From the IMG/VR virus record IMGVR_UViG_3300021963_005267, positions 42,584 to 106,583 of that record: 64,000 nucleotides of DNA. One strand, written 5' to 3'. Below are positions 1-64,000 of the stretch, one piece after another (position 1 is the first letter of the stretch; each line of letters starts with the position of its first letter). A program made the translations under genes and the position numbers. Origin of the DNA: a virus. The notes beneath the pieces are model-generated. The model did no database searches. It had not been told where the DNA came from and saw nothing but the letters and a program-made list of their open reading frames with translations.

Positions 1-2
1 TG

Positions 3-809
3 GATCTTGTCAGGTCCAAGAACGGCGGTCCTCAGGTTATCAAAAAATTGCATAGCCAGGGGCTATCACACGAACAAAGCTATCAGCCTATAGAAAAGAT
101 CAGTTGGAGTGAGCTCAAAGGCAACTACAATAACAACTGGGTTATCATTGTCGGTGATCGTGGAGTTGGTGCAATCAAAGCCAGCGAACGAGATTATGAA
201 GCATTAGCTAGTTCAGGTGGCGATGTTCTATCTAAGAGAGACGATCGTGGCGGTAACATATTAGATTTCTTAAAAGGTAACATAGGAGGTCTACGTAAAT
301 TTTATGTAGGTAGAGGATCTAGTGATGTTAAAGACAAAAAGAAACAACGTGCTGATCTTAAGAAACAAGCAGATGCTACTACAGTTACTAGAAAAGATAT
401 CGTAAAGAAATTTAAACCTTTGTGGGATAAAGCATTAGAGCAGGCCTATGCCGATGTTAAAGGCATGGCTGTTACAATGATCAAGAACGATGCTTTTGAA
501 AAGGCTAAAAAGAAACTATCCCAATTAGATTATATCACAAACGCTAGAGAACACATTGAATCTGGAAATACAGACTTCCCAGAATATGTAGAAAGTGCTG
601 TACAGACAGCTATCTCTATGGCAGCAGTATATCACTATCCAGAATTATCCGGAGAAATACAAACCTCTCGATACGGTTACAGATCCTCGGGATATACAAC
701 AACAAATGACGAAGGCCCTCGCAAGTTACTTCAGGACATAGCTAACGGAGATACTGCAAAGTTAGGATCTATATTGGCATACTTCAAGAGGAGCTTAGTA
801 TCAGGATGA
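3..809 (+). CDS. Uncharacterised phage protein, C-terminal part
   Basis: The reading frame is open from the left edge, so the true start lies outside the window; about 268 codons are visible. The protein is rich in Lys and Asp and shows no signal peptide or membrane segment. A Lys-rich stretch in the first half looks like an exposed linker. I recognise no domain. Its TGA overlaps the ATG of the next gene by four bases, which suggests translational coupling. No function is proposed. Confidence 0.7.
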   Translation, partial: DLVRSKNGGPQVIKKLHSQGLSHEQSYQPIEKISWSELKGNYNNNWVIIVGDRGVGAIKASERDYEALASSGGDVLSKRDDRGGNILDFLKGNIGGLRKFYVGRGSSDVKDKKKQRADLKKQADATTVTRKDIVKKFKPLWDKALEQAYADVKGMAVTMIKNDAFEKAKKKLSQLDYITNAREHIESGNTDFPEYVESAVQTAISMAAVYHYPELSGEIQTSRYGYRSSGYTTTNDEGPRKLLQDIANGDTAKLGSILAYFKRSLVSG

Positions 810-2014
810 GATTAATTACAGATTTAGAACCAACATTTGAGCAAGCTCTAACAGAAGCAAACATAGCTTCTAAGATCAAAGATCCTCAAAAGATTAAATT
901 ACTAAGATTAGCAGTGCTTCACGATTCAACATTTCCTAAGCATAAGATAGCGGCTTTAGGACCAACGGCATTTCGTCAAGACCAGGATCCCAAGAAGCAA
1001 GCAGAGAACGATCAACAAATTCTACAGCTCTGGAGCGACACCATTGATAGATTATTATCAAACACTGAGTTTGGAGACCTTAGCGCAGACGGCAAGTTTG
1101 ACGATTGGTTGTTTAATCTTTATATTAAAGGTGCAGCAGACTACGAAGATATCTCGGGTGAAGCTGTTAATGCGTTAGGCATCTGGAAAGTATTGAGCAG
1201 GCGTGGTAAACTCAAGCCAATCGATCAGGACTTTAATAAATTTAAATCTATCAAGACTCTACAAAGAATTCGCAATGACAGAGATTATAGAAGAGAACTA
1301 GATCGTATTAAGGACTCAGAACGTATTGAAGCTCTTAAGCGTGATGCCAAACAGACTGTGTTAATTGACGATAATCGTTTCTATGTTATTGTTCCATTGA
1401 ACTTCGGTAGTTGCTATGTAACAGATAGAGGACAAGGATATACTCCTAACTTCTGTACAAGTTCTAGCAATGGTCACGAATGGTTCCAGCGTTATGCTCC
1501 AGACGGCATTATCGTAAATGTAACAGATAAACAAAACATAGATGCTGAAGATGGCAAGTGGCAGATGCATGCTGCTACTAATCAAATCGTCAGAGGAGAT
1601 CAGGAACGCAGACACGATGTATCTTATAACGATCAACGATTTGCAGATCTGTTTCCAGGTCTAATGAAACGAATACTAGCAGCCTTAGCCAGCAAAGCAG
1701 ATGAAATTAAACAAGGATCTGTTAATCTAACCCGAAGCGGCGAAGGTTACGATGTACAGGCCAACATTGACATGATGAAACGCAAGTTCCCAGCATCATT
1801 TGCATCAGAAGCTCCGGCAGAAGAAGAAGAGGATACTGGTCCAGGAACTTATTTGATCACGCATACAACATCTGGCAGAACAGCACGAATCACAGCAGAA
1901 AGCAAACAAGATGCTATTGACAAATTGTTAGCTAGACATCCAGACGTAAACCTAGAAGAGTTTACTATCAAGAAGCAAAAAGAAGAACCTACTGACGAGG
2001 ATCTAATTCAGTAA
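806..2014 (+). CDS. Uncharacterised phage protein with acidic linker near the C-terminus
   Basis: This 402-residue protein begins at an ATG overlapping the previous stop. Residues 190-290 hold a pattern I associate with an uncharacterised domain of large phages: a Cys-Thr-Ser block (FCTSSSNG), then F-x2-Y, a hydrophobic strand ending in D, and WQMHAATNQI. An acidic linker (EEEED, about residue 345) separates this from a small C-terminal alpha/beta segment. It is followed by a 270-bp non-coding gap, so it ends its transcription unit. The domain assignment is from memory of the pattern, not a search. Confidence 0.75.
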   Translation: MRLITDLEPTFEQALTEANIASKIKDPQKIKLLRLAVLHDSTFPKHKIAALGPTAFRQDQDPKKQAENDQQILQLWSDTIDRLLSNTEFGDLSADGKFDDWLFNLYIKGAADYEDISGEAVNALGIWKVLSRRGKLKPIDQDFNKFKSIKTLQRIRNDRDYRRELDRIKDSERIEALKRDAKQTVLIDDNRFYVIVPLNFGSCYVTDRGQGYTPNFCTSSSNGHEWFQRYAPDGIIVNVTDKQNIDAEDGKWQMHAATNQIVRGDQERRHDVSYNDQRFADLFPGLMKRILAALASKADEIKQGSVNLTRSGEGYDVQANIDMMKRKFPASFASEAPAEEEEDTGPGTYLITHTTSGRTARITAESKQDAIDKLLARHPDVNLEEFTIKKQKEEPTDEDLIQ

Positions 2015-2287
2015 CACCTACCTTAGGACGTTATCGTTACATAGGTGTGCCCGGCTGCTGGGCAGAGCGTTATGGGAGTCGTGCCCCGGAATGGCGCTCT
2101 AAGTGAGCATTACCAATGTCTAATAGTATTTGCTATAATAAAACAGCAAGTCACTACGTGTATAACTACCCAGAATGTTTTTAAGAATAATGCTATCCTA
2201 GCTTCTCGGATAGTTAATACAGGTACTGTGGGCCGATCCTCGTCGGTGTGACCCATTAGATGACCAGTGGCTCTGGCCCATATCCGT
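2015..2287. other. Intergenic region between convergent units, with hairpins and an extended -10 motif
   Basis: No convincing gene is present; two 68-codon frames here have no ribosome binding site and unphage-like composition. Visible elements are a GC-rich hairpin (GCCC at 2049-2052 with GGGC at 2060-2063), an extended -10 motif TGCTATAAT at 2131-2139 on the plus strand, and a 6-bp hairpin (2193-2198 with 2208-2213). These could serve as terminators for the two converging transcripts or mark a short unannotated RNA. Confidence 0.35.
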
Positions 2288-2878
2288 TCAAGACTTCTGA
2301 CCGGTGATGATTTCATATACTTCTCGCCAATTTTTAACTACAGGATAGGTACATTCGTGATGCATATTGTGCCCGTGTTCAATAAGAATCGAGCTCAATC
2401 CCAATTCGTGCCCAACATCAGCATTAGCCGGCTTATCTTCGATCCACCACATACCGCTTTGCTTATAAGGAGATAACGCACCGTCTTTATCTGCTCCGGT
2501 ATCTAGACAAATCACATCTTCGATAGCATTACCAAACAACTTACGCAGATTCATTTCTCGAAGTCTTTGTGCGTTTTTGTCTAGGCTCAAGCTAGTAATG
2601 ACCCGGAACTGATATCCGTGCTCTTCGTGGAGCCGTTTAACATAGAACGTGCTGTCTCTTAATGCAGGAAGAAATCCAATGGCTGCTGATTCGTTAAAAG
2701 TCTTTACAACCTTCTTAGCGTCTTTCTCGTCTAATTCATTGTAGTGATGATGCAGGTAATAACTTTTCTTGTTGTCTGCGGTAAGTGTGTAACCACGTTC
2801 TTGCATCCAAACTGAGAATGCCCATTCCCAATCAAGTAATACGCCGTCTGCGTCTGTGAGTATGATTTTGTTTTTCAT
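2288..2878 (-). CDS. HAD-superfamily hydrolase (phosphatase/nucleotidase type)
   Basis: The 196-residue protein has the haloacid dehalogenase motifs in order: motif I DADGVLLDW at residues 8-16 with the nucleophile and acid/base Asp pair, motif II in ITSLS near 95, and motif IV in WWIEDKPANAD near 145. It probably removes phosphate from a small molecule such as a nucleotide; the substrate cannot be told. It starts at an ATG overlapping the stop of a small membrane-protein gene and is probably driven by the sigma70 promoter at 3094-3122. Confidence 0.85.
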   Translation of the reverse strand: MKNKIILTDADGVLLDWEWAFSVWMQERGYTLTADNKKSYYLHHHYNELDEKDAKKVVKTFNESAAIGFLPALRDSTFYVKRLHEEHGYQFRVITSLSLDKNAQRLREMNLRKLFGNAIEDVICLDTGADKDGALSPYKQSGMWWIEDKPANADVGHELGLSSILIEHGHNMHHECTYPVVKNWREVYEIITGQKS

Positions 2879-3087
2879 TTATAAAAAAGTCCAAAAATGT
2901 AAATTGCCAATAGTCCACCGTTAATAACCACAAGGTTCCATTCTTTGATCCTTAAACTCCAAATCAAATAAAGAAATGCTCCTGCGTTTAATAACCAAAT
3001 ATTGGTTGGGTCTATTCGTAAACTAGTGCAGACTGCACCAGCTAGCGTTACAAAACACGCAGCCCATTTTAAGATAGAGTCTAACAT
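2875..3087 (-). CDS. Small predicted inner-membrane protein
   Basis: This 70-residue protein is mostly hydrophobic, with two or three likely membrane helices (about 7-23, 28-43 and 48-67) and short basic loops. I chose the ATG at 3087 because any longer version would run into the isocitrate lyase start and cross the promoter on this strand. The predicted transcription start falls on or next to this ATG, so the mRNA may be leaderless. It overlaps the HAD hydrolase gene by ATGA. Function unknown. Confidence 0.6.
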   Translation of the reverse strand: MLDSILKWAACFVTLAGAVCTSLRIDPTNIWLLNAGAFLYLIWSLRIKEWNLVVINGGLLAIYIFGLFYK

Positions 3088-3093
3088 AATCCT

Positions 3094-3122
3094 ATTATAT
3101 ACACAGTTATAGATCTTGTCAA
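3094..3122 (-). promoter_or_regulatory. Perfect consensus sigma70 promoter
   Basis: Read on the minus strand: TTGACA (3122-3117), a 17-bp spacer, TATAAT (3099-3094). It points at the small membrane-protein and HAD genes. The expected start site is six to seven bases downstream, at the ATG itself. Confidence 0.85.
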
Positions 3123-3148
3123 GTAGTTTGTTCCAGTTGCTGCCCTGC

Positions 3149-3156
3149 CATAAATA
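3149..3156 (+). promoter_or_regulatory. T4-type late promoter box
   Basis: CATAAATA, one base from the T4 late consensus TATAAATA, lies 25 bases before the isocitrate lyase GTG and is followed by a strong AAGGAGA ribosome binding site. Confidence 0.6.
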
Positions 3157-3180
3157 CTGGGTCATATTAAAGGAGACCCC

Positions 3181-4389
3181 GTGAAACAAAGAAATTACAC
3201 ACAAGACACAGTCCGCAAGTTACAAGGCTCATTACAAATTGAGCATACTTTAGCAAAACGTGGCGCATACAAACTACGCGAGCTATTAGCAAACGAACCA
3301 TACGTTAATACGCTAGGCGCATACAGCGGTCAACAAGCCGTTCAACATGCCAAAGCAGGACTCAAAGCAATTTACCTATCAGGCTGGCAAGTAGCCGCAG
3401 CCGCAAACACAGCAAACCAAACATATCCAGATCAAAGTTTATATCCAGTAAACTCTGTCCCAACAATCGTACGACAAATTAACAATGCTTTCCGTCGTGC
3501 TGATCAAATTGAATACTCAGAAGGTAATGCGACTACAGATTACTTCTTACCAATTGTAGCAGATGCTGAAGCAGGCTTTGGTGGTGCGTTAAACGCATAT
3601 GAACTAATGATGGCAATGATTGAAGCAGGAGCCGCAGGCGTACACTTTGAAGATCAATTAAGTTCAGAAAAGAAATGTGGACACTTAGGTGGTAAGGTTT
3701 TAATTCCTACTAGCCAAGCAATTCGCAACCTACAGGCCGCACGTCTAGCAAGTGACGTAGCAGGTGTTGACACAGTTATCATGGCACGTACAGATGCCGA
3801 ATCTGCTACACTGATCACTAGCGATCATGACCCATTAGACAAGGATTTTATTATTAATGAACGTACTGACGAAGGTTTTTACAAATTTAAAAACGGGCTT
3901 GATGCTTGTATTAGGAGAGGTCTTGCTTATGCCCCTTACGCTGATCTCCTTTGGTTCGAAACTAGCACACCTGATATCAAACAGGCTAGAGTCTTTGCTG
4001 AAGCGATCCGTGCCCGTTATCCTGATCAAATGCTTGCTTATAATTGCAGTCCTAGTTTTAATTGGCAAAAGTTTTTAAGCATTGAAGAATGTGAAACATT
4101 CCAACGTGAACTAGGCGAACTAGGTTATAAGTTTCAGTTCATAACACTAGCAGGCTTCCACTCGGTTAATCTTGCTACATTTGAACTTGCTGAAGCATAT
4201 CGTTTACGTGGTATGGCTGGTTATAGCGAAATGCAACAACGTGAGTTTGAAGCACAGGCTCGTGGCTTTACTACTGTTAAACATCAACGTGAAGTTGGCG
4301 TTGGTTACTTTGATTTAATTAGTGAAGCAGTTGGTGCTACATCTACAGTTGCTAACAAGAGCTCTACAGAAGCAGATCAGTTCCACTAA
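3181..4389 (+). CDS. aceA: Isocitrate lyase
   Basis: The 402-residue protein is a near full-length isocitrate lyase, which splits isocitrate into glyoxylate and succinate in the glyoxylate shunt. It has the catalytic KKCGH block in [12 protein letters not shown] (about residues 161-172), metal and substrate residues in ADAEAGFGG (about 128) and MARTDAES (about 201). The start is GTG with AAGGAGA nine bases upstream. The segment 3830-4080 uses far more T-ending codons (GCT, CTT, CCT) than the flanks. A late promoter box precedes it. It would redirect host carbon flux; this is an uncommon phage gene. Confidence 0.95.
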
Positions 4390-4396
4390 ATATTAA

Positions 4397-5104
4397 ATGG
4401 AAACTATTATAGCAACGTTAGTGATGACGCACATCACAATAGTGTGCGTCACACTATACCTGCATCGTGGACAGGCTCATAGAGGCATAACCTTTAATTT
4501 TATATTTGAACATCTAATACGTTTTTGGTTATGGCTTACTACTGGTATGGTCACAAAACAATGGGTGGCGATACATCGTAAGCATCACAGATTTAGTGAT
4601 GAACAAGGCGACCCGCATAGTCCGCACGTATACGGTATTTGGCGTGTGTTGTTTAAAGGTGCTGTATTATATCATACTGCAAGTAAAGATTCTGAAATGA
4701 TTCAACAATACGGAGTTGGTACTCCAGACGATTGGATCGAACGTAATTTGTATACCCCACACAGTCGCTGGGGGATTCTCTTAATGTTGGTCATAGACCT
4801 TGTTCTTTTTGGACCTGTAGGACTAGTAGTTTGGGGTATACAAATGCTTTGGATTCCTTTCTGGGCCGCAGGAGTAATTAACGGCCTTGCTCATTGGTGG
4901 GGGTACCGCAATGGTGAAACAAAAGATAGATCTAGAAATATATTTCCTATTGGCATTATCATTGGTGGTGAATGCCTTCACAATAATCATCATCTTGAGC
5001 CTGCTAATCCCAAACTAAGTCGTCGCTGGTTTGAGTTTGACATAGGATGGATGTGGTTTAAAATCTTTAATTTATTAGGATTGGCTAAACTTAGAAATGT
5101 TTGA
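4397..5104 (+). CDS. Fatty acid (acyl) desaturase
   Basis: The 235-residue membrane protein carries the three histidine boxes of integral-membrane acyl desaturases: HRGQAH (about residues 23-28), HRKHH (about 60-64) and HNNHH (about 199-203). These bind the di-iron centre. Hydrophobic stretches at 3-20, 35-52, 115-135 and 140-158 fit membrane helices. It is shorter than host enzymes, as phage versions tend to be. It would introduce a double bond in host membrane lipids. It follows isocitrate lyase by seven bases, in one operon. Confidence 0.9.
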   Translation: METIIATLVMTHITIVCVTLYLHRGQAHRGITFNFIFEHLIRFWLWLTTGMVTKQWVAIHRKHHRFSDEQGDPHSPHVYGIWRVLFKGAVLYHTASKDSEMIQQYGVGTPDDWIERNLYTPHSRWGILLMLVIDLVLFGPVGLVVWGIQMLWIPFWAAGVINGLAHWWGYRNGETKDRSRNIFPIGIIIGGECLHNNHHLEPANPKLSRRWFEFDIGWMWFKIFNLLGLAKLRNV

Positions 5105-5720
5105 ACGTGTGCCTGAGCCAGAGCTGATGCTGGACAAAGAACAGTGTGAGACATACAATCAAGAGTTCATAGACGATCAATCAATAGTAGAAGATTTCGT
5201 TAACTCCTACAAACAATGCATAGGACTTGATCAAGGGTCTGTTGTTGATCTAGGGTCCGGATCTTGTAACTTTATTATTGCACTGGCTAACGCCTACCCA
5301 GGTTTAACTTTTACCTGTTATGAAGCCAGCGATGAAATGATAAAGATAGCAACAAACAACATAAGGTCTGCAGGGCTGGCCGACAGAATACAACTAGTAC
5401 AACAAGACTTCTTTAACGCCACTGGACAATTTGATGTAGCAATTGCTAACAGAGTATTACATCACGTAAACGATACAGAAAGTTTTTGGAATCTAATTTC
5501 TAAACTAGGAAGCAAAGTCTTAGTATGTGATTTGGAAAGACCTTATACTTCGGAATTCTTAAACTATACCCTTCCTGCAGATTTTATTAATTCTTTAAAA
5601 TCTGCATACACTGTGCCGGAAGTATCGGATCAAATAGTTAATTACGATTACACCATAGAGAAGAAATCGTTACCAGCTGATCTGTCCAGATTCACAGTGT
5701 TTACCAAAAAAGATAAGTAA
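5097..5720 (+). CDS. Class I SAM-dependent methyltransferase
   Basis: The 207-residue protein has the Rossmann methyltransferase motif I VVDLGSGSCNF (about residues 49-59), an acidic residue at the end of strand 2 (CYEAS, about 79) and a post-II segment QQDFFNA (about 105). The target is not clear. The gene starts eight bases before the desaturase stop. Its last 20 bases overlap the 3' end of the convergent oxygenase gene on the other strand. Confidence 0.85.
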   Translation: MFERVPEPELMLDKEQCETYNQEFIDDQSIVEDFVNSYKQCIGLDQGSVVDLGSGSCNFIIALANAYPGLTFTCYEASDEMIKIATNNIRSAGLADRIQLVQQDFFNATGQFDVAIANRVLHHVNDTESFWNLISKLGSKVLVCDLERPYTSEFLNYTLPADFINSLKSAYTVPEVSDQIVNYDYTIEKKSLPADLSRFTVFTKKDK

Positions 5721-6417
5721 CATCGCCTTTGACTACTGCGTAGGCCTGCAGGGTCATTCGTTGATCTTTAGTCCCATTAATATCTGCGTGTCCTACTCTG
5801 TGCAGTATCTTTTTTGTTTGTATCAACAAAGATCCTTGTGTGTAATGCACAGTTTGAAATTCTTTTAATTTACAATCAGGATTACCGCAATCGTCTCCGA
5901 GCAAATCGTGATGATTCTCACACAGCGGAGTTTCTGGTGCGTTTCGATCTGAAGTAAATTCCGCTTCTGTTTCTGGAAAATAATCGAAGCTAGACTCTGA
6001 TCCAGAGATCATTAGTCCTAGTACATAGTATCGATCAAAGTATGTATCAAACTTATCGTAATCCGGAAACTCTACATTGTAAGGGTATCTAATTAAGATC
6101 TTGTCATAGTGCCATACACAGGGTCTATTGGAAAAATCTCTTTCTATTATCTGAAATCCTGGACGAGCAAGGTATTGGCAGAATCTAACTTCTTTTTGAA
6201 AAAGTGATGATACTTTTTTACAGAATAAATCAACGGTAGCAAAACTGTATGTGTTATTGTTTAGATAGCTGTCGTTTTGATTTCTTAAATAGCTGTTGCC
6301 CAACACAAACATATCTGTGTCCGGACATCGGATCCACTTATCTTTATGTTCTGTTATTTCTTTTGCAGCATCTGTGCATTCTTGTGCAGTAAAGAAATTT
6401 TCTATTAGGTTGATCAT
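5701..6417 (-). CDS. 2-oxoglutarate/Fe(II)-dependent oxygenase-like protein
   Basis: The 238-residue protein has a plausible facial triad: HYD in VWHYDKI (about residues 102-104) and a distal His in LHRVGHAD (about 205), followed by an Arg suited to bind 2-oxoglutarate (DQRMTLQAY, about 218). A Cys/His-rich insert with CENHHD and CGNPDC sits at about 170-185. This fits the prolyl-hydroxylase-like fold common in T4-like environmental phages. The substrate is unknown. It overlaps the methyltransferase tail to tail. Confidence 0.7.
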   Translation of the reverse strand: MINLIENFFTAQECTDAAKEITEHKDKWIRCPDTDMFVLGNSYLRNQNDSYLNNNTYSFATVDLFCKKVSSLFQKEVRFCQYLARPGFQIIERDFSNRPCVWHYDKILIRYPYNVEFPDYDKFDTYFDRYYVLGLMISGSESSFDYFPETEAEFTSDRNAPETPLCENHHDLLGDDCGNPDCKLKEFQTVHYTQGSLLIQTKKILHRVGHADINGTKDQRMTLQAYAVVKGDVTYLFW

Positions 6418-6432
6418 ACCCTATTTAACAGA

Positions 6433-6452
6433 AAGCCCCCTTGCGGGGGCTT
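6433..6452 (-). terminator. Rho-independent terminator
   Basis: A GC-rich hairpin (GCCCCC with GGGGGC and a 4-base loop) is followed on the minus strand by a short T-rich tract. It lies 31 bases after the end of the minus-strand gene at 6484-6753. Confidence 0.75.
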
Positions 6453-6483
6453 ATTCTTATCATATACGCTCTATGAGCTTATA

Positions 6484-6753
6484 TTATTTCTTCACGCCGG
6501 CATTAACAAATGAGTACATTTTTTCGGCGGCTTCTAATACTTTATCGACACCTGGATATTCAGGCATACTAACTGTTGTTACGATCTGACCAGTCTTCTC
6601 ATCACGAGAAGCAGTCATTTCCCAACCGTGTAACTTAGCGTGGAATTCACCCTGGATGTGATCCTTAGCCAATGCTAAGATGTCGGCACGGATTTCGTAA
6701 CCGTTTTTATTAAATTTAACTTCTGGTAGTTTAGGTGTTTCAAATTGTGACAT
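6484..6753 (-). CDS. Uncharacterised small phage protein
   Basis: An 89-residue protein with ribosome site AGGAG before the ATG. It has the pattern KNGYEIRADIL, then GWEMTASRDEKTGQIVTTV, then a C-terminal amphipathic helix. Proteins of this shape are common in T4-like environmental phages, and it sits next to a phasin-like gene, so a granule or lipid-surface role is possible but unproven. Confidence 0.75.
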   Translation of the reverse strand: MSQFETPKLPEVKFNKNGYEIRADILALAKDHIQGEFHAKLHGWEMTASRDEKTGQIVTTVSMPEYPGVDKVLEAAEKMYSFVNAGVKK

Positions 6754-6782
6754 AATGTTTTCTCCTTTGTGTGTATGTCTGT

Positions 6783-7013
6783 TTAAGCCTTAGAGCTGGC
6801 TTCTGCTTTCTTTGGAAACAGTACCTTGGATACTGATTCTACGGAATACTTAGTCATGTCGATAGTGTTGTTAACAGCCATCTTGGCAAATTGTGTTTGC
6901 GCATCAATGTATGCGTGGGCTGCTTTGTTTAAAGAGGGATCTTTAAAAATCTGATCAGTGATGATCTTTTTAGTAGTTTGAAAACTATCGATGTAAAAGT
7001 GTGGTGTAAACAT
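6783..7013 (-). CDS. Phasin-like protein
   Basis: The 76-residue protein starts at the ATG preceded by AGGAGAATTTT. The helical segment with AYIDAQTQFAKMAVNNTIDM (about residues 34-53) matches the amphipathic helix of phasins, which coat polyhydroxyalkanoate granules. It is shorter than bacterial phasins (usually 110-180 residues), so it may be a minimal version. It suggests a PHA-storing host. A sigma70-like promoter precedes it. Confidence 0.6.
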   Translation of the reverse strand: MFTPHFYIDSFQTTKKIITDQIFKDPSLNKAAHAYIDAQTQFAKMAVNNTIDMTKYSVESVSKVLFPKKAEASSKA

Positions 7014-7044
7014 AAAATTCTCCTGTGTGTTTAGTATGTGTAAC

Positions 7045-7074
7045 ATTATATATCTCTATCCTATGTAAATGCAA
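7045..7074 (-). promoter_or_regulatory. Sigma70-like promoter for the phasin-like gene
   Basis: On the minus strand a perfect -10 TATAAT (7050-7045) lies 18 bp after a weak -35 (TTGCAT, 7074-7069). The predicted start leaves a leader of about 25 bases with a good ribosome binding site. Confidence 0.5.
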
Positions 7075-7089
7075 CTATATATGGCTAAA

Positions 7090-7209
7090 TCAGTCTCTTA
7101 ACATCAACTGTTTAGCTAGGTCTGGATGACCTCTTCTTGCTAATTCCGCCGCTGCTCTGGCTCTGCCCATCGATTCAAAGAACGCCTTGATGTAAGACAA
7201 CAAGTTCAT
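7090..7209 (-). CDS. Small basic helical protein
   Basis: A 39-residue protein starting MNLLSYIKAFFESMGRARAA and continuing with a basic, alanine-rich helix (ELARRGHPDLAKQLM). Its ATG overlaps the stop of the upstream gene by ATGA, which supports that it is translated. Small proteins with this RARAAAELARRG core are frequent in T4-like phages. Function unknown. Confidence 0.6.
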   Translation of the reverse strand: MNLLSYIKAFFESMGRARAAAELARRGHPDLAKQLMLRD

Positions 7210-7388
7210 AGCATAAATCCTCTCTGTTTGTCGTAGCCGTATTGAACACTCCAGTGTTCTACATCTGCGGCACTCTGTGGGTACTTCGATAGGATGTAGC
7301 GTTCTAGTTCGCTTTGATAGTGTTGCTTTGGGAACATCTCTGCTAGCCGCTCTAAAAGCAATAGCATTTTTTCTGATAATTGTTTCAT
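7206..7388 (-). CDS. Uncharacterised small protein
   Basis: A 60-residue protein: an N-terminal hydrophobic helix rich in Leu (LSEKMLLLLERLAEMF), then a polar region ending in VEHWSVQYGYDKQRGFML. It is translationally coupled to the 39-residue gene downstream. No domain recognised. Confidence 0.6.
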   Translation of the reverse strand: MKQLSEKMLLLLERLAEMFPKQHYQSELERYILSKYPQSAADVEHWSVQYGYDKQRGFML

Positions 7389-7519
7389 TGTGTTATCCTC
7401 TGTATGTGTGTAGACTCAGTGTTTCTACTGATTTATTTATGCTGCGATCGCACGAACTCTAAATAATTTTGGACATCAGAAATGATTTAAGGTAAATACT
7501 ACATTAGATAATTACATTT

Positions 7520-7789
7520 ATGAAACTAAGCACTCGATCAATACTTCAAGAACTTAACTCGATTGCCGAGGTAAGGCACACTGATTCTGTGTTTGAAAGC
7601 AGGGCAGTTAATATCATTAACTCTGCGATCAACCTTATAGAATCTATGAAGAAGCACTATACAGCTGAAGAAGCAGATGAGCTAGAGCGCAGACTGTTGA
7701 ATTCTATCAAAGGGCAGGATGCTGCCAAATTTACCCGAGGCATACGTAAAGTTGCCGAAGATCGCAAATCCCGCAAAAAAATGGTCTAA
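7520..7789 (+). CDS. Uncharacterised helical protein
   Basis: An 89-residue, highly charged protein that is predicted to be almost entirely helical. Its start MKLSTRSILQELNSI resembles the starts of several late proteins here. It opens the rightward late structural region. No domain recognised. Confidence 0.65.
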   Translation: MKLSTRSILQELNSIAEVRHTDSVFESRAVNIINSAINLIESMKKHYTAEEADELERRLLNSIKGQDAAKFTRGIRKVAEDRKSRKKMV

Positions 7790-7811
7790 GACCCTGGTTC
7801 TCCAATAATCG

Positions 7812-7819
7812 GATAAATA
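7812..7819 (+). promoter_or_regulatory. T4-type late promoter box
   Basis: GATAAATA, one mismatch to the T4 late consensus, precedes the structural gene at 7866 by 46 bases. Confidence 0.5.
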
Positions 7820-7865
7820 ACTATGGCGACCTCTGAGCGAGGTTATTTAAAAGGAGAACTTTATC

Positions 7866-8240
7866 ATGCCAAATACATATTCAGATCTAACAAGCGAAAC
7901 AGTTGCAGCCAATTATGGCAAGCACGTTATCAACCAAGCTGACGTAGGCCGCGAGCTTATCGTTAAAGTTGCACTAACAAACATGACCAATGCAAACGTT
8001 ACATCAATCCGTAACGCAATCACTCTACCAGGTGGTTCTGGTGGTACTTTACCAGCTAACACTGGTGATGCATTCACTGTAGCAGCTATCGGTACAGCAG
8101 ATGGTTCAGCTTTTGTAAGCGGTACCACTGACGTTATCTATATGCGTGTACAAGGTACTGGTACATTTGACACAACAGACGCAGCAGCAGGCACAGGTGC
8201 TACTGTTACCGTTGAGGCAGTGTTTACACCAGCAATGTAA
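7866..8240 (+). CDS. Probable virion structural protein
   Basis: A 124-residue protein rich in Thr, Gly and Ala with alternating beta-strand patterns and no charged helices, typical of phage decoration or tail-surface proteins. It has its own ribosome site (AAAGGAGAAC), an upstream late box and a strong terminator directly after it, so it is probably made in large amounts as a single-gene late transcript. Exact place in the particle is unknown. Confidence 0.65.
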   Translation: MPNTYSDLTSETVAANYGKHVINQADVGRELIVKVALTNMTNANVTSIRNAITLPGGSGGTLPANTGDAFTVAAIGTADGSAFVSGTTDVIYMRVQGTGTFDTTDAAAGTGATVTVEAVFTPAM

Positions 8241-8263
8241 TTTTCCTAGGGATGGGAAGATGA

Positions 8264-8288
8264 GGGCGGATTTATTCCGCCCTTTTTT
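8264..8288 (+). terminator. Rho-independent terminator
   Basis: GGGCGGA and TCCGCCC form a 7-bp stem with a 5-base loop, followed by six T. It ends the single-gene unit of the structural protein. Confidence 0.9.
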
Positions 8289-8294
8289 GTTGGC

Positions 8295-8302
8295 CATAAA
8301 TA
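8295..8302 (+). promoter_or_regulatory. T4-type late promoter box
   Basis: CATAAATA, seven bases after the terminator and 11 bases before the next ATG. Confidence 0.6.
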
Positions 8303-8312
8303 GTAGCACATT

Positions 8313-8720
8313 ATGGCACGATACACTGTAATCACTTTTGTAGATATCACACGGACCAATCCCACAAGGTCCGAGACTGATAAACTTAAACTAGCACAAC
8401 AATCAAACTTCAATAGTTTGTTGCAGGCCATTGGTCTTAGATCCAATGTCAATTGGGAAGAAGATCCTAAAAAATTATCTGGGTGCTATCACAGTGTGTT
8501 TGAAGGCAAAGCCAATCATTGGGTTTGGACATTCGATACTGAACGTGATGATGTATTCTTGCAAGACGATGATCCTGTAGCACTATTAGTAGAAGACCTA
8601 CACGGAGTACCCATAATAGATCAATTAGAAAATACAGTAGATATCTACCCTGCGGTGTTTAAAACTCGAGGTGACGACATCAACACCTGGATCAAAATAC
8701 CATTCGATATAAATAGTTGA
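8313..8720 (+). CDS. T4-like phage protein, unknown function
   Basis: A 135-residue acidic protein. Its start, MARYTVITFVDITRTNPTRS followed by a GLRSNVNWEEDP segment, resembles a conserved protein of marine T4-like phages that I know only as hypothetical. It has its own late promoter. The next unit's full-consensus late box lies inside its last codons. Confidence 0.75.
   Translation: MARYTVITFVDITRTNPTRSETDKLKLAQQSNFNSLLQAIGLRSNVNWEEDPKKLSGCYHSVFEGKANHWVWTFDTERDDVFLQDDDPVALLVEDLHGVPIIDQLENTVDIYPAVFKTRGDDINTWIKIPFDINS
8708..8715 (+). promoter_or_regulatory. T4-type late promoter, full consensus
   Basis: TATAAATA exactly matches the T4 late consensus; it overlaps the end of the preceding gene and serves the coiled-coil gene at 8804. 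Confidence 0.7.
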
Positions 8721-8803
8721 TACAGGCAAACATTTTAGGCATTCTTAACTTAGGCACATGTCCATAACGGACCTTGACTTAACATACAGGAGAACGGCCT
8801 AGA

Positions 8804-9193
8804 ATGGCTAGAGTAACAGCACTGCAACCAGTCGCGGAGCGAGTAAGCGTACTGGAGACTAAAGTTGAAAACATAGACGAAAAACTCGACGATCTCAAAG
8901 CAGACGTTAAAGATATGCACGATTGTTTAGATCGTACTAGAGATTTGATTGATACTAAGCTCGATAATATGTTAGATGAGTATCGCATCAATAGGGACAA
9001 GTTTTACGAGCATGCCGACAAGCTCAACTCAGAGCAGACTGCACAGCACAACGAACTTGCAGCTAAATTATCGGAGTTAGAAAAGGTCAAGCACAAATTT
9101 ATGTTGTACGCTATGGCTGGATTAGCATTTGCAGCCGGCGCTGGATGGATCAATCATTTGGATCTAGATAAGCTAGTCAAATTCTTTTTATAA
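8804..9193 (+). CDS. Coiled-coil protein with C-terminal membrane helix
   Basis: The 129-residue protein is a long coiled coil (about 10-105; heptads such as VLETKVENIDEKLDDLKADV) followed by one hydrophobic helix (FMLYAMAGLAFAAGAGW, about 104-120). The layout resembles holin-associated or membrane-tethered phage proteins, as well as the two minus-strand proteins near 52.6 and 53.5 kb. It lies alone between a late promoter and a terminator. Confidence 0.7.
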   Translation: MARVTALQPVAERVSVLETKVENIDEKLDDLKADVKDMHDCLDRTRDLIDTKLDNMLDEYRINRDKFYEHADKLNSEQTAQHNELAAKLSELEKVKHKFMLYAMAGLAFAAGAGWINHLDLDKLVKFFL

Positions 9194-9214
9194 TATAATA
9201 ACAACATTTAAATA

Positions 9215-9236
9215 AAGGAACCCCGGTTCCTTTTTT
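9215..9236 (+). terminator. Terminator hairpin abutting the next start codon
   Basis: AAGGAACC pairs with GGTTCCTT across a two-base loop and runs into T's; the next gene's ATG is the very next base. The only Shine-Dalgarno-like AAGGA is inside the 5' arm, so the hairpin also covers the ribosome site of read-through transcripts. Confidence 0.8.
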
Positions 9237-9677
9237 ATGTCCAATATAAACCGTAATCTTAAAACGGTAATTGAAAACACCCATAAGAGGCTGTACGAAA
9301 ATTACCAAATAATGCCTGTGAAAACAGAACAGGGCATTCTGGTAGGTACGGTTTTGATAGTCAGCAACGAATCGGTAAAAGATCTTTACCTTAAAGAACA
9401 ACTGGTTTACAAAGATGTAAGTCTAAATCAGGTAGTCATAAGATTAGCTAACATATTAGCCAAGGACGGGAAAACTGCTAGGGCTGATGTGATATATAGG
9501 GCAGATCAGGAGTATGGCAAGTTCCTAACAGAAAGCCAACTATTACGTAGACAGTATCAAAAATCTCGAGAATCACAAGATCACGATAGGGCTGATATGC
9601 TATTAGCCCGGTACTGCACAGCCCGCGACAAAGCCCTATCAGCTAAAAAACAAGTTTTGTCTTTGGTCGCGTTCTGA
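9237..9677 (+). CDS. Uncharacterised T4-like phage protein
   Basis: A 146-residue basic, helical protein. The first third has beta-strands (GILVGTVLIVSNES), the rest is a long charged helix. Its ATG follows directly on a terminator hairpin that contains the only ribosome-site-like sequence, so its translation may depend on opening of that hairpin. No domain recognised. Confidence 0.7.
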   Translation: MSNINRNLKTVIENTHKRLYENYQIMPVKTEQGILVGTVLIVSNESVKDLYLKEQLVYKDVSLNQVVIRLANILAKDGKTARADVIYRADQEYGKFLTESQLLRRQYQKSRESQDHDRADMLLARYCTARDKALSAKKQVLSLVAF

Positions 9678-9684
9678 ATAAATA
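9677..9684 (+). promoter_or_regulatory. T4-type late promoter box
   Basis: AATAAATA directly after the preceding stop codon, 25 bases before the ATG at 9709. Confidence 0.5.
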
Positions 9685-9708
9685 TACAATAATTCTGGAT
9701 TTATAAAC

Positions 9709-10770
9709 ATGAAAACATTTCAAATATTAACTAGAACTTCCAGCAAGCAGATGAACGAATCGTTTGAAAAAACGTTCGGATCCAAGCTAAATCTAGAAGG
9801 TTTCAGCTTGACTCAGCTAGAAGATGCTAGAAATAGGCTACGCACAAAGATCAGCCAGGTACGTGCAGAAGCAAACTTTAACGAAACAATCGAAAACGAA
9901 GATGTAACTAAAACACAGTGGATGTTAGACATCATCAACAAAGAGATTTCAGAAAGAACTGAACAACAGGTTGATGAGTCCGATCCTGCAGAAATGTTCA
10001 AAGGCATCGACATCGGAGAAGCTTCGCCAGGCGATGACGACGATATGGCAAAAGATACCGATTACGATGATAAGGATTCAGAGTATGACGACGAGGACGG
10101 AGAACCTCGAGGATCATATGACAGCAGCGATGATGCAGAAGCCCTAGCATCTGCAGGTTTTGGATCGGATGAAGACTATGGGCATTACGGCGATGACGAA
10201 TCGTTTGGAATATATGACAGTTACGATTTTAATACTGGACAACCAATTGGAGAAAGCATGAAAAAAATCAACGAAAGTGAATTAAACAAAGCATCCGCTG
10301 TTGTTTCTGCAAAGAGCATGGTGGACAAAGTAAGCCGCTGGATCGAAGAACTAGCAGGCATGGAGAATGACACCCTACTAACACTAGGTGATAGTATCCG
10401 TGATGAAATGGGACAGGAACAGGCCAAACAGTTTTTAAGCACTGTTGCTCCTTCTATCCAAGCAGCATTAGATACACTAAAGACTGCTCGTGAAACGATG
10501 GCTTCTGGTGTAAGAGGACTGACAGGTGAAGAACAATCTGCAGAAATGATTGGCGCAGAACCAGAAGGCGGAATGGGTGCAGAGCCAGCAGCTGATTCAA
10601 TGGCTGATGCTGGTGCCGATTCAATGAATGATGCTGATGCTGCGAACAATGCAGAACTAGACAACTTTGCGGCAGCAGAACCAGCAGCAGGTGGACTAGA
10701 GGCAGCTGGACGTGAGAAGCGTGAAAGCATCAATCGTCAAACTCGTTTAATGAACATTCTGGCAGGCTAA
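9709..10770 (+). CDS. Acidic virion-associated or scaffold-like protein
   Basis: A 353-residue, strongly acidic protein in three parts: a helical N-terminus (1-90), a disordered Asp/Glu/Gly/Tyr-rich middle (about 95-180, e.g. DDKDSEYDDEDGE), and a helical region (190-275) followed by an Ala/Glu/Asp low-complexity tail. The composition fits prohead core or scaffold proteins, which are acidic and helical, but no motif proves it. It is the first of three overlapping late genes. Confidence 0.65.
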   Translation: MKTFQILTRTSSKQMNESFEKTFGSKLNLEGFSLTQLEDARNRLRTKISQVRAEANFNETIENEDVTKTQWMLDIINKEISERTEQQVDESDPAEMFKGIDIGEASPGDDDDMAKDTDYDDKDSEYDDEDGEPRGSYDSSDDAEALASAGFGSDEDYGHYGDDESFGIYDSYDFNTGQPIGESMKKINESELNKASAVVSAKSMVDKVSRWIEELAGMENDTLLTLGDSIRDEMGQEQAKQFLSTVAPSIQAALDTLKTARETMASGVRGLTGEEQSAEMIGAEPEGGMGAEPAADSMADAGADSMNDADAANNAELDNFAAAEPAAGGLEAAGREKRESINRQTRLMNILAG

Positions 10771-11261
10771 TGAGACTAGACGAAATTGTTTCCGAAAAGG
10801 AACGCCAACAGTTAGATGAGATATTACCTGCGTTAGCAGCTGGTGCTGCCATTGCAGGTAGAGTAGCGTTAGGCGGTGCTCAACTAGTTGGTAGAGGTGC
10901 TATGGCAGCTGGTCGAGCAGTAGGTAGCCTAGCAGCTCGAGGCGCTAATGCCTTGGGGCAGGCAGTTAAATCTGGTGCCCAAGCAGCAGGCCAAGCAGTT
11001 AAGACTGGAGCACAAAACGCTGCTACCAATGTAGCCAAAGGTGCAAGCCAGCTAGGTCAACAAGTAGGTAAAGCCGCAGCAACGTCAAACATGGCACAGG
11101 CTGTAGCAGGTGGCAGTGCATCGTCTGAACTGGATAAAAAACAAAAAGAGTTAGACGATAGAGAACAGGCAATACAACAAACAACACAGCAACAACAGAT
11201 TCAGATGCAGCAATTACAAAAAGCTTTAGATGACTTCAAAAAACAAACAGGCCTAAAATGA
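10770..11261 (+). CDS. Ala/Gly-rich repetitive helical protein
   Basis: The 163-residue protein starts on the last base of the preceding stop (TAATG). Residues 18-115 are a quasi-repeat of Ala/Gly/Gln blocks (for example AVKSGAQAAGQAVKTGAQNA), forming a long amphipathic or glycine-zipper-like helix; the C-terminus is a Gln-rich coiled coil. It may be an internal capsid or membrane-active ejected protein; this is inference from composition only. Confidence 0.65.
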   Translation: MRLDEIVSEKERQQLDEILPALAAGAAIAGRVALGGAQLVGRGAMAAGRAVGSLAARGANALGQAVKSGAQAAGQAVKTGAQNAATNVAKGASQLGQQVGKAAATSNMAQAVAGGSASSELDKKQKELDDREQAIQQTTQQQQIQMQQLQKALDDFKKQTGLK

Positions 11262-11653
11262 GATTTAAAGAATTTGCACCAATCTTTGAAGCTGATGCAG
11301 TTGCTGGTGATCAGTTCGTTCTAGCATTGAATAACTACATTAACACAGCAGCTTTAAAAGACAAAGAACAGGGACTTCCTATGAAGTTCAACTGGAAAGG
11401 TTTTGCTAACCTAATGAAGCATTATGGTTACGAAATGGCAGCAGATTACGAAACATTCAAAGTCATCTATGACGGCTCTCCAGAAGCTGTTAAGGCTAAG
11501 ATCAAAGACTTCAATCGTGATTATATCGAATTAGAAGTACCCGGCATAACTAATGATAACCCAGAGTTAGCTCCAGGTCAGGATTCGCAAAACGCGGTTA
11601 ACCAAATGGCCGCAAAAGCAGCCGATAAACAGTTGAAACAAGCAGCCGCTTGA
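11258..11653 (+). CDS. Uncharacterised late protein
   Basis: A 131-residue protein whose ATG overlaps the stop of the Ala-rich gene. It has a compact helical region (residues 15-95) and an Ala/Gln/Lys-rich tail. No domain recognised. Same late operon as the two preceding genes. Confidence 0.65.
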   Translation: MRFKEFAPIFEADAVAGDQFVLALNNYINTAALKDKEQGLPMKFNWKGFANLMKHYGYEMAADYETFKVIYDGSPEAVKAKIKDFNRDYIELEVPGITNDNPELAPGQDSQNAVNQMAAKAADKQLKQAAA

Positions 11654-11662
11654 TGCTAAACT

Positions 11663-11679
11663 GTTTGATATAATCAAAC
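11663..11679 (+). promoter_or_regulatory. Extended -10 promoter inside a perfect inverted repeat
   Basis: GTTTGAT and ATCAAAC form a perfect 7-3-7 inverted repeat that spans an extended -10 (TGATATAAT, 11666-11674). It lies eight bases before the nuclease ATG. A repressor binding the repeat would block the promoter; that is inference. Confidence 0.45.
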
Positions 11680-11686
11680 AATAATT

Positions 11687-12361
11687 ATGACACTACTCGT
11701 AGACAAATACAAATACCCCGCCACCACACGCGAAACAATCGATGGTAAGAGACATTATGTTTCAGAAGGCTTAGATCCTGTACCTAGCGTTACAACTATC
11801 TTAGATTCCACAAAAGATAAAACTTTTCTTATAGCCTGGAGAAAACGGGTAGGAGAAGAAAAAGCTAGACAAATTACTACTGAAGCAGCAGGTGTGGGCA
11901 CTTCAATGCATACTTACTTAGAAAAGTATGTCAAGGGTGAAACTATTAAAGCAGGCTCTAATCACGTACATCAGCAGGGCTTTAAAATGGCTGAAATAGT
12001 TATAGCCAAAGGACTAAGTCAAGTCAATGAACTTTGGGGCAGTGAAGTTAGCCTTTACTACCCGGGTTTATACGCAGGAACTACTGACGGAGTTGGTGTC
12101 TTTAACGGTAACCCTGCTATCATTGACTTCAAGCAAACTAACAAACCTAAGAAAGAAGAATGGGTTGAAGATTACTACCTACAGTTGGTAGCATACGCAA
12201 TGGCCCATAACGAGATGCACGGAACAGATATCCGTGAAGGGCACGTTTTAATGTGTTCTAGAGATCTAGAATATCAACAGTTCGATTTAACCCCAAATCG
12301 CTGGAATGAGTACCAGGACAAGTGGTTAGCAAGGGTTGAACAATACTATGCTAGCAGATAA
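11687..12361 (+). CDS. PD-(D/E)XK superfamily exonuclease
   Basis: The 224-residue protein has RecB/Cas4-like nuclease motifs: an early conserved HTYLEKYVKG helix (about 77), the Asp of GTTDGVG (about 131-137), DFK in AIIDFKQTNKPK (about 144-155) with catalytic Asp and Lys, and the YYLQLVAYA helix (about 165-173). Such enzymes act as phage recombination or host-DNA-degrading exonucleases. It seems to have a promoter different from the late genes around it. Confidence 0.85.
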   Translation: MTLLVDKYKYPATTRETIDGKRHYVSEGLDPVPSVTTILDSTKDKTFLIAWRKRVGEEKARQITTEAAGVGTSMHTYLEKYVKGETIKAGSNHVHQQGFKMAEIVIAKGLSQVNELWGSEVSLYYPGLYAGTTDGVGVFNGNPAIIDFKQTNKPKKEEWVEDYYLQLVAYAMAHNEMHGTDIREGHVLMCSRDLEYQQFDLTPNRWNEYQDKWLARVEQYYASR

Positions 12362-12364
12362 ATA
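12357..12364 (+). promoter_or_regulatory. T4-type late promoter box
   Basis: GATAAATA spans the stop codon of the nuclease gene and precedes the tail protein ATG by 21 bases. Confidence 0.6.
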
Positions 12365-12385
12365 CCCAATAACGGGAAATTATCT

Positions 12386-14137
12386 ATGGCAGTAGTGCAA
12401 ATATCCAAAATACAAGTTCGCAAAGGCGAAAAATTAAAGACAGGAATTCCACAGTTATCAGGGGGCGAGTTTGCGTGGGCTGTAGATACGCAAGAATTAT
12501 ACATCGGTAATGGAAGTGTTGCCGACGGAGCACCTGCTGTAGGAAATACCAAGATCCTCACAGAGTTCGATAACATATTAGATCTTTCTAGATCTTATAA
12601 ATTTGAAGAGGCTAATCCTTCTATCACAAACAGTATAGGTAGGAGTCTCCAATCCAAGTTAGACGACTTTGTAAACGTAGCAGATTATGGTGCAGTCCCA
12701 GATGTCAGCACAGATTCTACCGCTGCATTCCAAGCAGCGTTGAATGATCTATACATAGGGGCTAGCAATAACACAAAGAAAAAATTATATGTTCCACCGG
12801 GGCAATATAATTTTCTTACTAACCTAACGATTCCCACAGGTGCGGTAATACAGGGAGAATCTGTAGATTCAGTAGTATTAAACATCGAAGCAAACAGTAT
12901 TGTTACTTGCACAGCGGTAGGTACTATTTTAGGTTTGTTCACCTCCACTGATAGACCAGAAAACATAACAGTTTCAAATTTAACTGTTAAACGCTCAACT
13001 GGTCAACTAGTTCTAACTGGTGTTAGAAATGCCTACATACAAAATGTAAAATTCCAGGGCGAATATATTATCGGAAGTTCTAGCGGTAGTTCTGCGGTTA
13101 CTTGGCAGAACTCTACAGAAGGAACAAAGGTAGATGACATATTCTTTGACAGATGTCAATTTGAATCTGTACCTATTGGTGTGTATGCTATCTCCTCAAC
13201 ATCTCTTGAGACCGGTGTGAAATTTAAAGATTGTAAGTTCTATGTAAACTACAACGGAATTTATGTATCTGGAATAACTGATCAAGTGTATCGTTGGAAG
13301 ATCGAAAACTGTATATTTGATACCATCACTGCTGCTGGTGTATATTCTACAAATGGTGTAGGAACAAAGATATTAAATTCTACTTTTAGATTAGTAGGCA
13401 ACGGCGGTAGTGGCGGTCCGACTAGTCCTCAAACTCCAATGGTATACTTTAATCAATCAATTAATAATCAAGTAATTGATTGTTGGTTTGATAGATCACA
13501 AGCATATAATATTGTTAATTCTAATCTAAGAGCATCAGTACCAGAAGTACTAGGAGCAGGACACGTTAAGGTCGGAAATCAAATCAAATCAGATATTGTT
13601 AAGACTGATGCATTCAGACCTCTAGCAGTATTCAGTTGCCTTAATAGAAAAGTAAATCTTGATTATGTTTTAAAATTAGGCGACTATGTAAGACAAGGAC
13701 AACTGACCATTGCCATCCAACCAGATCTTGCTGCCGCTGCGTTATCAGATCATTATCAATATACAACTACCCAAGCTAACTTCACAGGTTCGATAACTGG
13801 TAGCATATTGACTGTAACAAATATCACCAACGGGCAGATTAATGTCAACGACGTTATTGTTGGCACCGAAGTACAGGGTGGTACTAGAATAACTGCTATT
13901 TTAACGGGATCGGGAGGTGTTGGTACATTCTCTGTAGATCTTTCACAAACATCGGTATCATCAGCTATGAGAACAGCAGGTTCAGGAGCATCAGTTATGT
14001 TTAATTTTGATTTTGGTTATGAGATTAGAGACAATGATGCAGACTCGGGTGCTGAGACTCTTGTTCTCACATATAAAAATCCGTTAGCAACAGGACAAAC
14101 AGGCGCAATAAACTTCTTCGTATCATACGGTGTTTAA
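12386..14137 (+). CDS. Tail spike/fibre protein with pectate-lyase-like beta-helix
   Basis: The 583-residue protein starts with a phage attachment module (residues 1-75; KIQVRKGEKLKTGIPQLSGG and TQELYIGNGSV), known from many T4-like tail proteins. Residues 95-400 begin with the hallmark VADYGAVPDVSTDSTAAFQ of the Pectate_lyase_3 right-handed beta-helix and continue with repeating strands. The C-terminus (410-583) is beta-rich. It probably binds or degrades a host surface polysaccharide. Late promoter upstream. Confidence 0.85.
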   Translation: MAVVQISKIQVRKGEKLKTGIPQLSGGEFAWAVDTQELYIGNGSVADGAPAVGNTKILTEFDNILDLSRSYKFEEANPSITNSIGRSLQSKLDDFVNVADYGAVPDVSTDSTAAFQAALNDLYIGASNNTKKKLYVPPGQYNFLTNLTIPTGAVIQGESVDSVVLNIEANSIVTCTAVGTILGLFTSTDRPENITVSNLTVKRSTGQLVLTGVRNAYIQNVKFQGEYIIGSSSGSSAVTWQNSTEGTKVDDIFFDRCQFESVPIGVYAISSTSLETGVKFKDCKFYVNYNGIYVSGITDQVYRWKIENCIFDTITAAGVYSTNGVGTKILNSTFRLVGNGGSGGPTSPQTPMVYFNQSINNQVIDCWFDRSQAYNIVNSNLRASVPEVLGAGHVKVGNQIKSDIVKTDAFRPLAVFSCLNRKVNLDYVLKLGDYVRQGQLTIAIQPDLAAAALSDHYQYTTTQANFTGSITGSILTVTNITNGQINVNDVIVGTEVQGGTRITAILTGSGGVGTFSVDLSQTSVSSAMRTAGSGASVMFNFDFGYEIRDNDADSGAETLVLTYKNPLATGQTGAINFFVSYGV

Positions 14138-14555
14138 TCTTCATAAAGAAGATAGGATCAAAGCGTGGAAAGACTTCAGAGAAACCCTAGAGACAAGTGC
14201 CACTCCGCTGGAGGATGTGGCACTGTTCTGGAGCCACTGCCCGTTTGTTAATCACTATCTGAATCCACAAGATCCAGCAAGCTGGCCAGATCCCTGGAAG
14301 CTAATCATTGACGGAAAGTTTGATAATTTAGCTATTGCTCTTGGTATGCTTTATACGTTAAAATTAACTCAGCGGTTTATTGAGAGCGAATGCGAGATAC
14401 ATATGTCTATGTCCCCCAACGAAAAAGAACACGATTATTTTTTAGTTGTTGACAAGAGTCACGTTCTTAATTTTGATTATGGAAAGTGCTCACCGTTATC
14501 TGCCGTCGCAAGCGGCTCTTCCAGCATCATTTGGTCCGGTCGAGAATTACCATAA
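14130..14555 (+). CDS. Conserved T4-like phage protein, unknown function
   Basis: The 141-residue protein starts at a GTG inside the end of the tail gene. It has the conserved stretch HCPFVNHYLNPQDPASWPDP (about 35-54), then IDGKFDNLAIALGMLYTLKL and IEIHMSM-like strands, a pattern I recall in marine T4-like phages. The role is unknown; its coupling to the tail gene suggests a late function. Confidence 0.7.
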   Translation: MFNLHKEDRIKAWKDFRETLETSATPLEDVALFWSHCPFVNHYLNPQDPASWPDPWKLIIDGKFDNLAIALGMLYTLKLTQRFIESECEIHMSMSPNEKEHDYFLVVDKSHVLNFDYGKCSPLSAVASGSSSIIWSGRELP

Positions 14556-14558
14556 ATA
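14551..14558 (+). promoter_or_regulatory. T4-type late promoter box
   Basis: CATAAATA at the end of the preceding gene, 29 bases before the nrdA ATG. A TATAAT also lies close by (about 14564-14569), so nrdA may have both an early and a late promoter. Confidence 0.5.
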
Positions 14559-14586
14559 TTCCATTATAATAAAAAATAGAGGCGAT

Positions 14587-16932
14587 ATGACAACGATTAC
14601 TGTTATTAAAAGAAACGGAAAGAAAGAGCCACTGACATTAGAAAAGTGGCAGACACAGGTAGCAAAAGTATGTAAAGGTATCGCTGACGTCAGTCAGTCG
14701 ATGATAGAAATCAAAGCTCAACCTCATTTTTACGATGGCATTACCACAAATGAAATTGATGAAATAACTCTACGTGCTATCGTAGATTTAATTGATGTTG
14801 AACACAATCCCGATGTGGGTCATACCAATTATCAATATGTAGCAGGCAAGCAACGTTTGTCTATGCTACGTAAGGATGTATATGGTGAATACGATCCTCC
14901 CCACCTTTACGAAATCGTAAAGAAAAATATCTCAGTTGGTCTTTACACTCCAGAACTTCTTAAGTGGTATTCAGAAGATGATTGGAACAAGATGGACGAC
15001 ATGCTAGATCACGAAAAAGATGAAGATTACTCGTATGCTGCGATTGAACAGTTAATAGAGAAGTATTTGGTACGCAATCGTGCGACAAAAGAAATTTATG
15101 AAACCCCACAAGTTAGATACATGGTAGCGGCTGCTACTGTGTTCCATAAAGAAGAGCCTAATAGTGCTCGCATGAAGTTCATTAAGGAGTATTACAATGC
15201 GGCTTCAGACGGTTTATTTACTCTCGCTACTCCTGTTCTTGCTGGGCTTGGGACTCCCACTAAGCAGTTCAGTAGTTGTGTTCTCATTCGCAGTGATGAT
15301 GATCTTGACTCCATTTTTGCTTCTGGCGAAATGATGGCTAAGTATGCTAGTAAACGTGCTGGCATTGGTTTAGAGATTGGCAGACTTCGTCCACTAGGTG
15401 CACCTATTAGAGGTGGCGAAATTATGCACACTGGCATGATTCCTTTTTTGAAGAAGTGGTTCGGTGACTTACGTTCTTGCTCACAAGGCGGCATTCGAAA
15501 TGCGAGTGCTACAGTTTTTTATCCTATTTGGCATCATCAGTTTGACGACCTTATTGTGCTTAAAAACAATCAAGGAACTGAGGAAACTCGTGTACGACAC
15601 ATGGACTACGGAGTTGTACTATCAGCGTTCTTTTGGCGTCGTTTTAAAAACAAAGAAGATATTACTTTCTTTGATCCTAACGAAGTACCTGATCTGTACG
15701 AGGCCTTCTATCAAAATACAGAATTATTTGAACAGTTATATGTAAAATACGAAAGACAAAAAGGTCTACGTAAAAAGACAATGAATGCCGAGGAAGTGTT
15801 TAAATCCGGCATCTTAAAAGAGCGCACTGATACTGGTCGTATCTATCTAGTGTTTATTGACAACGTGATGAACCAAGGACCTTTTGATCCTGAGTATCAT
15901 ACAATTTATCAGAGTAACCTTTGCTGTGAAATTCTATTACCTACTAAGCCCTTTAAACGTTTGGATGACCCTGATGGTCGTATCGCTCTATGCACGTTGG
16001 GATCGATCAACTGGGGTGCTTTCCGTAATCCGGAAGATATGCGTCGCGCTTGTCGTATTCTTCAGCGTAGCCTTTGCAATATATTGGACTACCAAGACTT
16101 TCTATCAATACAATCTAGACTCAGCAATGATGAGATACAACCACTAGGCATTGGTGTAACTAACCTAGCTTATTGGCACGCCAAACGTGGACACAAGTAC
16201 GGCGAGAAAGATGCTCTGGCTGAAGTTAAGAGTTGGATGGAGCATCAGGCTTACTACCTAACAGAAGCTACAGTTGAATTGGCTAAAGAGCGTGGCAAGT
16301 GCCTACATTCAGATCTTACTAGATATGGTAAGGGAGAATTTCCTTGGGAGCATCGTGCCAAAGGAGTTAACGAACTCACAGACTTTAAACCAGAATTAGA
16401 TTGGGAACCTCTACGCAAGGATATGAAACAATATGGTGTACGCAATGCTACACTTATGGCTATTGCTCCAGTCGAGTCTAGTAGTGTTGTTATTAATAGC
16501 ACAAATGGAATAGAAATGCCAATGAGCCTTATCTCTACTAAAGAGTCAAAGGCCGGATCGTTTACTCAAGTAGTACCAGACTTCCAAAGATTGAAAAACA
16601 AATATCAATTGATGTGGGAACAAAAAGACTGTTTAGGATATCTTAAAACAGCAGCAGTGTTAGCAGCATATGTTGATCAAAGTATCAGTACTAACACATT
16701 CTACAATCCAGCGCACTTCCCAGAGCGCAAAGTTCCAACTACAATGATCGCTAAGAATCTAATGTTAGCACATCATTGGGGTATCAAGACTTTCTACTAC
16801 AGTTTGATTAACAAAGCAGGTAGTAAACAGCAAGACCCCGAGCCGAAATTAAACGGACATCATATAGCAGAGTTAGAAGCTAATGGATTTAGTGTCGACA
16901 TAGAAGATGACTGCGAGGCATGTAAGTTATGA
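14587..16932 (+). CDS. nrdA: Ribonucleoside-diphosphate reductase, large (alpha) subunit, class Ia
   Basis: The 781-residue enzyme makes deoxynucleotides for phage replication. An ATP-cone regulatory domain fills residues 1-90. Active-site residues are visible: Cys in FSSCVLIRS (about 231), the radical site NLCCE (about 445), Cys in ALCTLGS (about 468), and shuttling cysteines in the C-terminal DDCEACKL. I chose the ATG after AGAGGCG; a longer frame to 14446 only overlaps the preceding gene. The segment 15190-15560 around the first active-site Cys uses markedly different synonymous codons. The gene is not split by an intron. It pairs with NrdB at 17140. Confidence 0.97.
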   Translation: MTTITVIKRNGKKEPLTLEKWQTQVAKVCKGIADVSQSMIEIKAQPHFYDGITTNEIDEITLRAIVDLIDVEHNPDVGHTNYQYVAGKQRLSMLRKDVYGEYDPPHLYEIVKKNISVGLYTPELLKWYSEDDWNKMDDMLDHEKDEDYSYAAIEQLIEKYLVRNRATKEIYETPQVRYMVAAATVFHKEEPNSARMKFIKEYYNAASDGLFTLATPVLAGLGTPTKQFSSCVLIRSDDDLDSIFASGEMMAKYASKRAGIGLEIGRLRPLGAPIRGGEIMHTGMIPFLKKWFGDLRSCSQGGIRNASATVFYPIWHHQFDDLIVLKNNQGTEETRVRHMDYGVVLSAFFWRRFKNKEDITFFDPNEVPDLYEAFYQNTELFEQLYVKYERQKGLRKKTMNAEEVFKSGILKERTDTGRIYLVFIDNVMNQGPFDPEYHTIYQSNLCCEILLPTKPFKRLDDPDGRIALCTLGSINWGAFRNPEDMRRACRILQRSLCNILDYQDFLSIQSRLSNDEIQPLGIGVTNLAYWHAKRGHKYGEKDALAEVKSWMEHQAYYLTEATVELAKERGKCLHSDLTRYGKGEFPWEHRAKGVNELTDFKPELDWEPLRKDMKQYGVRNATLMAIAPVESSSVVINSTNGIEMPMSLISTKESKAGSFTQVVPDFQRLKNKYQLMWEQKDCLGYLKTAAVLAAYVDQSISTNTFYNPAHFPERKVPTTMIAKNLMLAHHWGIKTFYYSLINKAGSKQQDPEPKLNGHHIAELEANGFSVDIEDDCEACKL

Positions 16933-17159
16933 TAAATTGGAAAAAAGAAGGCGAAGTGGTTCGTCAAGGATTTAGCTTTTATCATCCTAAAGACGAATAC
17001 AGTGCAGGTGGATGTTTACGCATCGGAAATCGGTTATGGAGAGTGCGTTACTCAAAGTTTGCAAAAAAATGGTTTGTTGGATACGATAAAATAGATTCAA
17101 ATGCCCTACGAAAGTGGGAAGAACAAAACGGATATAAAAATGAGCAAGGCACAGTATAA
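16929..17159 (+). CDS. Small protein between nrdA and nrdB
   Basis: A 76-residue basic protein coupled to nrdA by an ATGA overlap and overlapping the nrdB start by 20 bases. It has an aromatic-rich beta pattern (GNRLWRVRYSKFAKKWFVGY). It may modulate or accompany RNR, but the only basis is its position. Confidence 0.6.
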   Translation: MINWKKEGEVVRQGFSFYHPKDEYSAGGCLRIGNRLWRVRYSKFAKKWFVGYDKIDSNALRKWEEQNGYKNEQGTV

Positions 17160-18240
17160 TTTAAACACAAAGACAGACTATCTAAGTCGTAAGATGTTCT
17201 TGGATCCAGCAGGTCCAGTTACTATACAACGATTCGAAGAAGTCAAATACAACAAGATTGCAGACTTTGAAAAAACTGCACGTGGTTTCTTTTGGGTACC
17301 AGAAGAGATCAGCTTAACCAAAGATGCACAAGACTTTAAGGAGGCCAGTGATGCAGTTAAACATATCTTCACTAGCAACCTGCTTAGGCAAACTGCTCTT
17401 GACAGTCTGCAAGGTCGCGGCCCAAGTCAAATCTTTACTCCGGTCGTAAGTCTACCAGAACTAGAAGCACTAGTCTACAACTGGACATTCTTTGAAACTA
17501 ACATTCATAGTCGTTCATATAGTCACATCATTCGTAATATCTATAACGTGCCTAAGGAAGTTTTTAACACTATCCACGACACACAAGAGATCGTAGACAT
17601 GGCAAGTAGTGTTGGAAAATACTATGATAGATTACATACAGCCAATTGTAATATAGAAGCTGGATTACACGTAGATGAAGACTATCATATTAAATCAATT
17701 TATCTAGCTCTACATGCTTCGTATGCGTTAGAAGCATTCCGCTTTATGGTATCATTTGCTACAAGCCTAGCAATGGTTGAGAACAAGATCTTTATTGGTA
17801 ATGGTAATATCATTAGCCTAATCTTACAGGATGAACTGCTACACAAAGGGTGGACTGCTTTCTTGATTAATCAAGTAGTCAAAGAAGATCCTCGTTTTGC
17901 AAAAGCAGCGCAGGAATGTCAAGAAGAAGTTCTACAGATTTACAGAGATGTTATCGCTGAAGAAAAGTCCTGGGCCGATTATCTATTCAAGAAAGGCCCT
18001 GTTATTGGCCTTAATGCTAATATCCTAAAAGATTTTGTTGATTACACAGCAGTTGGCGCATTGAAAGATATCGGAATCAAATATTGGAATCCTGCTCCAA
18101 AGAGCACACCTATTCCTTGGTTTAACAAACATAGCGATACTAGCAAGAAGCAAACAGCATTACAAGAAAACGAAAGTACAAACTACGTAATCGGCGTAAT
18201 GAGTGATGCAATAGATTATGATGAGTTGCCTGCCCTATAA
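17140..18240 (+). CDS. nrdB: Ribonucleoside-diphosphate reductase, small (beta) subunit, class Ia
   Basis: The 366-residue radical-generating subunit has the di-iron and tyrosyl-radical residues: Asp in ALDSLQG (about 88), Glu and His in FFETNIHSRSY with the radical Tyr at about 127, Glu in EAFRFMVSF, and Glu/His in QDELLHKGW. The C-terminus YVIGVMSDAIDYDELPAL fits the tail that binds NrdA. The spacing E-T-N-I-H is one residue longer than the E-T-I-H of E. coli. The start is the ATG at 17140, inside the preceding ORF. Confidence 0.97.
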   Translation: MSKAQYNLNTKTDYLSRKMFLDPAGPVTIQRFEEVKYNKIADFEKTARGFFWVPEEISLTKDAQDFKEASDAVKHIFTSNLLRQTALDSLQGRGPSQIFTPVVSLPELEALVYNWTFFETNIHSRSYSHIIRNIYNVPKEVFNTIHDTQEIVDMASSVGKYYDRLHTANCNIEAGLHVDEDYHIKSIYLALHASYALEAFRFMVSFATSLAMVENKIFIGNGNIISLILQDELLHKGWTAFLINQVVKEDPRFAKAAQECQEEVLQIYRDVIAEEKSWADYLFKKGPVIGLNANILKDFVDYTAVGALKDIGIKYWNPAPKSTPIPWFNKHSDTSKKQTALQENESTNYVIGVMSDAIDYDELPAL

Positions 18241-18243
18241 ATA
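18236..18243 (+). promoter_or_regulatory. T4-type late promoter, full consensus
   Basis: TATAAATA spans the nrdB stop and lies nine bases before the next ATG. Confidence 0.7.
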
Positions 18244-18251
18244 GTTTTACT

Positions 18252-18437
18252 ATGAAATGGCAAGAACTCACAAATCAACAGAAACTATACCTAATAACAA
18301 TCAGAGTTAAGGAACCCGGATACAGTCGTTTGATAAAAACAACTGTATTCGCGGCTAATGTCGACATGGCTAAGAAATTAGCCAAAGCACAATATCCAAA
18401 TTGTAATTTAATCGGAATCCCAAAGGAGATAAAATGA
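18252..18437 (+). CDS. Uncharacterised small protein
   Basis: A 61-residue basic protein with a beta-beta-alpha-beta look (LITIRVKEPGYSR, then a Lys/Ala helix, then CNLIGIPKEIK). It is coupled by an ATGA overlap to the radical SAM gene behind it, and a late promoter precedes it. No domain recognised. Confidence 0.65.
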   Translation: MKWQELTNQQKLYLITIRVKEPGYSRLIKTTVFAANVDMAKKLAKAQYPNCNLIGIPKEIK

Positions 18438-19945
18438 CACCCGTTGTAAGGAGCAAGCATAAGGCTCTCCTCTTCCTCATCGCGAGAGAAGGCGAAGCAG
18501 GAAGATCCGGTGGTGGTCATCGTATCGCAACTGAAATCAGAAAACACGGTTGGGATGTTGAAGTAGTTGATTTTTTTCGATTTTGGACATTTGAGGAAAT
18601 AAAGCAACTGTTAATCTCCAGGATCGACGAAGATATGAAATTTATTGGTTTTGGATCATTGTTCTTGCAATGGCCAGAAATCGCCGAACAAACAGCAACC
18701 TGGATAAAAGAAAATCATCCAAACTTATTGATCATCTATGGTTCGCAAACATATGCAGAAATTAATACCAAACATATAGATTATCAGATATGTGGTTATG
18801 CTGAAACAATTTTTATAAAATTATTAAAGTATTTGTTTGCTTCAGGTGATCCAGTACAGTACATAACCATTAAAGGAACTAAAGTCATACAAGGCGGATG
18901 GGATGCTGCTCCCTGGAGAGATCCCGATATCATCTATGAAGATAGAGATTTCATACAGCCCTATGAATGGCTTTCTATAGAATTCAGTAGAGGGTGTAAG
19001 TTTGTATGTGACTACTGCAATCATCCTATGATCGGTGTTAAAGGAGATTGGACCAGAGATGCTGACAGCTTTGAAAGACAGATAAAAGATACCTATGATC
19101 GATTCGGATCTACAAGGTACATGATTAGCGATGAAACTTTTAACGATCGCACTGAGAAAATTACAAAGTTTGCCGATGTCGTAGAGAAGCTAGACTTCCA
19201 GCCTTTCTTCTGGGCATTCATACGCCCGGACCTGTTAGTAAAGAGAGGACAGAAGGAATGGGACGAACTGATACGAATGCAGGTAGTTTCTCATCTGTAC
19301 GGTATAGAAACATTTGGTCACGAATCGGGAAAAGCCATTGGAAAAGGCATGCATCCAGATATTCTAAAGCAAGGATTGATCGATGCCAAGAATTATTTCC
19401 ACGAAAAGAATGACGGACTCTACAGAGCAACTATCACACTCATAGCAGGTCTTCCTCACGATACAGAAGAACAAGTAGAAGCAAACTTCCAGTGGATGAT
19501 AGACAACTGGCAAGGTGAAAATGTAGTTTCGAATGTGCTAGACATTCCTCGTAAGAATGAATTCCATTTCTTAAATCAGAATTCAAAGATGACAATGGAT
19601 TATGCAAAGTACGGATATGAACAAGTATCTGAAGAAGAAGAAAAGCAGATCTGGGAAATGTTAAAAAAATATGAAAATTATAACTATGTTACTGGTTTCC
19701 GACCAGATAACATGATATGGAAAAATAAACATACCAACTGGGGAAGAATGGCAGAGTGGGTAGAGCTAATGTATTATAGATTTCACGAACACGATATTAG
19801 ATATCCGATACAACGTTTCTTTTATACTGCACCCGATTTGCCAATAAAAGAATTATTGTCTTATAATTATAAAAAAGGTTCACCGAAGCTTAATCTTAAT
19901 TATGAAATGATCAATAATTATAAGAATAAAAAATTAAGTGTGTAA
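18434..19945 (+). CDS. B12-binding-like radical SAM protein
   Basis: The 503-residue protein has an N-terminal Rossmann-type region like the cobalamin-binding domain (about 15-140) without a clear DxHxxG, then the radical SAM cluster motif CKFVCDYC (CxxxCxxC, about 189-196) and a TIM-barrel region with the strand GIETFGHESG. This is the architecture of B12-dependent radical SAM methylases and MiaB-like enzymes. The substrate is unknown. It begins a late operon with a second radical SAM enzyme and an SDR. Confidence 0.85.
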   Translation: MTPVVRSKHKALLFLIAREGEAGRSGGGHRIATEIRKHGWDVEVVDFFRFWTFEEIKQLLISRIDEDMKFIGFGSLFLQWPEIAEQTATWIKENHPNLLIIYGSQTYAEINTKHIDYQICGYAETIFIKLLKYLFASGDPVQYITIKGTKVIQGGWDAAPWRDPDIIYEDRDFIQPYEWLSIEFSRGCKFVCDYCNHPMIGVKGDWTRDADSFERQIKDTYDRFGSTRYMISDETFNDRTEKITKFADVVEKLDFQPFFWAFIRPDLLVKRGQKEWDELIRMQVVSHLYGIETFGHESGKAIGKGMHPDILKQGLIDAKNYFHEKNDGLYRATITLIAGLPHDTEEQVEANFQWMIDNWQGENVVSNVLDIPRKNEFHFLNQNSKMTMDYAKYGYEQVSEEEEKQIWEMLKKYENYNYVTGFRPDNMIWKNKHTNWGRMAEWVELMYYRFHEHDIRYPIQRFFYTAPDLPIKELLSYNYKKGSPKLNLNYEMINNYKNKKLSV

Positions 19946-19947
19946 CT

Positions 19948-21090
19948 ATGCTTTTTATCCACGACACTGTAAGTCTTTGTAATACCTGCTACAGGCACGT
20001 TCCTGCTTTTGTGTTTGAACGTGACGGACAAATATTCCTAAAAAAGAAATGTCCATTCCACGGAGAAAGCGAAATATTAGTTGAGCCTGATGCTGCATTA
20101 TTCCATAGTTTAGAATATGTGTCTAGAGATGATCAGTCTATACTATTTGAAATCACTGATAAGTGCCAGCTAGAGTGTCCGCACTGTTATCACTTACCAG
20201 ACAACAAAACACAAGATAGAACGATAGATGATATACTTGAACAATTAAGGTCATTTCCAAAAGAGTCTTTTATAGTAATGGCTGGTGCCGAACCATCACT
20301 AAGACCCGACTTCATTGAAGTAGTAAAATCAATAAGCAGCATGAATCACTTTAATGATAATGCTGTTAACATTCTAACAAACGGTATTAAATTTAGCAGT
20401 GTGTCTTTTTGCGAACGAGCAGTAGATGCTGGGCTGAATAGTGCATTTATAGGATTGAATCATTATTCATATAACGGACCTAATGTGCATCAGCAGCAAC
20501 TTACCGGAATACACAACTTTATTAAAAGCGGCGGTAGAGTTGATATTGTTTCGTATACATTAGAAACATTAGATCATATACCTGATATATTAGACGAAGT
20601 TGCTAGTTTAAAAAATTCAGGTGTTGGACAGTTTAGAATACGATGCGGCAGTTTTATCGGACGCAGTTCTGATAGTCAACGTAGTTACATTAGCAACACG
20701 ATAAAAGCTATCGAAAACTATGTAGGTAAAGAAAATCTCAAGATGATACCGGGAACTGATCACAATCTGTATCACATTAATTTAATGTGGAATGGAGCGA
20801 TGTTACGGATCATACAATGGCCCGATGTTCAATCTATAGACATGGAAGAACTTAACATGGGTCCATACTGTCAGTTCTATGGAAAGCCGATAACAAATTT
20901 CGTTCATCAGGTTATAGTAAGAGATATCTACAAAAATATGAAATTTCCTTTGTATGACGGAGTTCCGAATAAGTTTACGATTTACGGAGATAAAACTTAC
21001 TGGAGAGATACCTTTACTGGTATGAAAGAGATTAGCGATTACGATTACAAATCTAATACATTGTTAGCAGATCGTGTACCCCAATTTTAA
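19948..21090 (+). CDS. Radical SAM protein with N-terminal zinc-ribbon-like domain
   Basis: The 380-residue protein has the motif CQLECPHC (CxxxCxxC, about 72-79). The N-terminus (1-45) has CNTCYRHVPA, a strand, then KKCPFHGESE, the Cys knuckle that precedes the radical SAM core in MJ0619-like and tetraether-synthase-like families. The host-type enzymes are longer. It starts three bases after the preceding radical SAM gene. A lipid or small-molecule C-C bond reaction is possible; the substrate is unknown. Confidence 0.8.
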   Translation: MLFIHDTVSLCNTCYRHVPAFVFERDGQIFLKKKCPFHGESEILVEPDAALFHSLEYVSRDDQSILFEITDKCQLECPHCYHLPDNKTQDRTIDDILEQLRSFPKESFIVMAGAEPSLRPDFIEVVKSISSMNHFNDNAVNILTNGIKFSSVSFCERAVDAGLNSAFIGLNHYSYNGPNVHQQQLTGIHNFIKSGGRVDIVSYTLETLDHIPDILDEVASLKNSGVGQFRIRCGSFIGRSSDSQRSYISNTIKAIENYVGKENLKMIPGTDHNLYHINLMWNGAMLRIIQWPDVQSIDMEELNMGPYCQFYGKPITNFVHQVIVRDIYKNMKFPLYDGVPNKFTIYGDKTYWRDTFTGMKEISDYDYKSNTLLADRVPQF

Positions 21091-21092
21091 AA

Positions 21093-21689
21093 ATGAAGAT
21101 AGCGATAACCGGACATACAAACGGAATAGGTAAAGAACTAGATCTTTATTATCATAATAAAGGAATAGAAACTAAAACCTATAGCAGATCAACAGGGCAC
21201 GATATATCAGATATCAGTGTTAGAAATAAAATTATCAGTGAAACACTAGACTGTGATGTGTTTATTAATAATGCATACGATACAGTTGGACAAACTGACA
21301 TAGCCTCTAGATGGTTTGAAGAGCATAAAAATTCTCCTCACTTGTTAGTAAACATCAGCAGCATTGCACCCATAGCTGACAGATATATTAGTCCCAGGAT
21401 AAAGCCTGTAGAGTATACAGACTATGTTACACAAAAAAATGAGCTTGATAAAATCAGTTGGGATATTAATTTTGCAGGATTAGCTGCCAAGTGTATAAAT
21501 GTGTCACCGGCTCTAGTCGACACAGACATGGCACATCCAGTCTATATCAAAAGATTTAAAGAGAATAACACTGTTATTAGTCCTAATGAATTGGCCACGA
21601 TGATTGGCGAGTTAGTAGATCAATACTTTAACAAAAAGTGGTTTGTGCCGCACGTTTATCTAATAAACAACGATGCGTTCATTCAATGA
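21093..21689 (+). CDS. Short-chain dehydrogenase/reductase
   Basis: The 198-residue protein has the NAD(P)-binding TGHTNGIGK (residues 6-14), NNA (about 68), a catalytic Ser strand (NISSIAP) and YVTQK as the YxxxK pair (about 118-122). It is shorter than typical SDRs (about 250). It forms one operon with the two radical SAM genes and may modify the same product. Its end overlaps the convergent oxygenase gene. Confidence 0.85.
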   Translation: MKIAITGHTNGIGKELDLYYHNKGIETKTYSRSTGHDISDISVRNKIISETLDCDVFINNAYDTVGQTDIASRWFEEHKNSPHLLVNISSIAPIADRYISPRIKPVEYTDYVTQKNELDKISWDINFAGLAAKCINVSPALVDTDMAHPVYIKRFKENNTVISPNELATMIGELVDQYFNKKWFVPHVYLINNDAFIQ

Positions 21690-22318
21690 TCTGTTGAAAA
21701 TAAACTAAGCGATAAATTCAAACGCCTCTTGGTGTTATCCATATTTTCTACACTGTGTATTTTTGTTACGTCTAATCTATACCATTCGTCTTTCTGACAA
21801 ATAACAGAATCAACTTTTTGTATGCGATCATATGGTATACAGGTCCTAGGAGTAATTTCTAAATGAGCAAATTCTGGCTTAGGATCATAAAAAACTGTTT
21901 CTACGTTATCACCGCCAGTATCTATGATGTAATTGTATGCAGTGCTCCTCATCAAATCCACGTGTGGAAAAAATATGTTTCCTCCGCGGAATTCGTGGAC
22001 ACTGGCAAAGATTTTACCTAACGGTAAGTTTTCGCTCAGCCATTGATGCACACGGTCTGACACTGTCATAACACTAAAATAACAAACAGCATCACCAAAC
22101 ATCCATTCTGCTTCACCGCTGGGCACACCGAGATTGTTGTCTAAGTTTACATCTAATGGATGCTCGTTGTCTACATCATCTTGCAGTCCCGGAAGCATTA
22201 GAAATCTTTTGTATTCTGTTATAGGAATAAAAGATTGACGGCAACGTTCGAAATCGTTTATAATATCATCGATAATATATTGCGGTAACTTTGGAAAGTT
22301 TGTTTTTTCATATCGCAT
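21683..22318 (-). CDS. 2-oxoglutarate/Fe(II)-dependent oxygenase-like protein
   Basis: The 211-residue protein shows HVD in FFPHVDLMRS (about 119-121), a distal His in IHSVENMD (about 188) and a following Arg pair (KRRLNLSLS). I chose the ATG at 22318 because a late promoter box on this strand lies eight bases upstream, inside any longer version. It is a second member of this fold in the window, different from the gene at 5701-6417. Substrate unknown. Confidence 0.7.
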   Translation of the reverse strand: MRYEKTNFPKLPQYIIDDIINDFERCRQSFIPITEYKRFLMLPGLQDDVDNEHPLDVNLDNNLGVPSGEAEWMFGDAVCYFSVMTVSDRVHQWLSENLPLGKIFASVHEFRGGNIFFPHVDLMRSTAYNYIIDTGGDNVETVFYDPKPEFAHLEITPRTCIPYDRIQKVDSVICQKDEWYRLDVTKIHSVENMDNTKRRLNLSLSLFSTDH

Positions 22319-22325
22319 AGTGAAA

Positions 22326-22355
22326 TATTTATGCACAAAAAAACGATCATAAATA
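22326..22355. promoter_or_regulatory. Divergent pair of T4-type late promoters
   Basis: CATAAATA occurs on the minus strand (22333-22326) facing the oxygenase gene and on the plus strand (22348-22355) facing the glutaredoxin gene, only 14 bases apart. Confidence 0.6.
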
Positions 22356-22374
22356 TACCAATAAAGGAACTATA

Positions 22375-22614
22375 ATGAAAGCTATTGTATGGAGTAAGTA
22401 TAACTGTCCCTACTGCGATCAAGCAAAAGCACTGCTGACTGCAAAGGGCATTCAATTTGAAGAGCGTAAAATTGGTGACGGATTTACTAAAGAAGATTTA
22501 TTAGAGGCTGTGCCAAATGCTAGAACAGTACCTCAGGTATTTCTAGACGAAAAATTAATAGGTGGCTTCAACGAATTAAGAGCCCACTTGCAAAAGGAAC
22601 AACATGCTAATTGA
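22375..22614 (+). CDS. Glutaredoxin
   Basis: The 79-residue protein has the redox motif CPYC (residues 11-14), the cis-Pro in TVPQVF (about 52) and the GG of LIGGFNEL (about 63-64). It most likely reduces the phage class Ia ribonucleotide reductase through glutathione. AAAGGAAC precedes its ATG, and it has a late promoter. Its end overlaps the next gene by 11 bases. Confidence 0.93.
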   Translation: MKAIVWSKYNCPYCDQAKALLTAKGIQFEERKIGDGFTKEDLLEAVPNARTVPQVFLDEKLIGGFNELRAHLQKEQHAN

Positions 22615-22894
22615 TAAAGGCGTTGCAGCCGGAGAAGTAGTAACATTGAAACTTTCTTCCGGAGAAGAAGTTATAGCCAAATTGATTGAGGAAACGGCGA
22701 ATGGTTATAAAATTACCAAACCGTTAGTCCTTAGTATGAGTCAAAAGGGTGTAGGAATGATTCCTTATTTGTTTACCGTTAATCCTTCTAAAGAAATCGT
22801 TATCAACAAAACCCAAGTGACTGTTGTTGCACCAACAGACAAAGACTTTGCCACTCAGTATATAGAAGGTACTACTGGGATAGCGTTAGCATAA
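22604..22894 (+). CDS. Possible Sm-like small beta-barrel protein
   Basis: The 96-residue protein begins GEVVTLKLSSGEEVIAKLIE, the strand-turn-strand with G-E/D of Sm1-like motifs, and then YKITKPLVLS. This suggests an LSm/Hfq-like beta-barrel, a family seen in T4-like phages. RNA binding is inferred only. It overlaps glutaredoxin and is followed two bases later by the PAAR/M15 gene. Confidence 0.55.
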   Translation: MLIDKGVAAGEVVTLKLSSGEEVIAKLIEETANGYKITKPLVLSMSQKGVGMIPYLFTVNPSKEIVINKTQVTVVAPTDKDFATQYIEGTTGIALA

Positions 22895-22895
22895 G

Positions 22896-23954
22896 ATGTC
22901 AGGCCGTCCTGCTCAACGTCTAACTGACAAAAACAGCGCCGGTGGTGTTATAGTTAACACCGACGGTAATACCAATGTTTATACAAACAATCTGTTATCG
23001 TCAGTTGACACTAGCGTCGTAGACTATCAGCCAGGAAATACAGCCACAGCCAGCGGTAGTGGCGTTGTGTTTATTGCCAATCAACCGTTTAACTATACTG
23101 ATAATGCAGACGAAGATGGTGCTGTGAGAATCGGTGGTAGTGACAGTGTATATGTGGGCGATGATATAGATCAGGACACAATAGAAACAAGAGCAGTTAA
23201 TGAAGGTGACGAAGAAGATCTATACGAACCAGATCCAGTGGCGCCAGGACAGCCACAACCTACTAGTCGTGGCCAGGTTTACATGGAGAAGCAGGTTGCA
23301 CAAGGTAAAGTTAGCCAGAAAGAATTAAACAAAGCTAACACACCCGTAGAAGGTAATACTGACTCTAAGCCGCCAAACAATCCTACAACATTTGATAGCA
23401 ACTGCGCTGATATACATTTAATATTCAATCCTATTCCTCCTGCTGTTGCACCGACAGGAGATGCAATTGATGCCGTGCCGTTAACTACAGGATGGACTGT
23501 AGGTAGACTTACGCGAAGACCTAATGTAACTTTCAATCATCCATTGAGGGCACCTAGTGTAGGTTTAAGTGTTGAAGAGATTGTATGCAATCTTAAATTG
23601 CTCACAGTAAATTGCATCGTCCCTATAAAGGCTAGGTTTCCAAATGTGTTCATAACTAACACGTTTAGACCATCGGGCATTGGTTCTCCTACTAGTCAAC
23701 ATCCTAGGGGACAAGCTGCTGATATGCAGTTCAGGGGCGTGACTAAAAAAGACTATTTTGAAATAGCACAGGTCATTAAGGATCTAGTACCGTATGACCA
23801 ATTGTTGTTAGAATATAAAACTACAGGTTCAGGGTTACCCTGGATACATATAAGTTTTAACAAAGCAGGTAACCGAAGGCAGGTTTTAACGTTCTTGAAC
23901 GATAGAACTTATGCACAAGGTTTAAAAGATTTATCAGGGACAGCATTACAATGA
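22896..23954 (+). CDS. Baseplate spike-tip-like protein with PAAR-like start and M15 peptidase domain
   Basis: The 352-residue protein begins like PAAR-type spike tips (GRPAQRLTDKNSAGGVIVNT). After a linker, residues 215-335 hold a D-Ala-D-Ala carboxypeptidase/endopeptidase (M15/VanY-like) domain with zinc ligands in SQHPRGQAADMQF (His and Asp, about 267-274) and PWIHISF (His, about 318). It probably sits on the tail tip and cuts peptidoglycan during injection, in place of T4 gp5 lysozyme. It overlaps the next gene by ATGA. Confidence 0.75.
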   Translation: MSGRPAQRLTDKNSAGGVIVNTDGNTNVYTNNLLSSVDTSVVDYQPGNTATASGSGVVFIANQPFNYTDNADEDGAVRIGGSDSVYVGDDIDQDTIETRAVNEGDEEDLYEPDPVAPGQPQPTSRGQVYMEKQVAQGKVSQKELNKANTPVEGNTDSKPPNNPTTFDSNCADIHLIFNPIPPAVAPTGDAIDAVPLTTGWTVGRLTRRPNVTFNHPLRAPSVGLSVEEIVCNLKLLTVNCIVPIKARFPNVFITNTFRPSGIGSPTSQHPRGQAADMQFRGVTKKDYFEIAQVIKDLVPYDQLLLEYKTTGSGLPWIHISFNKAGNRRQVLTFLNDRTYAQGLKDLSGTALQ

Positions 23955-24361
23955 AAAAATTATTTTGGAACGTATTAGGATTTTTAAGTTTAGGAATGGC
24001 CTATATTGGTGTTATTACTCCGGGCATTCCCTACAGTCCGTTCGTAGTATTTGCCGCATATTGTTTTAGCAAAGGCAGCGAACGCATGCACCGTTGGATT
24101 TATAATCATAAGTTATTTGGACCATTCCTAACTAATTGGAATACCAAACGTGTATTTCCACAAAAGATGAAATACTTTATGATCGGTATGATGTCATTAA
24201 GTTTAATACTAATGTATACTGGAGGTGTTAAGCCAATTGGTATCGTTAGCACAGCTATATTCATGGCATTAGTAGCAATTTGGGCTTGGAGATTTCCAAG
24301 CAGTGTTGAAGAACACGATCGTAGAAAAGAAGCAGGGGAGAAAATAGGTTGGCTAAAATAA
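23951..24361 (+). CDS. YbaN/DUF454-family inner-membrane protein
   Basis: The 136-residue protein has four hydrophobic segments (about 5-25, 27-40, 73-92 and 95-112) and the DUF454 signature: GVITPGIPYSPFVVFAAYCF and then HRWIYNHKLFGPFLTNW. The family is widespread in proteobacteria and of unknown function. It is a host-like gene in a late operon. Confidence 0.85.
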   Translation: MKKLFWNVLGFLSLGMAYIGVITPGIPYSPFVVFAAYCFSKGSERMHRWIYNHKLFGPFLTNWNTKRVFPQKMKYFMIGMMSLSLILMYTGGVKPIGIVSTAIFMALVAIWAWRFPSSVEEHDRRKEAGEKIGWLK

Positions 24362-24606
24362 CTATAGAAGAACTTTGCGATATCGCATTCGCTGCTGAAG
24401 AGGGCGACCCAATTGATTGGGGAGTGTTTGCAGATGGCAAAGAACAGGCAATGAGAATGATTGGTACTAGCATTTTGGACCAATTTGACAAAGATATTGT
24501 AACGGACGAAGATCGTTTGATTATGCTGTCTACTATTACTAAGTTAGTAACAGAAAATTTCGTTTTGAACGCAAAGCTCTTGCAATTAACCAAGAAAGAT
24601 AGTTAA
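24349..24606 (+). CDS. Conserved small phage protein
   Basis: An 85-residue acidic helical protein. The start is probably TTG at 24349, preceded by GGGGAG, giving MAKITIEELCDIAFAAEEGD; similar proteins occur in T4-like marine phages. It overlaps the DUF454 gene by 13 bases. No function known. Confidence 0.65.
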   Translation: MAKITIEELCDIAFAAEEGDPIDWGVFADGKEQAMRMIGTSILDQFDKDIVTDEDRLIMLSTITKLVTENFVLNAKLLQLTKKDS

Positions 24607-24609
24607 ATA

Positions 24610-24693
24610 ATGTTGTTAGATCTTTTATTTTTAGCAATCATTGGTGCCGCTTTCTATTGGTGGATTGATTGGCGCAACAAACATAAGGAATGA
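24610..24693 (+). CDS. Tiny single-pass membrane peptide
   Basis: The 27-residue ORF is MLLDLLFLAIIGAAFYWW followed by IDWRNKHKE: one membrane helix and a basic end. It lies between coupled small genes and ends in TGA two bases before the next ATG. No strong ribosome site; moderate support. Confidence 0.45.
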   Translation: MLLDLLFLAIIGAAFYWWIDWRNKHKE

Positions 24694-24695
24694 TT

Positions 24696-24779
24696 ATGGG
24701 ACGATTAGTTCAAAAAAGAGCAGCAAAGACGAAAAAAGCTCAACGTCAAAAAGATACACGCAGAGCTCGTAGTAAGTAA
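24696..24779 (+). CDS. Tiny highly basic protein 1
   Basis: A 27-residue ORF with 13 Lys or Arg: MGRLVQKRAAKTKKAQ and then RQKDTRRARSK. AAGGAATGATT precedes the ATG. It is one of two consecutive tiny basic ORFs immediately upstream of the tmRNA gene. It resembles small ribosomal or RNA-binding peptides in composition only. Confidence 0.5.
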   Translation: MGRLVQKRAAKTKKAQRQKDTRRARSK

Positions 24780-24781
24780 TC

Positions 24782-24859
24782 ATGGCTAGAAAATGGCGAG
24801 CACATCATAAGAGCTCTGTTCGTGCAACAGCACGTAGAGTTCTTAAGAAACGTAAGTAA
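24782..24859 (+). CDS. Tiny highly basic protein 2
   Basis: A 25-residue ORF, MARKWRAHHKSSV and then RATARRVLKKRK, starting two bases after the previous stop and ending about 10 bases before the tmRNA acceptor segment. It has a very high Arg/Lys/His content. An RNA or ribosome contact is possible but rests only on composition and place. Confidence 0.5.
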   Translation: MARKWRAHHKSSVRATARRVLKKRK

Positions 24860-24869
24860 AGAATTGTTG

Positions 24870-25215
24870 TAACTCCTTCAAAGCGAAGGACTCTTGGACG
24901 CGGGTTCGACTCCCGCCAGGTCCACCATAAAATGTTTTTGTTGAGCTTGATGCTTTGACTGATCAACATAGCTACATAGGGTAGATAAGAACATTTTATA
25001 ATGGGCCTGCACTGGTTTCGACAGGGGTAGATAGTAGAGACGGCAACACGGTAGGCGATGACCGTAAATCAAGCAAAACAAGTAAACGCAAACGCATTTA
25101 CATCACAAGAGTTATTCGTAGTTAAAAGCGTTAAATTCGCTGCTAACGACGAAATGCTACAAGCAGCCTAATAAGCAACTCCGGGGCAGTTATGCCTTGT
25201 TACCCAAAATAACAG
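24870..25215 (+). ncRNA. ssrA: Circularly permuted (two-piece) tmRNA
   Basis: The 3' tRNA-like half comes first: T-arm GCGGG-TTCGACT-CCCGC (24900-24916), acceptor strand CAGGTCC (24917-24923), A, then encoded CCA (24925-24927). A 75-base insert follows; its ends form a perfect 10-bp helix (ATAAAATGTT with AACATTTTAT). The coding half starts at 25003 with GGGCCTG, which pairs all seven bases with CAGGTCC, including a G3-U70 wobble, the alanine identity element. GGTTTCGACAGGGG is the tmRNA D-arm. A pseudoknot stem (ACGGT/ACCGT, 25030-25055) is followed by an open tag frame to a double TAA (25169-25174). The likely resume codon is GCA at 25088, giving a 27-residue tag starting ANAFTSQELF and ending AANDEMLQAA; a short 10-residue tag is the alternative. 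Two-piece tmRNAs are established in alphaproteobacteria and some cyanobacteria and betaproteobacteria. Confidence 0.92.
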
Positions 25216-25243
25216 AAATGGCTACTTCGGTAGCCATTTTTTT
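25216..25243 (+). terminator. Strong rho-independent terminator of the tmRNA gene
   Basis: AAATGGCTAC and GTAGCCATTT form a 10-bp stem with a stable TTCG loop, followed by a T run. Confidence 0.93.
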
Positions 25244-25244
25244 A

Positions 25245-25273
25245 TTGACAACATCCTAAAAGTATCATACACT
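25245..25273 (+). promoter_or_regulatory. Sigma70-like promoter
   Basis: TTGACA, 17 bp, TACACT. It starts right after the tmRNA terminator and drives the AAA+ ATPase gene with a leader of about 35 bases. Confidence 0.7.
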
Positions 25274-25314
25274 TAACCCGTAAACACATTTATCAACTCT
25301 TTTTGAAAGCTTTT

Positions 25315-26391
25315 ATGTCTTACTTTCTTAAATCAGGAAACACGTTCAAAGTCAGCACCAAAGAAGCAATGGATCTACACGATCACTTGCCCGTTGGTAC
25401 TTACACAGTTGGCTTTGACAAAATGAACGGTAATTTCTTCCTAGAGGAAATTGATTCATTTGAAATCAAAGGCAAGCTCTACGGAGATACCACACGTCAT
25501 GCAGATCGAATCATTAGGACCTTTAATGATCGAGGTGCCAGCACCGGTGTAATGCTTACTGGTGAAAAGGGCAGCGGTAAAACACTACTGACCAAGCAGA
25601 TCGCTATTAATGCTGCCAAAGAAGGTGTACCAACTATCGTTATCAATCAACCATGGTGCGGTGAAGGATTTAATGCTTTTATGCAAATGATCGAGCAGCC
25701 TACTATTGTGTTGTTTGATGAGTTTGAAAAAGTGTATGATCGTGATGATCAGGAAAAGATGCTGACCTTGCTTGACGGTGTATATCCTAGCAAGAAACTG
25801 TTCTTGTTGACCTGTAACGACAAGTGGCGTGTAGATAGCCATATGCGTAATCGTCCAGGCCGTATCTTTTACATGATTGACTTCAAAGGCCTTGACATGG
25901 ATTTCATCAAAGAATACTGCGAGGATAATCTAGAAGCCAAAGAACACATTATGACTATCTGCCGTATCGCTAGCTTGTTCGGCCAGTTTAACTTTGATAT
26001 GCTCAAAGCAATGGTTGAAGAAATGAATCGCTACGGCGAAACTCCTCAAGATGTTCTTAAGCTGTTGAATGCTAAACCAGAGTTCAGCGATGAATCTCGT
26101 TACAAAGTTGAACTGCAAGTTGATGGTATTGATATCAAAGACGAAGTTGTTGAGACTCGCGAATGGCATGGTAATCCTCTCATCAAAGGTGTTAGCATTG
26201 ATTACAAAAAGATCGATGGCAAAGATGATGACGGTGATGATGTTTGGGATTGGGAACACTTGGCATTTACTACTAACGATCTTAAGCAGGTCGATCCTAA
26301 TACTAACAAGTTCATTTTTATGGATGACGATGGTAACCGTTTGGTGCTGACTAAGATCAAAGAAAAGAGCTGGCACTATGATGCTTTCTAA
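25315..26391 (+). CDS. AAA+ ATPase
   Basis: The 358-residue protein has Walker A GEKGSGKT (about 83-90), Walker B IVLFDEFEK (about 132-140), sensor I with LLTCND (about 165-170) and an Arg-rich segment MRNRPGRIFY suited as arginine finger. The C-terminal 100 residues are a separate acidic beta-rich region. It may remodel a phage or host protein complex. I prefer the ATG at 25315 over an upstream TTG. It is early by promoter type. Confidence 0.88.
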   Translation: MSYFLKSGNTFKVSTKEAMDLHDHLPVGTYTVGFDKMNGNFFLEEIDSFEIKGKLYGDTTRHADRIIRTFNDRGASTGVMLTGEKGSGKTLLTKQIAINAAKEGVPTIVINQPWCGEGFNAFMQMIEQPTIVLFDEFEKVYDRDDQEKMLTLLDGVYPSKKLFLLTCNDKWRVDSHMRNRPGRIFYMIDFKGLDMDFIKEYCEDNLEAKEHIMTICRIASLFGQFNFDMLKAMVEEMNRYGETPQDVLKLLNAKPEFSDESRYKVELQVDGIDIKDEVVETREWHGNPLIKGVSIDYKKIDGKDDDGDDVWDWEHLAFTTNDLKQVDPNTNKFIFMDDDGNRLVLTKIKEKSWHYDAF

Positions 26392-27049
26392 AAGTATTTG
26401 GGATCTAGAGGTTGCAGTTGAGGAAGTATTTGAAACTTCCTCGACTGAGCCAATAGAGGAAAAAAGCATACAAAAGTTTGCTACAGTCCACCCTGATGAT
26501 TTTGAGCCTGTAACTATTGTTTCTCCCGATCTTAAGAATGGACCTTGGATCGCCGGAGGAGCAGTGTTACAGTGGTATCAAGGTCAGCCTGTTAATCACA
26601 GCGACATAGATATATTCTGCAAGGACGAGAATCAGATTGCAGATCTGTTGAATACATTTTATTCTAGAGACCATAGTAAAAAATGGTCTAGTGATAATGC
26701 AGAAACGTTTGATTACTATCGAAGAAAAGATAATAAAACCTGGAGGATCCAGGTAATCAAAAGACGTACCTTTAAATCTATACAAGATGTTATTGACAGC
26801 TTTGATATCAGTGTATGTCAGATTGCCACTGCTGGCAATGAGTATATCACCGGATCAAAAACTATCGAGGATATAAAAAATAAGAAGTTACGATTCAAAT
26901 ATCCTCTACAGCCCGATGCTGTAAAAAGATATACCAAATATGTTTGTTATGGTTATCTTCCCGATCCAGATCTTTGTAAAGCCATAGCAGAAAATGAAGA
27001 TTCCAAATGGAATTTTAATATGCAGGAAGATTACAACAATGCGTTCTGA
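26378..27049 (+). CDS. Nucleotidyltransferase-fold protein
   Basis: The 223-residue protein contains GGAVLQWYQG followed by SDIDIFCKDE (about residues 60-83), the G-G and D-x-D signature of pol-beta-type nucleotidyltransferases. An Arg-rich strand (KTWRIQVIKRR) follows. The role could be RNA or protein nucleotidylation. It overlaps the AAA+ ATPase gene by 14 bases, so the two may work together. Confidence 0.75.
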   Translation: MMLSKSIWDLEVAVEEVFETSSTEPIEEKSIQKFATVHPDDFEPVTIVSPDLKNGPWIAGGAVLQWYQGQPVNHSDIDIFCKDENQIADLLNTFYSRDHSKKWSSDNAETFDYYRRKDNKTWRIQVIKRRTFKSIQDVIDSFDISVCQIATAGNEYITGSKTIEDIKNKKLRFKYPLQPDAVKRYTKYVCYGYLPDPDLCKAIAENEDSKWNFNMQEDYNNAF

Positions 27050-27410
27050 ACACAGTTGGAGTTTGTTGACTCCTAAACCAATACACTTGTTTTTAAAATC
27101 ACACGGCGAATACATTACTTTCTGGAATGGAATAGTAATGCCATATAGTGCAGCTCTGTGCGTAGGACTAGAACTGATAGGCATATGGCCTAGTCCTGAA
27201 ATGAAAGAAAAGATACATCAAACCTTTGAAAAACTCTACTATACAGGAGCATTTCAAAATAGGAACTGGGATAGAATTGCAGAAAGCAAAGATATCCTTA
27301 ATTACTACAAGCGAAAAATGCAACCTCACGTAGTAAATCATTTTAAAAATTACACAGGGCCCGAGTTATTTGAAATGTTTGATTTGACAAAAGCGAGAGT
27401 TGAAGAATGA
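27039..27410 (+). CDS. Uncharacterised protein
   Basis: A 123-residue protein that I start at the ATG 27039, overlapping the nucleotidyltransferase stop. It is Trp/Tyr-rich and mostly helical with a basic C-terminal third. No domain recognised; same operon as the AAA+ and nucleotidyltransferase genes. Confidence 0.65.
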   Translation: MRSEHSWSLLTPKPIHLFLKSHGEYITFWNGIVMPYSAALCVGLELIGIWPSPEMKEKIHQTFEKLYYTGAFQNRNWDRIAESKDILNYYKRKMQPHVVNHFKNYTGPELFEMFDLTKARVEE

Positions 27411-27520
27411 ACGAAATTTTGCAATATATTTTAGTCAGTTTGGCAGTGTTGGTCATCGTTGTTAATATAGCCACTACCCTAAGTCCGAGGTTCCGTCGAT
27501 GGGTATATTCTAAAGATTAG
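27407..27520 (+). CDS. Small single-pass membrane protein ending in TAG
   Basis: A 37-residue protein with one hydrophobic helix (ILQYILVSLAVLVIVVNIA) and a basic tail, coupled by ATGA to the upstream gene. It ends in TAG, one of only about three amber stops in the window; read-through would add 11 codons to the next stop, also TAG. Confidence 0.6.
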   Translation: MNEILQYILVSLAVLVIVVNIATTLSPRFRRWVYSKD

Positions 27521-27640
27521 AAATTAAATTCGGTAAGAAATTTTACACACACATAGACTAATAGATATATAAACTCATACTTTGCCGCGAAGTCAGAGAC
27601 ACACAAACAGTGGCAGGTATTCATTAAAAAGGAATTGAAA

Positions 27641-28198
27641 ATGAAAAAATTAGTAATCTTAGCCTCATTTTTGGCTGCAAGTACAGCATTTGCCGGTGGA
27701 TTCGGCAGTGTTGAGTATAGTGATCGCGACGGAGTGAACGGTAATGCAGATGCTCGTGCAACGAAAGTGACCATGGGTACAGATATTAATAGCATGCTCA
27801 AAGCTGATATTAGTTTACGTCAAAAGACCAACACCAGCAACGATCTCAGCGACACACGTCTAGAAGCTGGTCTAACTGCTACACAACCAATTGGTGGTAC
27901 AGGCCTTAGCGTTTACGGCCGCGGTGCTATTGGTGAAAAGTTTAAGACTTCAACAGACTATACCTACTACAGCGTAGAACCAGGCTTGAAGTATGCAGTA
28001 ACACCAGCACTTTCAGTTAAAGCAGGATATCGTTATCGTGCAGCTACTGACAGCGTGAATGCAGATACAACACGTACCTGGAGAGCAGGAGTTGAGTATG
28101 CTGTAACTAAAAACTACTTTGTTGGTCTAGGATATGACCGTGTTCGTGGCGACAGCGAATACAATGCAACAAACTTTGTAGTTGGTTTCAAGTTCTAA
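27641..28198 (+). CDS. Outer-membrane beta-barrel protein
   Basis: The 185-residue protein has a signal peptide (MKKLVILASFLAASTAFA, cut about residue 18) and then alternating beta strands of porin/opacity type (GLSVYGRGAIG, YYSVEPGLKYAV, FVGLGYDRVRG), ending in FKF with the C-terminal Phe expected for BAM insertion. The start is the ATG after AAGGAATTGAAA. It would alter the outer membrane of a Gram-negative host, for example blocking superinfection. Confidence 0.8.
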   Translation: MKKLVILASFLAASTAFAGGFGSVEYSDRDGVNGNADARATKVTMGTDINSMLKADISLRQKTNTSNDLSDTRLEAGLTATQPIGGTGLSVYGRGAIGEKFKTSTDYTYYSVEPGLKYAVTPALSVKAGYRYRAATDSVNADTTRTWRAGVEYAVTKNYFVGLGYDRVRGDSEYNATNFVVGFKF

Positions 28199-28215
28199 TT
28201 GAAACTACTTCACAC

Positions 28216-28240
28216 AAGGCCCTTAGGGGCCTTTTTATTT
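28216..28240 (+). terminator. Rho-independent terminator
   Basis: AAGGCCC and GGGCCTT form a stem with a short loop, followed by TTTATTT. Confidence 0.85.
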
Positions 28241-28299
28241 CTAAATTTGATATTGATTTTTTCAATTACGGTAATAGAAATAATTATTAAAAAAACCTA

Positions 28300-28329
28300 T
28301 TGAAATTGCATTTTAATAGGATATATAAT
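28300..28329 (+). promoter_or_regulatory. Sigma70-like promoter for ahpC-ahpD
   Basis: TTGAAA, 18 bp, TATAAT, with a leader of about 50 bases and AAGGAGATACT before the ahpC ATG. Confidence 0.7.
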
Positions 28330-28384
28330 GTACATACACAACAAAATGTTGTAGAAGTTTTCAAACACAGACTAAGGAGATACT

Positions 28385-28924
28385 ATGAAAACAGTTGGTG
28401 ATAAATTAGATGCATTTGCATTAGTAGGCGTTAAGCCAGGACAACCAGAAGATGCTTTCTTTGACATTACAGAAAAGTCATATGAAGGCAAGTGGAAAGT
28501 AATCGTTTACTATCCAAAAGATTTTACATTTGTATGCCCAACCGAGATCGTTGCCTATGACAAGCTGGCAAAAGATTTTGAAGACCGTGATGCTGTATTG
28601 CTTACTGGTAGTACAGACAACGAGTTCTGTAAAGTTTCATGGCAAAATGCTCATAGCGATCTTAAGAAAATCAAGCACGTTCAGTTTGCTGACACACAGC
28701 GCGGAGAACTAAGCCTAATCAATCAGTTAGGTGTGTTCTATGCTCCTGCTGGTGCCGCACTTCGTGCAACATTCATTGTTGATCCTAACAACGAAATCCA
28801 GCACGTTACTGTCAACAACTTGAACGTTGGTCGTAGTCCAGAAGAAACACTTCGTGTATTAGATGCGCTACAAACTGGCGAACTATGTGCATGTAATCGT
28901 GCTGTAGGCGGAGAGACACTATAA
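28385..28924 (+). CDS. ahpC: Peroxiredoxin, AhpC family
   Basis: The 179-residue thiol peroxidase has its peroxidatic Cys in FTFVCPTEI (about 50) and resolving cysteines near the end (GELCACNR, about 167-170). It reduces hydrogen peroxide and organic peroxides. Length and C-terminus fit the type that is reduced by AhpD, and the ahpD gene starts inside its stop codon. It would protect the infected cell from oxidative stress. Confidence 0.95.
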   Translation: MKTVGDKLDAFALVGVKPGQPEDAFFDITEKSYEGKWKVIVYYPKDFTFVCPTEIVAYDKLAKDFEDRDAVLLTGSTDNEFCKVSWQNAHSDLKKIKHVQFADTQRGELSLINQLGVFYAPAGAALRATFIVDPNNEIQHVTVNNLNVGRSPEETLRVLDALQTGELCACNRAVGGETL

Positions 28925-29442
28925 TGACTGCTTGGGTAGATGCACTTAAAGAACAAAGTATCCCAGAATATGCCAAGGATACTAAATTAAATCTTGATGC
29001 TGTTATCAAGCGTAGTAGTCTACCTGTAGAAGAAGCAGAAGCTGTTGCTCTAGCAGCGGCTTTTGCCACAGGCAATAGCAAACTATGGACCTGGGTACAC
29101 TCACAGATTGCAGACAGAAAAGAAGCAGACGCAGCATTGACCGCAGCCAGTATCATGGCACAAAACAATATCTGGTATCCCTATGTTGAAATGGCAGACG
29201 ATGAACAACTCAAAGGACTCCCAGCTCAATTGAGGATGAATGCCATCGCCAGCCACGGTGGCACTACCAAAGCTAGATTCGAAGCATATAGTCTAGCAGC
29301 CAGCATTGTTGGTAAATGTCATTTCTGTGTCAAGGCACACTATGATACTTTGAAGCAAGAAGGATACACAACAGAACAACTCCGTGATATCGGACGCATA
29401 GCGGCAGTAATAACAAGTGTATCTAGAGTATTGAGTAGCTAA
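28924..29442 (+). CDS. ahpD: Alkylhydroperoxidase AhpD
   Basis: The 172-residue protein has the catalytic CxxC with proton-relay His in GKCHFCVKAH (about 131-140), typical of AhpD, which passes electrons to AhpC. It starts on the last base of the ahpC stop. A complete AhpC/AhpD pair in a phage suggests a self-sufficient peroxide defence, using lipoylated host proteins as electron source if the known AhpD route applies. Confidence 0.93.
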   Translation: MTAWVDALKEQSIPEYAKDTKLNLDAVIKRSSLPVEEAEAVALAAAFATGNSKLWTWVHSQIADRKEADAALTAASIMAQNNIWYPYVEMADDEQLKGLPAQLRMNAIASHGGTTKARFEAYSLAASIVGKCHFCVKAHYDTLKQEGYTTEQLRDIGRIAAVITSVSRVLSS

Positions 29443-29549
29443 ATTATTGAGATCATTTTAATGATTTTAACTATGTTTCGATTGGTGTTTTCCTTGTAAA
29501 ATTGTGATACATACTGACACACAGGTATGTTTTTACAAAGGAGAACACT

Positions 29550-29621
29550 ATGTGGTCTAAACCAGAAGCAATTGAAATGCGCTACGGTTTCGAAATCACG
29601 ATGTATATCGCGAATCGATAA
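29550..29621 (+). CDS. pqqA: PqqA, coenzyme PQQ precursor peptide
   Basis: The 23-residue ORF MWSKPEAIEMRYGFEITMY plus IANR matches the PqqA family along its whole length: the MW-x-KP start, R-x-GFE, the crosslinked Glu15 and Tyr19 (E-x3-Y) and the NR end. Host enzymes PqqE, PqqD, PqqB and PqqC turn this peptide into pyrroloquinoline quinone, the cofactor of methanol and glucose dehydrogenases. AAAGGAGAACACT gives a strong ribosome site, and a strong terminator follows, so it is a single-gene unit. None of pqqBCDE is in the window. Confidence 0.9.
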   Translation: MWSKPEAIEMRYGFEITMYIANR

Positions 29622-29626
29622 GGTGC

Positions 29627-29634
29627 TATAAATA
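29627..29634 (+). promoter_or_regulatory. T4-type late promoter, full consensus
   Basis: TATAAATA, just after the pqqA stop and running into the pqqA terminator; it can serve the sulfotransferase gene at 29671. Confidence 0.6.
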
Positions 29635-29661
29635 TAGGGGACTTAGATCCCCTATTTTTTT
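29634..29661 (+). terminator. Rho-independent terminator after pqqA
   Basis: TAGGGGA and TCCCCTA form a 7-bp stem with a 6-base loop, followed by seven T. Confidence 0.88.
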
Positions 29662-29670
29662 GAAAGCACT

Positions 29671-30249
29671 ATGGAAAAATATCTTGTAGTTAGTCCCGGT
29701 AGGTCAGGTAGCACTACCTTCAGGAACCACATTAAAAATTCATTAGAAAAAAAAGGTGTTCCTTATTATGTGGAACAACTAGAAATGCCTATGCTTTGGC
29801 CTGAGGCCGAAGAAAATCCCCAGGATTGGAACATTGTTATATGTTATAGAAGAGACATGTTAGCACAAGTGCTAAGTTTCTATACAATAGTTCTATCTAA
29901 ACAAACTCAGAAATGGAAAGACATTGAACTAGAACCTTTTGTGGTTCCTAGAATACCTTTCTGGATGTTTGCACACGGAATATTATTTTTTCATTACCGA
30001 GTTTTTGGCATAAAAGAATGGCCCAAGTTTAAGAGCATACATTGGTTTGTATATGAAGATATGTTTGATGATTGGAATGCCGTCGGTAAACAATTAGGAT
30101 TTGATGATTGGTCTAACAAATCAGAAGGCCATGCCATAGGTTATGGTTCAGTGTGGGACAAGGTCATTAATAAAGAAGAAGTGTTAGGCTGGGTTGAAGA
30201 ATTGCAAAAGCATTATCAATTTACCGTTGATCTAACCCGATACAAATAA
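29671..30249 (+). CDS. Sulfotransferase-like protein
   Basis: The 192-residue protein begins with the PAPS 5'-phosphosulfate loop SPGRSGST (residues 8-15), and has the 3'-phosphate-binding RRDMLAQVLSFY (about 59-70). This fits the sulfotransferase fold. It is followed by an APS-kinase-like gene that could supply PAPS and by DUF2061, so the three form a sulfation cassette. The acceptor is probably a glycan or lipid; unknown. Confidence 0.8.
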   Translation: MEKYLVVSPGRSGSTTFRNHIKNSLEKKGVPYYVEQLEMPMLWPEAEENPQDWNIVICYRRDMLAQVLSFYTIVLSKQTQKWKDIELEPFVVPRIPFWMFAHGILFFHYRVFGIKEWPKFKSIHWFVYEDMFDDWNAVGKQLGFDDWSNKSEGHAIGYGSVWDKVINKEEVLGWVEELQKHYQFTVDLTRYK

Positions 30250-30259
30250 AGGAACATAA

Positions 30260-31051
30260 ATGACAAAACGTATTCTTATTATGGGATTGCCAGGTGCAGG
30301 TAAAACGTATCTAGCAGAACAGCTAAAGAAATCTCTCGAAGCAGAAGGCAAAACTGTAGGTTGGCTCAATGCTGACGAAGTCCGTCGTCACTTTGACGAT
30401 TGGGATTTTAGTAAAGAAGGACGCATTAGACAAAGTCATCGTATGCGTGAGCTGGCTGATACTAGTAACACAGACTATTGCATTGTAGATTTTGTTGCTC
30501 CATTAGTTGAGATGCGTAATAACTTTAGAGCCGATTGGACTATTTGGGTAGATACTATCGATGCCGGGCGGTTTGAAGATACCAACAAGATGTTTGTTGA
30601 ACCCGAAGTCTATGACTTCCGCATTACAGAACAATGGGCAGAAAAATGGGCTCCGTTTATTGCAGAACATATCGTAGACGATCGCAGACGTCCGCAATGG
30701 GACAATCGTAAAGAAACTGTACAGATGCTAGGACGCTGGCAACCCTGGCACACCGGACATAGAGCACTATTTGATCGTGCGATCGCCAAAACTGGACAAG
30801 TGTGCATTATGGTGCGCGATTGCCAGGGATGGCAAGGATCAAATCCGTTTGATTTTTATCAGGTCACACGAGCGATCAAGCGAGATCTAGAACCCGTATA
30901 TCAAGGGCAGTTTCAAATAGTGTTAGTCCCTAATATAGTGAACATTACCTACGGTCGTGATGTAGGTTATAAAATTGAGCAAGAGAGCTTTGACGAAACA
31001 ATAACCAGCATTAGTGCTACGAAAATTCGCAAAGAAATGGGTCTTGAGTGA
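30260..31051 (+). CDS. Fused APS-kinase-like and nucleotidylyltransferase-like protein
   Basis: The 263-residue protein has two domains. Residues 1-150: P-loop GLPGAGKT (9-16) and GWLNADEVRRHFDDWDFS as in adenylylsulfate kinases. Residues 155-263: an HxGH nucleotidylyltransferase domain with WQPWHTGHRALF (about 160-171) and ISATKIRKEM (about 251-260). In bacteria such pairs relate to sulfate activation or to nucleotide-linked precursor synthesis. AAAGGAAC precedes the ATG. Most likely it makes the activated donor for the adjacent sulfotransferase. Confidence 0.82.
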   Translation: MTKRILIMGLPGAGKTYLAEQLKKSLEAEGKTVGWLNADEVRRHFDDWDFSKEGRIRQSHRMRELADTSNTDYCIVDFVAPLVEMRNNFRADWTIWVDTIDAGRFEDTNKMFVEPEVYDFRITEQWAEKWAPFIAEHIVDDRRRPQWDNRKETVQMLGRWQPWHTGHRALFDRAIAKTGQVCIMVRDCQGWQGSNPFDFYQVTRAIKRDLEPVYQGQFQIVLVPNIVNITYGRDVGYKIEQESFDETITSISATKIRKEMGLE

Positions 31052-31247
31052 TACTAATCTAAGAAGTCTAGTTAAAACTATCAGTTGGCGATTTACTGGT
31101 AGTTTTAGCACATTCCTTATATCTTTTTTAGTTACCGGAAGTTTTGCTCTAGCTGGATCTATTGCTGTAGTCCAAATTGTTGCTAATACTGTACTTTATT
31201 TTATTCACGAAAGAATTTGGAATAAAGTCAAATGGGGCAAACACTAG
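31044..31247 (+). CDS. DUF2061 membrane protein
   Basis: The 67-residue protein starts at a TTG overlapping the previous stop and has the DUF2061 layout: RSLVKTISWRFTG, two membrane helices (about 18-35 and 37-53) and HERIWNKVKWG. DUF2061 genes often neighbour sulfate-activation genes in bacteria, which fits the context. It ends in TAG, a rare stop here; read-through would add eight codons. Confidence 0.8.
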   Translation: MSDTNLRSLVKTISWRFTGSFSTFLISFLVTGSFALAGSIAVVQIVANTVLYFIHERIWNKVKWGKH

Positions 31248-31248
31248 A

Positions 31249-31277
31249 TTGACATACCAAACTTCTTAATGTAAAAT
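31249..31277 (+). promoter_or_regulatory. Sigma70 promoter
   Basis: TTGACA, 17 bp, TAAAAT, starting right after the DUF2061 stop. It drives the gene at 31297, which has AAGGAGATTTT before its ATG. Confidence 0.8.
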
Positions 31278-31296
31278 AACATCATAAGGAGATTTT

Positions 31297-31671
31297 ATGA
31301 GTATGCATCTTGAAGGTCCTTGGCTGTCAACCACAGGCAAGAAAAAAGGCAAACAGAAATTTCGTAACGCTGAACAGGCACGTAAGTCACGAGAGCTCGA
31401 TGAAGCTTGGAAAGAATTGTTGAGCCGTTATGATGTTAAACCTAGCAAATCAAAATCTAAGTTTGAAACTTATGTCCCTTCTAAGGATACCTTGCGTCGA
31501 GAAACTGAAAAATATCCTAGCCTACCTTTTACTGGCGGACCTTGTACTAAGCCTGAGCAAAAAGTTTATACTGGCAACAAGATTAAAGGAATTGGTACCA
31601 TGCATAAGAGCAATGCCGTTCCAATCTTTTCAGACGAAGAGGCCGTTGATATTGCCAAAATGCGTCGATAA
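31297..31671 (+). CDS. Conserved phage protein, unknown function
   Basis: The 124-residue basic protein starts MSMHLEGPWLSTTGKKKGKQ and ends VYTGNKIKGIGTMHKSNAVP followed by IFSDEEAVDIAKMRR. I recognise this as a family spread among myoviruses of proteobacteria, without known function. It is early by promoter type. Confidence 0.8.
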   Translation: MSMHLEGPWLSTTGKKKGKQKFRNAEQARKSRELDEAWKELLSRYDVKPSKSKSKFETYVPSKDTLRRETEKYPSLPFTGGPCTKPEQKVYTGNKIKGIGTMHKSNAVPIFSDEEAVDIAKMRR

Positions 31672-31820
31672 TTACCTATTTTCGTGCTATAATAACTAAC
31701 TTATGCTATATATTACTACGTTTCGCAAAGAAACTAAGATAGTTGGTTGGTAAGAATGGAAAATATTTTTATCAATCCGCGAGTCTTGGCCTATGAGAAA
31801 CCCGTGAGATTCGGGAAGCC

Positions 31821-31958
31821 ATGCTCGCCAAAGGTACTGAGTGTTATGAGCATTCGGTGGCTGATGGAGACGACTACACGAACCCAGGGTTCTTTCAAGA
31901 GCCTCGTGAAGTTTACTCCCTTAATGTAATGTTGATGATGAACAGTCTATCGTTTTGA
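31821..31958 (+). CDS. Possible short gene or remnant
   Basis: The stretch 31672-31986 has no clear full gene. The best protein-like frame is 45 residues from the ATG 31821: MLAKGTECYEHSVADGDDYT and then NPGFFQEPREVYSLNVM. The same frame is protein-like for eight more codons upstream, to a TGA. A 16-codon frame (31703-31753) and a continuation in another frame precede it. This could be a broken gene. An extended -10 (TGCTATAAT, 31685-31693) lies upstream. Confidence 0.3.
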   Translation: MLAKGTECYEHSVADGDDYTNPGFFQEPREVYSLNVMLMMNSLSF

Positions 31959-31986
31959 TTCGACACCAAATGAAAGGAGAACTAAT

Positions 31987-32526
31987 ATGGAAATACTTTT
32001 AAGACCAATCATCTTGGTCATCGGTTTGATTTTAACTGCAATGGCGATACAATCCGTTACTACAAATAAAATCAATCAATTGAAATTAACAGCAGGAGTC
32101 TACAGTAGTGACATCATCACTATCAAGGATCGTGAACGTCAGTTAGATTGCCTGGCAAAAAATATCTATCACGAAGCTGCTTCAGAACCATTTGAAGGAA
32201 AAGTTGCAGTAGCACAGGTAACAATGAATCGTGCTGCTAGCGGTAAGTTCCCAAATGATGTATGCGCAGTTGTTTATCAGAAAAATGTAATCTACGAAAA
32301 GGTCGTGTGCCAGTTCTCATGGTATTGCGAAAATGGTGGAAAGCCTCCAATTCGTAGCAAAGAAATGTACGACGAATCATATAAAGTAGCTAAGAAAGTC
32401 TTGCTGGAAAACTTTAGACTTGACGTTATGAAAGATGCGTTGTATTATCATGCTGATTATGTCAACCCTCGTTGGGGTAAAGAGAAAATTGGTAAAATTG
32501 GTCGTCATATTTTTTATAGGGATTAA
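31987..32526 (+). CDS. SleB/CwlJ-type cell wall hydrolase (probable endolysin)
   Basis: The 179-residue protein has an N-terminal signal-anchor (about 5-24) and the Hydrolase_2 domain: CLAKNIYHEAASEPFEGKVA with the catalytic Glu, AQVTMNRAASGKFP, QFSWYC, and the end HADYVNPRWGKEKIGKIGRH. It cuts peptidoglycan, and the anchor suggests SAR-type export. It is next to a small membrane protein that could be the holin. Confidence 0.88.
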   Translation: MEILLRPIILVIGLILTAMAIQSVTTNKINQLKLTAGVYSSDIITIKDRERQLDCLAKNIYHEAASEPFEGKVAVAQVTMNRAASGKFPNDVCAVVYQKNVIYEKVVCQFSWYCENGGKPPIRSKEMYDESYKVAKKVLLENFRLDVMKDALYYHADYVNPRWGKEKIGKIGRHIFYRD

Positions 32527-32528
32527 GA

Positions 32529-32840
32529 ATGGAAAAGTTTGAGCTGTTGTTTAATAAATGTAGAGATTTTTTGGCAACTAAATTAAATCATATTAGTAGC
32601 GAAGCTTTGGGTTGGTTGGCTACTATCGTGATTCATGCAAGTACTCTTCCGACATTCCTAGCAGTAATGATGGGATTGAGTGATAAGCTTCCGGGCGTAG
32701 ATATCATCCTAATGGTTTGGGGAGGACTAACACTATTGTTCTTCCGTGCAGTTTTGATTAAAGATATGCTTAATGTGGCTACTATTGGATTTGGATTTAT
32801 CCTACAGGCTACGATGATGGCATTGATATTTTTCAAATAA
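32529..32840 (+). CDS. Small membrane protein, holin candidate
   Basis: The 103-residue protein has three hydrophobic segments (about 27-47, 56-73 and 80-102) and starts three bases after the cell wall hydrolase. The layout fits class I holins, but no family motif proves it. Confidence 0.6.
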   Translation: MEKFELLFNKCRDFLATKLNHISSEALGWLATIVIHASTLPTFLAVMMGLSDKLPGVDIILMVWGGLTLLFFRAVLIKDMLNVATIGFGFILQATMMALIFFK

Positions 32841-32857
32841 CGGTTTACCAAAATAGG

Positions 32858-32886
32858 TTGACAGCCTAAAGCCTCTACAGTATATT
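32858..32886 (+). promoter_or_regulatory. Sigma70 promoter
   Basis: TTGACA, 17 bp, TATATT. It drives the entericidin-like lipoprotein and the following secreted-protein genes. The initial transcript (GCCTCTACAGTA/TACTGTAGAGGT-like repeats, about 32871-32900) can fold back: CCTCTACAG pairs with CTGTAGAGG. Confidence 0.8.
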
Positions 32887-32931
32887 AATGCTGTAGAGGT
32901 TTTTGTTTTAACACACACAGAAAGGCAACTT

Positions 32932-33054
32932 ATGAAGGCAATTGTAGTTTTAATCTTGGCACTGAATATCACCGCCTGCTCAACAGTAGCAGGTGCTGGT
33001 AAAGATCTAACCAGTGCTGCCGAATGGACCAAAGACAAAATGGGTGGCAAATAA
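32932..33054 (+). CDS. Entericidin-like small lipoprotein
   Basis: The 40-residue protein has a lipoprotein signal (KAIVVLILALNITAC) and the entericidin core ACSTVAGAGKDLTSA. Bacterial entericidins EcnA/EcnB are small cell-envelope lipoproteins; EcnB promotes lysis. A lysis-linked or envelope-stress role is plausible because endolysin and holin candidates are just upstream. It overlaps the next start (TAATG). Confidence 0.8.
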   Translation: MKAIVVLILALNITACSTVAGAGKDLTSAAEWTKDKMGGK

Positions 33055-33629
33055 TGAAGAAACTTATTACACTAATTCCTGTAGTTGCTATCCTAGCAGC
33101 CTGCGGAACAACTGATCCCTATCAAAAACGTGCTGATGCAGAACGTGAGCGTCAAGAGAAATATGCTGAACGATCGCTAGACAAGGCTCCTAAGTGGATG
33201 ACTGATCTTCCTAAGTCTACCGCTGCCGTCTATGCCAACGGCACTTCAGTTAGTGCAGACATGGCTATGGCAGATGAAAAAGCCAAAGTCATCGCTTTTG
33301 GCAAACTGTGTATGAGCGCAGGTGGTGAAGTTGACAAACAGAGCCGAGTGTTCCGTAATGACATCGGTGAAAGCTCAAACGAAAACAGTGAAATGGCTAT
33401 TCGTAGCATGTGCCGTAAGGTAGACATGACGGGTGCCGAAATCACTGAGATCAAACGTATCACTGAAGGTACACGCTATCGGACTTATGTATTGGTAGCT
33501 ATGCCCTTTGGAGATGCTAATCCTCTAAAGAAACAAAAGATCGAAACAGAAATGCGTCGCGAATCCGCTCGCCGTTCTACAGAAGCATTCCGCGAACTTG
33601 ATAACGTAACTGTACAACCCGTACGATGA
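33054..33629 (+). CDS. Lipoprotein, LPP20-like
   Basis: The 191-residue protein starts at the ATG on the entericidin stop: signal plus lipobox LAAC (Cys 18), a charged helix, then a compact region with PKWMTDLPKSTAAVYANGTS and AMADEKAKVIAFGKLC. This is the pattern of LPP20/YgdR-type domains in outer-membrane-associated lipoproteins. Such genes often neighbour CsgG-type genes. Probably in the host outer membrane. Confidence 0.7.
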   Translation: MKKLITLIPVVAILAACGTTDPYQKRADAERERQEKYAERSLDKAPKWMTDLPKSTAAVYANGTSVSADMAMADEKAKVIAFGKLCMSAGGEVDKQSRVFRNDIGESSNENSEMAIRSMCRKVDMTGAEITEIKRITEGTRYRTYVLVAMPFGDANPLKKQKIETEMRRESARRSTEAFRELDNVTVQPVR

Positions 33630-34282
33630 AACGTTACCTATTAGGACTGTGCCTACTGCCCTGTGCAGTTTTGGCACAGTCAAATATCTGCACCAACAAA
33701 GAAAAGACTATAGTTAGTCAGGATGAGCAGGGTAGGCAGGTAGTAACAAAATTGCAAGAAACTACCTGCATTGATACTGACGGACGAACTAAAGGTCTTG
33801 GCTTAGCACCTAATTGTGCGTTGCCTGCTAAAGGATACGGTGTCGCTAACATGAACAGTGTTTCTTGCATTCTTCCTGATCGTGTTTGGGAACAGTTTGA
33901 TGCAAGTCCGCAAATAGATCAATTTGTTGATGACAAATATCGTGCAGAAGATATATTCCTTTTAGACTATTCTAGTCCAGCAGATAATTCTATTTGGTCT
34001 AGACTAGCAGGTTCTTTTAGGAAGTTAGATCCCTATCAACAAGAAGCACATAATGTAGCTATAATCAAAGCTATTAAAGAGTCAAAAACAGGACAAAAAG
34101 TAACCTGGAAACACGGTGATGCTAGTGGGTATGCGGTTCCTGTAGCAGTAATCCCTAGTAGTCAGGGGTATTGCAAGCGTATACACGTCAGTGTATGGGC
34201 TTTTGACCAACAAAATATAGGTTCTAAAACTATTTGTTATAACAATTCCGATGGCCGTTGGCGCTGGCTCCGCGATAAATAA
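33626..34282 (+). CDS. Secreted protein with surface-antigen-like C-terminus
   Basis: The 218-residue protein has a signal peptide (YLLGLCLLPCAVLA). It contains several Cys likely to form disulfides. Residues 150-218 (VTWKHGDASGYAVPV, GYCKRIHVSVWAF, TICYNNSDGRWRW) resemble the C-terminal domain of 17-kDa surface-antigen-type proteins. It is coupled by ATGA to the LPP20-like gene. Periplasmic or surface location; function unknown. Confidence 0.65.
   Translation: MKRYLLGLCLLPCAVLAQSNICTNKEKTIVSQDEQGRQVVTKLQETTCIDTDGRTKGLGLAPNCALPAKGYGVANMNSVSCILPDRVWEQFDASPQIDQFVDDKYRAEDIFLLDYSSPADNSIWSRLAGSFRKLDPYQQEAHNVAIIKAIKESKTGQKVTWKHGDASGYAVPVAVIPSSQGYCKRIHVSVWAFDQQNIGSKTICYNNSDGRWRWLRDK
34274..34281 (+). 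promoter_or_regulatory. T4-type late promoter box
   Basis: GATAAATA at the end of the secreted-protein gene, 21 bases before the structural gene ATG with AAGGAGATAATTTT. Confidence 0.6.
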
Positions 34283-34302
34283 GATATCAAGGAGATAATT
34301 TT

Positions 34303-35001
34303 ATGGCTTCAGGATTTCAGCAAGATACCAATCAGCTAAACCCAAATTTTTACAGAATTTCTATTGACCTAAGTGGTTACGATTCAACAGCGGCCAATAC
34401 TACAGCAGGTGGTGTCGAGCCATCCAGCGGAGATTCATTTACAACATTGAATACTACACTGGCAAATTCTCAACGCCGTGCTAGAGGCAATTTACGTTGG
34501 GATGCTGTTCTACAGCAACTACAGCGTTTTGGCGATTGCAAGATTTTAGACGTGACCGCAACAGAAGGATCTAGCGATCCGTTAGACGTTGCAGATGACG
34601 TAACAACAGGTCTAGCATTCACAGTTATGTATGAAAGAGATGCTTTCATTCTTCCAGCTGTGCAAGCTATGTTAATCGCAGAAGGTAGAGTAAGTGGTGG
34701 CAATGCAAAATTGTCAGATAACGCTACATTAGCTAGCGCCACAACTTGTTCTTCTACAGCGTTAGCAGTGCAAGAGCTAGTGGTCAGAGGAATCACAAAA
34801 GGTTACAGAGACTACACCGCACCAGGTACCGCAGTAAGTTCAACTCTAGATGTTTTCACAAAATCAGCAAGAGTTTACGACGGTTTGGCAGGCGGTCAAG
34901 AAAAGCTCACAGTAGCTTCTCCAGTAACTCCTGTAGTGGCACACACTGATGTGACTGTATCATTAATCACAACCACTACTTTGGTAACAGCGGACTATTG
35001 A
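34303..35001 (+). CDS. Probable virion structural protein
   Basis: The 232-residue protein is rich in Thr, Ala, Ser and Val, with long beta-prone stretches and few charges, like the protein at 7866. It has its own late promoter and strong ribosome site. It is followed by a perfect palindrome rather than a typical terminator. Place in the particle unknown. Confidence 0.65.
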   Translation: MASGFQQDTNQLNPNFYRISIDLSGYDSTAANTTAGGVEPSSGDSFTTLNTTLANSQRRARGNLRWDAVLQQLQRFGDCKILDVTATEGSSDPLDVADDVTTGLAFTVMYERDAFILPAVQAMLIAEGRVSGGNAKLSDNATLASATTCSSTALAVQELVVRGITKGYRDYTAPGTAVSSTLDVFTKSARVYDGLAGGQEKLTVASPVTPVVAHTDVTVSLITTTTLVTADY

Positions 35002-35005
35002 CCTT

Positions 35006-35019
35006 TGTCTAATTAGACA
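35006..35019. promoter_or_regulatory. Perfect 14-bp palindrome
   Basis: TGTCTAATTAGACA lies between the structural gene and the membrane coiled-coil gene. It could be an operator or a short hairpin. It has no T tract, so it is not a standard terminator. Confidence 0.4.
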
Positions 35020-35032
35020 TTAAACTAACTTA

Positions 35033-36283
35033 ATGCTAGTAGGATTACTTACACTTCTAAGTGCGCTTTCCATTTCGGTCGTCGCAATCTATTATTCCGT
35101 AGTAGGTTTGACGGCCATTTTCTCCGCGGCGGCATTGGCTATTATGATTATGGGCGTGTCGCTAGAGGTTGGAAAATTAGTAACAGTTGTTTGGTTACAT
35201 CAGAATTGGAAGACAGCCCCTAGACTAATCAAAATATATTTGAGCACTGCATTGGTAGTGCTGATGCTGGTTACCTCTATGGGTATCTTTGGATTCTTAT
35301 CTAAAGCACACATGGATCAAAGTGTACCTACTGGCGATGTAGCAGATAAAGTTGCGTTGTATGATGAAAAGATTAAAACGCAAAAGGAGAACATCGATGC
35401 ATATCGCAAAGCTCTTCGTCAAATGGATGAATCTGTTGATCAAGTTATGGCAAGATCCTCAGATGAAAAAGGAGCCGATAAAGCAGCGGCCCTTCGTAGA
35501 AGTCAGCAAAAAGAGCGTAACCAATTACAGGCTGACATTGGCAAGGCACAGGCAGAAATTGCAAAGCTCAATAATGAACGTGCCCCGATCGCCAAAGAGT
35601 TACGCAAAGTTGAAGCTGAAGTAGGCCCAATCAAATACATAGCTAACTTCTTCTATGGTGATACTGATCAATCAATTTTAGAAAAAGCTGTAACCTGGGT
35701 AATACTTACTCTTATATTTGTATTTGATCCATTGGCAATTGTATTGTTAATTGCCGCACAGGTAAGTATCAAACAAGCATTGGATAAAAAGAAATCACAA
35801 CCTAAGGAAGAACCTCCAGTCTATGAAGACGATGGATTTAGATTCTTAGCAGATGAGAAAGATCTTTATCCCGAGGATGCTCCTGTAGAGCGTAAATCTT
35901 TTTGGCCTACTGCTACAAGTCTTTGGCCTTTCCCTAAGAAAGAAAAAGTAGAAGAGCCAATAGTAGAAACTGTTCTTCCCGACACTGACTTAGAGCCTGA
36001 TCTTTTAAAGCAGGCTGAAGAACGTGTTAAAGAAAATGTAGAAAAAGCGGAAGAAGAACACGCCCTCGAGCAATGGAACAAAATGATTGAAGAGGCTGAA
36101 AAAGAAGCCGAAGAGGAATCTAAGCGTCTGCAAGAAAAACGCCTTAAAGATGATGCAGCCGAAGAAGCTAAGAAATGGGCTGAAGAACAAGAAGCCATTG
36201 CAGAAGAAGAAGCCAAAAAAAAAGAAGTGACATATCTCGAGAAGGACGGGAAGAATCAAATCCTGAAGATCAGCGAGAAGTAA
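35033..36283 (+). CDS. Membrane protein with long coiled coils
   Basis: The 416-residue protein has N-terminal membrane helices (about 2-22, 28-48 and 68-92), a coiled coil (about 105-200), a second membrane pair (about 220-245) and a long, Glu/Lys-rich coiled coil (about 320-405). It resembles conserved membrane proteins of T4-like phages. Near its end the codons run through nine A's (36215-36223). A minus-one shift there opens about 113 more codons of protein-like sequence, so the full product may be about 510 residues. Confidence 0.75.
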   Translation: MLVGLLTLLSALSISVVAIYYSVVGLTAIFSAAALAIMIMGVSLEVGKLVTVVWLHQNWKTAPRLIKIYLSTALVVLMLVTSMGIFGFLSKAHMDQSVPTGDVADKVALYDEKIKTQKENIDAYRKALRQMDESVDQVMARSSDEKGADKAAALRRSQQKERNQLQADIGKAQAEIAKLNNERAPIAKELRKVEAEVGPIKYIANFFYGDTDQSILEKAVTWVILTLIFVFDPLAIVLLIAAQVSIKQALDKKKSQPKEEPPVYEDDGFRFLADEKDLYPEDAPVERKSFWPTATSLWPFPKKEKVEEPIVETVLPDTDLEPDLLKQAEERVKENVEKAEEEHALEQWNKMIEEAEKEAEEESKRLQEKRLKDDAAEEAKKWAEEQEAIAEEEAKKKEVTYLEKDGKNQILKISEK

Positions 36284-36564
36284 CATATCAACAAAACAGC
36301 GAGCAATCTCAAAGCACTATTTGGAAACGTGTACAAGAGAAAAAAACTTCTAAACCTGATAACTTTCTACCATTAGATAGAATATACAGGAATCTCAGCA
36401 AAGACAATCTTAGCGCATTGGACCTTGAAATATACGATCAGGACGATCCTGAGTTTACAAGAATACTAGAACTAATCAAACGATTAAGAGATAGAACACT
36501 TCGACCAGAGGAATTATCAGAAGTAGATGCTGAGATCATAGCTGAAGTGCTAACTAAGATATGA
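36214..36564 (+). CDS. Minus-one frame extension of the membrane coiled-coil gene
   Basis: This frame has no ATG or GTG in its first 90 codons, yet reads as a well-formed protein: NFLPLDRIYRNLSKDNLSAL, DLEIYDQDDPEFTRILELIK and LRPEELSEVDAEIIAEVL. It enters from the gene above at the A9 run (slippery A-AAA-AAA in the zero frame). Its TGA overlaps the next ATG, the usual coupling of this genome. Either programmed -1 frameshifting or a recent/assembly indel in the A run explains it. Confidence 0.6.
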   Translation, partial: QKKRSDISREGREESNPEDQREVTYQQNSEQSQSTIWKRVQEKKTSKPDNFLPLDRIYRNLSKDNLSALDLEIYDQDDPEFTRILELIKRLRDRTLRPEELSEVDAEIIAEVLTKI

Positions 36565-36956
36565 TGAATAAAATTACCTTAGTAACTCCCCCAGACGATA
36601 TATCTCAAGATGGTTTGAGGATTTTATGCGTATCTTTAACTCCTGATCAGGATCAGGTAGTATCACAAGCCATTACTAAACAGTCAGATCTTCCCAATAC
36701 TATAATATATGTTTGGAAAAATGGAGAACCATTAGAATGGCTGTTTGACAAAAAATTAAAAAGTAATATAATAATTTTTAATGGCTGTTCTGATAGCGGA
36801 GAAATAAATGGCTATTTGGCAGCACAACCAAATTCTTATTATTTCGGTCCAGTAAAAAATTTAATACTGGTCAATGATAGGGATATATATGATGTTGAAA
36901 CTTGTTTTGAGATTATTAAGAACTACATAGACATTTATGGCAAAAAATTTATCTAA
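36561..36956 (+). CDS. Conserved T4-like phage protein
   Basis: The 131-residue protein starts MMNKITLVTPPDDI and has an alpha/beta pattern with ILCVSLTPDQ, NTIIYVWKNGEPLEWLFD and SNIIIFNGC. I recognise this family from T4-like marine and freshwater phages; function unknown. It overlaps the bS21 gene by 20 bases. Confidence 0.75.
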   Translation: MMNKITLVTPPDDISQDGLRILCVSLTPDQDQVVSQAITKQSDLPNTIIYVWKNGEPLEWLFDKKLKSNIIIFNGCSDSGEINGYLAAQPNSYYFGPVKNLILVNDRDIYDVETCFEIIKNYIDIYGKKFI

Positions 36957-37176
36957 ACCGTCCGGATCTTCTGTATTAGTAAAAGAAGGCGAAGATATCA
37001 ACAGAGCCCTTAAACGTTTTAAGAAGAAAGTAGAAGATAGTGGCACACTAGAAACTCTTAGAAAAAAAGAATTCTACGAAAAGCCAACTACTGAACGTAA
37101 ACGTAAGAAGGGTGCTGCTCGCGCACGTTGGCAAAAGAAACTCAAAGACCAACAACTACCACAGAAACTATTTTAA
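36937..37176 (+). CDS. rpsU: Ribosomal protein bS21
   Basis: The 79-residue protein contains the bS21 core: VLVKEGEDINRALKRFKKKV, then LRKKEFYEKPTTERKRKKGA and ARARWQKKL. bS21 sits by the anti-Shine-Dalgarno site of the 30S subunit and affects initiation. Phage copies are known and are thought to bias host ribosomes toward phage messages. It has a slightly longer N-terminus than host proteins (about 70 residues). Confidence 0.93.
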   Translation: MAKNLSKPSGSSVLVKEGEDINRALKRFKKKVEDSGTLETLRKKEFYEKPTTERKRKKGAARARWQKKLKDQQLPQKLF

Positions 37177-37188
37177 GAAAGGTATCCG

Positions 37189-38208
37189 ATGCGTATCGAA
37201 GACGAAGTCAAATTAGACTTCCGTGATGTGCTGATTCGTCCTAAGCGTTCTACGCTTTCAAGCCGCAAGGAAGTAGATCTCACCCGTACATATAAATTTA
37301 AGCACAGTAGATTCCAATGGACCGGTGTTCCTGTAATGGCCGCTAACATGGACGGTGTGGGCACTATAGAAATGGCTAGGAAACTTTATAAGCATCAGAT
37401 GTTTACCTGCCTAGTTAAAAACTATGCCGAAGACGATCTTTTTGATCTAACTGGTAAGTTCGGTGGAAATTATTTTGCCGTTAGTACCGGAATCAGTGAT
37501 AAAGATTTTCTAAAACTAAGACAGATATTAAATGCCTATCCAGAAATTCATTTCATCTGTATTGATGTGGCCAATGGATATAGTGAACACTTTGGTGAAT
37601 ATGTTTCTAAAGTTAGGCAAACATATCCTGAACACACTATTATCGCAGGTAACGTTGTTACCGCAGACATGACACAGGAGTTAATTTTACGTGGAGCAGA
37701 TATTGTTAAAGTTGGGATTGGCCCTGGCAGTGTCTGTACGACTCGTATACAGACTGGTGTTGGGTACCCTCAACTTTCTGCTATCATCGAGTGCGCTGAT
37801 GCTGCTCACGGTCTTGGTGGCCATATCGTGGCTGATGGCGGGTGTACTTGCCCCGGTGATGTGGCTAAAGCGTTTGGTGCTGGGGCAGACTTCGTAATGC
37901 TTGGAGGTTTGTTAGCCGGACACGACGAAGGCGGCGGTGACATTAAAGATGGTAAAGTTACATTCTATGGTATGAGTTCAGACACTGCAATGAACAAACA
38001 CAATGGCGGGGTTGCCGAATATAGAAGTTCAGAAGGCCGCACAGTTGAGATTCCTTATAAAGGAGCAGTCCAAGATACAGTTCTAGATCTACTAGGAGGC
38101 TTACGCAGTACCTGCACTTATGTTGGTGCTCCTAGTCTTAAACAACTATCCAAATGCACAACATTCATCCGAGTTAATAAACAAATTAATGATGTATTTG
38201 TAAAATGA
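37189..38208 (+). CDS. guaC: GMP reductase (IMPDH/GMPR family)
   Basis: The 339-residue protein has GMP reductase features: [17 protein letters not shown] at the start, the catalytic Cys loop [20 protein letters not shown] (about 176-195), [14 protein letters not shown], and [13 protein letters not shown] near the C-terminus. No CBS domain is present, and length fits GuaC (about 347). It converts GMP to IMP with NADPH, shifting purines. The segment 37690-37910 over the catalytic loop uses T- and C-ending codons unlike the rest. Confidence 0.93.
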
Positions 38209-38237
38209 TTGACGGGTATAATAAAAGAAAGTACAAT
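38209..38237 (+). promoter_or_regulatory. Sigma70 promoter giving a leaderless start
   Basis: TTGACG, 17 bp, TACAAT. The -10 is followed by six bases and then the exonuclease ATG, so the expected transcription start is the ATG. Confidence 0.75.
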
Positions 38238-38243
38238 AATAGT

Positions 38244-38819
38244 ATGAATACTGATATAATGATTGATTTAGAAACTCTGGCCACATCACCAGACAGTGCC
38301 ATTTTAACAATTGGTGCTGTAAAATTTGATCCATTTGGACAAGAATTAAAAGAACCAGCAATGGATAGCTTTTATCTTAAAGTGGATTTAGACAGTTGCC
38401 ACGCACTAGGTTTAGTCGTAGCCGACGATACGATTAAATGGTGGTCTCAACAAGATCCCGAAGCACAGGAAGAAGCATTTGGCACCGAAGGGCGTGTTAG
38501 CATAACTGACGCACTCAACCGATTGTATAAATTCTGTTGGGGTGCTAACCGTGTTTGGAGCCACGGTGCTGGATTTGATATTGTAATTTTAGAAACTGCT
38601 TTCCGTAAAATTGGTAAAGGTTATCCTTGGCAATTTTGGCAAGTTAGGGACACTAGGACTATTTACGATATTGGTATAAATCCAGATCGTCCCGAAGTAC
38701 TAAAACATCACGCACTGCACGATGCTTATAATCAAGCTATAGGTGTCCAAAATGTGCTAAGAAAATTAAGATGCGCTACATTAGGTAGTGAATATATTAC
38801 GCCACTCTCTCAAAGATGA
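38244..38819 (+). CDS. DEDDh 3'-5' exonuclease, DexA-like
   Basis: The 191-residue protein has the exonuclease motifs DLE in MIDLETLAT (about 7-9), GAGFDIVILE (about 110) and HHALHDAYNQA (about 155-165) with catalytic His and Asp. It resembles T4 exonuclease A (DexA) and the Rv2179c-like family. I start at MNTDIMIDLE because the promoter covers the earlier in-frame ATG at 38205. It degrades DNA or RNA ends. Confidence 0.88.
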   Translation: MNTDIMIDLETLATSPDSAILTIGAVKFDPFGQELKEPAMDSFYLKVDLDSCHALGLVVADDTIKWWSQQDPEAQEEAFGTEGRVSITDALNRLYKFCWGANRVWSHGAGFDIVILETAFRKIGKGYPWQFWQVRDTRTIYDIGINPDRPEVLKHHALHDAYNQAIGVQNVLRKLRCATLGSEYITPLSQR

Positions 38820-38821
38820 GA

Positions 38822-38829
38822 GATAAATA
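38822..38829 (+). promoter_or_regulatory. T4-type late promoter box before dnaK
   Basis: GATAAATA right after the exonuclease stop; a transcript from here would start at the structured dnaK leader. Confidence 0.55.
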
Positions 38830-38833
38830 AATT

Positions 38834-38906
38834 TGCAGTAAGCACCTAATGGGCTTGCTGTAGAGCATAAGCTCAAACGATTCTTACTTTATAAGGAGAT
38901 AAAATT
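38834..38906 (+). promoter_or_regulatory. Structured dnaK leader, copy 1 of a twin RNA element
   Basis: A 10-bp stem (38834-38843 with 38853-38862, two G-U pairs) presents the 9-base loop ACCTAATGG. A small hairpin follows (GAGC 38863-38866 with GCTC 38871-38874), then GATTCTTACTTTATAAGGAG with the ribosome site. An alternative helix pairs TGGGCTT (38850-38856) with AAGCTCA (38869-38875). The hsp20 leader shares the loop, the layout, the alternative helix and the 3' block, but not the stem sequences. Confidence 0.75.
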
Positions 38907-40814
38907 ATGTCTAGAATCATCGGTATTGACCTCGGCACTACCAACTCATGCGTTAGTGTTATCGAGAACGGAATCCCCAAAATTATTGAAAATGCAGAAG
39001 GTGCAAGAACTACACCTAGCGTCGTTGCCTATACTGAAAACGATATCTTAGTAGGTGCCCCTGCTAAACGTCAATCAGTCACAAATCCAAAAAATACTCT
39101 TTATGCTGTAAAACGTCTAATCGGACGTAAGTTCAAAGAGGAAGCAGTGCAAAAAGATATTGACCTTATGCCATACCAAATCGTCGAAGCTAAGAACGGC
39201 GATGCTTGGGTTAAGGCCAATGACAAAGAACTAGCACCACCACAGGTCAGTGCAGAAGTTCTAAGAAAAATGAAAGAAGCAGCCGAAGCACATCTCGGCG
39301 AAAAAGTAGATAAAGCAGTTATCACAGTTCCAGCTTACTTCAATGACAGTCAACGTCAAGCAACTAAAGATGCAGGTAAGATTGCAGGCTTAGAAGTAAT
39401 GCGTATTATCAATGAACCAACAGCGGCTGCATTGGCATATGGTGTTGATAAGAAAGATGGCAAGGATCGTAAAGTTGCTGTCTACGACTTAGGTGGTGGT
39501 ACATTTGATATTTCAATTATTGAAATCGCAGAAGTTGACGGCGACAAGCAGATTGAAGTGTTGTCCACGAACGGTGACACATTCTTAGGTGGTGAAGACT
39601 TCGACCAACGTATCATGGACTACATCATCGATGAGTTTAGAAAAGAACAAGGCGTTGATCTAAGCAAAGACGTGTTGGCCTTACAGCGTCTAAAAGATGC
39701 TGCTGAGAAAGCTAAGATTGAACTTTCTAGCAGTTCACAGACAGAAGTGAACTTACCTTATGTTACTGCTGACGCAAGTGGTCCTAAGCATTTGGTAGTT
39801 AAAATCACTCGTGCTAAATTAGAAAGCATTGTTGATGAACTAATCCAACGCAGTATCGAGCCTTGCAAGATTGCTATGACAGATGCTAAAGTCACAGCCG
39901 CAGACATTGATGAAGTTATTCTTGTTGGTGGTATGACACGTATGCCTAAGGTGCAGGAAGCAGTTGAAAAGCTGTTTGGTAAGTCACCACGTAAGGATGT
40001 TAATCCAGACGAAGCAGTTGCCGCAGGCGCTGCCATCCAAGGTGCTGTTCTAGCAGGAGATCGTAAAGACGTTCTGTTGTTAGACGTTACTCCATTAAGC
40101 CTAGGCATCGAAACACTAGGCGGCATCATGGCCAAGGTTGTGAACAAGAACACAACTATTCCTACCAAGGCTAGCCAAACATTTAGTACTGCCGAAGACA
40201 ATCAGCCAGCAGTTACTATCCGTGTGTTCCAAGGCGAACGTGAACGTGCCAATGCAAATAAGATGCTAGGTGAATTCCATTTAGAAGGAATTGATCCAGC
40301 ACCGCGTGGTATGCCACAGATTGAAGTTACATTTGATATCGATGCAAACGGTATCCTAAATGTAAGTGCCAAAGACAAGAACACCGGTAAAGAAAACAAA
40401 ATCACTATCAAAGCCAACTCTGGTATCAGCGACGATGAGATCAAGAAAATGATCAAAGAAGCTGAGGAGTTTGCTGAAGAAGATAAGAAGTATAGAGAAA
40501 CTGTAGAAGCACGTAACAAGTGGGAAGCAGAAGTCTATACAATGATGAAAGAGTTAGAAGCTGAAAAGGATCTAGCTACTGAGGAAGAATGGAAAGCTAT
40601 CGAAGATGCTAAACAGGCAGCTTTAGATTTTGTTAAAGCAAATGAAGACGGCGAAGCAATGAAGGCAGAAGTGTTTAAGATTGCCGATGTTGCTAAACCT
40701 TTGTTTGATAAGATCAAAGCTAAACGTGATGCAGAAACGGCAGCTAACCAGCCTGCACAAGAACCAGCACAAGGCGAAGTTATTGATGCAGAGTTTAAAG
40801 AGACCAACAAGTAA
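38907..40814 (+). CDS. dnaK: Chaperone DnaK (Hsp70)
   Basis: The full-length 635-residue Hsp70 has the ATPase start [33 protein letters not shown], the phosphate loop [28 protein letters not shown], the interdomain [16 protein letters not shown] and a helical lid. It ends in [12 protein letters not shown], like host DnaK but without a strict EEVD. No dnaJ or grpE is in the window, so host partners are probably used. It is controlled by the twin leader shared with hsp20. Confidence 0.97.
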
Positions 40815-40828
40815 CAGTTGGTAAATAT

Positions 40829-40891
40829 GATTGTGATTGCACCTAATGGGCAATCACAATCGGGCAATGCCCATTGATTCTTACTTTATAA
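40829..40891 (+). promoter_or_regulatory. Structured hsp20 leader, copy 2 of the twin RNA element
   Basis: A perfect 12-bp stem (40829-40840 with 40850-40861) presents the loop ACCTAATGG. A small hairpin follows (GGGC 40862-40865, GCCC 40869-40872), then GATTCTTACTTTATAAGGAG. The alternative helix pairs AATGGGCA (40845-40852) with TGCCCATT (40868-40875), eight perfect pairs. The stems differ from the dnaK copy while pairing is kept. Confidence 0.78.
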
Positions 40892-40901
40892 GGAGATTAT
40901 C

Positions 40902-41342
40902 ATGAATCAACATTTAGTACGTTTAGACACAAATGCTCTTAACAGAGCTCTTATTGGCTTTGACACGATGTTCGATCACTTAGAGCGTCGTTTTGCAAAT
41001 GCATCAACCAATAACTATCCACCACACAATATCCTGCGCCTAGGCGACAACGATTACGCCATCCAAATCGCAGTGACTGGTTTCGATAAAACAGAAATTT
41101 CTGTTACTGTCGAAAATAATGTATTAGTAGTCAAAGGCGAAAGTATGACTACTGATCATCCTCCAGAATCATATCTATATCGTGGCCTAGCAACTCGTGA
41201 TTTCACCAAAGAGTTTCCTCTTGCAGAACACATTGAAGTTGTGGGAGCAGAAACAAAGAATGGTATGTTGACTATTAAATTGGTCCGTAACGTTCCTGAA
41301 TCTGCCAAGCCCAAAGTCATTGACATTGTGGATGTGAAGTAA
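40902..41342 (+). CDS. Small heat shock protein Hsp20 (IbpA-like)
   Basis: The 146-residue protein has an alpha-crystallin domain (about 40-130): YAIQIAVTGFDKTEISVTVE, then GLATRDFTKEFPLAEHIEV and KNGMLTIKLVRNVPE, close to the IbpA/IbpB type. It holds unfolded proteins for DnaK. It follows dnaK in the same orientation and has the same type of leader. Confidence 0.95.
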   Translation: MNQHLVRLDTNALNRALIGFDTMFDHLERRFANASTNNYPPHNILRLGDNDYAIQIAVTGFDKTEISVTVENNVLVVKGESMTTDHPPESYLYRGLATRDFTKEFPLAEHIEVVGAETKNGMLTIKLVRNVPESAKPKVIDIVDVK

Positions 41343-41348
41343 TATAAT
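41320..41348 (+). promoter_or_regulatory. Perfect consensus sigma70 promoter for clpS
   Basis: TTGACA, 17 bp, TATAAT, inside the 3' end of hsp20. The transcript would begin in the hairpin that follows. Confidence 0.8.
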
Positions 41349-41371
41349 AAGGGGGAAGGTAATTCCCCCTT
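41349..41371 (+). other. Hairpin between hsp20 and clpS
   Basis: AAGGGGG and CCCCCTT pair across a 9-base loop. There is no T tract, so it may cap the hsp20 mRNA end or shape the clpS leader rather than terminate. Confidence 0.5.
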
Positions 41372-41388
41372 ATGACACTGGAGATATA

Positions 41389-41691
41389 ATGACTACTGAA
41401 GTTCAAATTGAGAAAACAACAAAGGTTGCACTTAACCCACCTCGCAAATGGAAAGTGCTTTTTCTCAATGACGATCAAACCCCTATGCAATTTGTGATCG
41501 AATTGTTGACTACTATCTTTCGACACGATCTACAAACAGCAGAAGAATTAACAATGGAGATCCACAATACTGGCAGTGCCGTAGTTGGACTCTATACACA
41601 CGAAGTAGCAGAACAAAAAGGTATTGATGCTACATCACTGGCCCGAGAAAACGGTTTTCCATTGCAGGTAACAATCGAAGAAGACAAATAA
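41389..41691 (+). CDS. clpS: ClpS protease adaptor
   Basis: The 100-residue protein has the ClpS core: KWKVLFLNDDQTPMQFVIEL, the Met/Thr-lined pocket, AVVGLYTHEVAEQKG with the conserved His, and a C-terminal strand. ClpS delivers N-degron proteins to ClpAP. A phage copy could redirect host proteolysis, together with the ClpP-like protein at 62977 and the tmRNA tag. Confidence 0.93.
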   Translation: MTTEVQIEKTTKVALNPPRKWKVLFLNDDQTPMQFVIELLTTIFRHDLQTAEELTMEIHNTGSAVVGLYTHEVAEQKGIDATSLARENGFPLQVTIEEDK

Positions 41692-41693
41692 AA

Positions 41694-41951
41694 ATGACAG
41701 CCGATGAGTTTAAGTTCATAAGATACATGAACGCAAAAACTAATCGGTTTTCTTTTTGGGTAATTTTTCAAGACAAGAGAAATTATCATTTGGGTCAAAA
41801 AGGAAGGAAAGAATTTATTAAATTCTTTTCCGAACAATTAGGTCCGTTAGGAGATCGCTGGGAATATGAAAAGACAACTTCAACTTTTTGTATTAAACTG
41901 AATAATGAATCAGATGCCACAATGATGACCTTGCGTTATGCCAACAAGTAA
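41694..41951 (+). CDS. Small protein of the DA-x-x-F-x-LRW paralogous family
   Basis: The 85-residue protein ends in CIKLNNESDATMMTLRYANK, matching the C-terminal pattern of five small proteins at 55.9-57.6 kb (aromatic strand, then N/K-E-x-D-A, then LRW-like). The rest is a helix (KEFIKFFSEQLG) between strands. Function unknown. Confidence 0.7.
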   Translation: MTADEFKFIRYMNAKTNRFSFWVIFQDKRNYHLGQKGRKEFIKFFSEQLGPLGDRWEYEKTTSTFCIKLNNESDATMMTLRYANK

Positions 41952-41961
41952 ATAATCAACT

Positions 41962-42504
41962 ATGAGCTTAAGAGAACTTACCGCACAAAAACACAAAGAA
42001 GCCGAGGAAACTGCGTTTTCTCAGAAACTAGTATCAGGGCAACTTTCACAAGAAGCCTATGCAGACTACCTTTATCAAATGTTTCTAATCTACACAGGAC
42101 TAGAAGCTGCTTGCTCTCAAAATGGTTTTTTGAGAGACATGGAAGGAATCCAACGTAGTCCACATATCTATGCAGATTGGCTAGAATTAAAAAGTGATAA
42201 AGAATATGAGTGGTTACCAGAAACACATGCTTACTGGAATCACATAATGAATCTAAACGGACCAGAAAGATATCATCTATTAAGAGCACACCAATATACT
42301 AGATATCTTGGAGATCTTTACGGCGGTCAAATGATTGCTAGAGTAGTTCCCGGAGAAGGTCGTTGGTACCATTTCGATAATGCTAAACAACTAAAAGAAA
42401 CTTTAAGATCACATCTCACAGATGATTTAGCAGAAGAAGCTAATCTTAGTTTCGACATGACTATTGCTATCTTTAACGCATTGGATAAGAAACACAGTGA
42501 GTAA
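41962..42504 (+). CDS. Heme oxygenase
   Basis: The 180-residue protein has the proximal-His helix LTAQKHKEAEETAFSQ (His about 11) and the distal helix YLGDLYGGQMI (about 114-124) of biliverdin-forming heme oxygenases. It opens heme to biliverdin, iron and CO. The next gene, overlapping by eight bases, is a bilin reductase, so biliverdin is passed on. Such pairs are known in cyanophages and other environmental phages. Confidence 0.92.
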   Translation: MSLRELTAQKHKEAEETAFSQKLVSGQLSQEAYADYLYQMFLIYTGLEAACSQNGFLRDMEGIQRSPHIYADWLELKSDKEYEWLPETHAYWNHIMNLNGPERYHLLRAHQYTRYLGDLYGGQMIARVVPGEGRWYHFDNAKQLKETLRSHLTDDLAEEANLSFDMTIAIFNALDKKHSE

Positions 42505-43177
42505 AGTTTGGGATACATTGATCAGTGTACAACACCTATTAGAAAAAAGATTTAGTGAAACAGGTGTTGAAACATTTGAACCTGGAATGGATCGTTTTAA
42601 TCAACCAGGTTGGGTAAATAGAGTTTGGTGCAGTGATCATTATCGTAGAGCTCATGTCGATGTAGTGGACGCCCGAGAAACTAAGGGCCTCTGGATGATG
42701 CATTGCTGCATCTTTCCTCATATTCATAATACAGCACCTATATTCGGTTTTGATGTAATTGCAGGTAAAAATAAAATCACAGGTTGTTTTATTGATTATA
42801 GTCCGACAGCAGATAAACAACATCCTATGATTGATTATTTTGCAGAGGAAGTTAGCAGATACGAATGGATTAAAAAACGAGAACTACCAGAATGGGCACA
42901 GCGTATTTTTAGTCCCTACATGATAGCCGCAGGTAATGTACAAAATGAAGATGAATTAAGCCAGATCAGCAGCCTAGCACACATACTGGTAAATCATTAC
43001 TTAGAAACAGTAGGTGAAACTAACAATCGAACTTCAGATACTACATTTGAGCAAAACTACTATGCTCAAAATCAAAAACAAAATCCTCATACTCCTAGAG
43101 TTATGACTAGTTTAGGATTAGATGAAGAAGATGTTCGTGTTTTTATCCAGAATTGTCTGTTCCCAGAAATAAGATAA
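42497..43177 (+). CDS. Ferredoxin-dependent bilin reductase (PcyA/PebS/PcyX-like)
   Basis: The 226-residue protein starts at the GTG inside the heme oxygenase stop. It has the bilin reductase core: RAHVDVVDARETKGLWMMHC, IFPHIHNTAPIFGFDVI with the His/Pro/Asp block, and GCFIDYSPT. It reduces biliverdin to a phycobilin with ferredoxin. Which product cannot be told; the phage PcyX group would make phycoerythrobilin. Strong operon link to heme oxygenase. Confidence 0.88.
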   Translation: MSKVWDTLISVQHLLEKRFSETGVETFEPGMDRFNQPGWVNRVWCSDHYRRAHVDVVDARETKGLWMMHCCIFPHIHNTAPIFGFDVIAGKNKITGCFIDYSPTADKQHPMIDYFAEEVSRYEWIKKRELPEWAQRIFSPYMIAAGNVQNEDELSQISSLAHILVNHYLETVGETNNRTSDTTFEQNYYAQNQKQNPHTPRVMTSLGLDEEDVRVFIQNCLFPEIR

Positions 43178-43180
43178 ATA
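43173..43180 (+). promoter_or_regulatory. T4-type late promoter box
   Basis: GATAAATA across the bilin reductase stop, four bases before the next ATG. Confidence 0.5.
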
Positions 43181-43184
43181 CTTG

Positions 43185-43403
43185 ATGCGTTTAAGTGAAA
43201 TCGAATCAAGACCTAAACTAGTCAAATTACATTACTTCAGTGTTACAGATATTATCGCTGCCGAAGAATTAGGTATGCGTAAAGACCGTAACGGTAATTG
43301 GTTCCTCCCCCAATACGATCGTAGTGGTTCTGGTTTTGATAGAAAAGCTGTTTCTGCCATGCGAATGTTTGGTCGTCCATATAAAACAGTTAATCTAGAT
43401 TAA
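43185..43403 (+). CDS. Uncharacterised small protein
   Basis: A 72-residue basic protein with a helix (DIIAAEELGMRKDRNG) and FLPQYDRSGSGFDRKA. The start ATG 43185 lies very close to a late box, so the transcript leader would be short or absent. No domain recognised. Confidence 0.55.
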   Translation: MRLSEIESRPKLVKLHYFSVTDIIAAEELGMRKDRNGNWFLPQYDRSGSGFDRKAVSAMRMFGRPYKTVNLD

Positions 43404-43467
43404 ACTCATCTTATAATTTCTTTCCAATTTGCTCTAAATACTATTACGGTATTCCGGGAGCGAATTG

Positions 43468-44007
43468 ATGTTAAAAAAAATAATAATAACACTAGCATTG
43501 CCTTCATTGGCAATAGCTGCACCTATTGGCGATTTCCAGTTTAAAAGTCCTTCTTTTAATGGTGCCGGTTATAGTTCTCACGTTTTAACTATTGATAATC
43601 TAGAACGTACTAGAGAAAAAGAACGTGCGGATAAACTACAGGCAGCAATAGATAAAGAAATTGCTGATAAAAAAAATACAAATCTTGCTAAGTTTGTTAA
43701 CAATTTAGAATCACGCATATATGCACAAATCTCGCAAAACGTAGCGACTGCTATGTTTGCCAATAATAATTGCACAGCCAGTTCAAATACAAATTGTACA
43801 GGTGCTATAGACTTCCAAGGCAATTATATCAGTTGGTCAAGAGTAAGTAGTGCCAATGATGCAAACTGTTCAACAGCATATGGTTATTGCATTATGCTGA
43901 AAGTGGCAGATCCAACAGCAACTAATCCTAGTACAGCAGCCTGTACCGACACAGGAATGAGTTGTGTCTATGTTCCATTACAATCATTTCAAATGCCGGG
44001 GAACTAA
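43468..44007 (+). CDS. csgF: CsgF-like curli assembly factor
   Basis: The 179-residue protein has a signal peptide (LKKIIITLALPSLAIAA), then FQFKSPSFNGAGYSSHVL, which matches the CsgF N-terminus (F-x-F-x-x-P-x-F-x-G) that plugs into the CsgG pore, and a helix FVNNLESRIYAQISQNVATA like the CsgF C-terminal region. A Cys-rich tail is extra. The neighbour CsgG supports the call. Starts at ATG after GGGAGCGAATTG. Confidence 0.8.
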   Translation: MLKKIIITLALPSLAIAAPIGDFQFKSPSFNGAGYSSHVLTIDNLERTREKERADKLQAAIDKEIADKKNTNLAKFVNNLESRIYAQISQNVATAMFANNNCTASSNTNCTGAIDFQGNYISWSRVSSANDANCSTAYGYCIMLKVADPTATNPSTAACTDTGMSCVYVPLQSFQMPGN

Positions 44008-44010
44008 GAT

Positions 44011-45219
44011 ATGAAAAAGACTATTTTATCCCTAGCAATTGTAAGTTTATTATCTGGCTGCGCTGTGATGCAGGCTACTGGACATCTAGAAAAAGATCCA
44101 GAACTTGCACGTTCTAATAAATCTGTTCAGAAAGAGTTTGATACTATACCTGGTCCACAAGCAGGTAAGCCATTAAGTGTAGCGGTATACAGTTTTACTG
44201 ATAAGACTGGACAAAGACGTCCACAGGCAAATATTGCCAGCTTATCAACAGCAGTTACACAAGGTGCAGAAACATTTCTAATACAGGCCTTACAAAATGT
44301 AGGGCGCGGAGAATGGTTCGATGTTGTTGAACGTGTTGGTATTGATAATTTAACTAAAGAACGTTTAATAATCCGTCAGATGCGAGAAGCATATGAAGGC
44401 AAGGATGCAAAACCATTGTTACCTATGCAATTTGCAGGTATTATCTTAGAAGGTGGTATTATTGGTTACGATCAAAGTACTACTAGTGGAGGATTAGGAC
44501 AGCGTATATTTGGAATTGGTAAACAGACACAATGGAGTACAGACACAGTAACAGTGAGTTTAAGAGCAGTCAGCGTAAACACAGGAAAGGTATTAGCGAC
44601 AGTAACAGTGCAGAAAACTATCTTGAGTTCAGCAGACAGTGTAACTGCATTGAAGTTCTTTGATGCCGGAACGAAAGCGTTTGAAGCAGAAGCAGGCTTA
44701 ACAATCAACGAGCCCGGAACTTATGCTACAAAAGCAACTATTGAAATGGCCGTAGTAGAACTTATTAAAGAAGGGCAACGCAAAGGTATTTGGGAATATA
44801 AACAACCTCAACCACCTGTTCCTCTAGCGCCAGTACCTCAAAAGGAAGAAGTTAAAGCACCAGTAATTTCTTCCGAAATAAAACAAACAGAGGAGAAGAA
44901 AGATGAGTTGGTTCAATCACAAACCCTCCAGACACCCGAAAGAGCCGTCAGCACACCAGCCCCACAGGCTGAGTCCAGCGACGGACAAGATACTAAAGCA
45001 GACCAAGGAGAACGTAAGGCCTCTGAAAGTAAGCAAGAAAAAACAGTAATCTCTAAAGGCCTAACAAATGTTAGAGAAAGCGAAAAAGCTGGTTCGACAA
45101 TAATTGCCTTATTGCAGCCAGGACAAGAAGTAAAAGTAATAGAAGAAAAAGATTTACTCTTTTGCATCGAATTACCAAATGGCAAGAAAGGTTGGATAGG
45201 AAAAACAACAGTAAAATAA
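44011..45219 (+). CDS. csgG: CsgG-type outer-membrane secretion lipoprotein with C-terminal SH3b domain
   Basis: The 402-residue protein has a lipobox LSGC (Cys 17) and the CsgG fold at 20-265: LSVAVYSFTDKTGQRRPQ, WFDVVERVGIDNLTKERLI, GIILEGGIIGYDQ and FEAEAGLTINEP. CsgG forms the nonameric curli secretion pore. Unlike host CsgG (about 277 residues) it adds a Pro/Glu/Lys-rich linker and an SH3b-like domain (about 345-402; GLTNVRESEKAGSTIIALLQ), which may bind the cell wall. Confidence 0.93.
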   Translation: MKKTILSLAIVSLLSGCAVMQATGHLEKDPELARSNKSVQKEFDTIPGPQAGKPLSVAVYSFTDKTGQRRPQANIASLSTAVTQGAETFLIQALQNVGRGEWFDVVERVGIDNLTKERLIIRQMREAYEGKDAKPLLPMQFAGIILEGGIIGYDQSTTSGGLGQRIFGIGKQTQWSTDTVTVSLRAVSVNTGKVLATVTVQKTILSSADSVTALKFFDAGTKAFEAEAGLTINEPGTYATKATIEMAVVELIKEGQRKGIWEYKQPQPPVPLAPVPQKEEVKAPVISSEIKQTEEKKDELVQSQTLQTPERAVSTPAPQAESSDGQDTKADQGERKASESKQEKTVISKGLTNVRESEKAGSTIIALLQPGQEVKVIEEKDLLFCIELPNGKKGWIGKTTVK

Positions 45220-45261
45220 CGGTACACCAAAAAAAATTATAAAGTACCAAGGAGCGAAAAA

Positions 45262-46305
45262 ATGCATAAAACAGATATTAGATTAATGGCCTTTGTAGCA
45301 AGCGCCATGTTTTGGGGTTCTGGGTATGCTGCGGACAACAGCATCTATATTGATCAGTCAGGAGACAATAGTACTATAACTATGACTCAGGATGGATCTG
45401 GAAACAAAGTAAAAGGAATACTGGCAAACGGCACAGCAGGAGGCACAACAGATCCTGCCAAATTGACAGGTAATGCACAGACAATAAATGTTGAACAAAT
45501 AGGACAAGGCAATTCATTAGCTCTAGGAGCAAACACTACGCAAGGCGGAAGTGTATCGGGATATGCCAACGTAGGAGTTCACTTGAATTATCAAGCAACT
45601 GGCAATCTCAACACAGCATTAATAAACATCAACAATAATGGCACTGGGACTGCCGCAGGTAATGTAGTAGATATACAACAAAGCGGAAATACCAACACAA
45701 CCACATTGAGGATGACTGGAACTTCAAATCAATTTACAGTTAATACCACTGGCGGCAACAGCAATACAATAACAGCAGATGTTAATGCCAGCAATACAGT
45801 AACAACAATCAATCATTCCGGCGGTGGCGGAAATAATACCACAGTTGATATGACAGGCAACAGCGGTCAAGTTAGTGTGACTACCGTGGGAGCTAGTAAT
45901 ACAACCAGTGTGACACAGAGTGCATACAGTTCATTGGGATCACAGACACTAATTGATATAACAGGCTCAGGTAATACAACTAATGTAACACAGAGCGGCG
46001 TAGCCGATCATTACACTAACATTAAATTATATTCAGGCAGCAATGATAATAATATTACAGTTTCCCAATCTGGAACTTATAATCATTCTGCCGATATAAC
46101 TTTAAGAGCAGGTAGCAGCACTAACACTATAGGTATTACACAAAGCGGTGGCGGAGCCTCTGGTGGTCAAACTGCCGTGTTAGAACTATTGGCTGGCAGT
46201 AGCAACAACAACGTTAGTATTACCCAACAAGGATCTGTTTCTAACTTGTCTAATATCAGGTTAAGTGGAAATAGCAACAACTATACTATTTTACAGAAAA
46301 ATTAA
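45262..46305 (+). CDS. Curlin-repeat amyloid protein (CsgA/CsgB-like)
   Basis: The 347-residue secreted protein has a signal peptide (to about residue 24, GYAA) and many curlin repeats with Q-x-G-x-x-N-x-x-x-x-x-Q pattern, for example IDQSGDNSTITMTQDGSGN, IQQSGNTNTTTLRM and ITQQGSVSNLSNIRL. It is the likely fibre subunit exported through the phage CsgG. It is longer than E. coli CsgA (151). AAGGAGCG gives a strong ribosome site. Confidence 0.9.
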   Translation: MHKTDIRLMAFVASAMFWGSGYAADNSIYIDQSGDNSTITMTQDGSGNKVKGILANGTAGGTTDPAKLTGNAQTINVEQIGQGNSLALGANTTQGGSVSGYANVGVHLNYQATGNLNTALININNNGTGTAAGNVVDIQQSGNTNTTTLRMTGTSNQFTVNTTGGNSNTITADVNASNTVTTINHSGGGGNNTTVDMTGNSGQVSVTTVGASNTTSVTQSAYSSLGSQTLIDITGSGNTTNVTQSGVADHYTNIKLYSGSNDNNITVSQSGTYNHSADITLRAGSSTNTIGITQSGGGASGGQTAVLELLAGSSNNNVSITQQGSVSNLSNIRLSGNSNNYTILQKN

Positions 46306-46314
46306 GAGGGTTAC

Positions 46315-47424
46315 ATGAAATTATGGATGGTAATACTATGCGTTCCGTTGCTCAGTATATCGTCAAAAGTAAACGCAGCAATAGGGAAAGTAACAGAACA
46401 GGTAAATGCCCCGCCGACCATTACCAGGCAGAATTCGACACTAACGGGATCGAAAGGGACTGGAGTGGAGATGAACGACGCCATAAAAACCCAACAGGGA
46501 AAGGTAGGAATAACTTTTGAGGATGATACTAAAGTACAGGTAAACGAAAATTCAAAATTAGTTATAGATGATTTTGTTTACGATCCTAAAAGTAAAAGTG
46601 GCAAACTAGGAGCTAAAATAGCACTAGGCACCGTTCGTTACGCCAGTGGACAGATTGCTAAAAACAGTCCACAGAACGTAGCACTTAATACCCCAAGTGC
46701 AACAGTAGCCGTTCGAGGCACTGACTTTACAGCAACAGTAGAGGAACTAGGAGAAAGTACTATAATACTTTTACCTAGTTGCCCTAACGACCGTCCCACA
46801 AGATCTGTTAGAGATATCGAAACCAATTGTAAAACAGGAACAATCGAAGTTAGCACAGACGTAGGTACTGTTATTTTAAATCAACCTTTCCAGGTTACTA
46901 AAGTTTTAAGTAGAACACATCCTCCCACAGCACCTAAAGTTTTAAACTTATCTGAAATGGCTATCAGCAATCTGTTAATCATTAGTCCACCCGCAGAGGT
47001 TAAACGTGCTGTACAAGAACAGCATAAAATGTTTAATCCATTAGAATTTGATTTCTTAAAAGAAAAAGGATTAGAGAACTGGCTTGATATGCAGGCTAAT
47101 TCATTTTATGATGATAAGTTTGCTAAAAACTTTTTAGATAATGGATTCTTAGCCAGCCTATTTGATATAATTGGTAATGCACTTGATGAAAAGTTTTTAG
47201 AACCAGTGGACCCAGTACTCCCAGACTATAGAAAATCTAGTGGCATAGTAGCTTTTAAAGATGAAATGAGTGTTGAATTATGTAGAGACAATGGGGCGGA
47301 TATTCAATGTGTCAAAACACCATTAGCGCAAAACAGTACAATTTATCAAACACAAGGCACACTAGAATTTAAAAATCGTGTTAACCAAGGCGGTAATACT
47401 ATTATTACCTTGATACAGAAATGA
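46315..47424 (+). CDS. Secreted FecR-domain protein
   Basis: The 369-residue protein has a signal peptide (to about residue 21, VNA) and a FecR-type domain at about 45-180: TQQGKVGITFEDDTKVQVNE, SKLVIDDFVYDP, GTVRYASGQI and VALNTPSATVAVRGTDFTAT. The C-terminal end (QGTLEFKNRVNQGGNTIIT) resembles one curlin unit. FecR-domain proteins often sit next to CHASE2 cyclases, as here (49658). Confidence 0.87.
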   Translation: MKLWMVILCVPLLSISSKVNAAIGKVTEQVNAPPTITRQNSTLTGSKGTGVEMNDAIKTQQGKVGITFEDDTKVQVNENSKLVIDDFVYDPKSKSGKLGAKIALGTVRYASGQIAKNSPQNVALNTPSATVAVRGTDFTATVEELGESTIILLPSCPNDRPTRSVRDIETNCKTGTIEVSTDVGTVILNQPFQVTKVLSRTHPPTAPKVLNLSEMAISNLLIISPPAEVKRAVQEQHKMFNPLEFDFLKEKGLENWLDMQANSFYDDKFAKNFLDNGFLASLFDIIGNALDEKFLEPVDPVLPDYRKSSGIVAFKDEMSVELCRDNGADIQCVKTPLAQNSTIYQTQGTLEFKNRVNQGGNTIITLIQK

Positions 47425-49184
47425 CAAAAAGAATACTGCAATTTTTATTTGGATTGATGTTTTGCATCAGCGCATATAGCCAAGCTGTAACATACAATGC
47501 TATCGCTACCGCCTATGTAACTACAACTATCAGTCAGTATGTAGTATTTGACAGTAATATGCAACAGGGTGGAACTTTCACTATGAGTGTATTAGCACAC
47601 AACGGTGGAGGTCGTGCTGGACAAAGCGACACGGCTAACGTAAAGATTGAATTCTACAACGCAAGCGGCGGACTGATAACTAGTGCAAATTCAACTTACA
47701 ATGCTAACCTTCCAAACCCCAATGCAGTTTGTGGCAACCCTTGTATTGACACTAGTGTTCCTTGGTCGACATTAACCATTAGCAAAAGTTTAACATCTGC
47801 TGAAGCCGCAAACGTTGCGTATGCTCGAGTTAGTATGTATGGTATTGACGGAAGTTATTGGGCAGGTGACTACGGTCCTTGGTATCGTGCTCCTACCTTT
47901 CAACAAAATGGTGGCGGTAACTTATTGTATAACCCAGAGTTTGGACCATACAATGGTATAACAGCACAAGGTTGGACAAGTAATCCAGGCTTTGGTGCTT
48001 GCCAAGGTGCGTGGGGTGGTAGCAATGCCTGTATTGTAAACAGCGATGGTGTTCCAGGATCTAGCACAGTAGGCCTAGTTGCTAACGCTAACGGCGGCGG
48101 CCCAAGTGCTACTGGTGGTACAACAAGTGGACAGCCAGGCGGGTACAATAATACAATGAGTGTAACCAATGCTGGTACAGGCGCAACAGCGGGCACAGCA
48201 CCAAGTGCTCCTACAGTTACATCAACTACTACATCGTACACTTATAGAACAGTAGTCACTGGTAATACTACACGAGTATATAGAACTCTAGTAACTACAA
48301 CAAATTACAGTGATGGAACTAGTACATCTAGCAATGGAACAGAAGAATTGTATTACACAGCCGTAGTGACAACTAGCGAAACAAACGGTATTGTTGGCGG
48401 AAACCTCGCAACTACTACAACCACTACAACTACTACAACATATAACAACGGAACACAGACAGTATCATCAAGCAACTCATATGTTTATTATGGCACAATT
48501 AATCAAACTAATGCTCCTGGAGATCAAATAGTTACAAGCGGCCCTGGTAGTACAGCAGGATACACAGGAACACAACAACAAAACCGTGTAGATAACTGGA
48601 ACAATGGATCTGGACAAAATAAAAACAATTATTTGTATATTGATCAGGTTAGCGGAGATTCAAATACTGTGAGTGTGACACAGTCTACAACATCAGGAAA
48701 GAATCATACTGAAGCAACTTTCTCTGGAGCCGGTAGTAATAATATCAACATTACACAAACAGGAACTAACTATCTTAGTCTTGAAGTCAATGGAGCATAT
48801 AATACCGTAACTAGCCAACAGTCAAATAACAGTACCTCTAGTAACTTTAAAGAAACTACAGTTATAGGTAGCAACAACATAATCAATACGAATCAAAAAG
48901 ATAACGCTAATAAAATAATGTTCACTACTGTTACAGGCAGCAACAATTCTGTCACAGCAGTCCAAGAAGGATCGGGAAATCACTATCTAGAAAATGTATT
49001 AACAGGTAACGGGCACACAGTCACAGTAAATCAGAGCGGAAGTACAGCGAATAATGCCAGCTTGAATTTGACCAACTCCGGAGGTGCTGCTAGTGTAGAT
49101 CTGCAACAGTCAGGCGGGAAGTCGTTCAATCTAATACAGAGCTGCACTAACCCTGCGGGCTGCACAACAGTGGTCCGCCAATAA
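47421..49184 (+). CDS. Large secreted protein with C-terminal curlin repeats
   Basis: The 587-residue protein has a signal peptide (LFGLMFCISAYS), a beta-rich N-terminal domain (about 25-200) with a Cys pair pattern (CGNPC), Thr/Ser-rich low-complexity linkers including a run of ten Thr, and curlin repeats at about 400-575 (YIDQVSGDSNTVSVTQS, NINITQTG, VTVNQSG). It could be a nucleator or adhesive fibre tip. It is coupled to the FecR gene by ATGA. Confidence 0.83.
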   Translation: MTKRILQFLFGLMFCISAYSQAVTYNAIATAYVTTTISQYVVFDSNMQQGGTFTMSVLAHNGGGRAGQSDTANVKIEFYNASGGLITSANSTYNANLPNPNAVCGNPCIDTSVPWSTLTISKSLTSAEAANVAYARVSMYGIDGSYWAGDYGPWYRAPTFQQNGGGNLLYNPEFGPYNGITAQGWTSNPGFGACQGAWGGSNACIVNSDGVPGSSTVGLVANANGGGPSATGGTTSGQPGGYNNTMSVTNAGTGATAGTAPSAPTVTSTTTSYTYRTVVTGNTTRVYRTLVTTTNYSDGTSTSSNGTEELYYTAVVTTSETNGIVGGNLATTTTTTTTTTYNNGTQTVSSSNSYVYYGTINQTNAPGDQIVTSGPGSTAGYTGTQQQNRVDNWNNGSGQNKNNYLYIDQVSGDSNTVSVTQSTTSGKNHTEATFSGAGSNNINITQTGTNYLSLEVNGAYNTVTSQQSNNSTSSNFKETTVIGSNNIINTNQKDNANKIMFTTVTGSNNSVTAVQEGSGNHYLENVLTGNGHTVTVNQSGSTANNASLNLTNSGGAASVDLQQSGGKSFNLIQSCTNPAGCTTVVRQ

Positions 49185-49187
49185 ATA
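49180..49187 (+). promoter_or_regulatory. T4-type late promoter box
   Basis: AATAAATA across the stop of the large curlin protein, 20 bases before the next ATG with AAGGAG. Confidence 0.45.
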
Positions 49188-49206
49188 CTTTTTTAAGGAG
49201 TATGCC

Positions 49207-49500
49207 ATGCGTACAGTTGCCGTGGCGTTCCTATTCTGCCTAGCAAGCTCTATAGCCAACGCACAATCATTCCAGAGCAATAAACCCGTAGTTTGTGATA
49301 ACGTACAAAAAGTAATAAAAGCACTTGGTGAAAATTACGAAGAAAAACCCATTTGGATGGCTTCGGGCGAAAATACTAAATTTTCTCTATTTGTTAATCA
49401 AAGTACAGGAAGTTGGACGATCATACAGTTTACTTCAGAAGTAGCCTGTATTTTGGGTGTTGGAAACGATAGCAAACTAGTACTAGGCAACCCGGTTTAA
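49207..49500 (+). CDS. Small secreted protein in the curli operon
   Basis: The 97-residue protein has a signal peptide (RTVAVAFLFCLASSIANA) and a mature part with two Cys (about 29 and 80) and IIQFTSEVACILGVG. It is in the position where a CsgE- or CsgH-like periplasmic factor might be, but no family match is visible. Confidence 0.65.
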   Translation: MRTVAVAFLFCLASSIANAQSFQSNKPVVCDNVQKVIKALGENYEEKPIWMASGENTKFSLFVNQSTGSWTIIQFTSEVACILGVGNDSKLVLGNPV

Positions 49501-49506
49501 CATCAA

Positions 49507-49514
49507 ATAAATAG
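49507..49514 (+). promoter_or_regulatory. T4-type late promoter box
   Basis: AATAAATA four bases before the small lipoprotein ATG. Confidence 0.4.
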
Positions 49515-49517
49515 TTG

Positions 49518-49661
49518 ATGTTAAGAAAAATCTTAATCATCAGCATAATTTTAACCATCACTGGATGTGCGGGAATCCGTTTCTGTAGCAAAGAAGAAAG
49601 CACTAAAACTGGATGTAAATCCTGGGACCCTGCCACTACGACCGGAGCCGCAAGTAGATGA
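49518..49661 (+). CDS. Small lipoprotein
   Basis: A 47-residue protein with a lipoprotein signal (LRKILIISIILTITGC) and a short Cys-containing mature part (CAGIRFCSKEESTKTGC). It overlaps the cyclase start by ATGA. Small lipoproteins can act as spanin or envelope factors; no specific call. Confidence 0.6.
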   Translation: MLRKILIISIILTITGCAGIRFCSKEESTKTGCKSWDPATTTGAASR

Positions 49662-51709
49662 AAATCAATCTCAAAAAAATCTTAGTTAACCCTTGGACAG
49701 CACTACTCACTTTAGTACTGATACTGGGGGTGAGATCTACAGATCCTACATTTGTTGAAAGTGTAAGATTACGTTACTTTGATACCCTAATTACTGCTAA
49801 AGAACCTACATATAATAATATTGTCACGGTTAACATAGACGAAACAGCACTAGACAAGCACGGACAATGGCCGTTACCTAGAGCCGAGTACGCACATATT
49901 ATAGAAGATCTATATTCTAGAAATGCAGGACTAGTAGTATTAAACATTCTTATGCCGGAAAAAGATAGAACAGGTGGAGATGCTGAACTAGCAAAATTAC
50001 TCAAACAATACCCTGTAGTGTTAGGCTCTGCGCCCGCACAGCAGACAAAGAATCAACCACGTGTTCCCGGCTCAGCTGTTCTTAATCCGGAATGGTTGGA
50101 TCAAATAGTACAGTATCCAGGATTAATTGCTAACATTCCTCAACTAGAAAATGCTGCGGCAGGTGTTGGTATAACAAATACACTACCAGAAGTTGACGGT
50201 GTTAATCGTCGTATGCCATTGATCGTAACAGTAGATGACAAATTATATCCCGCACTAAGTTTAGAAACTCTTCGTGTTGCCGCAGGTGATTCAACATTCC
50301 AGGTTAAGCTGTTTGAGGGTGGAGTTGAGAAAATGCGCATTCCTAAGTTTGGTCCTGTAACTACAGACAATCTAGGACGCATATGGATTGACTGGAGTCA
50401 ACAGTCACGCAGCTTTAGTTTAACTAAATTACCCAAAGACTTAGAAGGTGCTATTGTTATAGTAGGACCTACAGCGGCAGGGATAGGTAATCCATTGCCA
50501 ACTAGCAAAGGAGCAGTATGGCCGCACGAAGCACAGGCAGCTGTGATTGGAACAATGGTAAATGGTGTTGTTATAGAACGTCCTGATTATGCTGACGGTG
50601 TTGAATTACTTGCAATTGGATTAGCAGGTATACTTTTATTATTTTTAACAAGGTGGGTATATGTTGGATTGGCAACGACTATTATGTTGGGTGCTGGCGG
50701 TTATTTTATCAGCCAGTATCTTTTCACTAATTTTCTATTCTTATTCGACGCTACTGCGTTTACCGTTGGAACAATATTGGTCGCTTTGCATGCCTACGGT
50801 GTCAAGTTCGTCTCAGAGTTCTTACAGAAGCAAGCCATAAAGAAACAGTTTGCTGGATACTGTTCTAAGGAAGTAGTAGAGATGTTACAAAAAGATCCAG
50901 ACCTGATCAAGCGTGGTGTGCGTAAAGACGTTAGTGTTATGTTCAGTGACCTACGTGGCTTTACTCCTATTGGTGAACACTATGGTGATGATGTTGCCGG
51001 CCTAGGCAAATACATGAACGGATACATGGATGCTATCAGTCGTCCTATTATGGACAACAAAGGAATGGTCATTAAGTATGTAGGCGATGCGAGTATGCAC
51101 ATACACGGTGCACCTATCGAAGACCCTAACCACGCTCGTACAATTGTTGCTGTTGGTTTACAAATGTTAGACGCAGTTGATGCCTACACTAAAGAAATGG
51201 AGGCACAAGGTTTACCTCCTGCTGCAATGGGTTGGGGCTGTAACACTGGTATTGGCTTTATTGGCGAAATGGGCTCAACAGACAGACATAGTTACGACAT
51301 TCTAGGCGACATGGTTTCAACAGCCGCACGTTTAGAAGCACGTTGTAAAGCATATGGTGTGCTATGTATTATTGGTGCTGAAACATACAACCGTACTAAA
51401 GATGATTTCTTCTATTTGTGCATTGACAACTTACAACCAAAAGGCAAGTCAGTGGCAGACTTGATCTATACAGCACTACGTCCTAACGGCGAGGATTGGA
51501 CTAAGGATTTAGAACGTTACAATGAAATGCAAACACTGTATAAGTCTAAGAAATTTGACGAAGCGGCTGCTATGTGTAAGAAATTAAAAGGCACATTCGG
51601 AGGACAGATGGACAAGTACTATAAGATATGGATCGAACGCTGCGATTTTATGAAACAGCAAGATCTACCAGATAATTGGAACGGCGAATTTATCGCTCAC
51701 GAAAAATGA
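49658..51709 (+). CDS. CHASE2-domain class III adenylate/guanylate cyclase
   Basis: The 683-residue protein has an N-terminal membrane helix, a periplasmic CHASE2 sensor (about 30-305), three membrane helices (about 313-385) and a class III cyclase domain (about 410-615). The cyclase has both metal Asp sites (FSDLRGFTPIGE; KYVGDASMHIHGAP) and the late block YDILGDMVSTAARLEARCK with the transition-state Arg; the usual Asn of VNxAxR is Ser/Thr. It would make a cyclic nucleotide in response to a periplasmic signal. It closes the curli operon. Confidence 0.92.
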   Translation: MKINLKKILVNPWTALLTLVLILGVRSTDPTFVESVRLRYFDTLITAKEPTYNNIVTVNIDETALDKHGQWPLPRAEYAHIIEDLYSRNAGLVVLNILMPEKDRTGGDAELAKLLKQYPVVLGSAPAQQTKNQPRVPGSAVLNPEWLDQIVQYPGLIANIPQLENAAAGVGITNTLPEVDGVNRRMPLIVTVDDKLYPALSLETLRVAAGDSTFQVKLFEGGVEKMRIPKFGPVTTDNLGRIWIDWSQQSRSFSLTKLPKDLEGAIVIVGPTAAGIGNPLPTSKGAVWPHEAQAAVIGTMVNGVVIERPDYADGVELLAIGLAGILLLFLTRWVYVGLATTIMLGAGGYFISQYLFTNFLFLFDATAFTVGTILVALHAYGVKFVSEFLQKQAIKKQFAGYCSKEVVEMLQKDPDLIKRGVRKDVSVMFSDLRGFTPIGEHYGDDVAGLGKYMNGYMDAISRPIMDNKGMVIKYVGDASMHIHGAPIEDPNHARTIVAVGLQMLDAVDAYTKEMEAQGLPPAAMGWGCNTGIGFIGEMGSTDRHSYDILGDMVSTAARLEARCKAYGVLCIIGAETYNRTKDDFFYLCIDNLQPKGKSVADLIYTALRPNGEDWTKDLERYNEMQTLYKSKKFDEAAAMCKKLKGTFGGQMDKYYKIWIERCDFMKQQDLPDNWNGEFIAHEK

Positions 51710-51873
51710 TATATACTCCACTTGATTGGTGGATTGATTATTCAGTCTGGCTTATGCTACAATACAAGTTCATGATGCCTGCTAAAATAATTGGCATCAA
51801 TGACGATATGCAAGAATACCTAAAATGTTTTAGTCTAAATGGAATAAAGCAACATAATATCTGTAGAGGATAA
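51706..51873 (+). CDS. Small uncharacterised protein
   Basis: A 55-residue protein starting at the ATG that overlaps the cyclase stop: MIYTPLDWWIDYSVWLMLQY and a polar tail. The start is Trp/Tyr-rich and may touch membrane. No domain recognised. Confidence 0.5.
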   Translation: MIYTPLDWWIDYSVWLMLQYKFMMPAKIIGINDDMQEYLKCFSLNGIKQHNICRG

Positions 51874-51876
51874 AAA

Positions 51877-52524
51877 ATGAAAGGCAGAATAGCCTTATTT
51901 GTGCATCAACCTAAATGTTCTGTTCAAAGCGGCAACGGAATAATAAAAGCTTTAAGCCCGCACTATAATTTTAAAATCTTTACAAAACATGAATTAGAAA
52001 AAGATTTCTTCGACGATGTAGATATCGTATGCATTCCCGGTGGTATCGGTGATAGTGAAAGTTACAGATATCTAATGAAAGAACACAAAGACAAGATAAG
52101 ACAGTTTGTCAGACGAGGTGGAAAGTACCTTGGAATATGCATGGGAGCATACTGGGCTGACAAACACTACTTTGATCTACTGTGCGATATACGTGCGGAT
52201 CAATACATAACTAGGCCGGGTGCCGACACACGCAGGCCACATGCTAAAAATCAACGAGTATTATGGAAAGGTGAAGAATATAAAATGTTCTTCTACGACG
52301 GTTGTGCATTTTACGGAATGGGTTTAGATACAGCTAAGATATGGTCATTATATCCCAACGGTGACCCTATGGCCATAATACAAGGACGTCTAGGATTGAT
52401 AGGTTGTCATCCGGAAAGTGAACCACACTGGTATAACAGTTGGAGTTGGATGAACGGGAAATACCACAACGGTGAACATCACAAACTTCTGTTAGAGTTT
52501 GTAGATGAGCTTATGAAAAGTTAA
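51877..52524 (+). CDS. Class I glutamine-amidotransferase-like protein (BPL_N-type)
   Basis: The 215-residue protein has the nucleophile elbow GKYLGICMGAYWA (Cys about 90), CIPGGIGDSESY upstream and a catalytic His in IGCHPESEPHW (about 173). This matches the N-terminal domain of eukaryotic-type biotin-protein ligase and related amidotransferases, also seen in T4-like phages. The substrate is unknown. It overlaps the convergent membrane gene by four bases. Confidence 0.8.
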   Translation: MKGRIALFVHQPKCSVQSGNGIIKALSPHYNFKIFTKHELEKDFFDDVDIVCIPGGIGDSESYRYLMKEHKDKIRQFVRRGGKYLGICMGAYWADKHYFDLLCDIRADQYITRPGADTRRPHAKNQRVLWKGEEYKMFFYDGCAFYGMGLDTAKIWSLYPNGDPMAIIQGRLGLIGCHPESEPHWYNSWSWMNGKYHNGEHHKLLLEFVDELMKS

Positions 52525-52880
52525 TTCTTCTTTTCTTCTTTTTCTTTATTCTTTGCGCCGATGTTATCAGCTTCTTCCATTGCATCGTGAAACTTAGCGT
52601 TAGCCTTAGCCTCTACGATAGCAGTCTCCATAACGCGGTCTGATTCAATCATTTTACCGCGTATGGTCAACACCGTATTAACTTTCTGATTTAGACGAAT
52701 CAGATCGTTGTCTAGCATACGGATACGATCAATTAGTGCTATAAGCACAGTATTGGCGTCACTGATAACGGGCTTAACTTCTTTTGTTGCCCATTCCCAA
52801 ACATATTTGATAATGAAGCCCATTCCAACTGCCATCACAATCGGAAATCCATACTTATTGACTAACTCTACTACATCCAT
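52521..52880 (-). CDS. Membrane-anchored coiled-coil protein (holin-associated type)
   Basis: The 119-residue protein has one N-terminal membrane helix (GFPIVMAVGMGFIIKYVW, about 11-28), then a coiled coil and a Lys/Glu-rich tail. The layout and the start NKYGFPIV resemble BhlA/UviB-type small holin-like proteins and the paralog at 53412. It is the last gene of a five-gene minus-strand operon. Confidence 0.7.
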   Translation of the reverse strand: MDVVELVNKYGFPIVMAVGMGFIIKYVWEWATKEVKPVISDANTVLIALIDRIRMLDNDLIRLNQKVNTVLTIRGKMIESDRVMETAIVEAKANAKFHDAMEEADNIGAKNKEKEEKKN

Positions 52881-52884
52881 GTTC

Positions 52885-53085
52885 TTATCCTATTAATGGT
52901 TTGAAACAATTTACTATAGGTTTAAATGCCCATTCATAGCCTACAACTACACCTATAACAAATCCTATGCCTACTCCGAACATTAATGATTTAAACATGT
53001 CACGGTCGTGCCATATGGGTTGACGTTTTAAATATTCTTGCATCTGGGGATTAAGGCTATCCCACCATTGCTTATACTTGCTCAT
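52885..53085 (-). CDS. Small membrane protein
   Basis: A 66-residue protein with a charged N-terminal half (WDSLNPQMQEYLKRQPIWHD) and one glycine-rich membrane helix (SLMFGVGIGFVIGVVVGYEW). Same operon as the holin-like genes; could act in lysis. It overlaps the upstream gene by 14 bases. Confidence 0.65.
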   Translation of the reverse strand: MSKYKQWWDSLNPQMQEYLKRQPIWHDRDMFKSLMFGVGIGFVIGVVVGYEWAFKPIVNCFKPLIG

Positions 53086-53269
53086 TGTCTATCGATCCTT
53101 TTACGATAAATTTTTCTAGGTCTCCGACTTTGCGCAGCATCTGGCGACCGTTGATATTAACCAACTTGAAATAATCTCCGCCCTTCCATCCGAGCTTGTC
53201 ACTGTCGAATTCCTCATCTAAAATGATTCCTTCTTTGTCACAATTCCAGGAGTAGTCTACATACAACAT
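53072..53269 (-). CDS. Small conserved phage protein
   Basis: A 65-residue beta-rich protein: CDKEGIILDEEFDSDKLGWK, GGDYFKLVNINGRQMLRKV. This pattern is common in T4-like environmental phages; function unknown. Its start overlaps the stop of the basic protein upstream. Confidence 0.7.
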   Translation of the reverse strand: MLYVDYSWNCDKEGIILDEEFDSDKLGWKGGDYFKLVNINGRQMLRKVGDLEKFIVKGSIDNEQV

Positions 53270-53412
53270 TATCTACCCTGTCCTCTATAGGCTTTGTGCG
53301 TTTTTCTTTCAGTCTTGTTCATAGAACTAGTTTTAACTCTGCCGCCCTGTTTTGTTCTTTTTACAACAGAGTTATGTGTCTTTCCAGATGTGCTACCTTT
53401 TGCTTTAGCCAT
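53269..53412 (-). CDS. Small highly basic protein
   Basis: A 47-residue protein starting MAKAKGSTSGKTHNSVVKR and ending HKAYRGQGR, with 14 Lys/Arg. It fits exactly between two coupled genes (TAATG overlap at each end) and has AAGGAGA before its ATG, so it is probably real. A nucleic-acid-binding role is possible from composition. Confidence 0.6.
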   Translation of the reverse strand: MAKAKGSTSGKTHNSVVKRTKQGGRVKTSSMNKTERKTHKAYRGQGR

Positions 53413-53693
53413 TAGTCTCTCCTTGCGTCATTTTTACCGTCTGCACGAGCAATACGGTCTACGTCTGGTCTTAAACCCAGTGCGTTACTAACTATCGTAT
53501 CGATACGAACAACATCGTGATTCATTGTTTTGACACGATTATCGAGAGCAGTGATGATCCCGGCCATTCCTTTGATGCTGCCTAAAACGCCCTGTAGCAA
53601 AAGTTTGATGGTCAAGTAAACGAAGTAACCGCCGGCTAATGCAGCAGCTACAGGAAATCCTAGATCTCCGATTATTTTGAAAACTTCATTCAT
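53412..53693 (-). CDS. Membrane-anchored coiled-coil protein, holin-like
   Basis: The 93-residue protein has an N-terminal membrane region (DLGFPVAAALAGGYFVYLTI, about 10-29) and a helical domain ending in a basic tail. It shares the GFP-hydrophobic start and coiled-coil layout with the protein at 52521, so the two are probably paralogs. First gene of the minus-strand operon. Confidence 0.65.
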   Translation of the reverse strand: MNEVFKIIGDLGFPVAAALAGGYFVYLTIKLLLQGVLGSIKGMAGIITALDNRVKTMNHDVVRIDTIVSNALGLRPDVDRIARADGKNDARRD

Positions 53694-53730
53694 TCGCTCC
53701 CGCTCCTAACTTATATGTGTATTTAACTAC

Positions 53731-53759
53731 TTGACACTCAAATTATCAGGCTATATAAT
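53731..53759 (+). promoter_or_regulatory. Perfect consensus sigma70 promoter
   Basis: TTGACA, 17 bp, TATAAT. It drives the phosphoesterase gene; the leader of about 19 bases has no clear ribosome site. Confidence 0.88.
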
Positions 53760-53784
53760 ATACGTATATTTCTATAAATTCATT

Positions 53785-54588
53785 ATGCGAATCAAACTAG
53801 TATCAGACCTACATTTGGAGTTTTCGGATATCAATATCCAAAATGACCAAAACTACGATGTGCTTATTCTGAGCGGTGATATCCTTGTGGCTAGTAAAGT
53901 ACTGAAACCTGAAAGCGAATACGGTATTCGTTTCCGTGACTTCTTGAAGCGTGTGAGCTTTCAATTCCCGCATGTGATCTATATTGCTGGCAATCACGAG
54001 TTCTACGACAGCGGTCGATTCTTTGACAGCATCGATTGGTTACGTGCTGCCTGCGGGGTTCACGACAATATCTATTTCTTAGAAAGGGATGTTAAGGTAA
54101 TAGACGATGTTACATTCATCGGTGCTACTCTATGGACTGATCTTAACCGAGGTGATCCATTGACCATGCATTTTATACGAGATCGCATGAATGACTATCG
54201 TGCCATTAGGAATGACAAAAAAGGTTTTGTTAACTTAAAGCCCGCCGACACATACGAACGTCATATTAACACTAAGCAATACATCGAAACTGTATTGAAA
54301 GAAAACAAAGATAAGAAGTGTGTGGTAGTTACACATCACGCTCCTACCTATCAGAGTGTAAGCGAATACTACAGGCCAGATCATTTAATGAATGGTGCAT
54401 ACTACAGTGAGCTCACGGATCTCATATTAGATCATCCACAGATAGTGCTGTGGACACACGGGCATATGCATCAGCCGTTTGATTACCTAGTCGGTACTAC
54501 TCGAGTTGTCTGCAATCCTAGAGGTTACGAAAGCGCAACCTACAGCGAACAAACAGGCTGGGATCCAAATATCTTAATCGAAGTGTAA
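53785..54588 (+). CDS. Calcineurin-like metallophosphoesterase
   Basis: The 267-residue protein has all metal-binding blocks: SDLHLEF (D-x-H, residues 6-12), SGDILVA, AGNHEFY, a THHAPT block and WTHGHMHQP (GHxH). It is a phosphoesterase of the Icc/YfcE-like superfamily; substrate unknown. I place the start at 53785 because the promoter covers the upstream in-frame codons. Confidence 0.88.
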   Translation: MRIKLVSDLHLEFSDINIQNDQNYDVLILSGDILVASKVLKPESEYGIRFRDFLKRVSFQFPHVIYIAGNHEFYDSGRFFDSIDWLRAACGVHDNIYFLERDVKVIDDVTFIGATLWTDLNRGDPLTMHFIRDRMNDYRAIRNDKKGFVNLKPADTYERHINTKQYIETVLKENKDKKCVVVTHHAPTYQSVSEYYRPDHLMNGAYYSELTDLILDHPQIVLWTHGHMHQPFDYLVGTTRVVCNPRGYESATYSEQTGWDPNILIEV

Positions 54589-54619
54589 ATACATCTACAC
54601 TTTGATTAAGGATTGGCCG

Positions 54620-55438
54620 ATGATTAGAATTTTATTATCTATGCTGTTATTCTTTTGCATAAACTCCTATGCGAAATCACAACCACATACTGTTTATCTT
54701 TATAACATCACTAAGCAAGAATCGGTGATCGCAAATCATATAGACGATGTAAGGCCAATCGCTAGCATTACTAAATTGATGACTGCTGTAGTGTCTTTAG
54801 ATTATACCCGAGACATGAACGAGAGACTTATGCTCAGTCGTAAAGCAGGCAGCAGTCTACCCAGGCAAAAATATCCCAGAGGAGATATTCTAAATGCTAT
54901 GTTAGTTAGATCTGACAATGGCAGCGCAGAAACTATAGCAGAGCACTATCCCGGAGGCAGAGAAGAATTCTTATCGGCTATGAATAGCAAAGCTCGTGAG
55001 ATAGGAATGACGGAAACACACTTCGATGATCCAACGGGATTACTAGCCACTAACATCAGTACAGCTAAAGATCTTTCGATACTGCTAAAGTATGCATTAA
55101 GATACGAACATATTAAAAAAATCAGTATTAAAAAACACACTATAGTTGAAGTTCAATATAAAAAGAAAATACGTAAGATTAATCTTAACAATACTAATAG
55201 TCCAATACTTTTTGAGTTTGATAATGTCCTAGTAACAAAGACTGGTTACACATCTAAAGCCGGTAAGTGTATTGCAATGGTGGTTGAAAAGGGAAATCAA
55301 AAATACACTATTGTTATATTAGGAGCCAAAACAGTAGCACAACGTATTGACTTAATTAAAGACTTAATGTATAATCACCTTAATGATGATGAGATAATAA
55401 TCGAAGCCGAACCACCACCATTAGGTAATCCAATATGA
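54620..55438 (+). CDS. D-alanyl-D-alanine carboxypeptidase, S11 (PBP5/6-like)
   Basis: The 272-residue protein has a signal peptide (IRILLSMLLFFCINSYA) and the three penicillin-binding motifs: SITK (SxxK, about 50-53), SDN (SxN, about 103-105) and KTG (about 210-212). It trims stem peptides in the periplasm. It lacks the C-terminal domain and membrane anchor of PBP5. In a phage it may remodel peptidoglycan for entry block or lysis timing. ATG after AAGGATTGGCCG. Confidence 0.87.
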   Translation: MIRILLSMLLFFCINSYAKSQPHTVYLYNITKQESVIANHIDDVRPIASITKLMTAVVSLDYTRDMNERLMLSRKAGSSLPRQKYPRGDILNAMLVRSDNGSAETIAEHYPGGREEFLSAMNSKAREIGMTETHFDDPTGLLATNISTAKDLSILLKYALRYEHIKKISIKKHTIVEVQYKKKIRKINLNNTNSPILFEFDNVLVTKTGYTSKAGKCIAMVVEKGNQKYTIVILGAKTVAQRIDLIKDLMYNHLNDDEIIIEAEPPPLGNPI

Positions 55439-55902
55439 CCAATGATAAACTGATAGAAGAAATCAAAGGAATCCGCCGAATAGTCATTAACAAATGCCAC
55501 GGCGGATTTGGTTTGAGTAACGAAGCTGTTCTTAGATACCTAGAACTTTCAGGTACAAGAGTTTGGCCCGAAGCTAATGAGAAGTTTGGGGGTATAATTC
55601 CTTTTACATACTTTTTGGTTCCTCCGGAAGAACGTATACCTGGAGATCCGGACAACTGGCACGACATGACATTAGCTGAACGTGCTGCCCACAATGCTGC
55701 ATACAGCAAGACAGTTTTTTACGATCGAGAAGTAGCTCGCGACGATCCTTATCTTGTTAAGGTAGTTCAAGAATTGGGAGAACAAGCCAATGGAGATCAT
55801 GCAAATCTAAGAGTTGTAGAAGTTCCTGCAGATGTTGATTGGATCGTAGAAGAATATGACGGACTCGAATGGATCGCTGAGAGACATAGGACATGGGATT
55901 AG
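55435..55902 (+). CDS. Conserved phage protein ending in TAG
   Basis: The 155-residue protein begins with RRIVINKCHGGFGLSNEAVL, a pattern I recognise from many phage hypotheticals, followed by an acidic middle and a C-terminal block VPADVDWIVEEYDGLEWIAE. It ends in TAG; read-through adds three codons. The next gene starts inside it. Confidence 0.75.
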   Translation: MTNDKLIEEIKGIRRIVINKCHGGFGLSNEAVLRYLELSGTRVWPEANEKFGGIIPFTYFLVPPEERIPGDPDNWHDMTLAERAAHNAAYSKTVFYDREVARDDPYLVKVVQELGEQANGDHANLRVVEVPADVDWIVEEYDGLEWIAERHRTWD

Positions 55903-56156
55903 GCAAAGGTTTGAAGGTTGGTAGTGTGAGCGAGATCTTGGCAACAAGAGCTCGCGCCACCTTCTCTCATCGTATTAACTTTGATAATGTAGCATATCTC
56001 AATCTTGATGAGATGAAGTGGTGGTGCGAAGAAAACTGTCAAGATCTTTGGCGAGCAGAAACTACCCACGCACTGTATTGGCAGTTTGCCAATGAGAAAG
56101 ATGCTATGATGTTTATGCTACGTTGGGGTAGCGCAGAAGGGAACAAATTAAAATGA
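55893..56156 (+). CDS. Paralogous small protein A (DA-x-x-F-x-LRW family)
   Basis: The 87-residue protein has EMKWWCEENCQDLW and the C-terminal signature WQFANEKDAMMFMLRW. It is the first of a tandem set of related small genes (55893-57619). The shared fold is probably helix-strand-helix with the DA motif in the last helix. It overlaps both neighbours. Confidence 0.75.
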   Translation: MGLGKGLKVGSVSEILATRARATFSHRINFDNVAYLNLDEMKWWCEENCQDLWRAETTHALYWQFANEKDAMMFMLRWGSAEGNKLK

Positions 56157-56359
56157 TTGCCGTTGAATTTGGAAAAGACCGTTATCATCTACAAGAAGAA
56201 ATGATCAAATGGTGTCGTACTACCCTTGGCAAGGGCGGCTGGGCTGCTAACTTAGAATTAAGTGACAATAACTGGTCAGTGGATAGTATGTTCGGTAATA
56301 CCTTCTTTAAATTTAAAGAAAGCAAAGATGCCGTGTTATTTCAATTGAGGTGGGCATGA
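56153..56359 (+). CDS. Paralogous small protein B
   Basis: The 68-residue protein has EMIKWCRTTLGKGG and ends FFKFKESKDAVLFQLRWA. Same family as its neighbours. Coupled by ATGA to protein A. Confidence 0.75.
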   Translation: MIAVEFGKDRYHLQEEMIKWCRTTLGKGGWAANLELSDNNWSVDSMFGNTFFKFKESKDAVLFQLRWA

Positions 56360-56360
56360 T

Positions 56361-56660
56361 ATGAAAAAGAAAAAACTATTAACAGATCGCTCCGGAGACC
56401 TGCAGGAAAAAATGCTAGAAGAATCAGCTAAGGCGATGGCTAATGATATTGATAGAGAAGTACTGTGGGGTATGCTCGAGGGTATAGGATGGACTAGAGC
56501 AGGATGTTATCCTCGAGCACATTTCGTTACTGCTGACAGGATCAAAGAAATACACGATTGGGTTAAAAATAACGCCAAGGGTCATTACGAAAATCATCAT
56601 ACAGATTTTATATTTGAAAATTCACAAGACGCAGTAAATTTTATATTGAGATGGAAGTAA
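56361..56660 (+). CDS. Paralogous small protein C
   Basis: The 99-residue protein has a longer N-terminal helix (residues 10-40), then RIKEIHDWVKNNAKGHY and the signature DFIFENSQDAVNFILRWK. Same family. Confidence 0.75.
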   Translation: MKKKKLLTDRSGDLQEKMLEESAKAMANDIDREVLWGMLEGIGWTRAGCYPRAHFVTADRIKEIHDWVKNNAKGHYENHHTDFIFENSQDAVNFILRWK

Positions 56661-56691
56661 GAATACGCTGAATTATTTGATATATTAACTT

Positions 56692-57090
56692 ATGGCGATC
56701 AAGAAAAAAATACAGTGGCCTGATGCTAGAGATTTTACTGCTCAAATAAATCAGCAGTTGGCGGATAGTTACTTCCAATACCACTCTCCCTTCACTCACA
56801 AGCCCCCACGCCATAAGTACAACATCGTAGGAGATCGTGTGGAAGAATGTAAAGAATTTGTAGTTCACTCATTCCAAATGGGTGATGTTGAAGATCCTGA
56901 TCTTTATGCAGCTGAACCTTTATGGAAATGGCAAAACAGTGACATAGGCCAATGGGTAATGAAGAATGCCGCAGATACTCCTACCTGGCATAGAATGGCC
57001 GATGCAGTTACCTATGGATATCGATATCAGATACGTGCTAAGTTTATGGGTCCAGCACTAACTGAATACCTTCTTAGAAGCAGTAAATGA
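56692..57090 (+). CDS. Uncharacterised protein inside the paralog cluster
   Basis: A 132-residue protein without the DA-LRW signature: QWPDARDFTAQINQQLADSY, a conserved-looking PLWKWQNSDIGQWVMKNA and TWHRMADAVTYGYRYQIRA. An extended -10 (TGATATATT, 56678-56686) ends five bases before the ATG, so the mRNA may be leaderless. Function unknown. Confidence 0.7.
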   Translation: MAIKKKIQWPDARDFTAQINQQLADSYFQYHSPFTHKPPRHKYNIVGDRVEECKEFVVHSFQMGDVEDPDLYAAEPLWKWQNSDIGQWVMKNAADTPTWHRMADAVTYGYRYQIRAKFMGPALTEYLLRSSK

Positions 57091-57350
57091 CAGACGGTAA
57101 ACAAGTAATGGAAAAAATAGCACACAAAAAAATTGGTGCTATGATGATGGAAAATGATAAGTTGATGCAGATACTGCAAGACTATCATATAGTGAGGTTA
57201 GAACAGGACGACGACTTCAATGATAAATTATCCTGGTGCATGGAACACTGTCAACAGAAATTCCGTGACATAAGAGAAGATGATTGCCGTGCTTGGTATT
57301 TTCAAAACGAACAAGATGCTACAATGTTTGCATTGAAATGGAGTAAATGA
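57087..57350 (+). CDS. Paralogous small protein D
   Basis: The 87-residue protein has DKLSWCMEHCQQKFRD and ends AWYFQNEQDATMFALKWSK. It is close to protein A in the WC-x3-C helix and in the signature. Confidence 0.75.
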   Translation: MTDGKQVMEKIAHKKIGAMMMENDKLMQILQDYHIVRLEQDDDFNDKLSWCMEHCQQKFRDIREDDCRAWYFQNEQDATMFALKWSK

Positions 57351-57619
57351 TGTATGTATATTCGGATGATTGGAAGAAATTCAAACCTCCTGATGAAGTG
57401 TTACAGCAATGTTATCAAATATTGATAACGGACGACGAATCAAAACGTGCAGGAATGCCATTCTGGAAAATAAAGAAATGGTGTTTAGAACATACAGAAA
57501 GCTTTGTTTGGATGGATGTTACTGATGTTAGCGACGCTAGCTATCATTGGGATGAAATCGCTGCCTATTATTTTCTTAAAGAATCAGATAAGATGTTGGT
57601 TGCATTAAAATTTAAATGA
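57347..57619 (+). CDS. Paralogous small protein E
   Basis: The 90-residue protein has KIKKWCLEHTESFVW and ends AAYYFLKESDKMLVALKFK; the DA is changed to DK and LRW to LKF, so it is the most diverged member. Confidence 0.7.
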   Translation: MMYVYSDDWKKFKPPDEVLQQCYQILITDDESKRAGMPFWKIKKWCLEHTESFVWMDVTDVSDASYHWDEIAAYYFLKESDKMLVALKFK

Positions 57620-57655
57620 TGTTATAGTTATTGAAGTTAACAACATTTGGATTCA

Positions 57656-58105
57656 ATGATGTACGACGAAGATCAATACGAAGCATTTGCTAAAGAAATG
57701 GAAACACGACATCCTGAGATGTTTAAAAATGCCTACGGTGGATTTGCTGTAGGTGCAGGATGGTGGCCTATCCTACAAGAACTCTGTAGGCAAATAGATT
57801 CTTATACACAATGGCGCAATAAAACACGCGAGTCATTGCTCAAAGACAACCCTCACGATCATCCCATCCCTGATGCAGTTCCTCAGGTAACTGTTGCACA
57901 GATCAAAGAGAAGTTCGGCGGTTTGCGTTTTTACTACGACGGTGGGGACGAACATATTAGCGGAATGGTGCGTATGGCAGAAATATGGGCCGGTCACTCT
58001 TGTGAAGAATGTGGTAAGCCGGGCAAACAACGCAGTGGCGGATGGATTAAAACTTTGTGTGATGAACACGAAATCGCACGTCAACAGAAGTATAGGAATC
58101 AATAA
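57656..58105 (+). CDS. Conserved phage protein with C-terminal zinc-ribbon-like Cys motif
   Basis: The 149-residue protein has GGFAVGAGWWPILQELC, then VAQIKEKFGGLRFYYDGGDE and a Cys-x2-Cys pair (CEECGKPGKQ) with a later Cys/His (TLCDEHE). I know this layout as a myovirus hypothetical. It may bind zinc. An extended -10 (TGTTATAGT) lies 27 bases upstream. Confidence 0.75.
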   Translation: MMYDEDQYEAFAKEMETRHPEMFKNAYGGFAVGAGWWPILQELCRQIDSYTQWRNKTRESLLKDNPHDHPIPDAVPQVTVAQIKEKFGGLRFYYDGGDEHISGMVRMAEIWAGHSCEECGKPGKQRSGGWIKTLCDEHEIARQQKYRNQ

Positions 58106-58506
58106 TGAAGATCGGTTTTAGTCTTGGTCGTTGCATCCGTGACATTGTCAACGAAGAAGTTTCTGTTGACGATGTTGCATTCCTTATCACTGCTACAAAC
58201 ATTAAAACTGAAGAACAAATAGACAATGTGATCAGTGTCTACATGGGAGAACCAGGATATCTCTTAGGATTAGATTTTGAAAAGTGTAAAGAAGTAGCAC
58301 ATATACTGTGGGATAGTAATAGAATTATTCAACCTCGAGCCCAAGGTATGCATCGTCATATGCAACCCGAAAGCTCAATTTGGGTCGACATGTTTCCCAC
58401 GACACTGAGTGAAAATGAATCTGTTAAGAAATCCTGGGATGCTTATAGATTTATGTTGCACATGGTAGAGAATGTCGACACCGAATCAATGGAGGCATTT
58501 AAGTGA
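58105..58506 (+). CDS. Conserved phage protein
   Basis: A 133-residue protein starting on the last base of the preceding stop: MKIGFSLGRCIRDIVNEEVS, a middle with a helical bundle look, and IWVDMFPTTLSENESVKKSW. A known hypothetical of T4-like phages; function unknown. Confidence 0.7.
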   Translation: MKIGFSLGRCIRDIVNEEVSVDDVAFLITATNIKTEEQIDNVISVYMGEPGYLLGLDFEKCKEVAHILWDSNRIIQPRAQGMHRHMQPESSIWVDMFPTTLSENESVKKSWDAYRFMLHMVENVDTESMEAFK

Positions 58507-58796
58507 TCAGTTTTAGTTTTAACATACGCAATCCCTGGAGTGATCGTTGGGAATGTATTAAGACCTGGGCAGGTGACACTCCCTTCAAGAATAAGTTTTG
58601 GGAAGCACAAGTCGACCGTACCAGCGATGTGATAGGTTTGGAATTCCGATACACCATCCGACAAGACCATGCAGGACTGTATGTGTCTTTAGCATTATTT
58701 GGTTATGACGTAATTTTTAACATCTATGATAGTCGCCACTGGAATGATGAAGCTGGTCGCTATTATATCTACAACGAAGAAAAGGAAATGCATTAA
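58503..58796 (+). CDS. Conserved phage protein
   Basis: A 97-residue beta-rich protein: FSFNIRNPWSDRWECIKTWA, KFWEAQVDRTSDVIGLEFRY and YVSLALFGYDVIFNIYDSRH. The pattern recurs in large myoviruses as a hypothetical. Coupled to both neighbours. Confidence 0.7.
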   Translation: MISFSFNIRNPWSDRWECIKTWAGDTPFKNKFWEAQVDRTSDVIGLEFRYTIRQDHAGLYVSLALFGYDVIFNIYDSRHWNDEAGRYYIYNEEKEMH

Positions 58797-59030
58797 ATGA
58801 GTATCGAACAATCATCAGTGTTTTTAGCAGGCAGCATCTTAACTATGTTAGGATTTATTGTTCTTGTTATCGGTATCGTAGTAATTAATAACATACTATC
58901 TAAATACTGGAAACCTGTAAAATTGTTTACTCCTGATAGTTGGAAGGCATTTAACCCTCCGCCTCACGAGTATGCAGATAAGATTTCTCCATCGTTTGAA
59001 GAATCTACAAAGGAAGTTAACAAGAAATGA
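58797..59030 (+). CDS. Small single-pass membrane protein
   Basis: A 77-residue protein with one membrane helix (FLAGSILTMLGFIVLVIGIV) and a polar tail with WKAFNPPPHEYADK. Starts directly after the preceding stop and overlaps the next gene by ATGA. Function unknown. Confidence 0.65.
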   Translation: MSIEQSSVFLAGSILTMLGFIVLVIGIVVINNILSKYWKPVKLFTPDSWKAFNPPPHEYADKISPSFEESTKEVNKK

Positions 59031-59398
59031 CATCACTAGACATCATCCTTGTATTATCTCTTTTAGGAATCAAACACTTTTTTGCTGACTTTGTTTGGCA
59101 GTTTGATTACATGGTCCGTGAAAAAGGTTATTACGGACAACGGGGAGGCATCGATCATAGTCTAATCCACGCTGTACTTACATTGTTTGTTTTAGTTCCA
59201 TTTGCAGGAACCTTTGACGCCTTTATTCTAGCTATGCTAGATGGCATAGTTCACTATCACATTGATTGGGCCAAGATGACCATTAATCGAAACAAAGACC
59301 TATCTCCTGAAGATAGAGAATTTTGGATTTGGTTAGGCTTAGATCAAATGGCACACTTTTTAACTTACGTAGGCGTTGTTGCAATTCTAATCCTTTGA
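59027..59398 (+). CDS. DUF3307-like membrane protein
   Basis: The 123-residue protein has the DUF3307 pattern: IKHFFADFVWQFDYMVREKG, IDHSLIHAVLTLFVL, IVHYHIDWAKM and LDQMAHFLTYVGVVA, with His and Asp residues inside hydrophobic segments. It is common in T4-like phages; function unknown. Confidence 0.8.
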   Translation: MTSLDIILVLSLLGIKHFFADFVWQFDYMVREKGYYGQRGGIDHSLIHAVLTLFVLVPFAGTFDAFILAMLDGIVHYHIDWAKMTINRNKDLSPEDREFWIWLGLDQMAHFLTYVGVVAILIL

Positions 59399-59407
59399 CA
59401 GTATAAT
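59379..59407 (+). promoter_or_regulatory. Sigma70-like promoter giving a leaderless start
   Basis: TTGCAA, 17 bp, TATAAT. Six bases separate the -10 from the ATG at 59414, the same layout as at 38244 and 3087. Confidence 0.6.
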
Positions 59408-59413
59408 AATGTC

Positions 59414-59875
59414 ATGAAAAAGATTTTCTACGAAAAGAAAGGTCGCAGATATGTTCCAGTAATGGAATATGACAATGATCTTTTGGACAGCTTCACTAAA
59501 GGTACTCATCTAGTGCAGGTGTACCCGGGTGGCAGTAGTAGAAGGTATAATATTGATCCTGCATATGCTCCAATGATAGCCGCAGGTCGTGTAGCCGAAG
59601 ATGCTATCAGCACTGCTGTAATGAAAGCTACAGAAGTGCGACCGAAGCGTAAGGCTATGACTCAGGAAGAAATTGATGCTTGGAACAACCTCATAGAAGT
59701 TTGGGGTGAAGAAGCTCGTAGTCTTATCCGGCCCTGTGCTCGGGATGTTGCCGAAGCAGGGGTCAAGGCAATGATGGAAGAAGCAGAAAAGCTTTTAGAA
59801 CACGAAGGTGTTCGCAAGGCATACGATCATTTTATTTTGATGTGTGAACTTACTAAGGAGCAAGAACGTGTTTAA
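59414..59875 (+). CDS. Conserved T4-like phage protein
   Basis: A 153-residue helical protein: KKIFYEKKGRRYVPVMEYDN, GTHLVQVYPGGSSRRYNIDP and MTQEEIDAWNNLIEVWGEEA. Known hypothetical in T4-like environmental phages. Confidence 0.75.
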   Translation: MKKIFYEKKGRRYVPVMEYDNDLLDSFTKGTHLVQVYPGGSSRRYNIDPAYAPMIAAGRVAEDAISTAVMKATEVRPKRKAMTQEEIDAWNNLIEVWGEEARSLIRPCARDVAEAGVKAMMEEAEKLLEHEGVRKAYDHFILMCELTKEQERV

Positions 59876-60134
59876 GGAAATCGTTAATTTCGTACAGTGG
59901 CAGTGGAACAAGTACGAATTCTGGCAAAAATGTTTTGTTGCCAGTTCTGCCTTTTTCGGTGCTGCTCTTGTTGCGCCTGCACCCTACGGACAGTATCTTT
60001 CTTTTGTGCCAATGTGCGTAATATTTTCATTTATGACCAAGTGGCTAGTTTGGGACGGAGCCAAGGCTCAGTGGAAGAAATACAAAGAAGAGAAAGAAAA
60101 CCTTTTTACAACTATCAAAGAAAGTGACAAATGA
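59868..60134 (+). CDS. Small membrane protein
   Basis: An 88-residue protein starting at GTG after AAGGAGCAAGAAC: MFKEIVNFVQWQWNKYEFWQ, then two hydrophobic segments (about 22-38 and 42-57) and a charged tail. Function unknown. Overlaps the preceding gene by eight bases. Confidence 0.7.
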   Translation: MFKEIVNFVQWQWNKYEFWQKCFVASSAFFGAALVAPAPYGQYLSFVPMCVIFSFMTKWLVWDGAKAQWKKYKEEKENLFTTIKESDK

Positions 60135-60730
60135 TTAGTATCAAACAATGGATGGAAATCTGCAACTATCGCATAACTGAAGGTAGCGATTATCAGTGGC
60201 AGTGCTTTGGATATAATGCATACCGCCTAGACAGCTGGAACGGTGATCAGGAAGGTCACACTATCAGTATCCTCTTTGATACTAAGACGCAAGAGGTATA
60301 TCAGGTAGAAGCATTTGACTATGCTCGCGAACGTGCATATCGTATGACCAACCCCGATTACAAAAAAGAATTTGACAGTGAGTGTGAAGATCGCGAAATC
60401 TTAGATTGTGCCTGGGAACGAGATGATGGTACTCCTGTAAACTATGTCGATCTAGATGTGGATGAAGATTTTATAGAAAAAGCAACAGCTATTATTAACG
60501 ATGAAGATTACGATACTCGTGTTAGAGTACCAGTAGACTTCACAGACGACGAACTTTTGACTTACATGAAAATGGCACACGACCGTGACATGACATTTAA
60601 TCAATTTGTAGAAGAAGCGTTAAGAGCTACAATCGAACAGTATCGAGATGAACAAGAGTTAATCAACGAACTCGAGATTGAAGAGACAGTAGAAAAAAAC
60701 AAAAAACGTAAAAAAGGAAAAAACAAATGA
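60131..60730 (+). CDS. Phage protein with C-terminal ribbon-helix-helix-like domain
   Basis: The 199-residue protein has an N-terminal beta-rich domain (WQCFGYNAYRLDSWNGDQEG, VYQVEAFDYARERAYR) and at about 137-175 VRVPVDFTDDELLTYMKMAH, DRDMTFNQFVEEAL, which looks like a ribbon-helix-helix fold; a Lys-rich tail ends it. DNA binding is possible. Known in T4-like phages. Confidence 0.75.
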   Translation: MISIKQWMEICNYRITEGSDYQWQCFGYNAYRLDSWNGDQEGHTISILFDTKTQEVYQVEAFDYARERAYRMTNPDYKKEFDSECEDREILDCAWERDDGTPVNYVDLDVDEDFIEKATAIINDEDYDTRVRVPVDFTDDELLTYMKMAHDRDMTFNQFVEEALRATIEQYRDEQELINELEIEETVEKNKKRKKGKNK

Positions 60731-61014
60731 CCACAATGATTTGGAAGATGCCTGTTAGGCAAGAACCCGTAGTTCAAGTACACGTACCTAAAGGCGCTGT
60801 GTTTATCTCTGCTGATTTCCAGGGAGACGAGATCTATACCTATGCTATCGTAGAGGCAGAATCTCAGGATACTGAAAATCGTACTTTTAAAGTCGCTAAA
60901 ACAAATGAAGCTATCGACCTTAATGGACATTGGTTATTCGTAGCCACTTGCCAAAAAGGTGAAGAAGAATTCCATCTGTTCGTAGACGACACACGAATGA
61001 AAGACCCAGAATAA
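60727..61014 (+). CDS. Conserved small phage protein (DUF7352-like)
   Basis: A 95-residue beta-rich protein: IWKMPVRQEPVVQVHVPKGA, VFISADFQGDEIYTYAIVEA and HWLFVATCQKGEEEFHLFVD. This strand pattern is frequent in phage genomes and carries a DUF name; function unknown. Confidence 0.75.
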   Translation: MTTMIWKMPVRQEPVVQVHVPKGAVFISADFQGDEIYTYAIVEAESQDTENRTFKVAKTNEAIDLNGHWLFVATCQKGEEEFHLFVDDTRMKDPE

Positions 61015-61088
61015 TTAAACTTTGGTTATTGGCGGTAGTGCTAATGTTAACGTAGAAAAATAATAGACTATATTTCAAAGGTGGATAA

Positions 61089-61214
61089 ATGGTATTCGAA
61101 GTAGTGTTGTGGGGATTTTTATCAGCGTTCGGGTGGTGGGGTGCTCAACACTATGTTATTGAACCCTACTTTCCTCCTCCGATAGAAAAGAAAACAGATA
61201 AGAAGGCAGAATGA
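61089..61214 (+). CDS. Small membrane protein
   Basis: A 41-residue protein: MVFEVVLWGFLSAFGWWGAQ, HYVIEPYFPPPIEKKTDKK. One membrane helix, then a Pro-rich and Lys-rich tail. It has AAAGGTGG before the ATG and is coupled by ATGA to the next gene. Similar proteins are common in T4-like phages. Confidence 0.65.
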   Translation: MVFEVVLWGFLSAFGWWGAQHYVIEPYFPPPIEKKTDKKAE

Positions 61215-61687
61215 AACTATTTGGACGCACAGGCGGTTACTGGTTGTTCTGGACAGGAGTCATTTACCTTGTATTTGGCTTACCTGTTGCCTTATACTTC
61301 AAAGACATACCAACACCACTGATACAACTAGTTTGGTTAGTGGCGCTGGCCCTGCCTTTTGCGATTCCACCATTTGGCCGTTGGCTTAACTTAGATGTAG
61401 AATGGGATAGAAAAATGTTAGATTGGCTTAAGAAAAAACCTAGCAATGTAATTCCGTTTCCTGAACAAAAGGAAACCACAGAGTACGGTGGTGGGAGTTA
61501 CGTGCCCCCAGAACCAAAGAAACCTCCTGTAACCTACTACACTCTAGGAATGACCAGTGAGAATCGTGTAGAATTCAAAATGGGTTACAGCGCCATTACA
61601 ATGAATCATGACGGGCTGGTTAACTTAATGGAACAACTCGAAGTCTTTCGCAAACAACTCGCTGAATATGAGGGTATTGAAGAATGA
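61211..61687 (+). CDS. Membrane protein
   Basis: A 158-residue protein with two membrane helices (about 11-30 and 37-55), a Pro-rich linker (YVPPEPKKPPVTYYTLG) and a C-terminal domain (RVEFKMGYSAITMNHDGLVN). Works perhaps with the small membrane protein upstream. Function unknown. Confidence 0.7.
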   Translation: MKLFGRTGGYWLFWTGVIYLVFGLPVALYFKDIPTPLIQLVWLVALALPFAIPPFGRWLNLDVEWDRKMLDWLKKKPSNVIPFPEQKETTEYGGGSYVPPEPKKPPVTYYTLGMTSENRVEFKMGYSAITMNHDGLVNLMEQLEVFRKQLAEYEGIEE

Positions 61688-61866
61688 GCGGACGTGGTGT
61701 TATAATGCAAGAGCCAGAACAGTTCTGTGAACTGTGTGGCAAGTTAGATGAATGTCGGCCATATGGTCCTAACGATGAACAAATCTGTTTTGATTGTGCC
61801 ATGAAGGATGACGAATCTAAAGCAATCGCAGAAAAGAAAATGGCAGCATATATTTTTGGAGAATAA
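61684..61866 (+). CDS. Small zinc-ribbon-like protein
   Basis: A 60-residue protein with two Cys pairs (FCELCGK and QICFDCAMK, about 15-18 and 35-38) that likely bind zinc. Its TAA is followed immediately by the tRNA gene. Confidence 0.7.
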   Translation: MSGRGVIMQEPEQFCELCGKLDECRPYGPNDEQICFDCAMKDDESKAIAEKKMAAYIFGE

Positions 61867-61941
61867 GCGTCTATCGCCAAATGGAAAGGCAGGGGCCTCT
61901 AAAACCTCTATGCGTGGGTTCGATTCCCACTGGACGCACCA
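61867..61941 (+). tRNA. Suppressor tRNA, anticodon CUA (amber)
   Basis: A complete 75-base tRNA with encoded CCA: acceptor GCGTCTA with TGGACGC, D-stem GCC/GGC with GG in the loop, anticodon loop CTCTAAA with U33 and anticodon CUA, 5-base variable loop, T-arm GTGGG-TTCGATT-CCCAC. The anticodon stem has a C-A mismatch at 31-39. The D-arm (TATCGCCAA..AAGGCA) resembles tRNA-Gln, but G1-C72 and A73 do not fit GlnRS identity, so the amino acid is open. It would read UAG. It abuts the zinc-ribbon gene stop. Confidence 0.88.
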
Positions 61942-61949
61942 AATACAGT

Positions 61950-61957
61950 TATAAATA
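61950..61957 (+). promoter_or_regulatory. T4-type late promoter, full consensus
   Basis: TATAAATA between the suppressor tRNA and the amber-containing gene; the transcript would start at about 61962-61964, at the 5' edge of the structured leader. Confidence 0.7.
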
Positions 61958-61961
61958 AAAT

Positions 61962-62077
61962 GCCGGACCTGTAACCATACTCCGGCTCCGCTGACGCGAA
62001 AACAGGATGGGCTGCGCTCACGGGGTTGATAGTTTCCCGACACAACAAAACTATCACATAACTTAAAGGAAAATAAA
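61962..62077 (+). promoter_or_regulatory. Structured leader with possible H-type pseudoknot
   Basis: GCCGGA (61962-61967) pairs with TCCGGC (61981-61986), and CCTGT (61968-61972), lying between them, pairs with ACAGG (62002-62006): an interleaved, pseudoknot-type layout. TGATAGTTT (62027-62035) and AAACTATCA (62048-62056) form a 9-bp hairpin ending before the AAAGGA ribosome site. A GC-rich block is unusual for this AT-rich genome. It may sense a ligand or control translation of the next gene. Confidence 0.55.
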
Positions 62078-62653
62078 ATGAAATAGATTGAATATGCATG
62101 TAAGGACATAGTGTTCCATTTTAACAAAAAACACTTAGAAGATCAGACCATTCCCATGTGGGTCTTAAAATTCCATGGCGAAACTCTTTATGTGAATCAC
62201 GTCGATTGTTCTGTTCCTTGGAGTACCAAAGAAACACCAGATAACAATCATACTAAAGGTAGCATCAAAGTCAAAGATGTGCTGTTGCAGATCAGTGATA
62301 CTAACGAAGCTACAATTTCAAATCTCACTCTAATAGACAAATACAGACTTCGTAATCAAAAGTTGGGTATCACACGAGTGATGTTTAGACCGAGTACTAA
62401 GTTTCATAAGGCGCTACAGGCGAATGAATTTAAGCACAGTCCTTTTAAAACTATATACGGTCGTTGTAGTAGTCCGTTTATCATTTGTGATCTATTAAAC
62501 AAATCGGAAATTACTTTAGCTGCTCTCAAGTACACCAATGACTTTCGTATAGTACAACCTAACGAAACTTATTTCCAACAGTATGATGAGATCAAAGGTG
62601 ATAATATTCCAGTAGATTATGGACATCCTAGCACACCGTTTGAATATAGTTAA
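62078..62653 (+). CDS. Phage protein with in-frame amber at codon 3
   Basis: From the ATG with an AAAGGA site at the usual distance the frame reads ATG AAA TAG ATT GAA TAT GCA, then stays open for 188 codons to TAA. Downstream residues (IEYACKDIVFHFNKKHLED) read as genuine protein before the next possible start, GTG at 62111, which has only AAGGA four bases away. If UAG is read by the adjacent CUA tRNA, the product is 191 residues; if not, a shorter protein starts at 62111. The body has IWVLKFHGETLYVNHV-like strands; function unknown. Confidence 0.65.
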
Positions 62654-62719
62654 GGATAAAAAATAATCTCCGTCCGATTCTCTTGTGTAAATACAATCAC
62701 TTGAAAAGAAAGGATAATA

Positions 62720-62953
62720 ATGTCAACAGCTAAAGAAATAACTGACCAGTTAATAGACAGAGCAAAAGCAGCTAAAAAATTCGATCTCAAATTACGAGTA
62801 CACGAAAATTGGATGCCTTGCGGAGTAGTTCCATTTGATATACACATCAAAGATGGAATAGCCACTGTTTCTGTCATAGCTCAAAGTTTAGAAGAAGCTC
62901 AATTTCAAGTGTCATTATTCATGGAATCGGACGATTGGATCTCTGATAAGTAA
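62720..62953 (+). CDS. Conserved small phage protein
   Basis: A 77-residue protein: ITDQLIDRAKAAKKFDLKLR, VPFDIHIKDGIATVSVIAQS, LEEAQFQVSLFMESDDWISD. AAAGGATAATA precedes the ATG. Known hypothetical of T4-like phages. Confidence 0.7.
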   Translation: MSTAKEITDQLIDRAKAAKKFDLKLRVHENWMPCGVVPFDIHIKDGIATVSVIAQSLEEAQFQVSLFMESDDWISDK

Positions 62954-62976
62954 TGTTAGCACATTAAGAGGATCCT

Positions 62977-63537
62977 GTGAAAAACTTCAATGAATTTAAT
63001 GCGGGCGATCGCGTTGAGGTTAAACTTCTAGAAAATTCGGTACATTTTCTTGTTGGCGAAATTTCAGAAGATAATATCAGCGAGTGTATAAAATGGATAG
63101 TCTATGAAAATCTAGACACCAGCAAACAAAAGATCCTAACACTGTATATCAACTCAACTGGCGGCAATCTTTACGATGCATTTGCCCTCATCGATGTGAT
63201 GAGATCTAGCACACATCAAATCCGAACGATTGGTATAGGAGCAGTAATGAGTGCAGCATTCCTTATATTTGCCGCTGGACATCAGGGTGAACGATATGCT
63301 GCTCGTAACACCAGCTATATGTGTCATCAATTTACAGAAAGTATGCACGACAAATATCACGACCTCAAGGCCACTATGCGAGAGAACGATCTCTGCAATC
63401 AAAAAATGATCAACATATTACGGGATTCAACAGGCTTGACAGCAAGTAAAATCAAAGTTAAACTACTACCAGCGAGCGATGTATACCTTAAGGCAGACGA
63501 ACTCATCGAGCTAGGCGTAGCGGATCACATCCTGTAA
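62977..63537 (+). CDS. ClpP-like serine protease
   Basis: The 186-residue protein has the ClpP fold: [20 protein letters not shown], the nucleophile in IGAVMSAAF (Ser about 94), catalytic His in YMCHQFTES (about 119) and a C-terminal Asp region ([20 protein letters not shown]). Starts at GTG after AGAGGATCC. T4-like environmental phages carry such proteins, either as prohead protease or as true ClpP. With the phage ClpS and tmRNA it could form a degradation route. Confidence 0.88.
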
Positions 63538-63542
63538 TAAAT

Positions 63543-63758
63543 ATGGCTAAAGAATCAGTTTTAAAAATCTCAGGCACCATCACCGAAGTTTTACCTAACA
63601 CTACATACAGAGTGAAGTTAGAAACTGGAACAGAAATATTCGCTTATACCAGCGGAAAAATGCGCCAACATAATATTAAGATTTTGTTAGGCGATCAGGT
63701 ATCACTGGAGCTCAGCCCTTATGACCTTACTAAAGGAAGAATTGTTTACAGAAAATGA
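63543..63758 (+). CDS. infA: Translation initiation factor IF-1
   Basis: The 71-residue protein covers the full IF-1 OB fold: [59 protein letters not shown], matching bacterial IF-1 end to end. IF-1 binds the ribosomal A site during initiation. A weak promoter-like TTGACA-17-TAAACT (63436-63464) sits in the ClpP-like gene. With bS21 it suggests phage control of initiation. Confidence 0.93.
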
Positions 63759-64000
63759 AATAATTGATCCTAACAAGGTCATAGAATTTCTTGACGGACG
63801 ATTGAAATCTGTTAAGTTTATGAGTTCAGAAGATCTTATACTCATACTAGCAGAAATGCTGCCCACCAAATCTGGAATTAAAGTTTCGTATAGACGATCA
63901 AAAGCATTAGTTGATTGTTTTGGAATCAATGGATATTTTGATTCAGAAGTTAAAAAAGATATCGAAATAGAAGTTTGCTGTTCTAGTTACAAAAAGAAAA
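63721..64000 (+). CDS. Uncharacterised phage protein, N-terminal part
   Basis: The frame starts at the ATG 63721 inside the IF-1 gene, overlaps its last 38 bases, and runs off the right edge (93 codons visible). Visible sequence: [20 protein letters not shown], a helical region and [20 protein letters not shown]. No domain recognised. Confidence 0.6.

Follow-up and report, generated by a model that had tools for sequence, protein, structure and literature searches.

A phage-encoded two-piece tmRNA gene with an unusually long tag peptide, apparently maintained by selection

The usual explanation for a tmRNA in a phage is that it is a spare copy of the host gene. Why should a phage carry a tmRNA whose reading frame specifies a tag of 27 residues? 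This question is raised by a locus in a stretch of 64,000 nucleotides (the window), which corresponds to G000:C1:42584-106583 of a 106,583-base IMG/VR virus record. The record looks viral from its gene content, as it encodes families of tail-fibre, endolysin and virion proteins, a ribonucleotide reductase and a DNA ligase; no terminase was found among its scanned proteins, and it may be a fragment. The phage also encodes DnaK, and host-like metabolic genes were noted in the window at 3181–5104, 37189–38208, 42464–43177 and 54602–55438, the set comprising isocitrate lyase, a fatty acid desaturase, an IMP dehydrogenase/GMP reductase domain, a ferredoxin-dependent bilin reductase and a D-Ala-D-Ala carboxypeptidase.

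The original prediction for this locus was a phage-encoded circularly permuted tmRNA with a long tag, for which permuted covariance models and ARAGORN had been named as a check. ARAGORN placed a permuted tmRNA gene at 24835–25262 on the plus strand, with the tag ANAFTSQELFVVKSVKFAANDEMLQAA followed by two stops. Two Rfam models agreed over their full length, RF04321 (tmRNA_permuted) with 129.5 bits (cut-off 47, E 4.9e-25) and RF01850 (beta_tmRNA) with 121.8 bits (cut-off 84, E 1.4e-36). As both matches are at gathering level, chance is excluded, and 24835–25262 is, by these models, a complete phage-encoded permuted (two-piece) tmRNA gene of betaproteobacterial type.

All parts of the gene lie on the plus strand. 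The tRNA-like 3′ half comes first (24865–24927; positions 1–213 of the RF04321 model align from 24865) and contains a D-arm remnant, the T-arm, the 3′ acceptor strand (24917–24923), the discriminator A24924 and an encoded CCA (24925–24927). It is followed by a 75 nt intervening segment (24928–25002), presumably removed in processing and closed by a perfect 10 bp helix (24927–24936/24990–24999) that takes in the last A of the CCA; in phage relatives this segment measures 43–209 nt according to a heuristic parse. The 5′ half up to the resume codon (25003–25087), as delimited by the Rfam alignment and the sequence, carries the 5′ acceptor strand (25003–25009), a GGTTTCGAC motif and the PK1 stem (25049–25052/25061–25064). 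The tag reading frame (25088–25168) opens with the resume codon GCA (25088–25090), specifies 27 residues in agreement with ARAGORN and ends in a double stop, TAA TAA (25169–25174). An intrinsic terminator, a TTCG-loop hairpin with a T-run, lies at 25218–25243, and the RF01850 alignment reaches 25242.

The separated acceptor strands, GGGCCTG (25003–25009) and CAGGTCC (24917–24923), pair at all seven positions, with G25005 and U24921 forming the G3-U70 alanine identity pair. The window tmRNA thus combines what characterizes the beta-type permuted form: model score, CCA-bearing half first, acceptor pairing, G3-U70 and PK1 spacing. The two acceptor halves covary in a set of 87 distinct relatives from phages and bacteria, with 36 GC and 40 CG pairs at position 4, 42 CG, 20 GC and 14 AT at position 5, and 54 TA, 19 AT and 6 CG at position 6, counts that are slightly optimistic because they come from a best-match heuristic; G3-U70 was present in 81 of the 87. 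Stem 1 of PK1 likewise showed compensated pairs, 11 GC to 11 AU. The order of the halves, the acceptor pairing with its alanine signal, the helix-closed 75-base insert, the TTCG-loop terminator and the 27-residue frame from GCA 25088 to the double TAA had all been named beforehand, and each was confirmed on the sequence.

One part of the original prediction was wrong, namely that a phage two-piece tmRNA had not been described. Two-piece forms, Melnitz included, account for 53 of 133 distinct phage tmRNAs (PMC9004378), a further compilation lists 79 bacteriophage tmRNAs together with a permuted model (PMC11915505), and huge phages with both tmRNA and SmpB have been reported (PMC7162821). In addition, the Stenotrophomonas phages Bhz51 and Marzo have an annotated tmRNA that is permuted according to ARAGORN, and permuted tmRNAs were found in Moby, BUCTxx99, Pseudomonas phage PA_L9, Xanthomonas phages XacN1 and X1 and Alcaligenes phage QDWS595; in QDWS595 ARAGORN also called a tRNA with anticodon TTA that overlaps the end of the tmRNA. 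In the stretch examined, these six isolates (loci L263, L264, L265, L266, L269 and L270) show no tmRNA feature. The tags of the examined cultured isolates are 10–14 aa long. Thus, a two-piece tmRNA in a phage is of an already known kind, and within the literature searched the new part is the tag, which the original prediction had mentioned yet treated as incidental, and for which no published counterpart was found.

Comparison with known systems leads to the same feature. With the two-piece tmRNA of Betaproteobacteria (RF01850, RF04321) the window gene shares the permuted order, encoded CCA, G3-U70, PK1, resume position and terminator, but it is phage-borne and its tag has 27 aa, against 10–12 aa in the bacterial homologues examined. 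The Menderavirus phages Bhz51, Marzo and Moby also have a permuted tmRNA, located just upstream of nrdA in those cultured phages, whereas their tag is of 14 aa, VAANDDSYTVRIAA, as called by ARAGORN. Mycoplasmas do have long tmRNA tags of ∼27 aa, so such a length exists elsewhere, but their tmRNA is of the standard one-piece form and the tag sequence is unrelated to the phage long tags. The ssrA of the methylophage Melnitz and the other phage two-piece tmRNAs are similarly phage-encoded and permuted, although the Melnitz gene is alphaproteobacterial in affinity and occurs with a glutamine riboswitch (PMC9004378); tag length is absent from the main-text discussion of that paper.

For the reading of tags the resume codon was anchored on the PK1 motif; ARAGORN alone shortens some long tags (e.g. 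L083, L156). The resume codon lies 9–11 nt past this motif in phages and bacteria, with one exception, the GTC-start case L174; in the window the distance is 10 nt, matching that in bacterial homologues. Among the IMG/VR matches listed, 103 distinct phage tag coding sequences fell into two classes, 70 of 9–14 aa and 33 of 21–35 aa, with none between. The window tag does not conform in length and sequence to the ordinary SsrA type of 8–14 aa and falls in the separate long class. We define the long-tag group by a beta-type PK1, a tag of 21–35 aa and, preceding the C-terminal part, an extension conserved in frame, all of which the window tmRNA possesses. Long tags exceed the usual length by a factor of two to three, and the group has so far been found only in uncultivated phages.

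Related long-tag families, e.g. ANVSTFKFWQSPVSVAANDEAFALAA, AKTSTFEYFQVPVTLATANDAEFELAA, ANADTFDFSAMSFTGNTVRGAANESRFALAA, ANANTTEAEVMTFVWDLPANESRYALAA and AKASTGEVTVSGKGVKFSARTVKAESFAV, usually show the same layout of first residues, an extension of ∼12–20 residues and a canonical-like end. In the window tag the extension comprises residues 2–17 (25091–25138, plus strand), which are missing from ordinary 10-aa tags and correspond to homologous extensions in 33 distinct phage tags, and it is followed by the degron-like C-terminal part AANDEMLQAA (25139–25168, plus strand), recognized by alignment with relatives and host tags. Among the matches listed, 27 of the 33 long tags end in AA and all 33 are followed by a TAA stop; a few end in AV, LA or VA. 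The motif TF[EKD][FY][FW].V recurs in the extensions. A subfamily (L086, L150, L155 and L188) ends in FAV or LAV, not LAA, and with the LAA end lost these tags could be non-degrading; several of its members lie beside many phage tRNAs. A further long-tag tmRNA (L016:1-71, ...KSAFQYYEVDVAVNDSKFALAA) is cut by the contig start, and the same record has a CTA tRNA.

Over 907 long-tag codons the tag frame contained no stops, compared with 62 and 75 in the other two frames. Based on 12 non-overlapping pairs of related tags, pN/pS of the extension was 0.39 in frame (Fisher 5e-5) versus 1.56 and 1.39 out of frame, and that of the C-terminal part was 0.36. RNAalifold found no conserved base pair inside the extension, whereas the PK1 stem covaries, and a structured RNA was accordingly rejected as the origin of the constraint. 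Nor does the extension appear to be a copy of a phage protein, as no six-frame match was detected in the phage or in the relatives' loci, apart from the truncated long-tag tmRNA of L016. The stop-free frame, the in-frame pN/pS and the lack of conserved pairing together indicate that the extension is read as a peptide and kept by selection.

Two simpler readings of the long frame were weighed against these data. Translation might resume downstream at GCT 25139, leaving 25088–25138 as an untranslated spacer before an ordinary 10-aa tag, and the last ten residues indeed resemble a complete ordinary tag; with the resume position fixed 9–11 nt after PK1 in phages as well as bacteria, and with extensions that are stop-free and under purifying selection in the tag frame only, we regard such a start as very improbable. 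Alternatively, the extension could be translated and yet be a tolerated insertion without function, as extensions vary between subfamilies while the degron-like C-terminal part stays. This is improbable, though less so than a downstream start, in view of an extension pN/pS close to that of the C-terminal part, the recurring motif and the two separate length classes.

To place the gene among its relatives, the neighbouring AAA-ATPase was used as query and yielded 59 IMG/VR loci. RF04321 matched in 15 of 50 records searched and exceeded the cut-off in 13; one record of this set had entered it through a tmRNA pattern match. A pattern for the PK1 region occurred in at least 120 phage loci and 13 bacterial loci, and because 12 of these 13 are Burkholderiales the window tmRNA is assigned to the betaproteobacterial type; the phage host is probably a burkholderial bacterium, as judged from this sequence affinity. 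Upstream of the tmRNA, 18 loci (8 with long tags, 10 with short tags) encode a DUF454 protein, and in 31 loci a 96-aa protein is its neighbour; these shared neighbours point to a stable gene position and to a tmRNA well established in these phages. Integration often takes place at tmRNA genes (PMC11915505), which would allow for a host gene captured at such a site and now decaying, but an intact tmRNA with its own terminator, in a conserved position and with homologues in many phages that have diverged from the bacterial copies, makes this origin scarcely credible. When the tag was left out of the tmRNA tree, the long-tag genes grouped together (6 changes versus 25.2 when shuffled), support being weak overall, and the placement of L106 and L138 hints at transfer between backbones. 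The tree also places the phage-like permuted tmRNA of L206 (CALMJT010000228.1) within the phage genes; this 46 kb contig, filed as an Alteromonadales MAG, is perhaps a misbinned phage contig.

A covariance model (R1) built from 22 long-tag sequences gave 79–135 bits for long-tag phages, most of which are training sequences, and 57–69 bits for short-tag phages and bacteria; the window tmRNA, itself a training sequence, scored 113.4 bits. No long-tag tmRNA was found in 768 bacterial genomes (399 Burkholderiales and 369 of the class) under strict filters, the best score being 58 bits, and the ten matched bacterial loci that were checked all had tags of 10–12 aa. Searches by tag peptide and by gene DNA revealed no named phage with a long tag, and no published long phage tag was found in the open-access literature. 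These results are evidence, not proof, that long tags are phage-specific.

What such a tmRNA might do can be outlined from the bacterial family. A single precursor transcript would be processed by host tRNA-processing enzymes that excise the 75 nt insert, and the two mature pieces would be held together by the acceptor stem, charged by host AlaRS through G3-U70 and brought by host SmpB to ribosomes stalled on stop-less mRNA. Translation would then resume at GCA 25088, add the 27-residue tag and end at TAA, and since the degron-like end AANDEMLQAA is kept, Clp proteases of host or phage would be expected to receive the tagged products. The extension would most likely serve as a longer handle or an extra binding site for proteolysis of products stalled during infection. 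We consider it likely that the phage two-piece tmRNA works with host SmpB in this way, rescuing stalled ribosomes and marking their products for Clp by a tag with a selected extension. Against this stand the LQAA terminus of the window tag, which departs from the usual LAA, the AV, LA or VA ends of a few long tags, which would weaken a Clp degron, and the size of the pN/pS test, 12 pairs.

A further point concerns SmpB, which was found neither in the window's phage record nor in 50 phage records, so that tmRNA function would depend on the host protein. This also counts against the rescue function and would suit a decoy acting by titration of host SmpB, comparable to the DS6A RNA, which consists of the tRNA-like domain only; in E. 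coli, tmRNA is inhibited by a molecule of the DS6A type (PMC4131195, PMC11915505). A decoy is nevertheless highly improbable here, as nothing is missing from the mRNA-like domain, PK1, tag or stop, and all of them are under selection.

With rescue and Clp marking as the preferred reading, the proteases themselves deserve attention. The window encodes a divergent ClpP-like protease (62977–63537, plus strand; PF00574, 105 bits), of a type that recurs in many tmRNA phages and sometimes lies close to the tmRNA, and a bona fide ClpP is encoded in the part of the record beyond the window (G000:13400-14164; PF00574, 280 bits). The relatives L227, L229 and L230 encode a ClpA-like protein (823 bits, under the ClpA model cut-off) and ClpX (∼500 bits or more, over the cut-off), amounting to a near-complete predicted phage Clp system. 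In a first set of records above 100 kb, bona fide ClpP (PF00574 of at least 200 bits) was present in 5/5 long-tag versus 2/12 short-tag records. A link between long tag and phage ClpP was nonetheless rejected, because the long-tag L188 (156 kb) is without it and the short-tag L177 and L192 (261 and 286 kb) have it; phage ClpP seems to track genome size. ClpX showed a similar but inverse pattern with tag class, for which no association is claimed. It is doubtful whether phages of this group have remodelled trans-translation such that stalled products receive a phage-specific tag, a re-specified signal recognized by some partner outside the usual ClpXP route of the host (e.g. a phage Clp component or adaptor), but if so the phage would have its own channel for ribosome rescue and disposal inside the host.

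The main benefit could instead concern readthrough, with an amber tRNA driving ribosomes past UAG to the mRNA end, where the phage tmRNA clears them. A CTA tRNA (61867–61941, plus strand), called by ARAGORN as tRNA-Pyl, is a possible functional partner in the same record, and TAG is the stop of only 2 of 105 phage ORFs of at least 100 aa. Reassignment of TAG was rejected, as the codon continues to serve as a stop in some genes and does not interrupt any set of long genes, which argues for avoidance rather than recoding. Similar GCG...CGC CTA tRNAs recur in related phages. With a search model built from CTA tRNAs of the same phage group, a CTA tRNA was found in 9 of 37 tmRNA-bearing records versus 0 of 13 without a detected tmRNA, the records being fragments and partly related, and two of the nine near-copies. 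SsrA copes with suppressor-tRNA readthrough in E. coli (Ueda 2002, as cited in PMC3985003), a precedent that makes readthrough clearance a reasonable extra role. As the main benefit it is unlikely, since no CTA tRNA is seen in the majority of tmRNA phages, the records being fragmentary, and the 59.6 kb fragment of the relative L020 carries a CTA tRNA but lacks a tmRNA.

A lengthened tag under protein-level selection would mean that the phage version does something that the host's does not, and the tag offers a short, cheap and testable peptide for finding that role. Two wider questions are touched by this: how large phages maintain productive ribosomes in the late stages of infection, and why rescue RNAs are found in phages equipped with suppressor tRNAs and Clp genes. 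Immediately upstream of the tmRNA lie two tiny, very basic ORFs, 24696–24779 (27 aa) and 24782–24859 (25 aa), the second of which stops just 5′ of the tmRNA gene. Basic ORFs of 21–40 aa likewise end where the tmRNA starts in L069, L083, L108 and L156, and these are possible candidates for small RNA- or ribosome-binding proteins.
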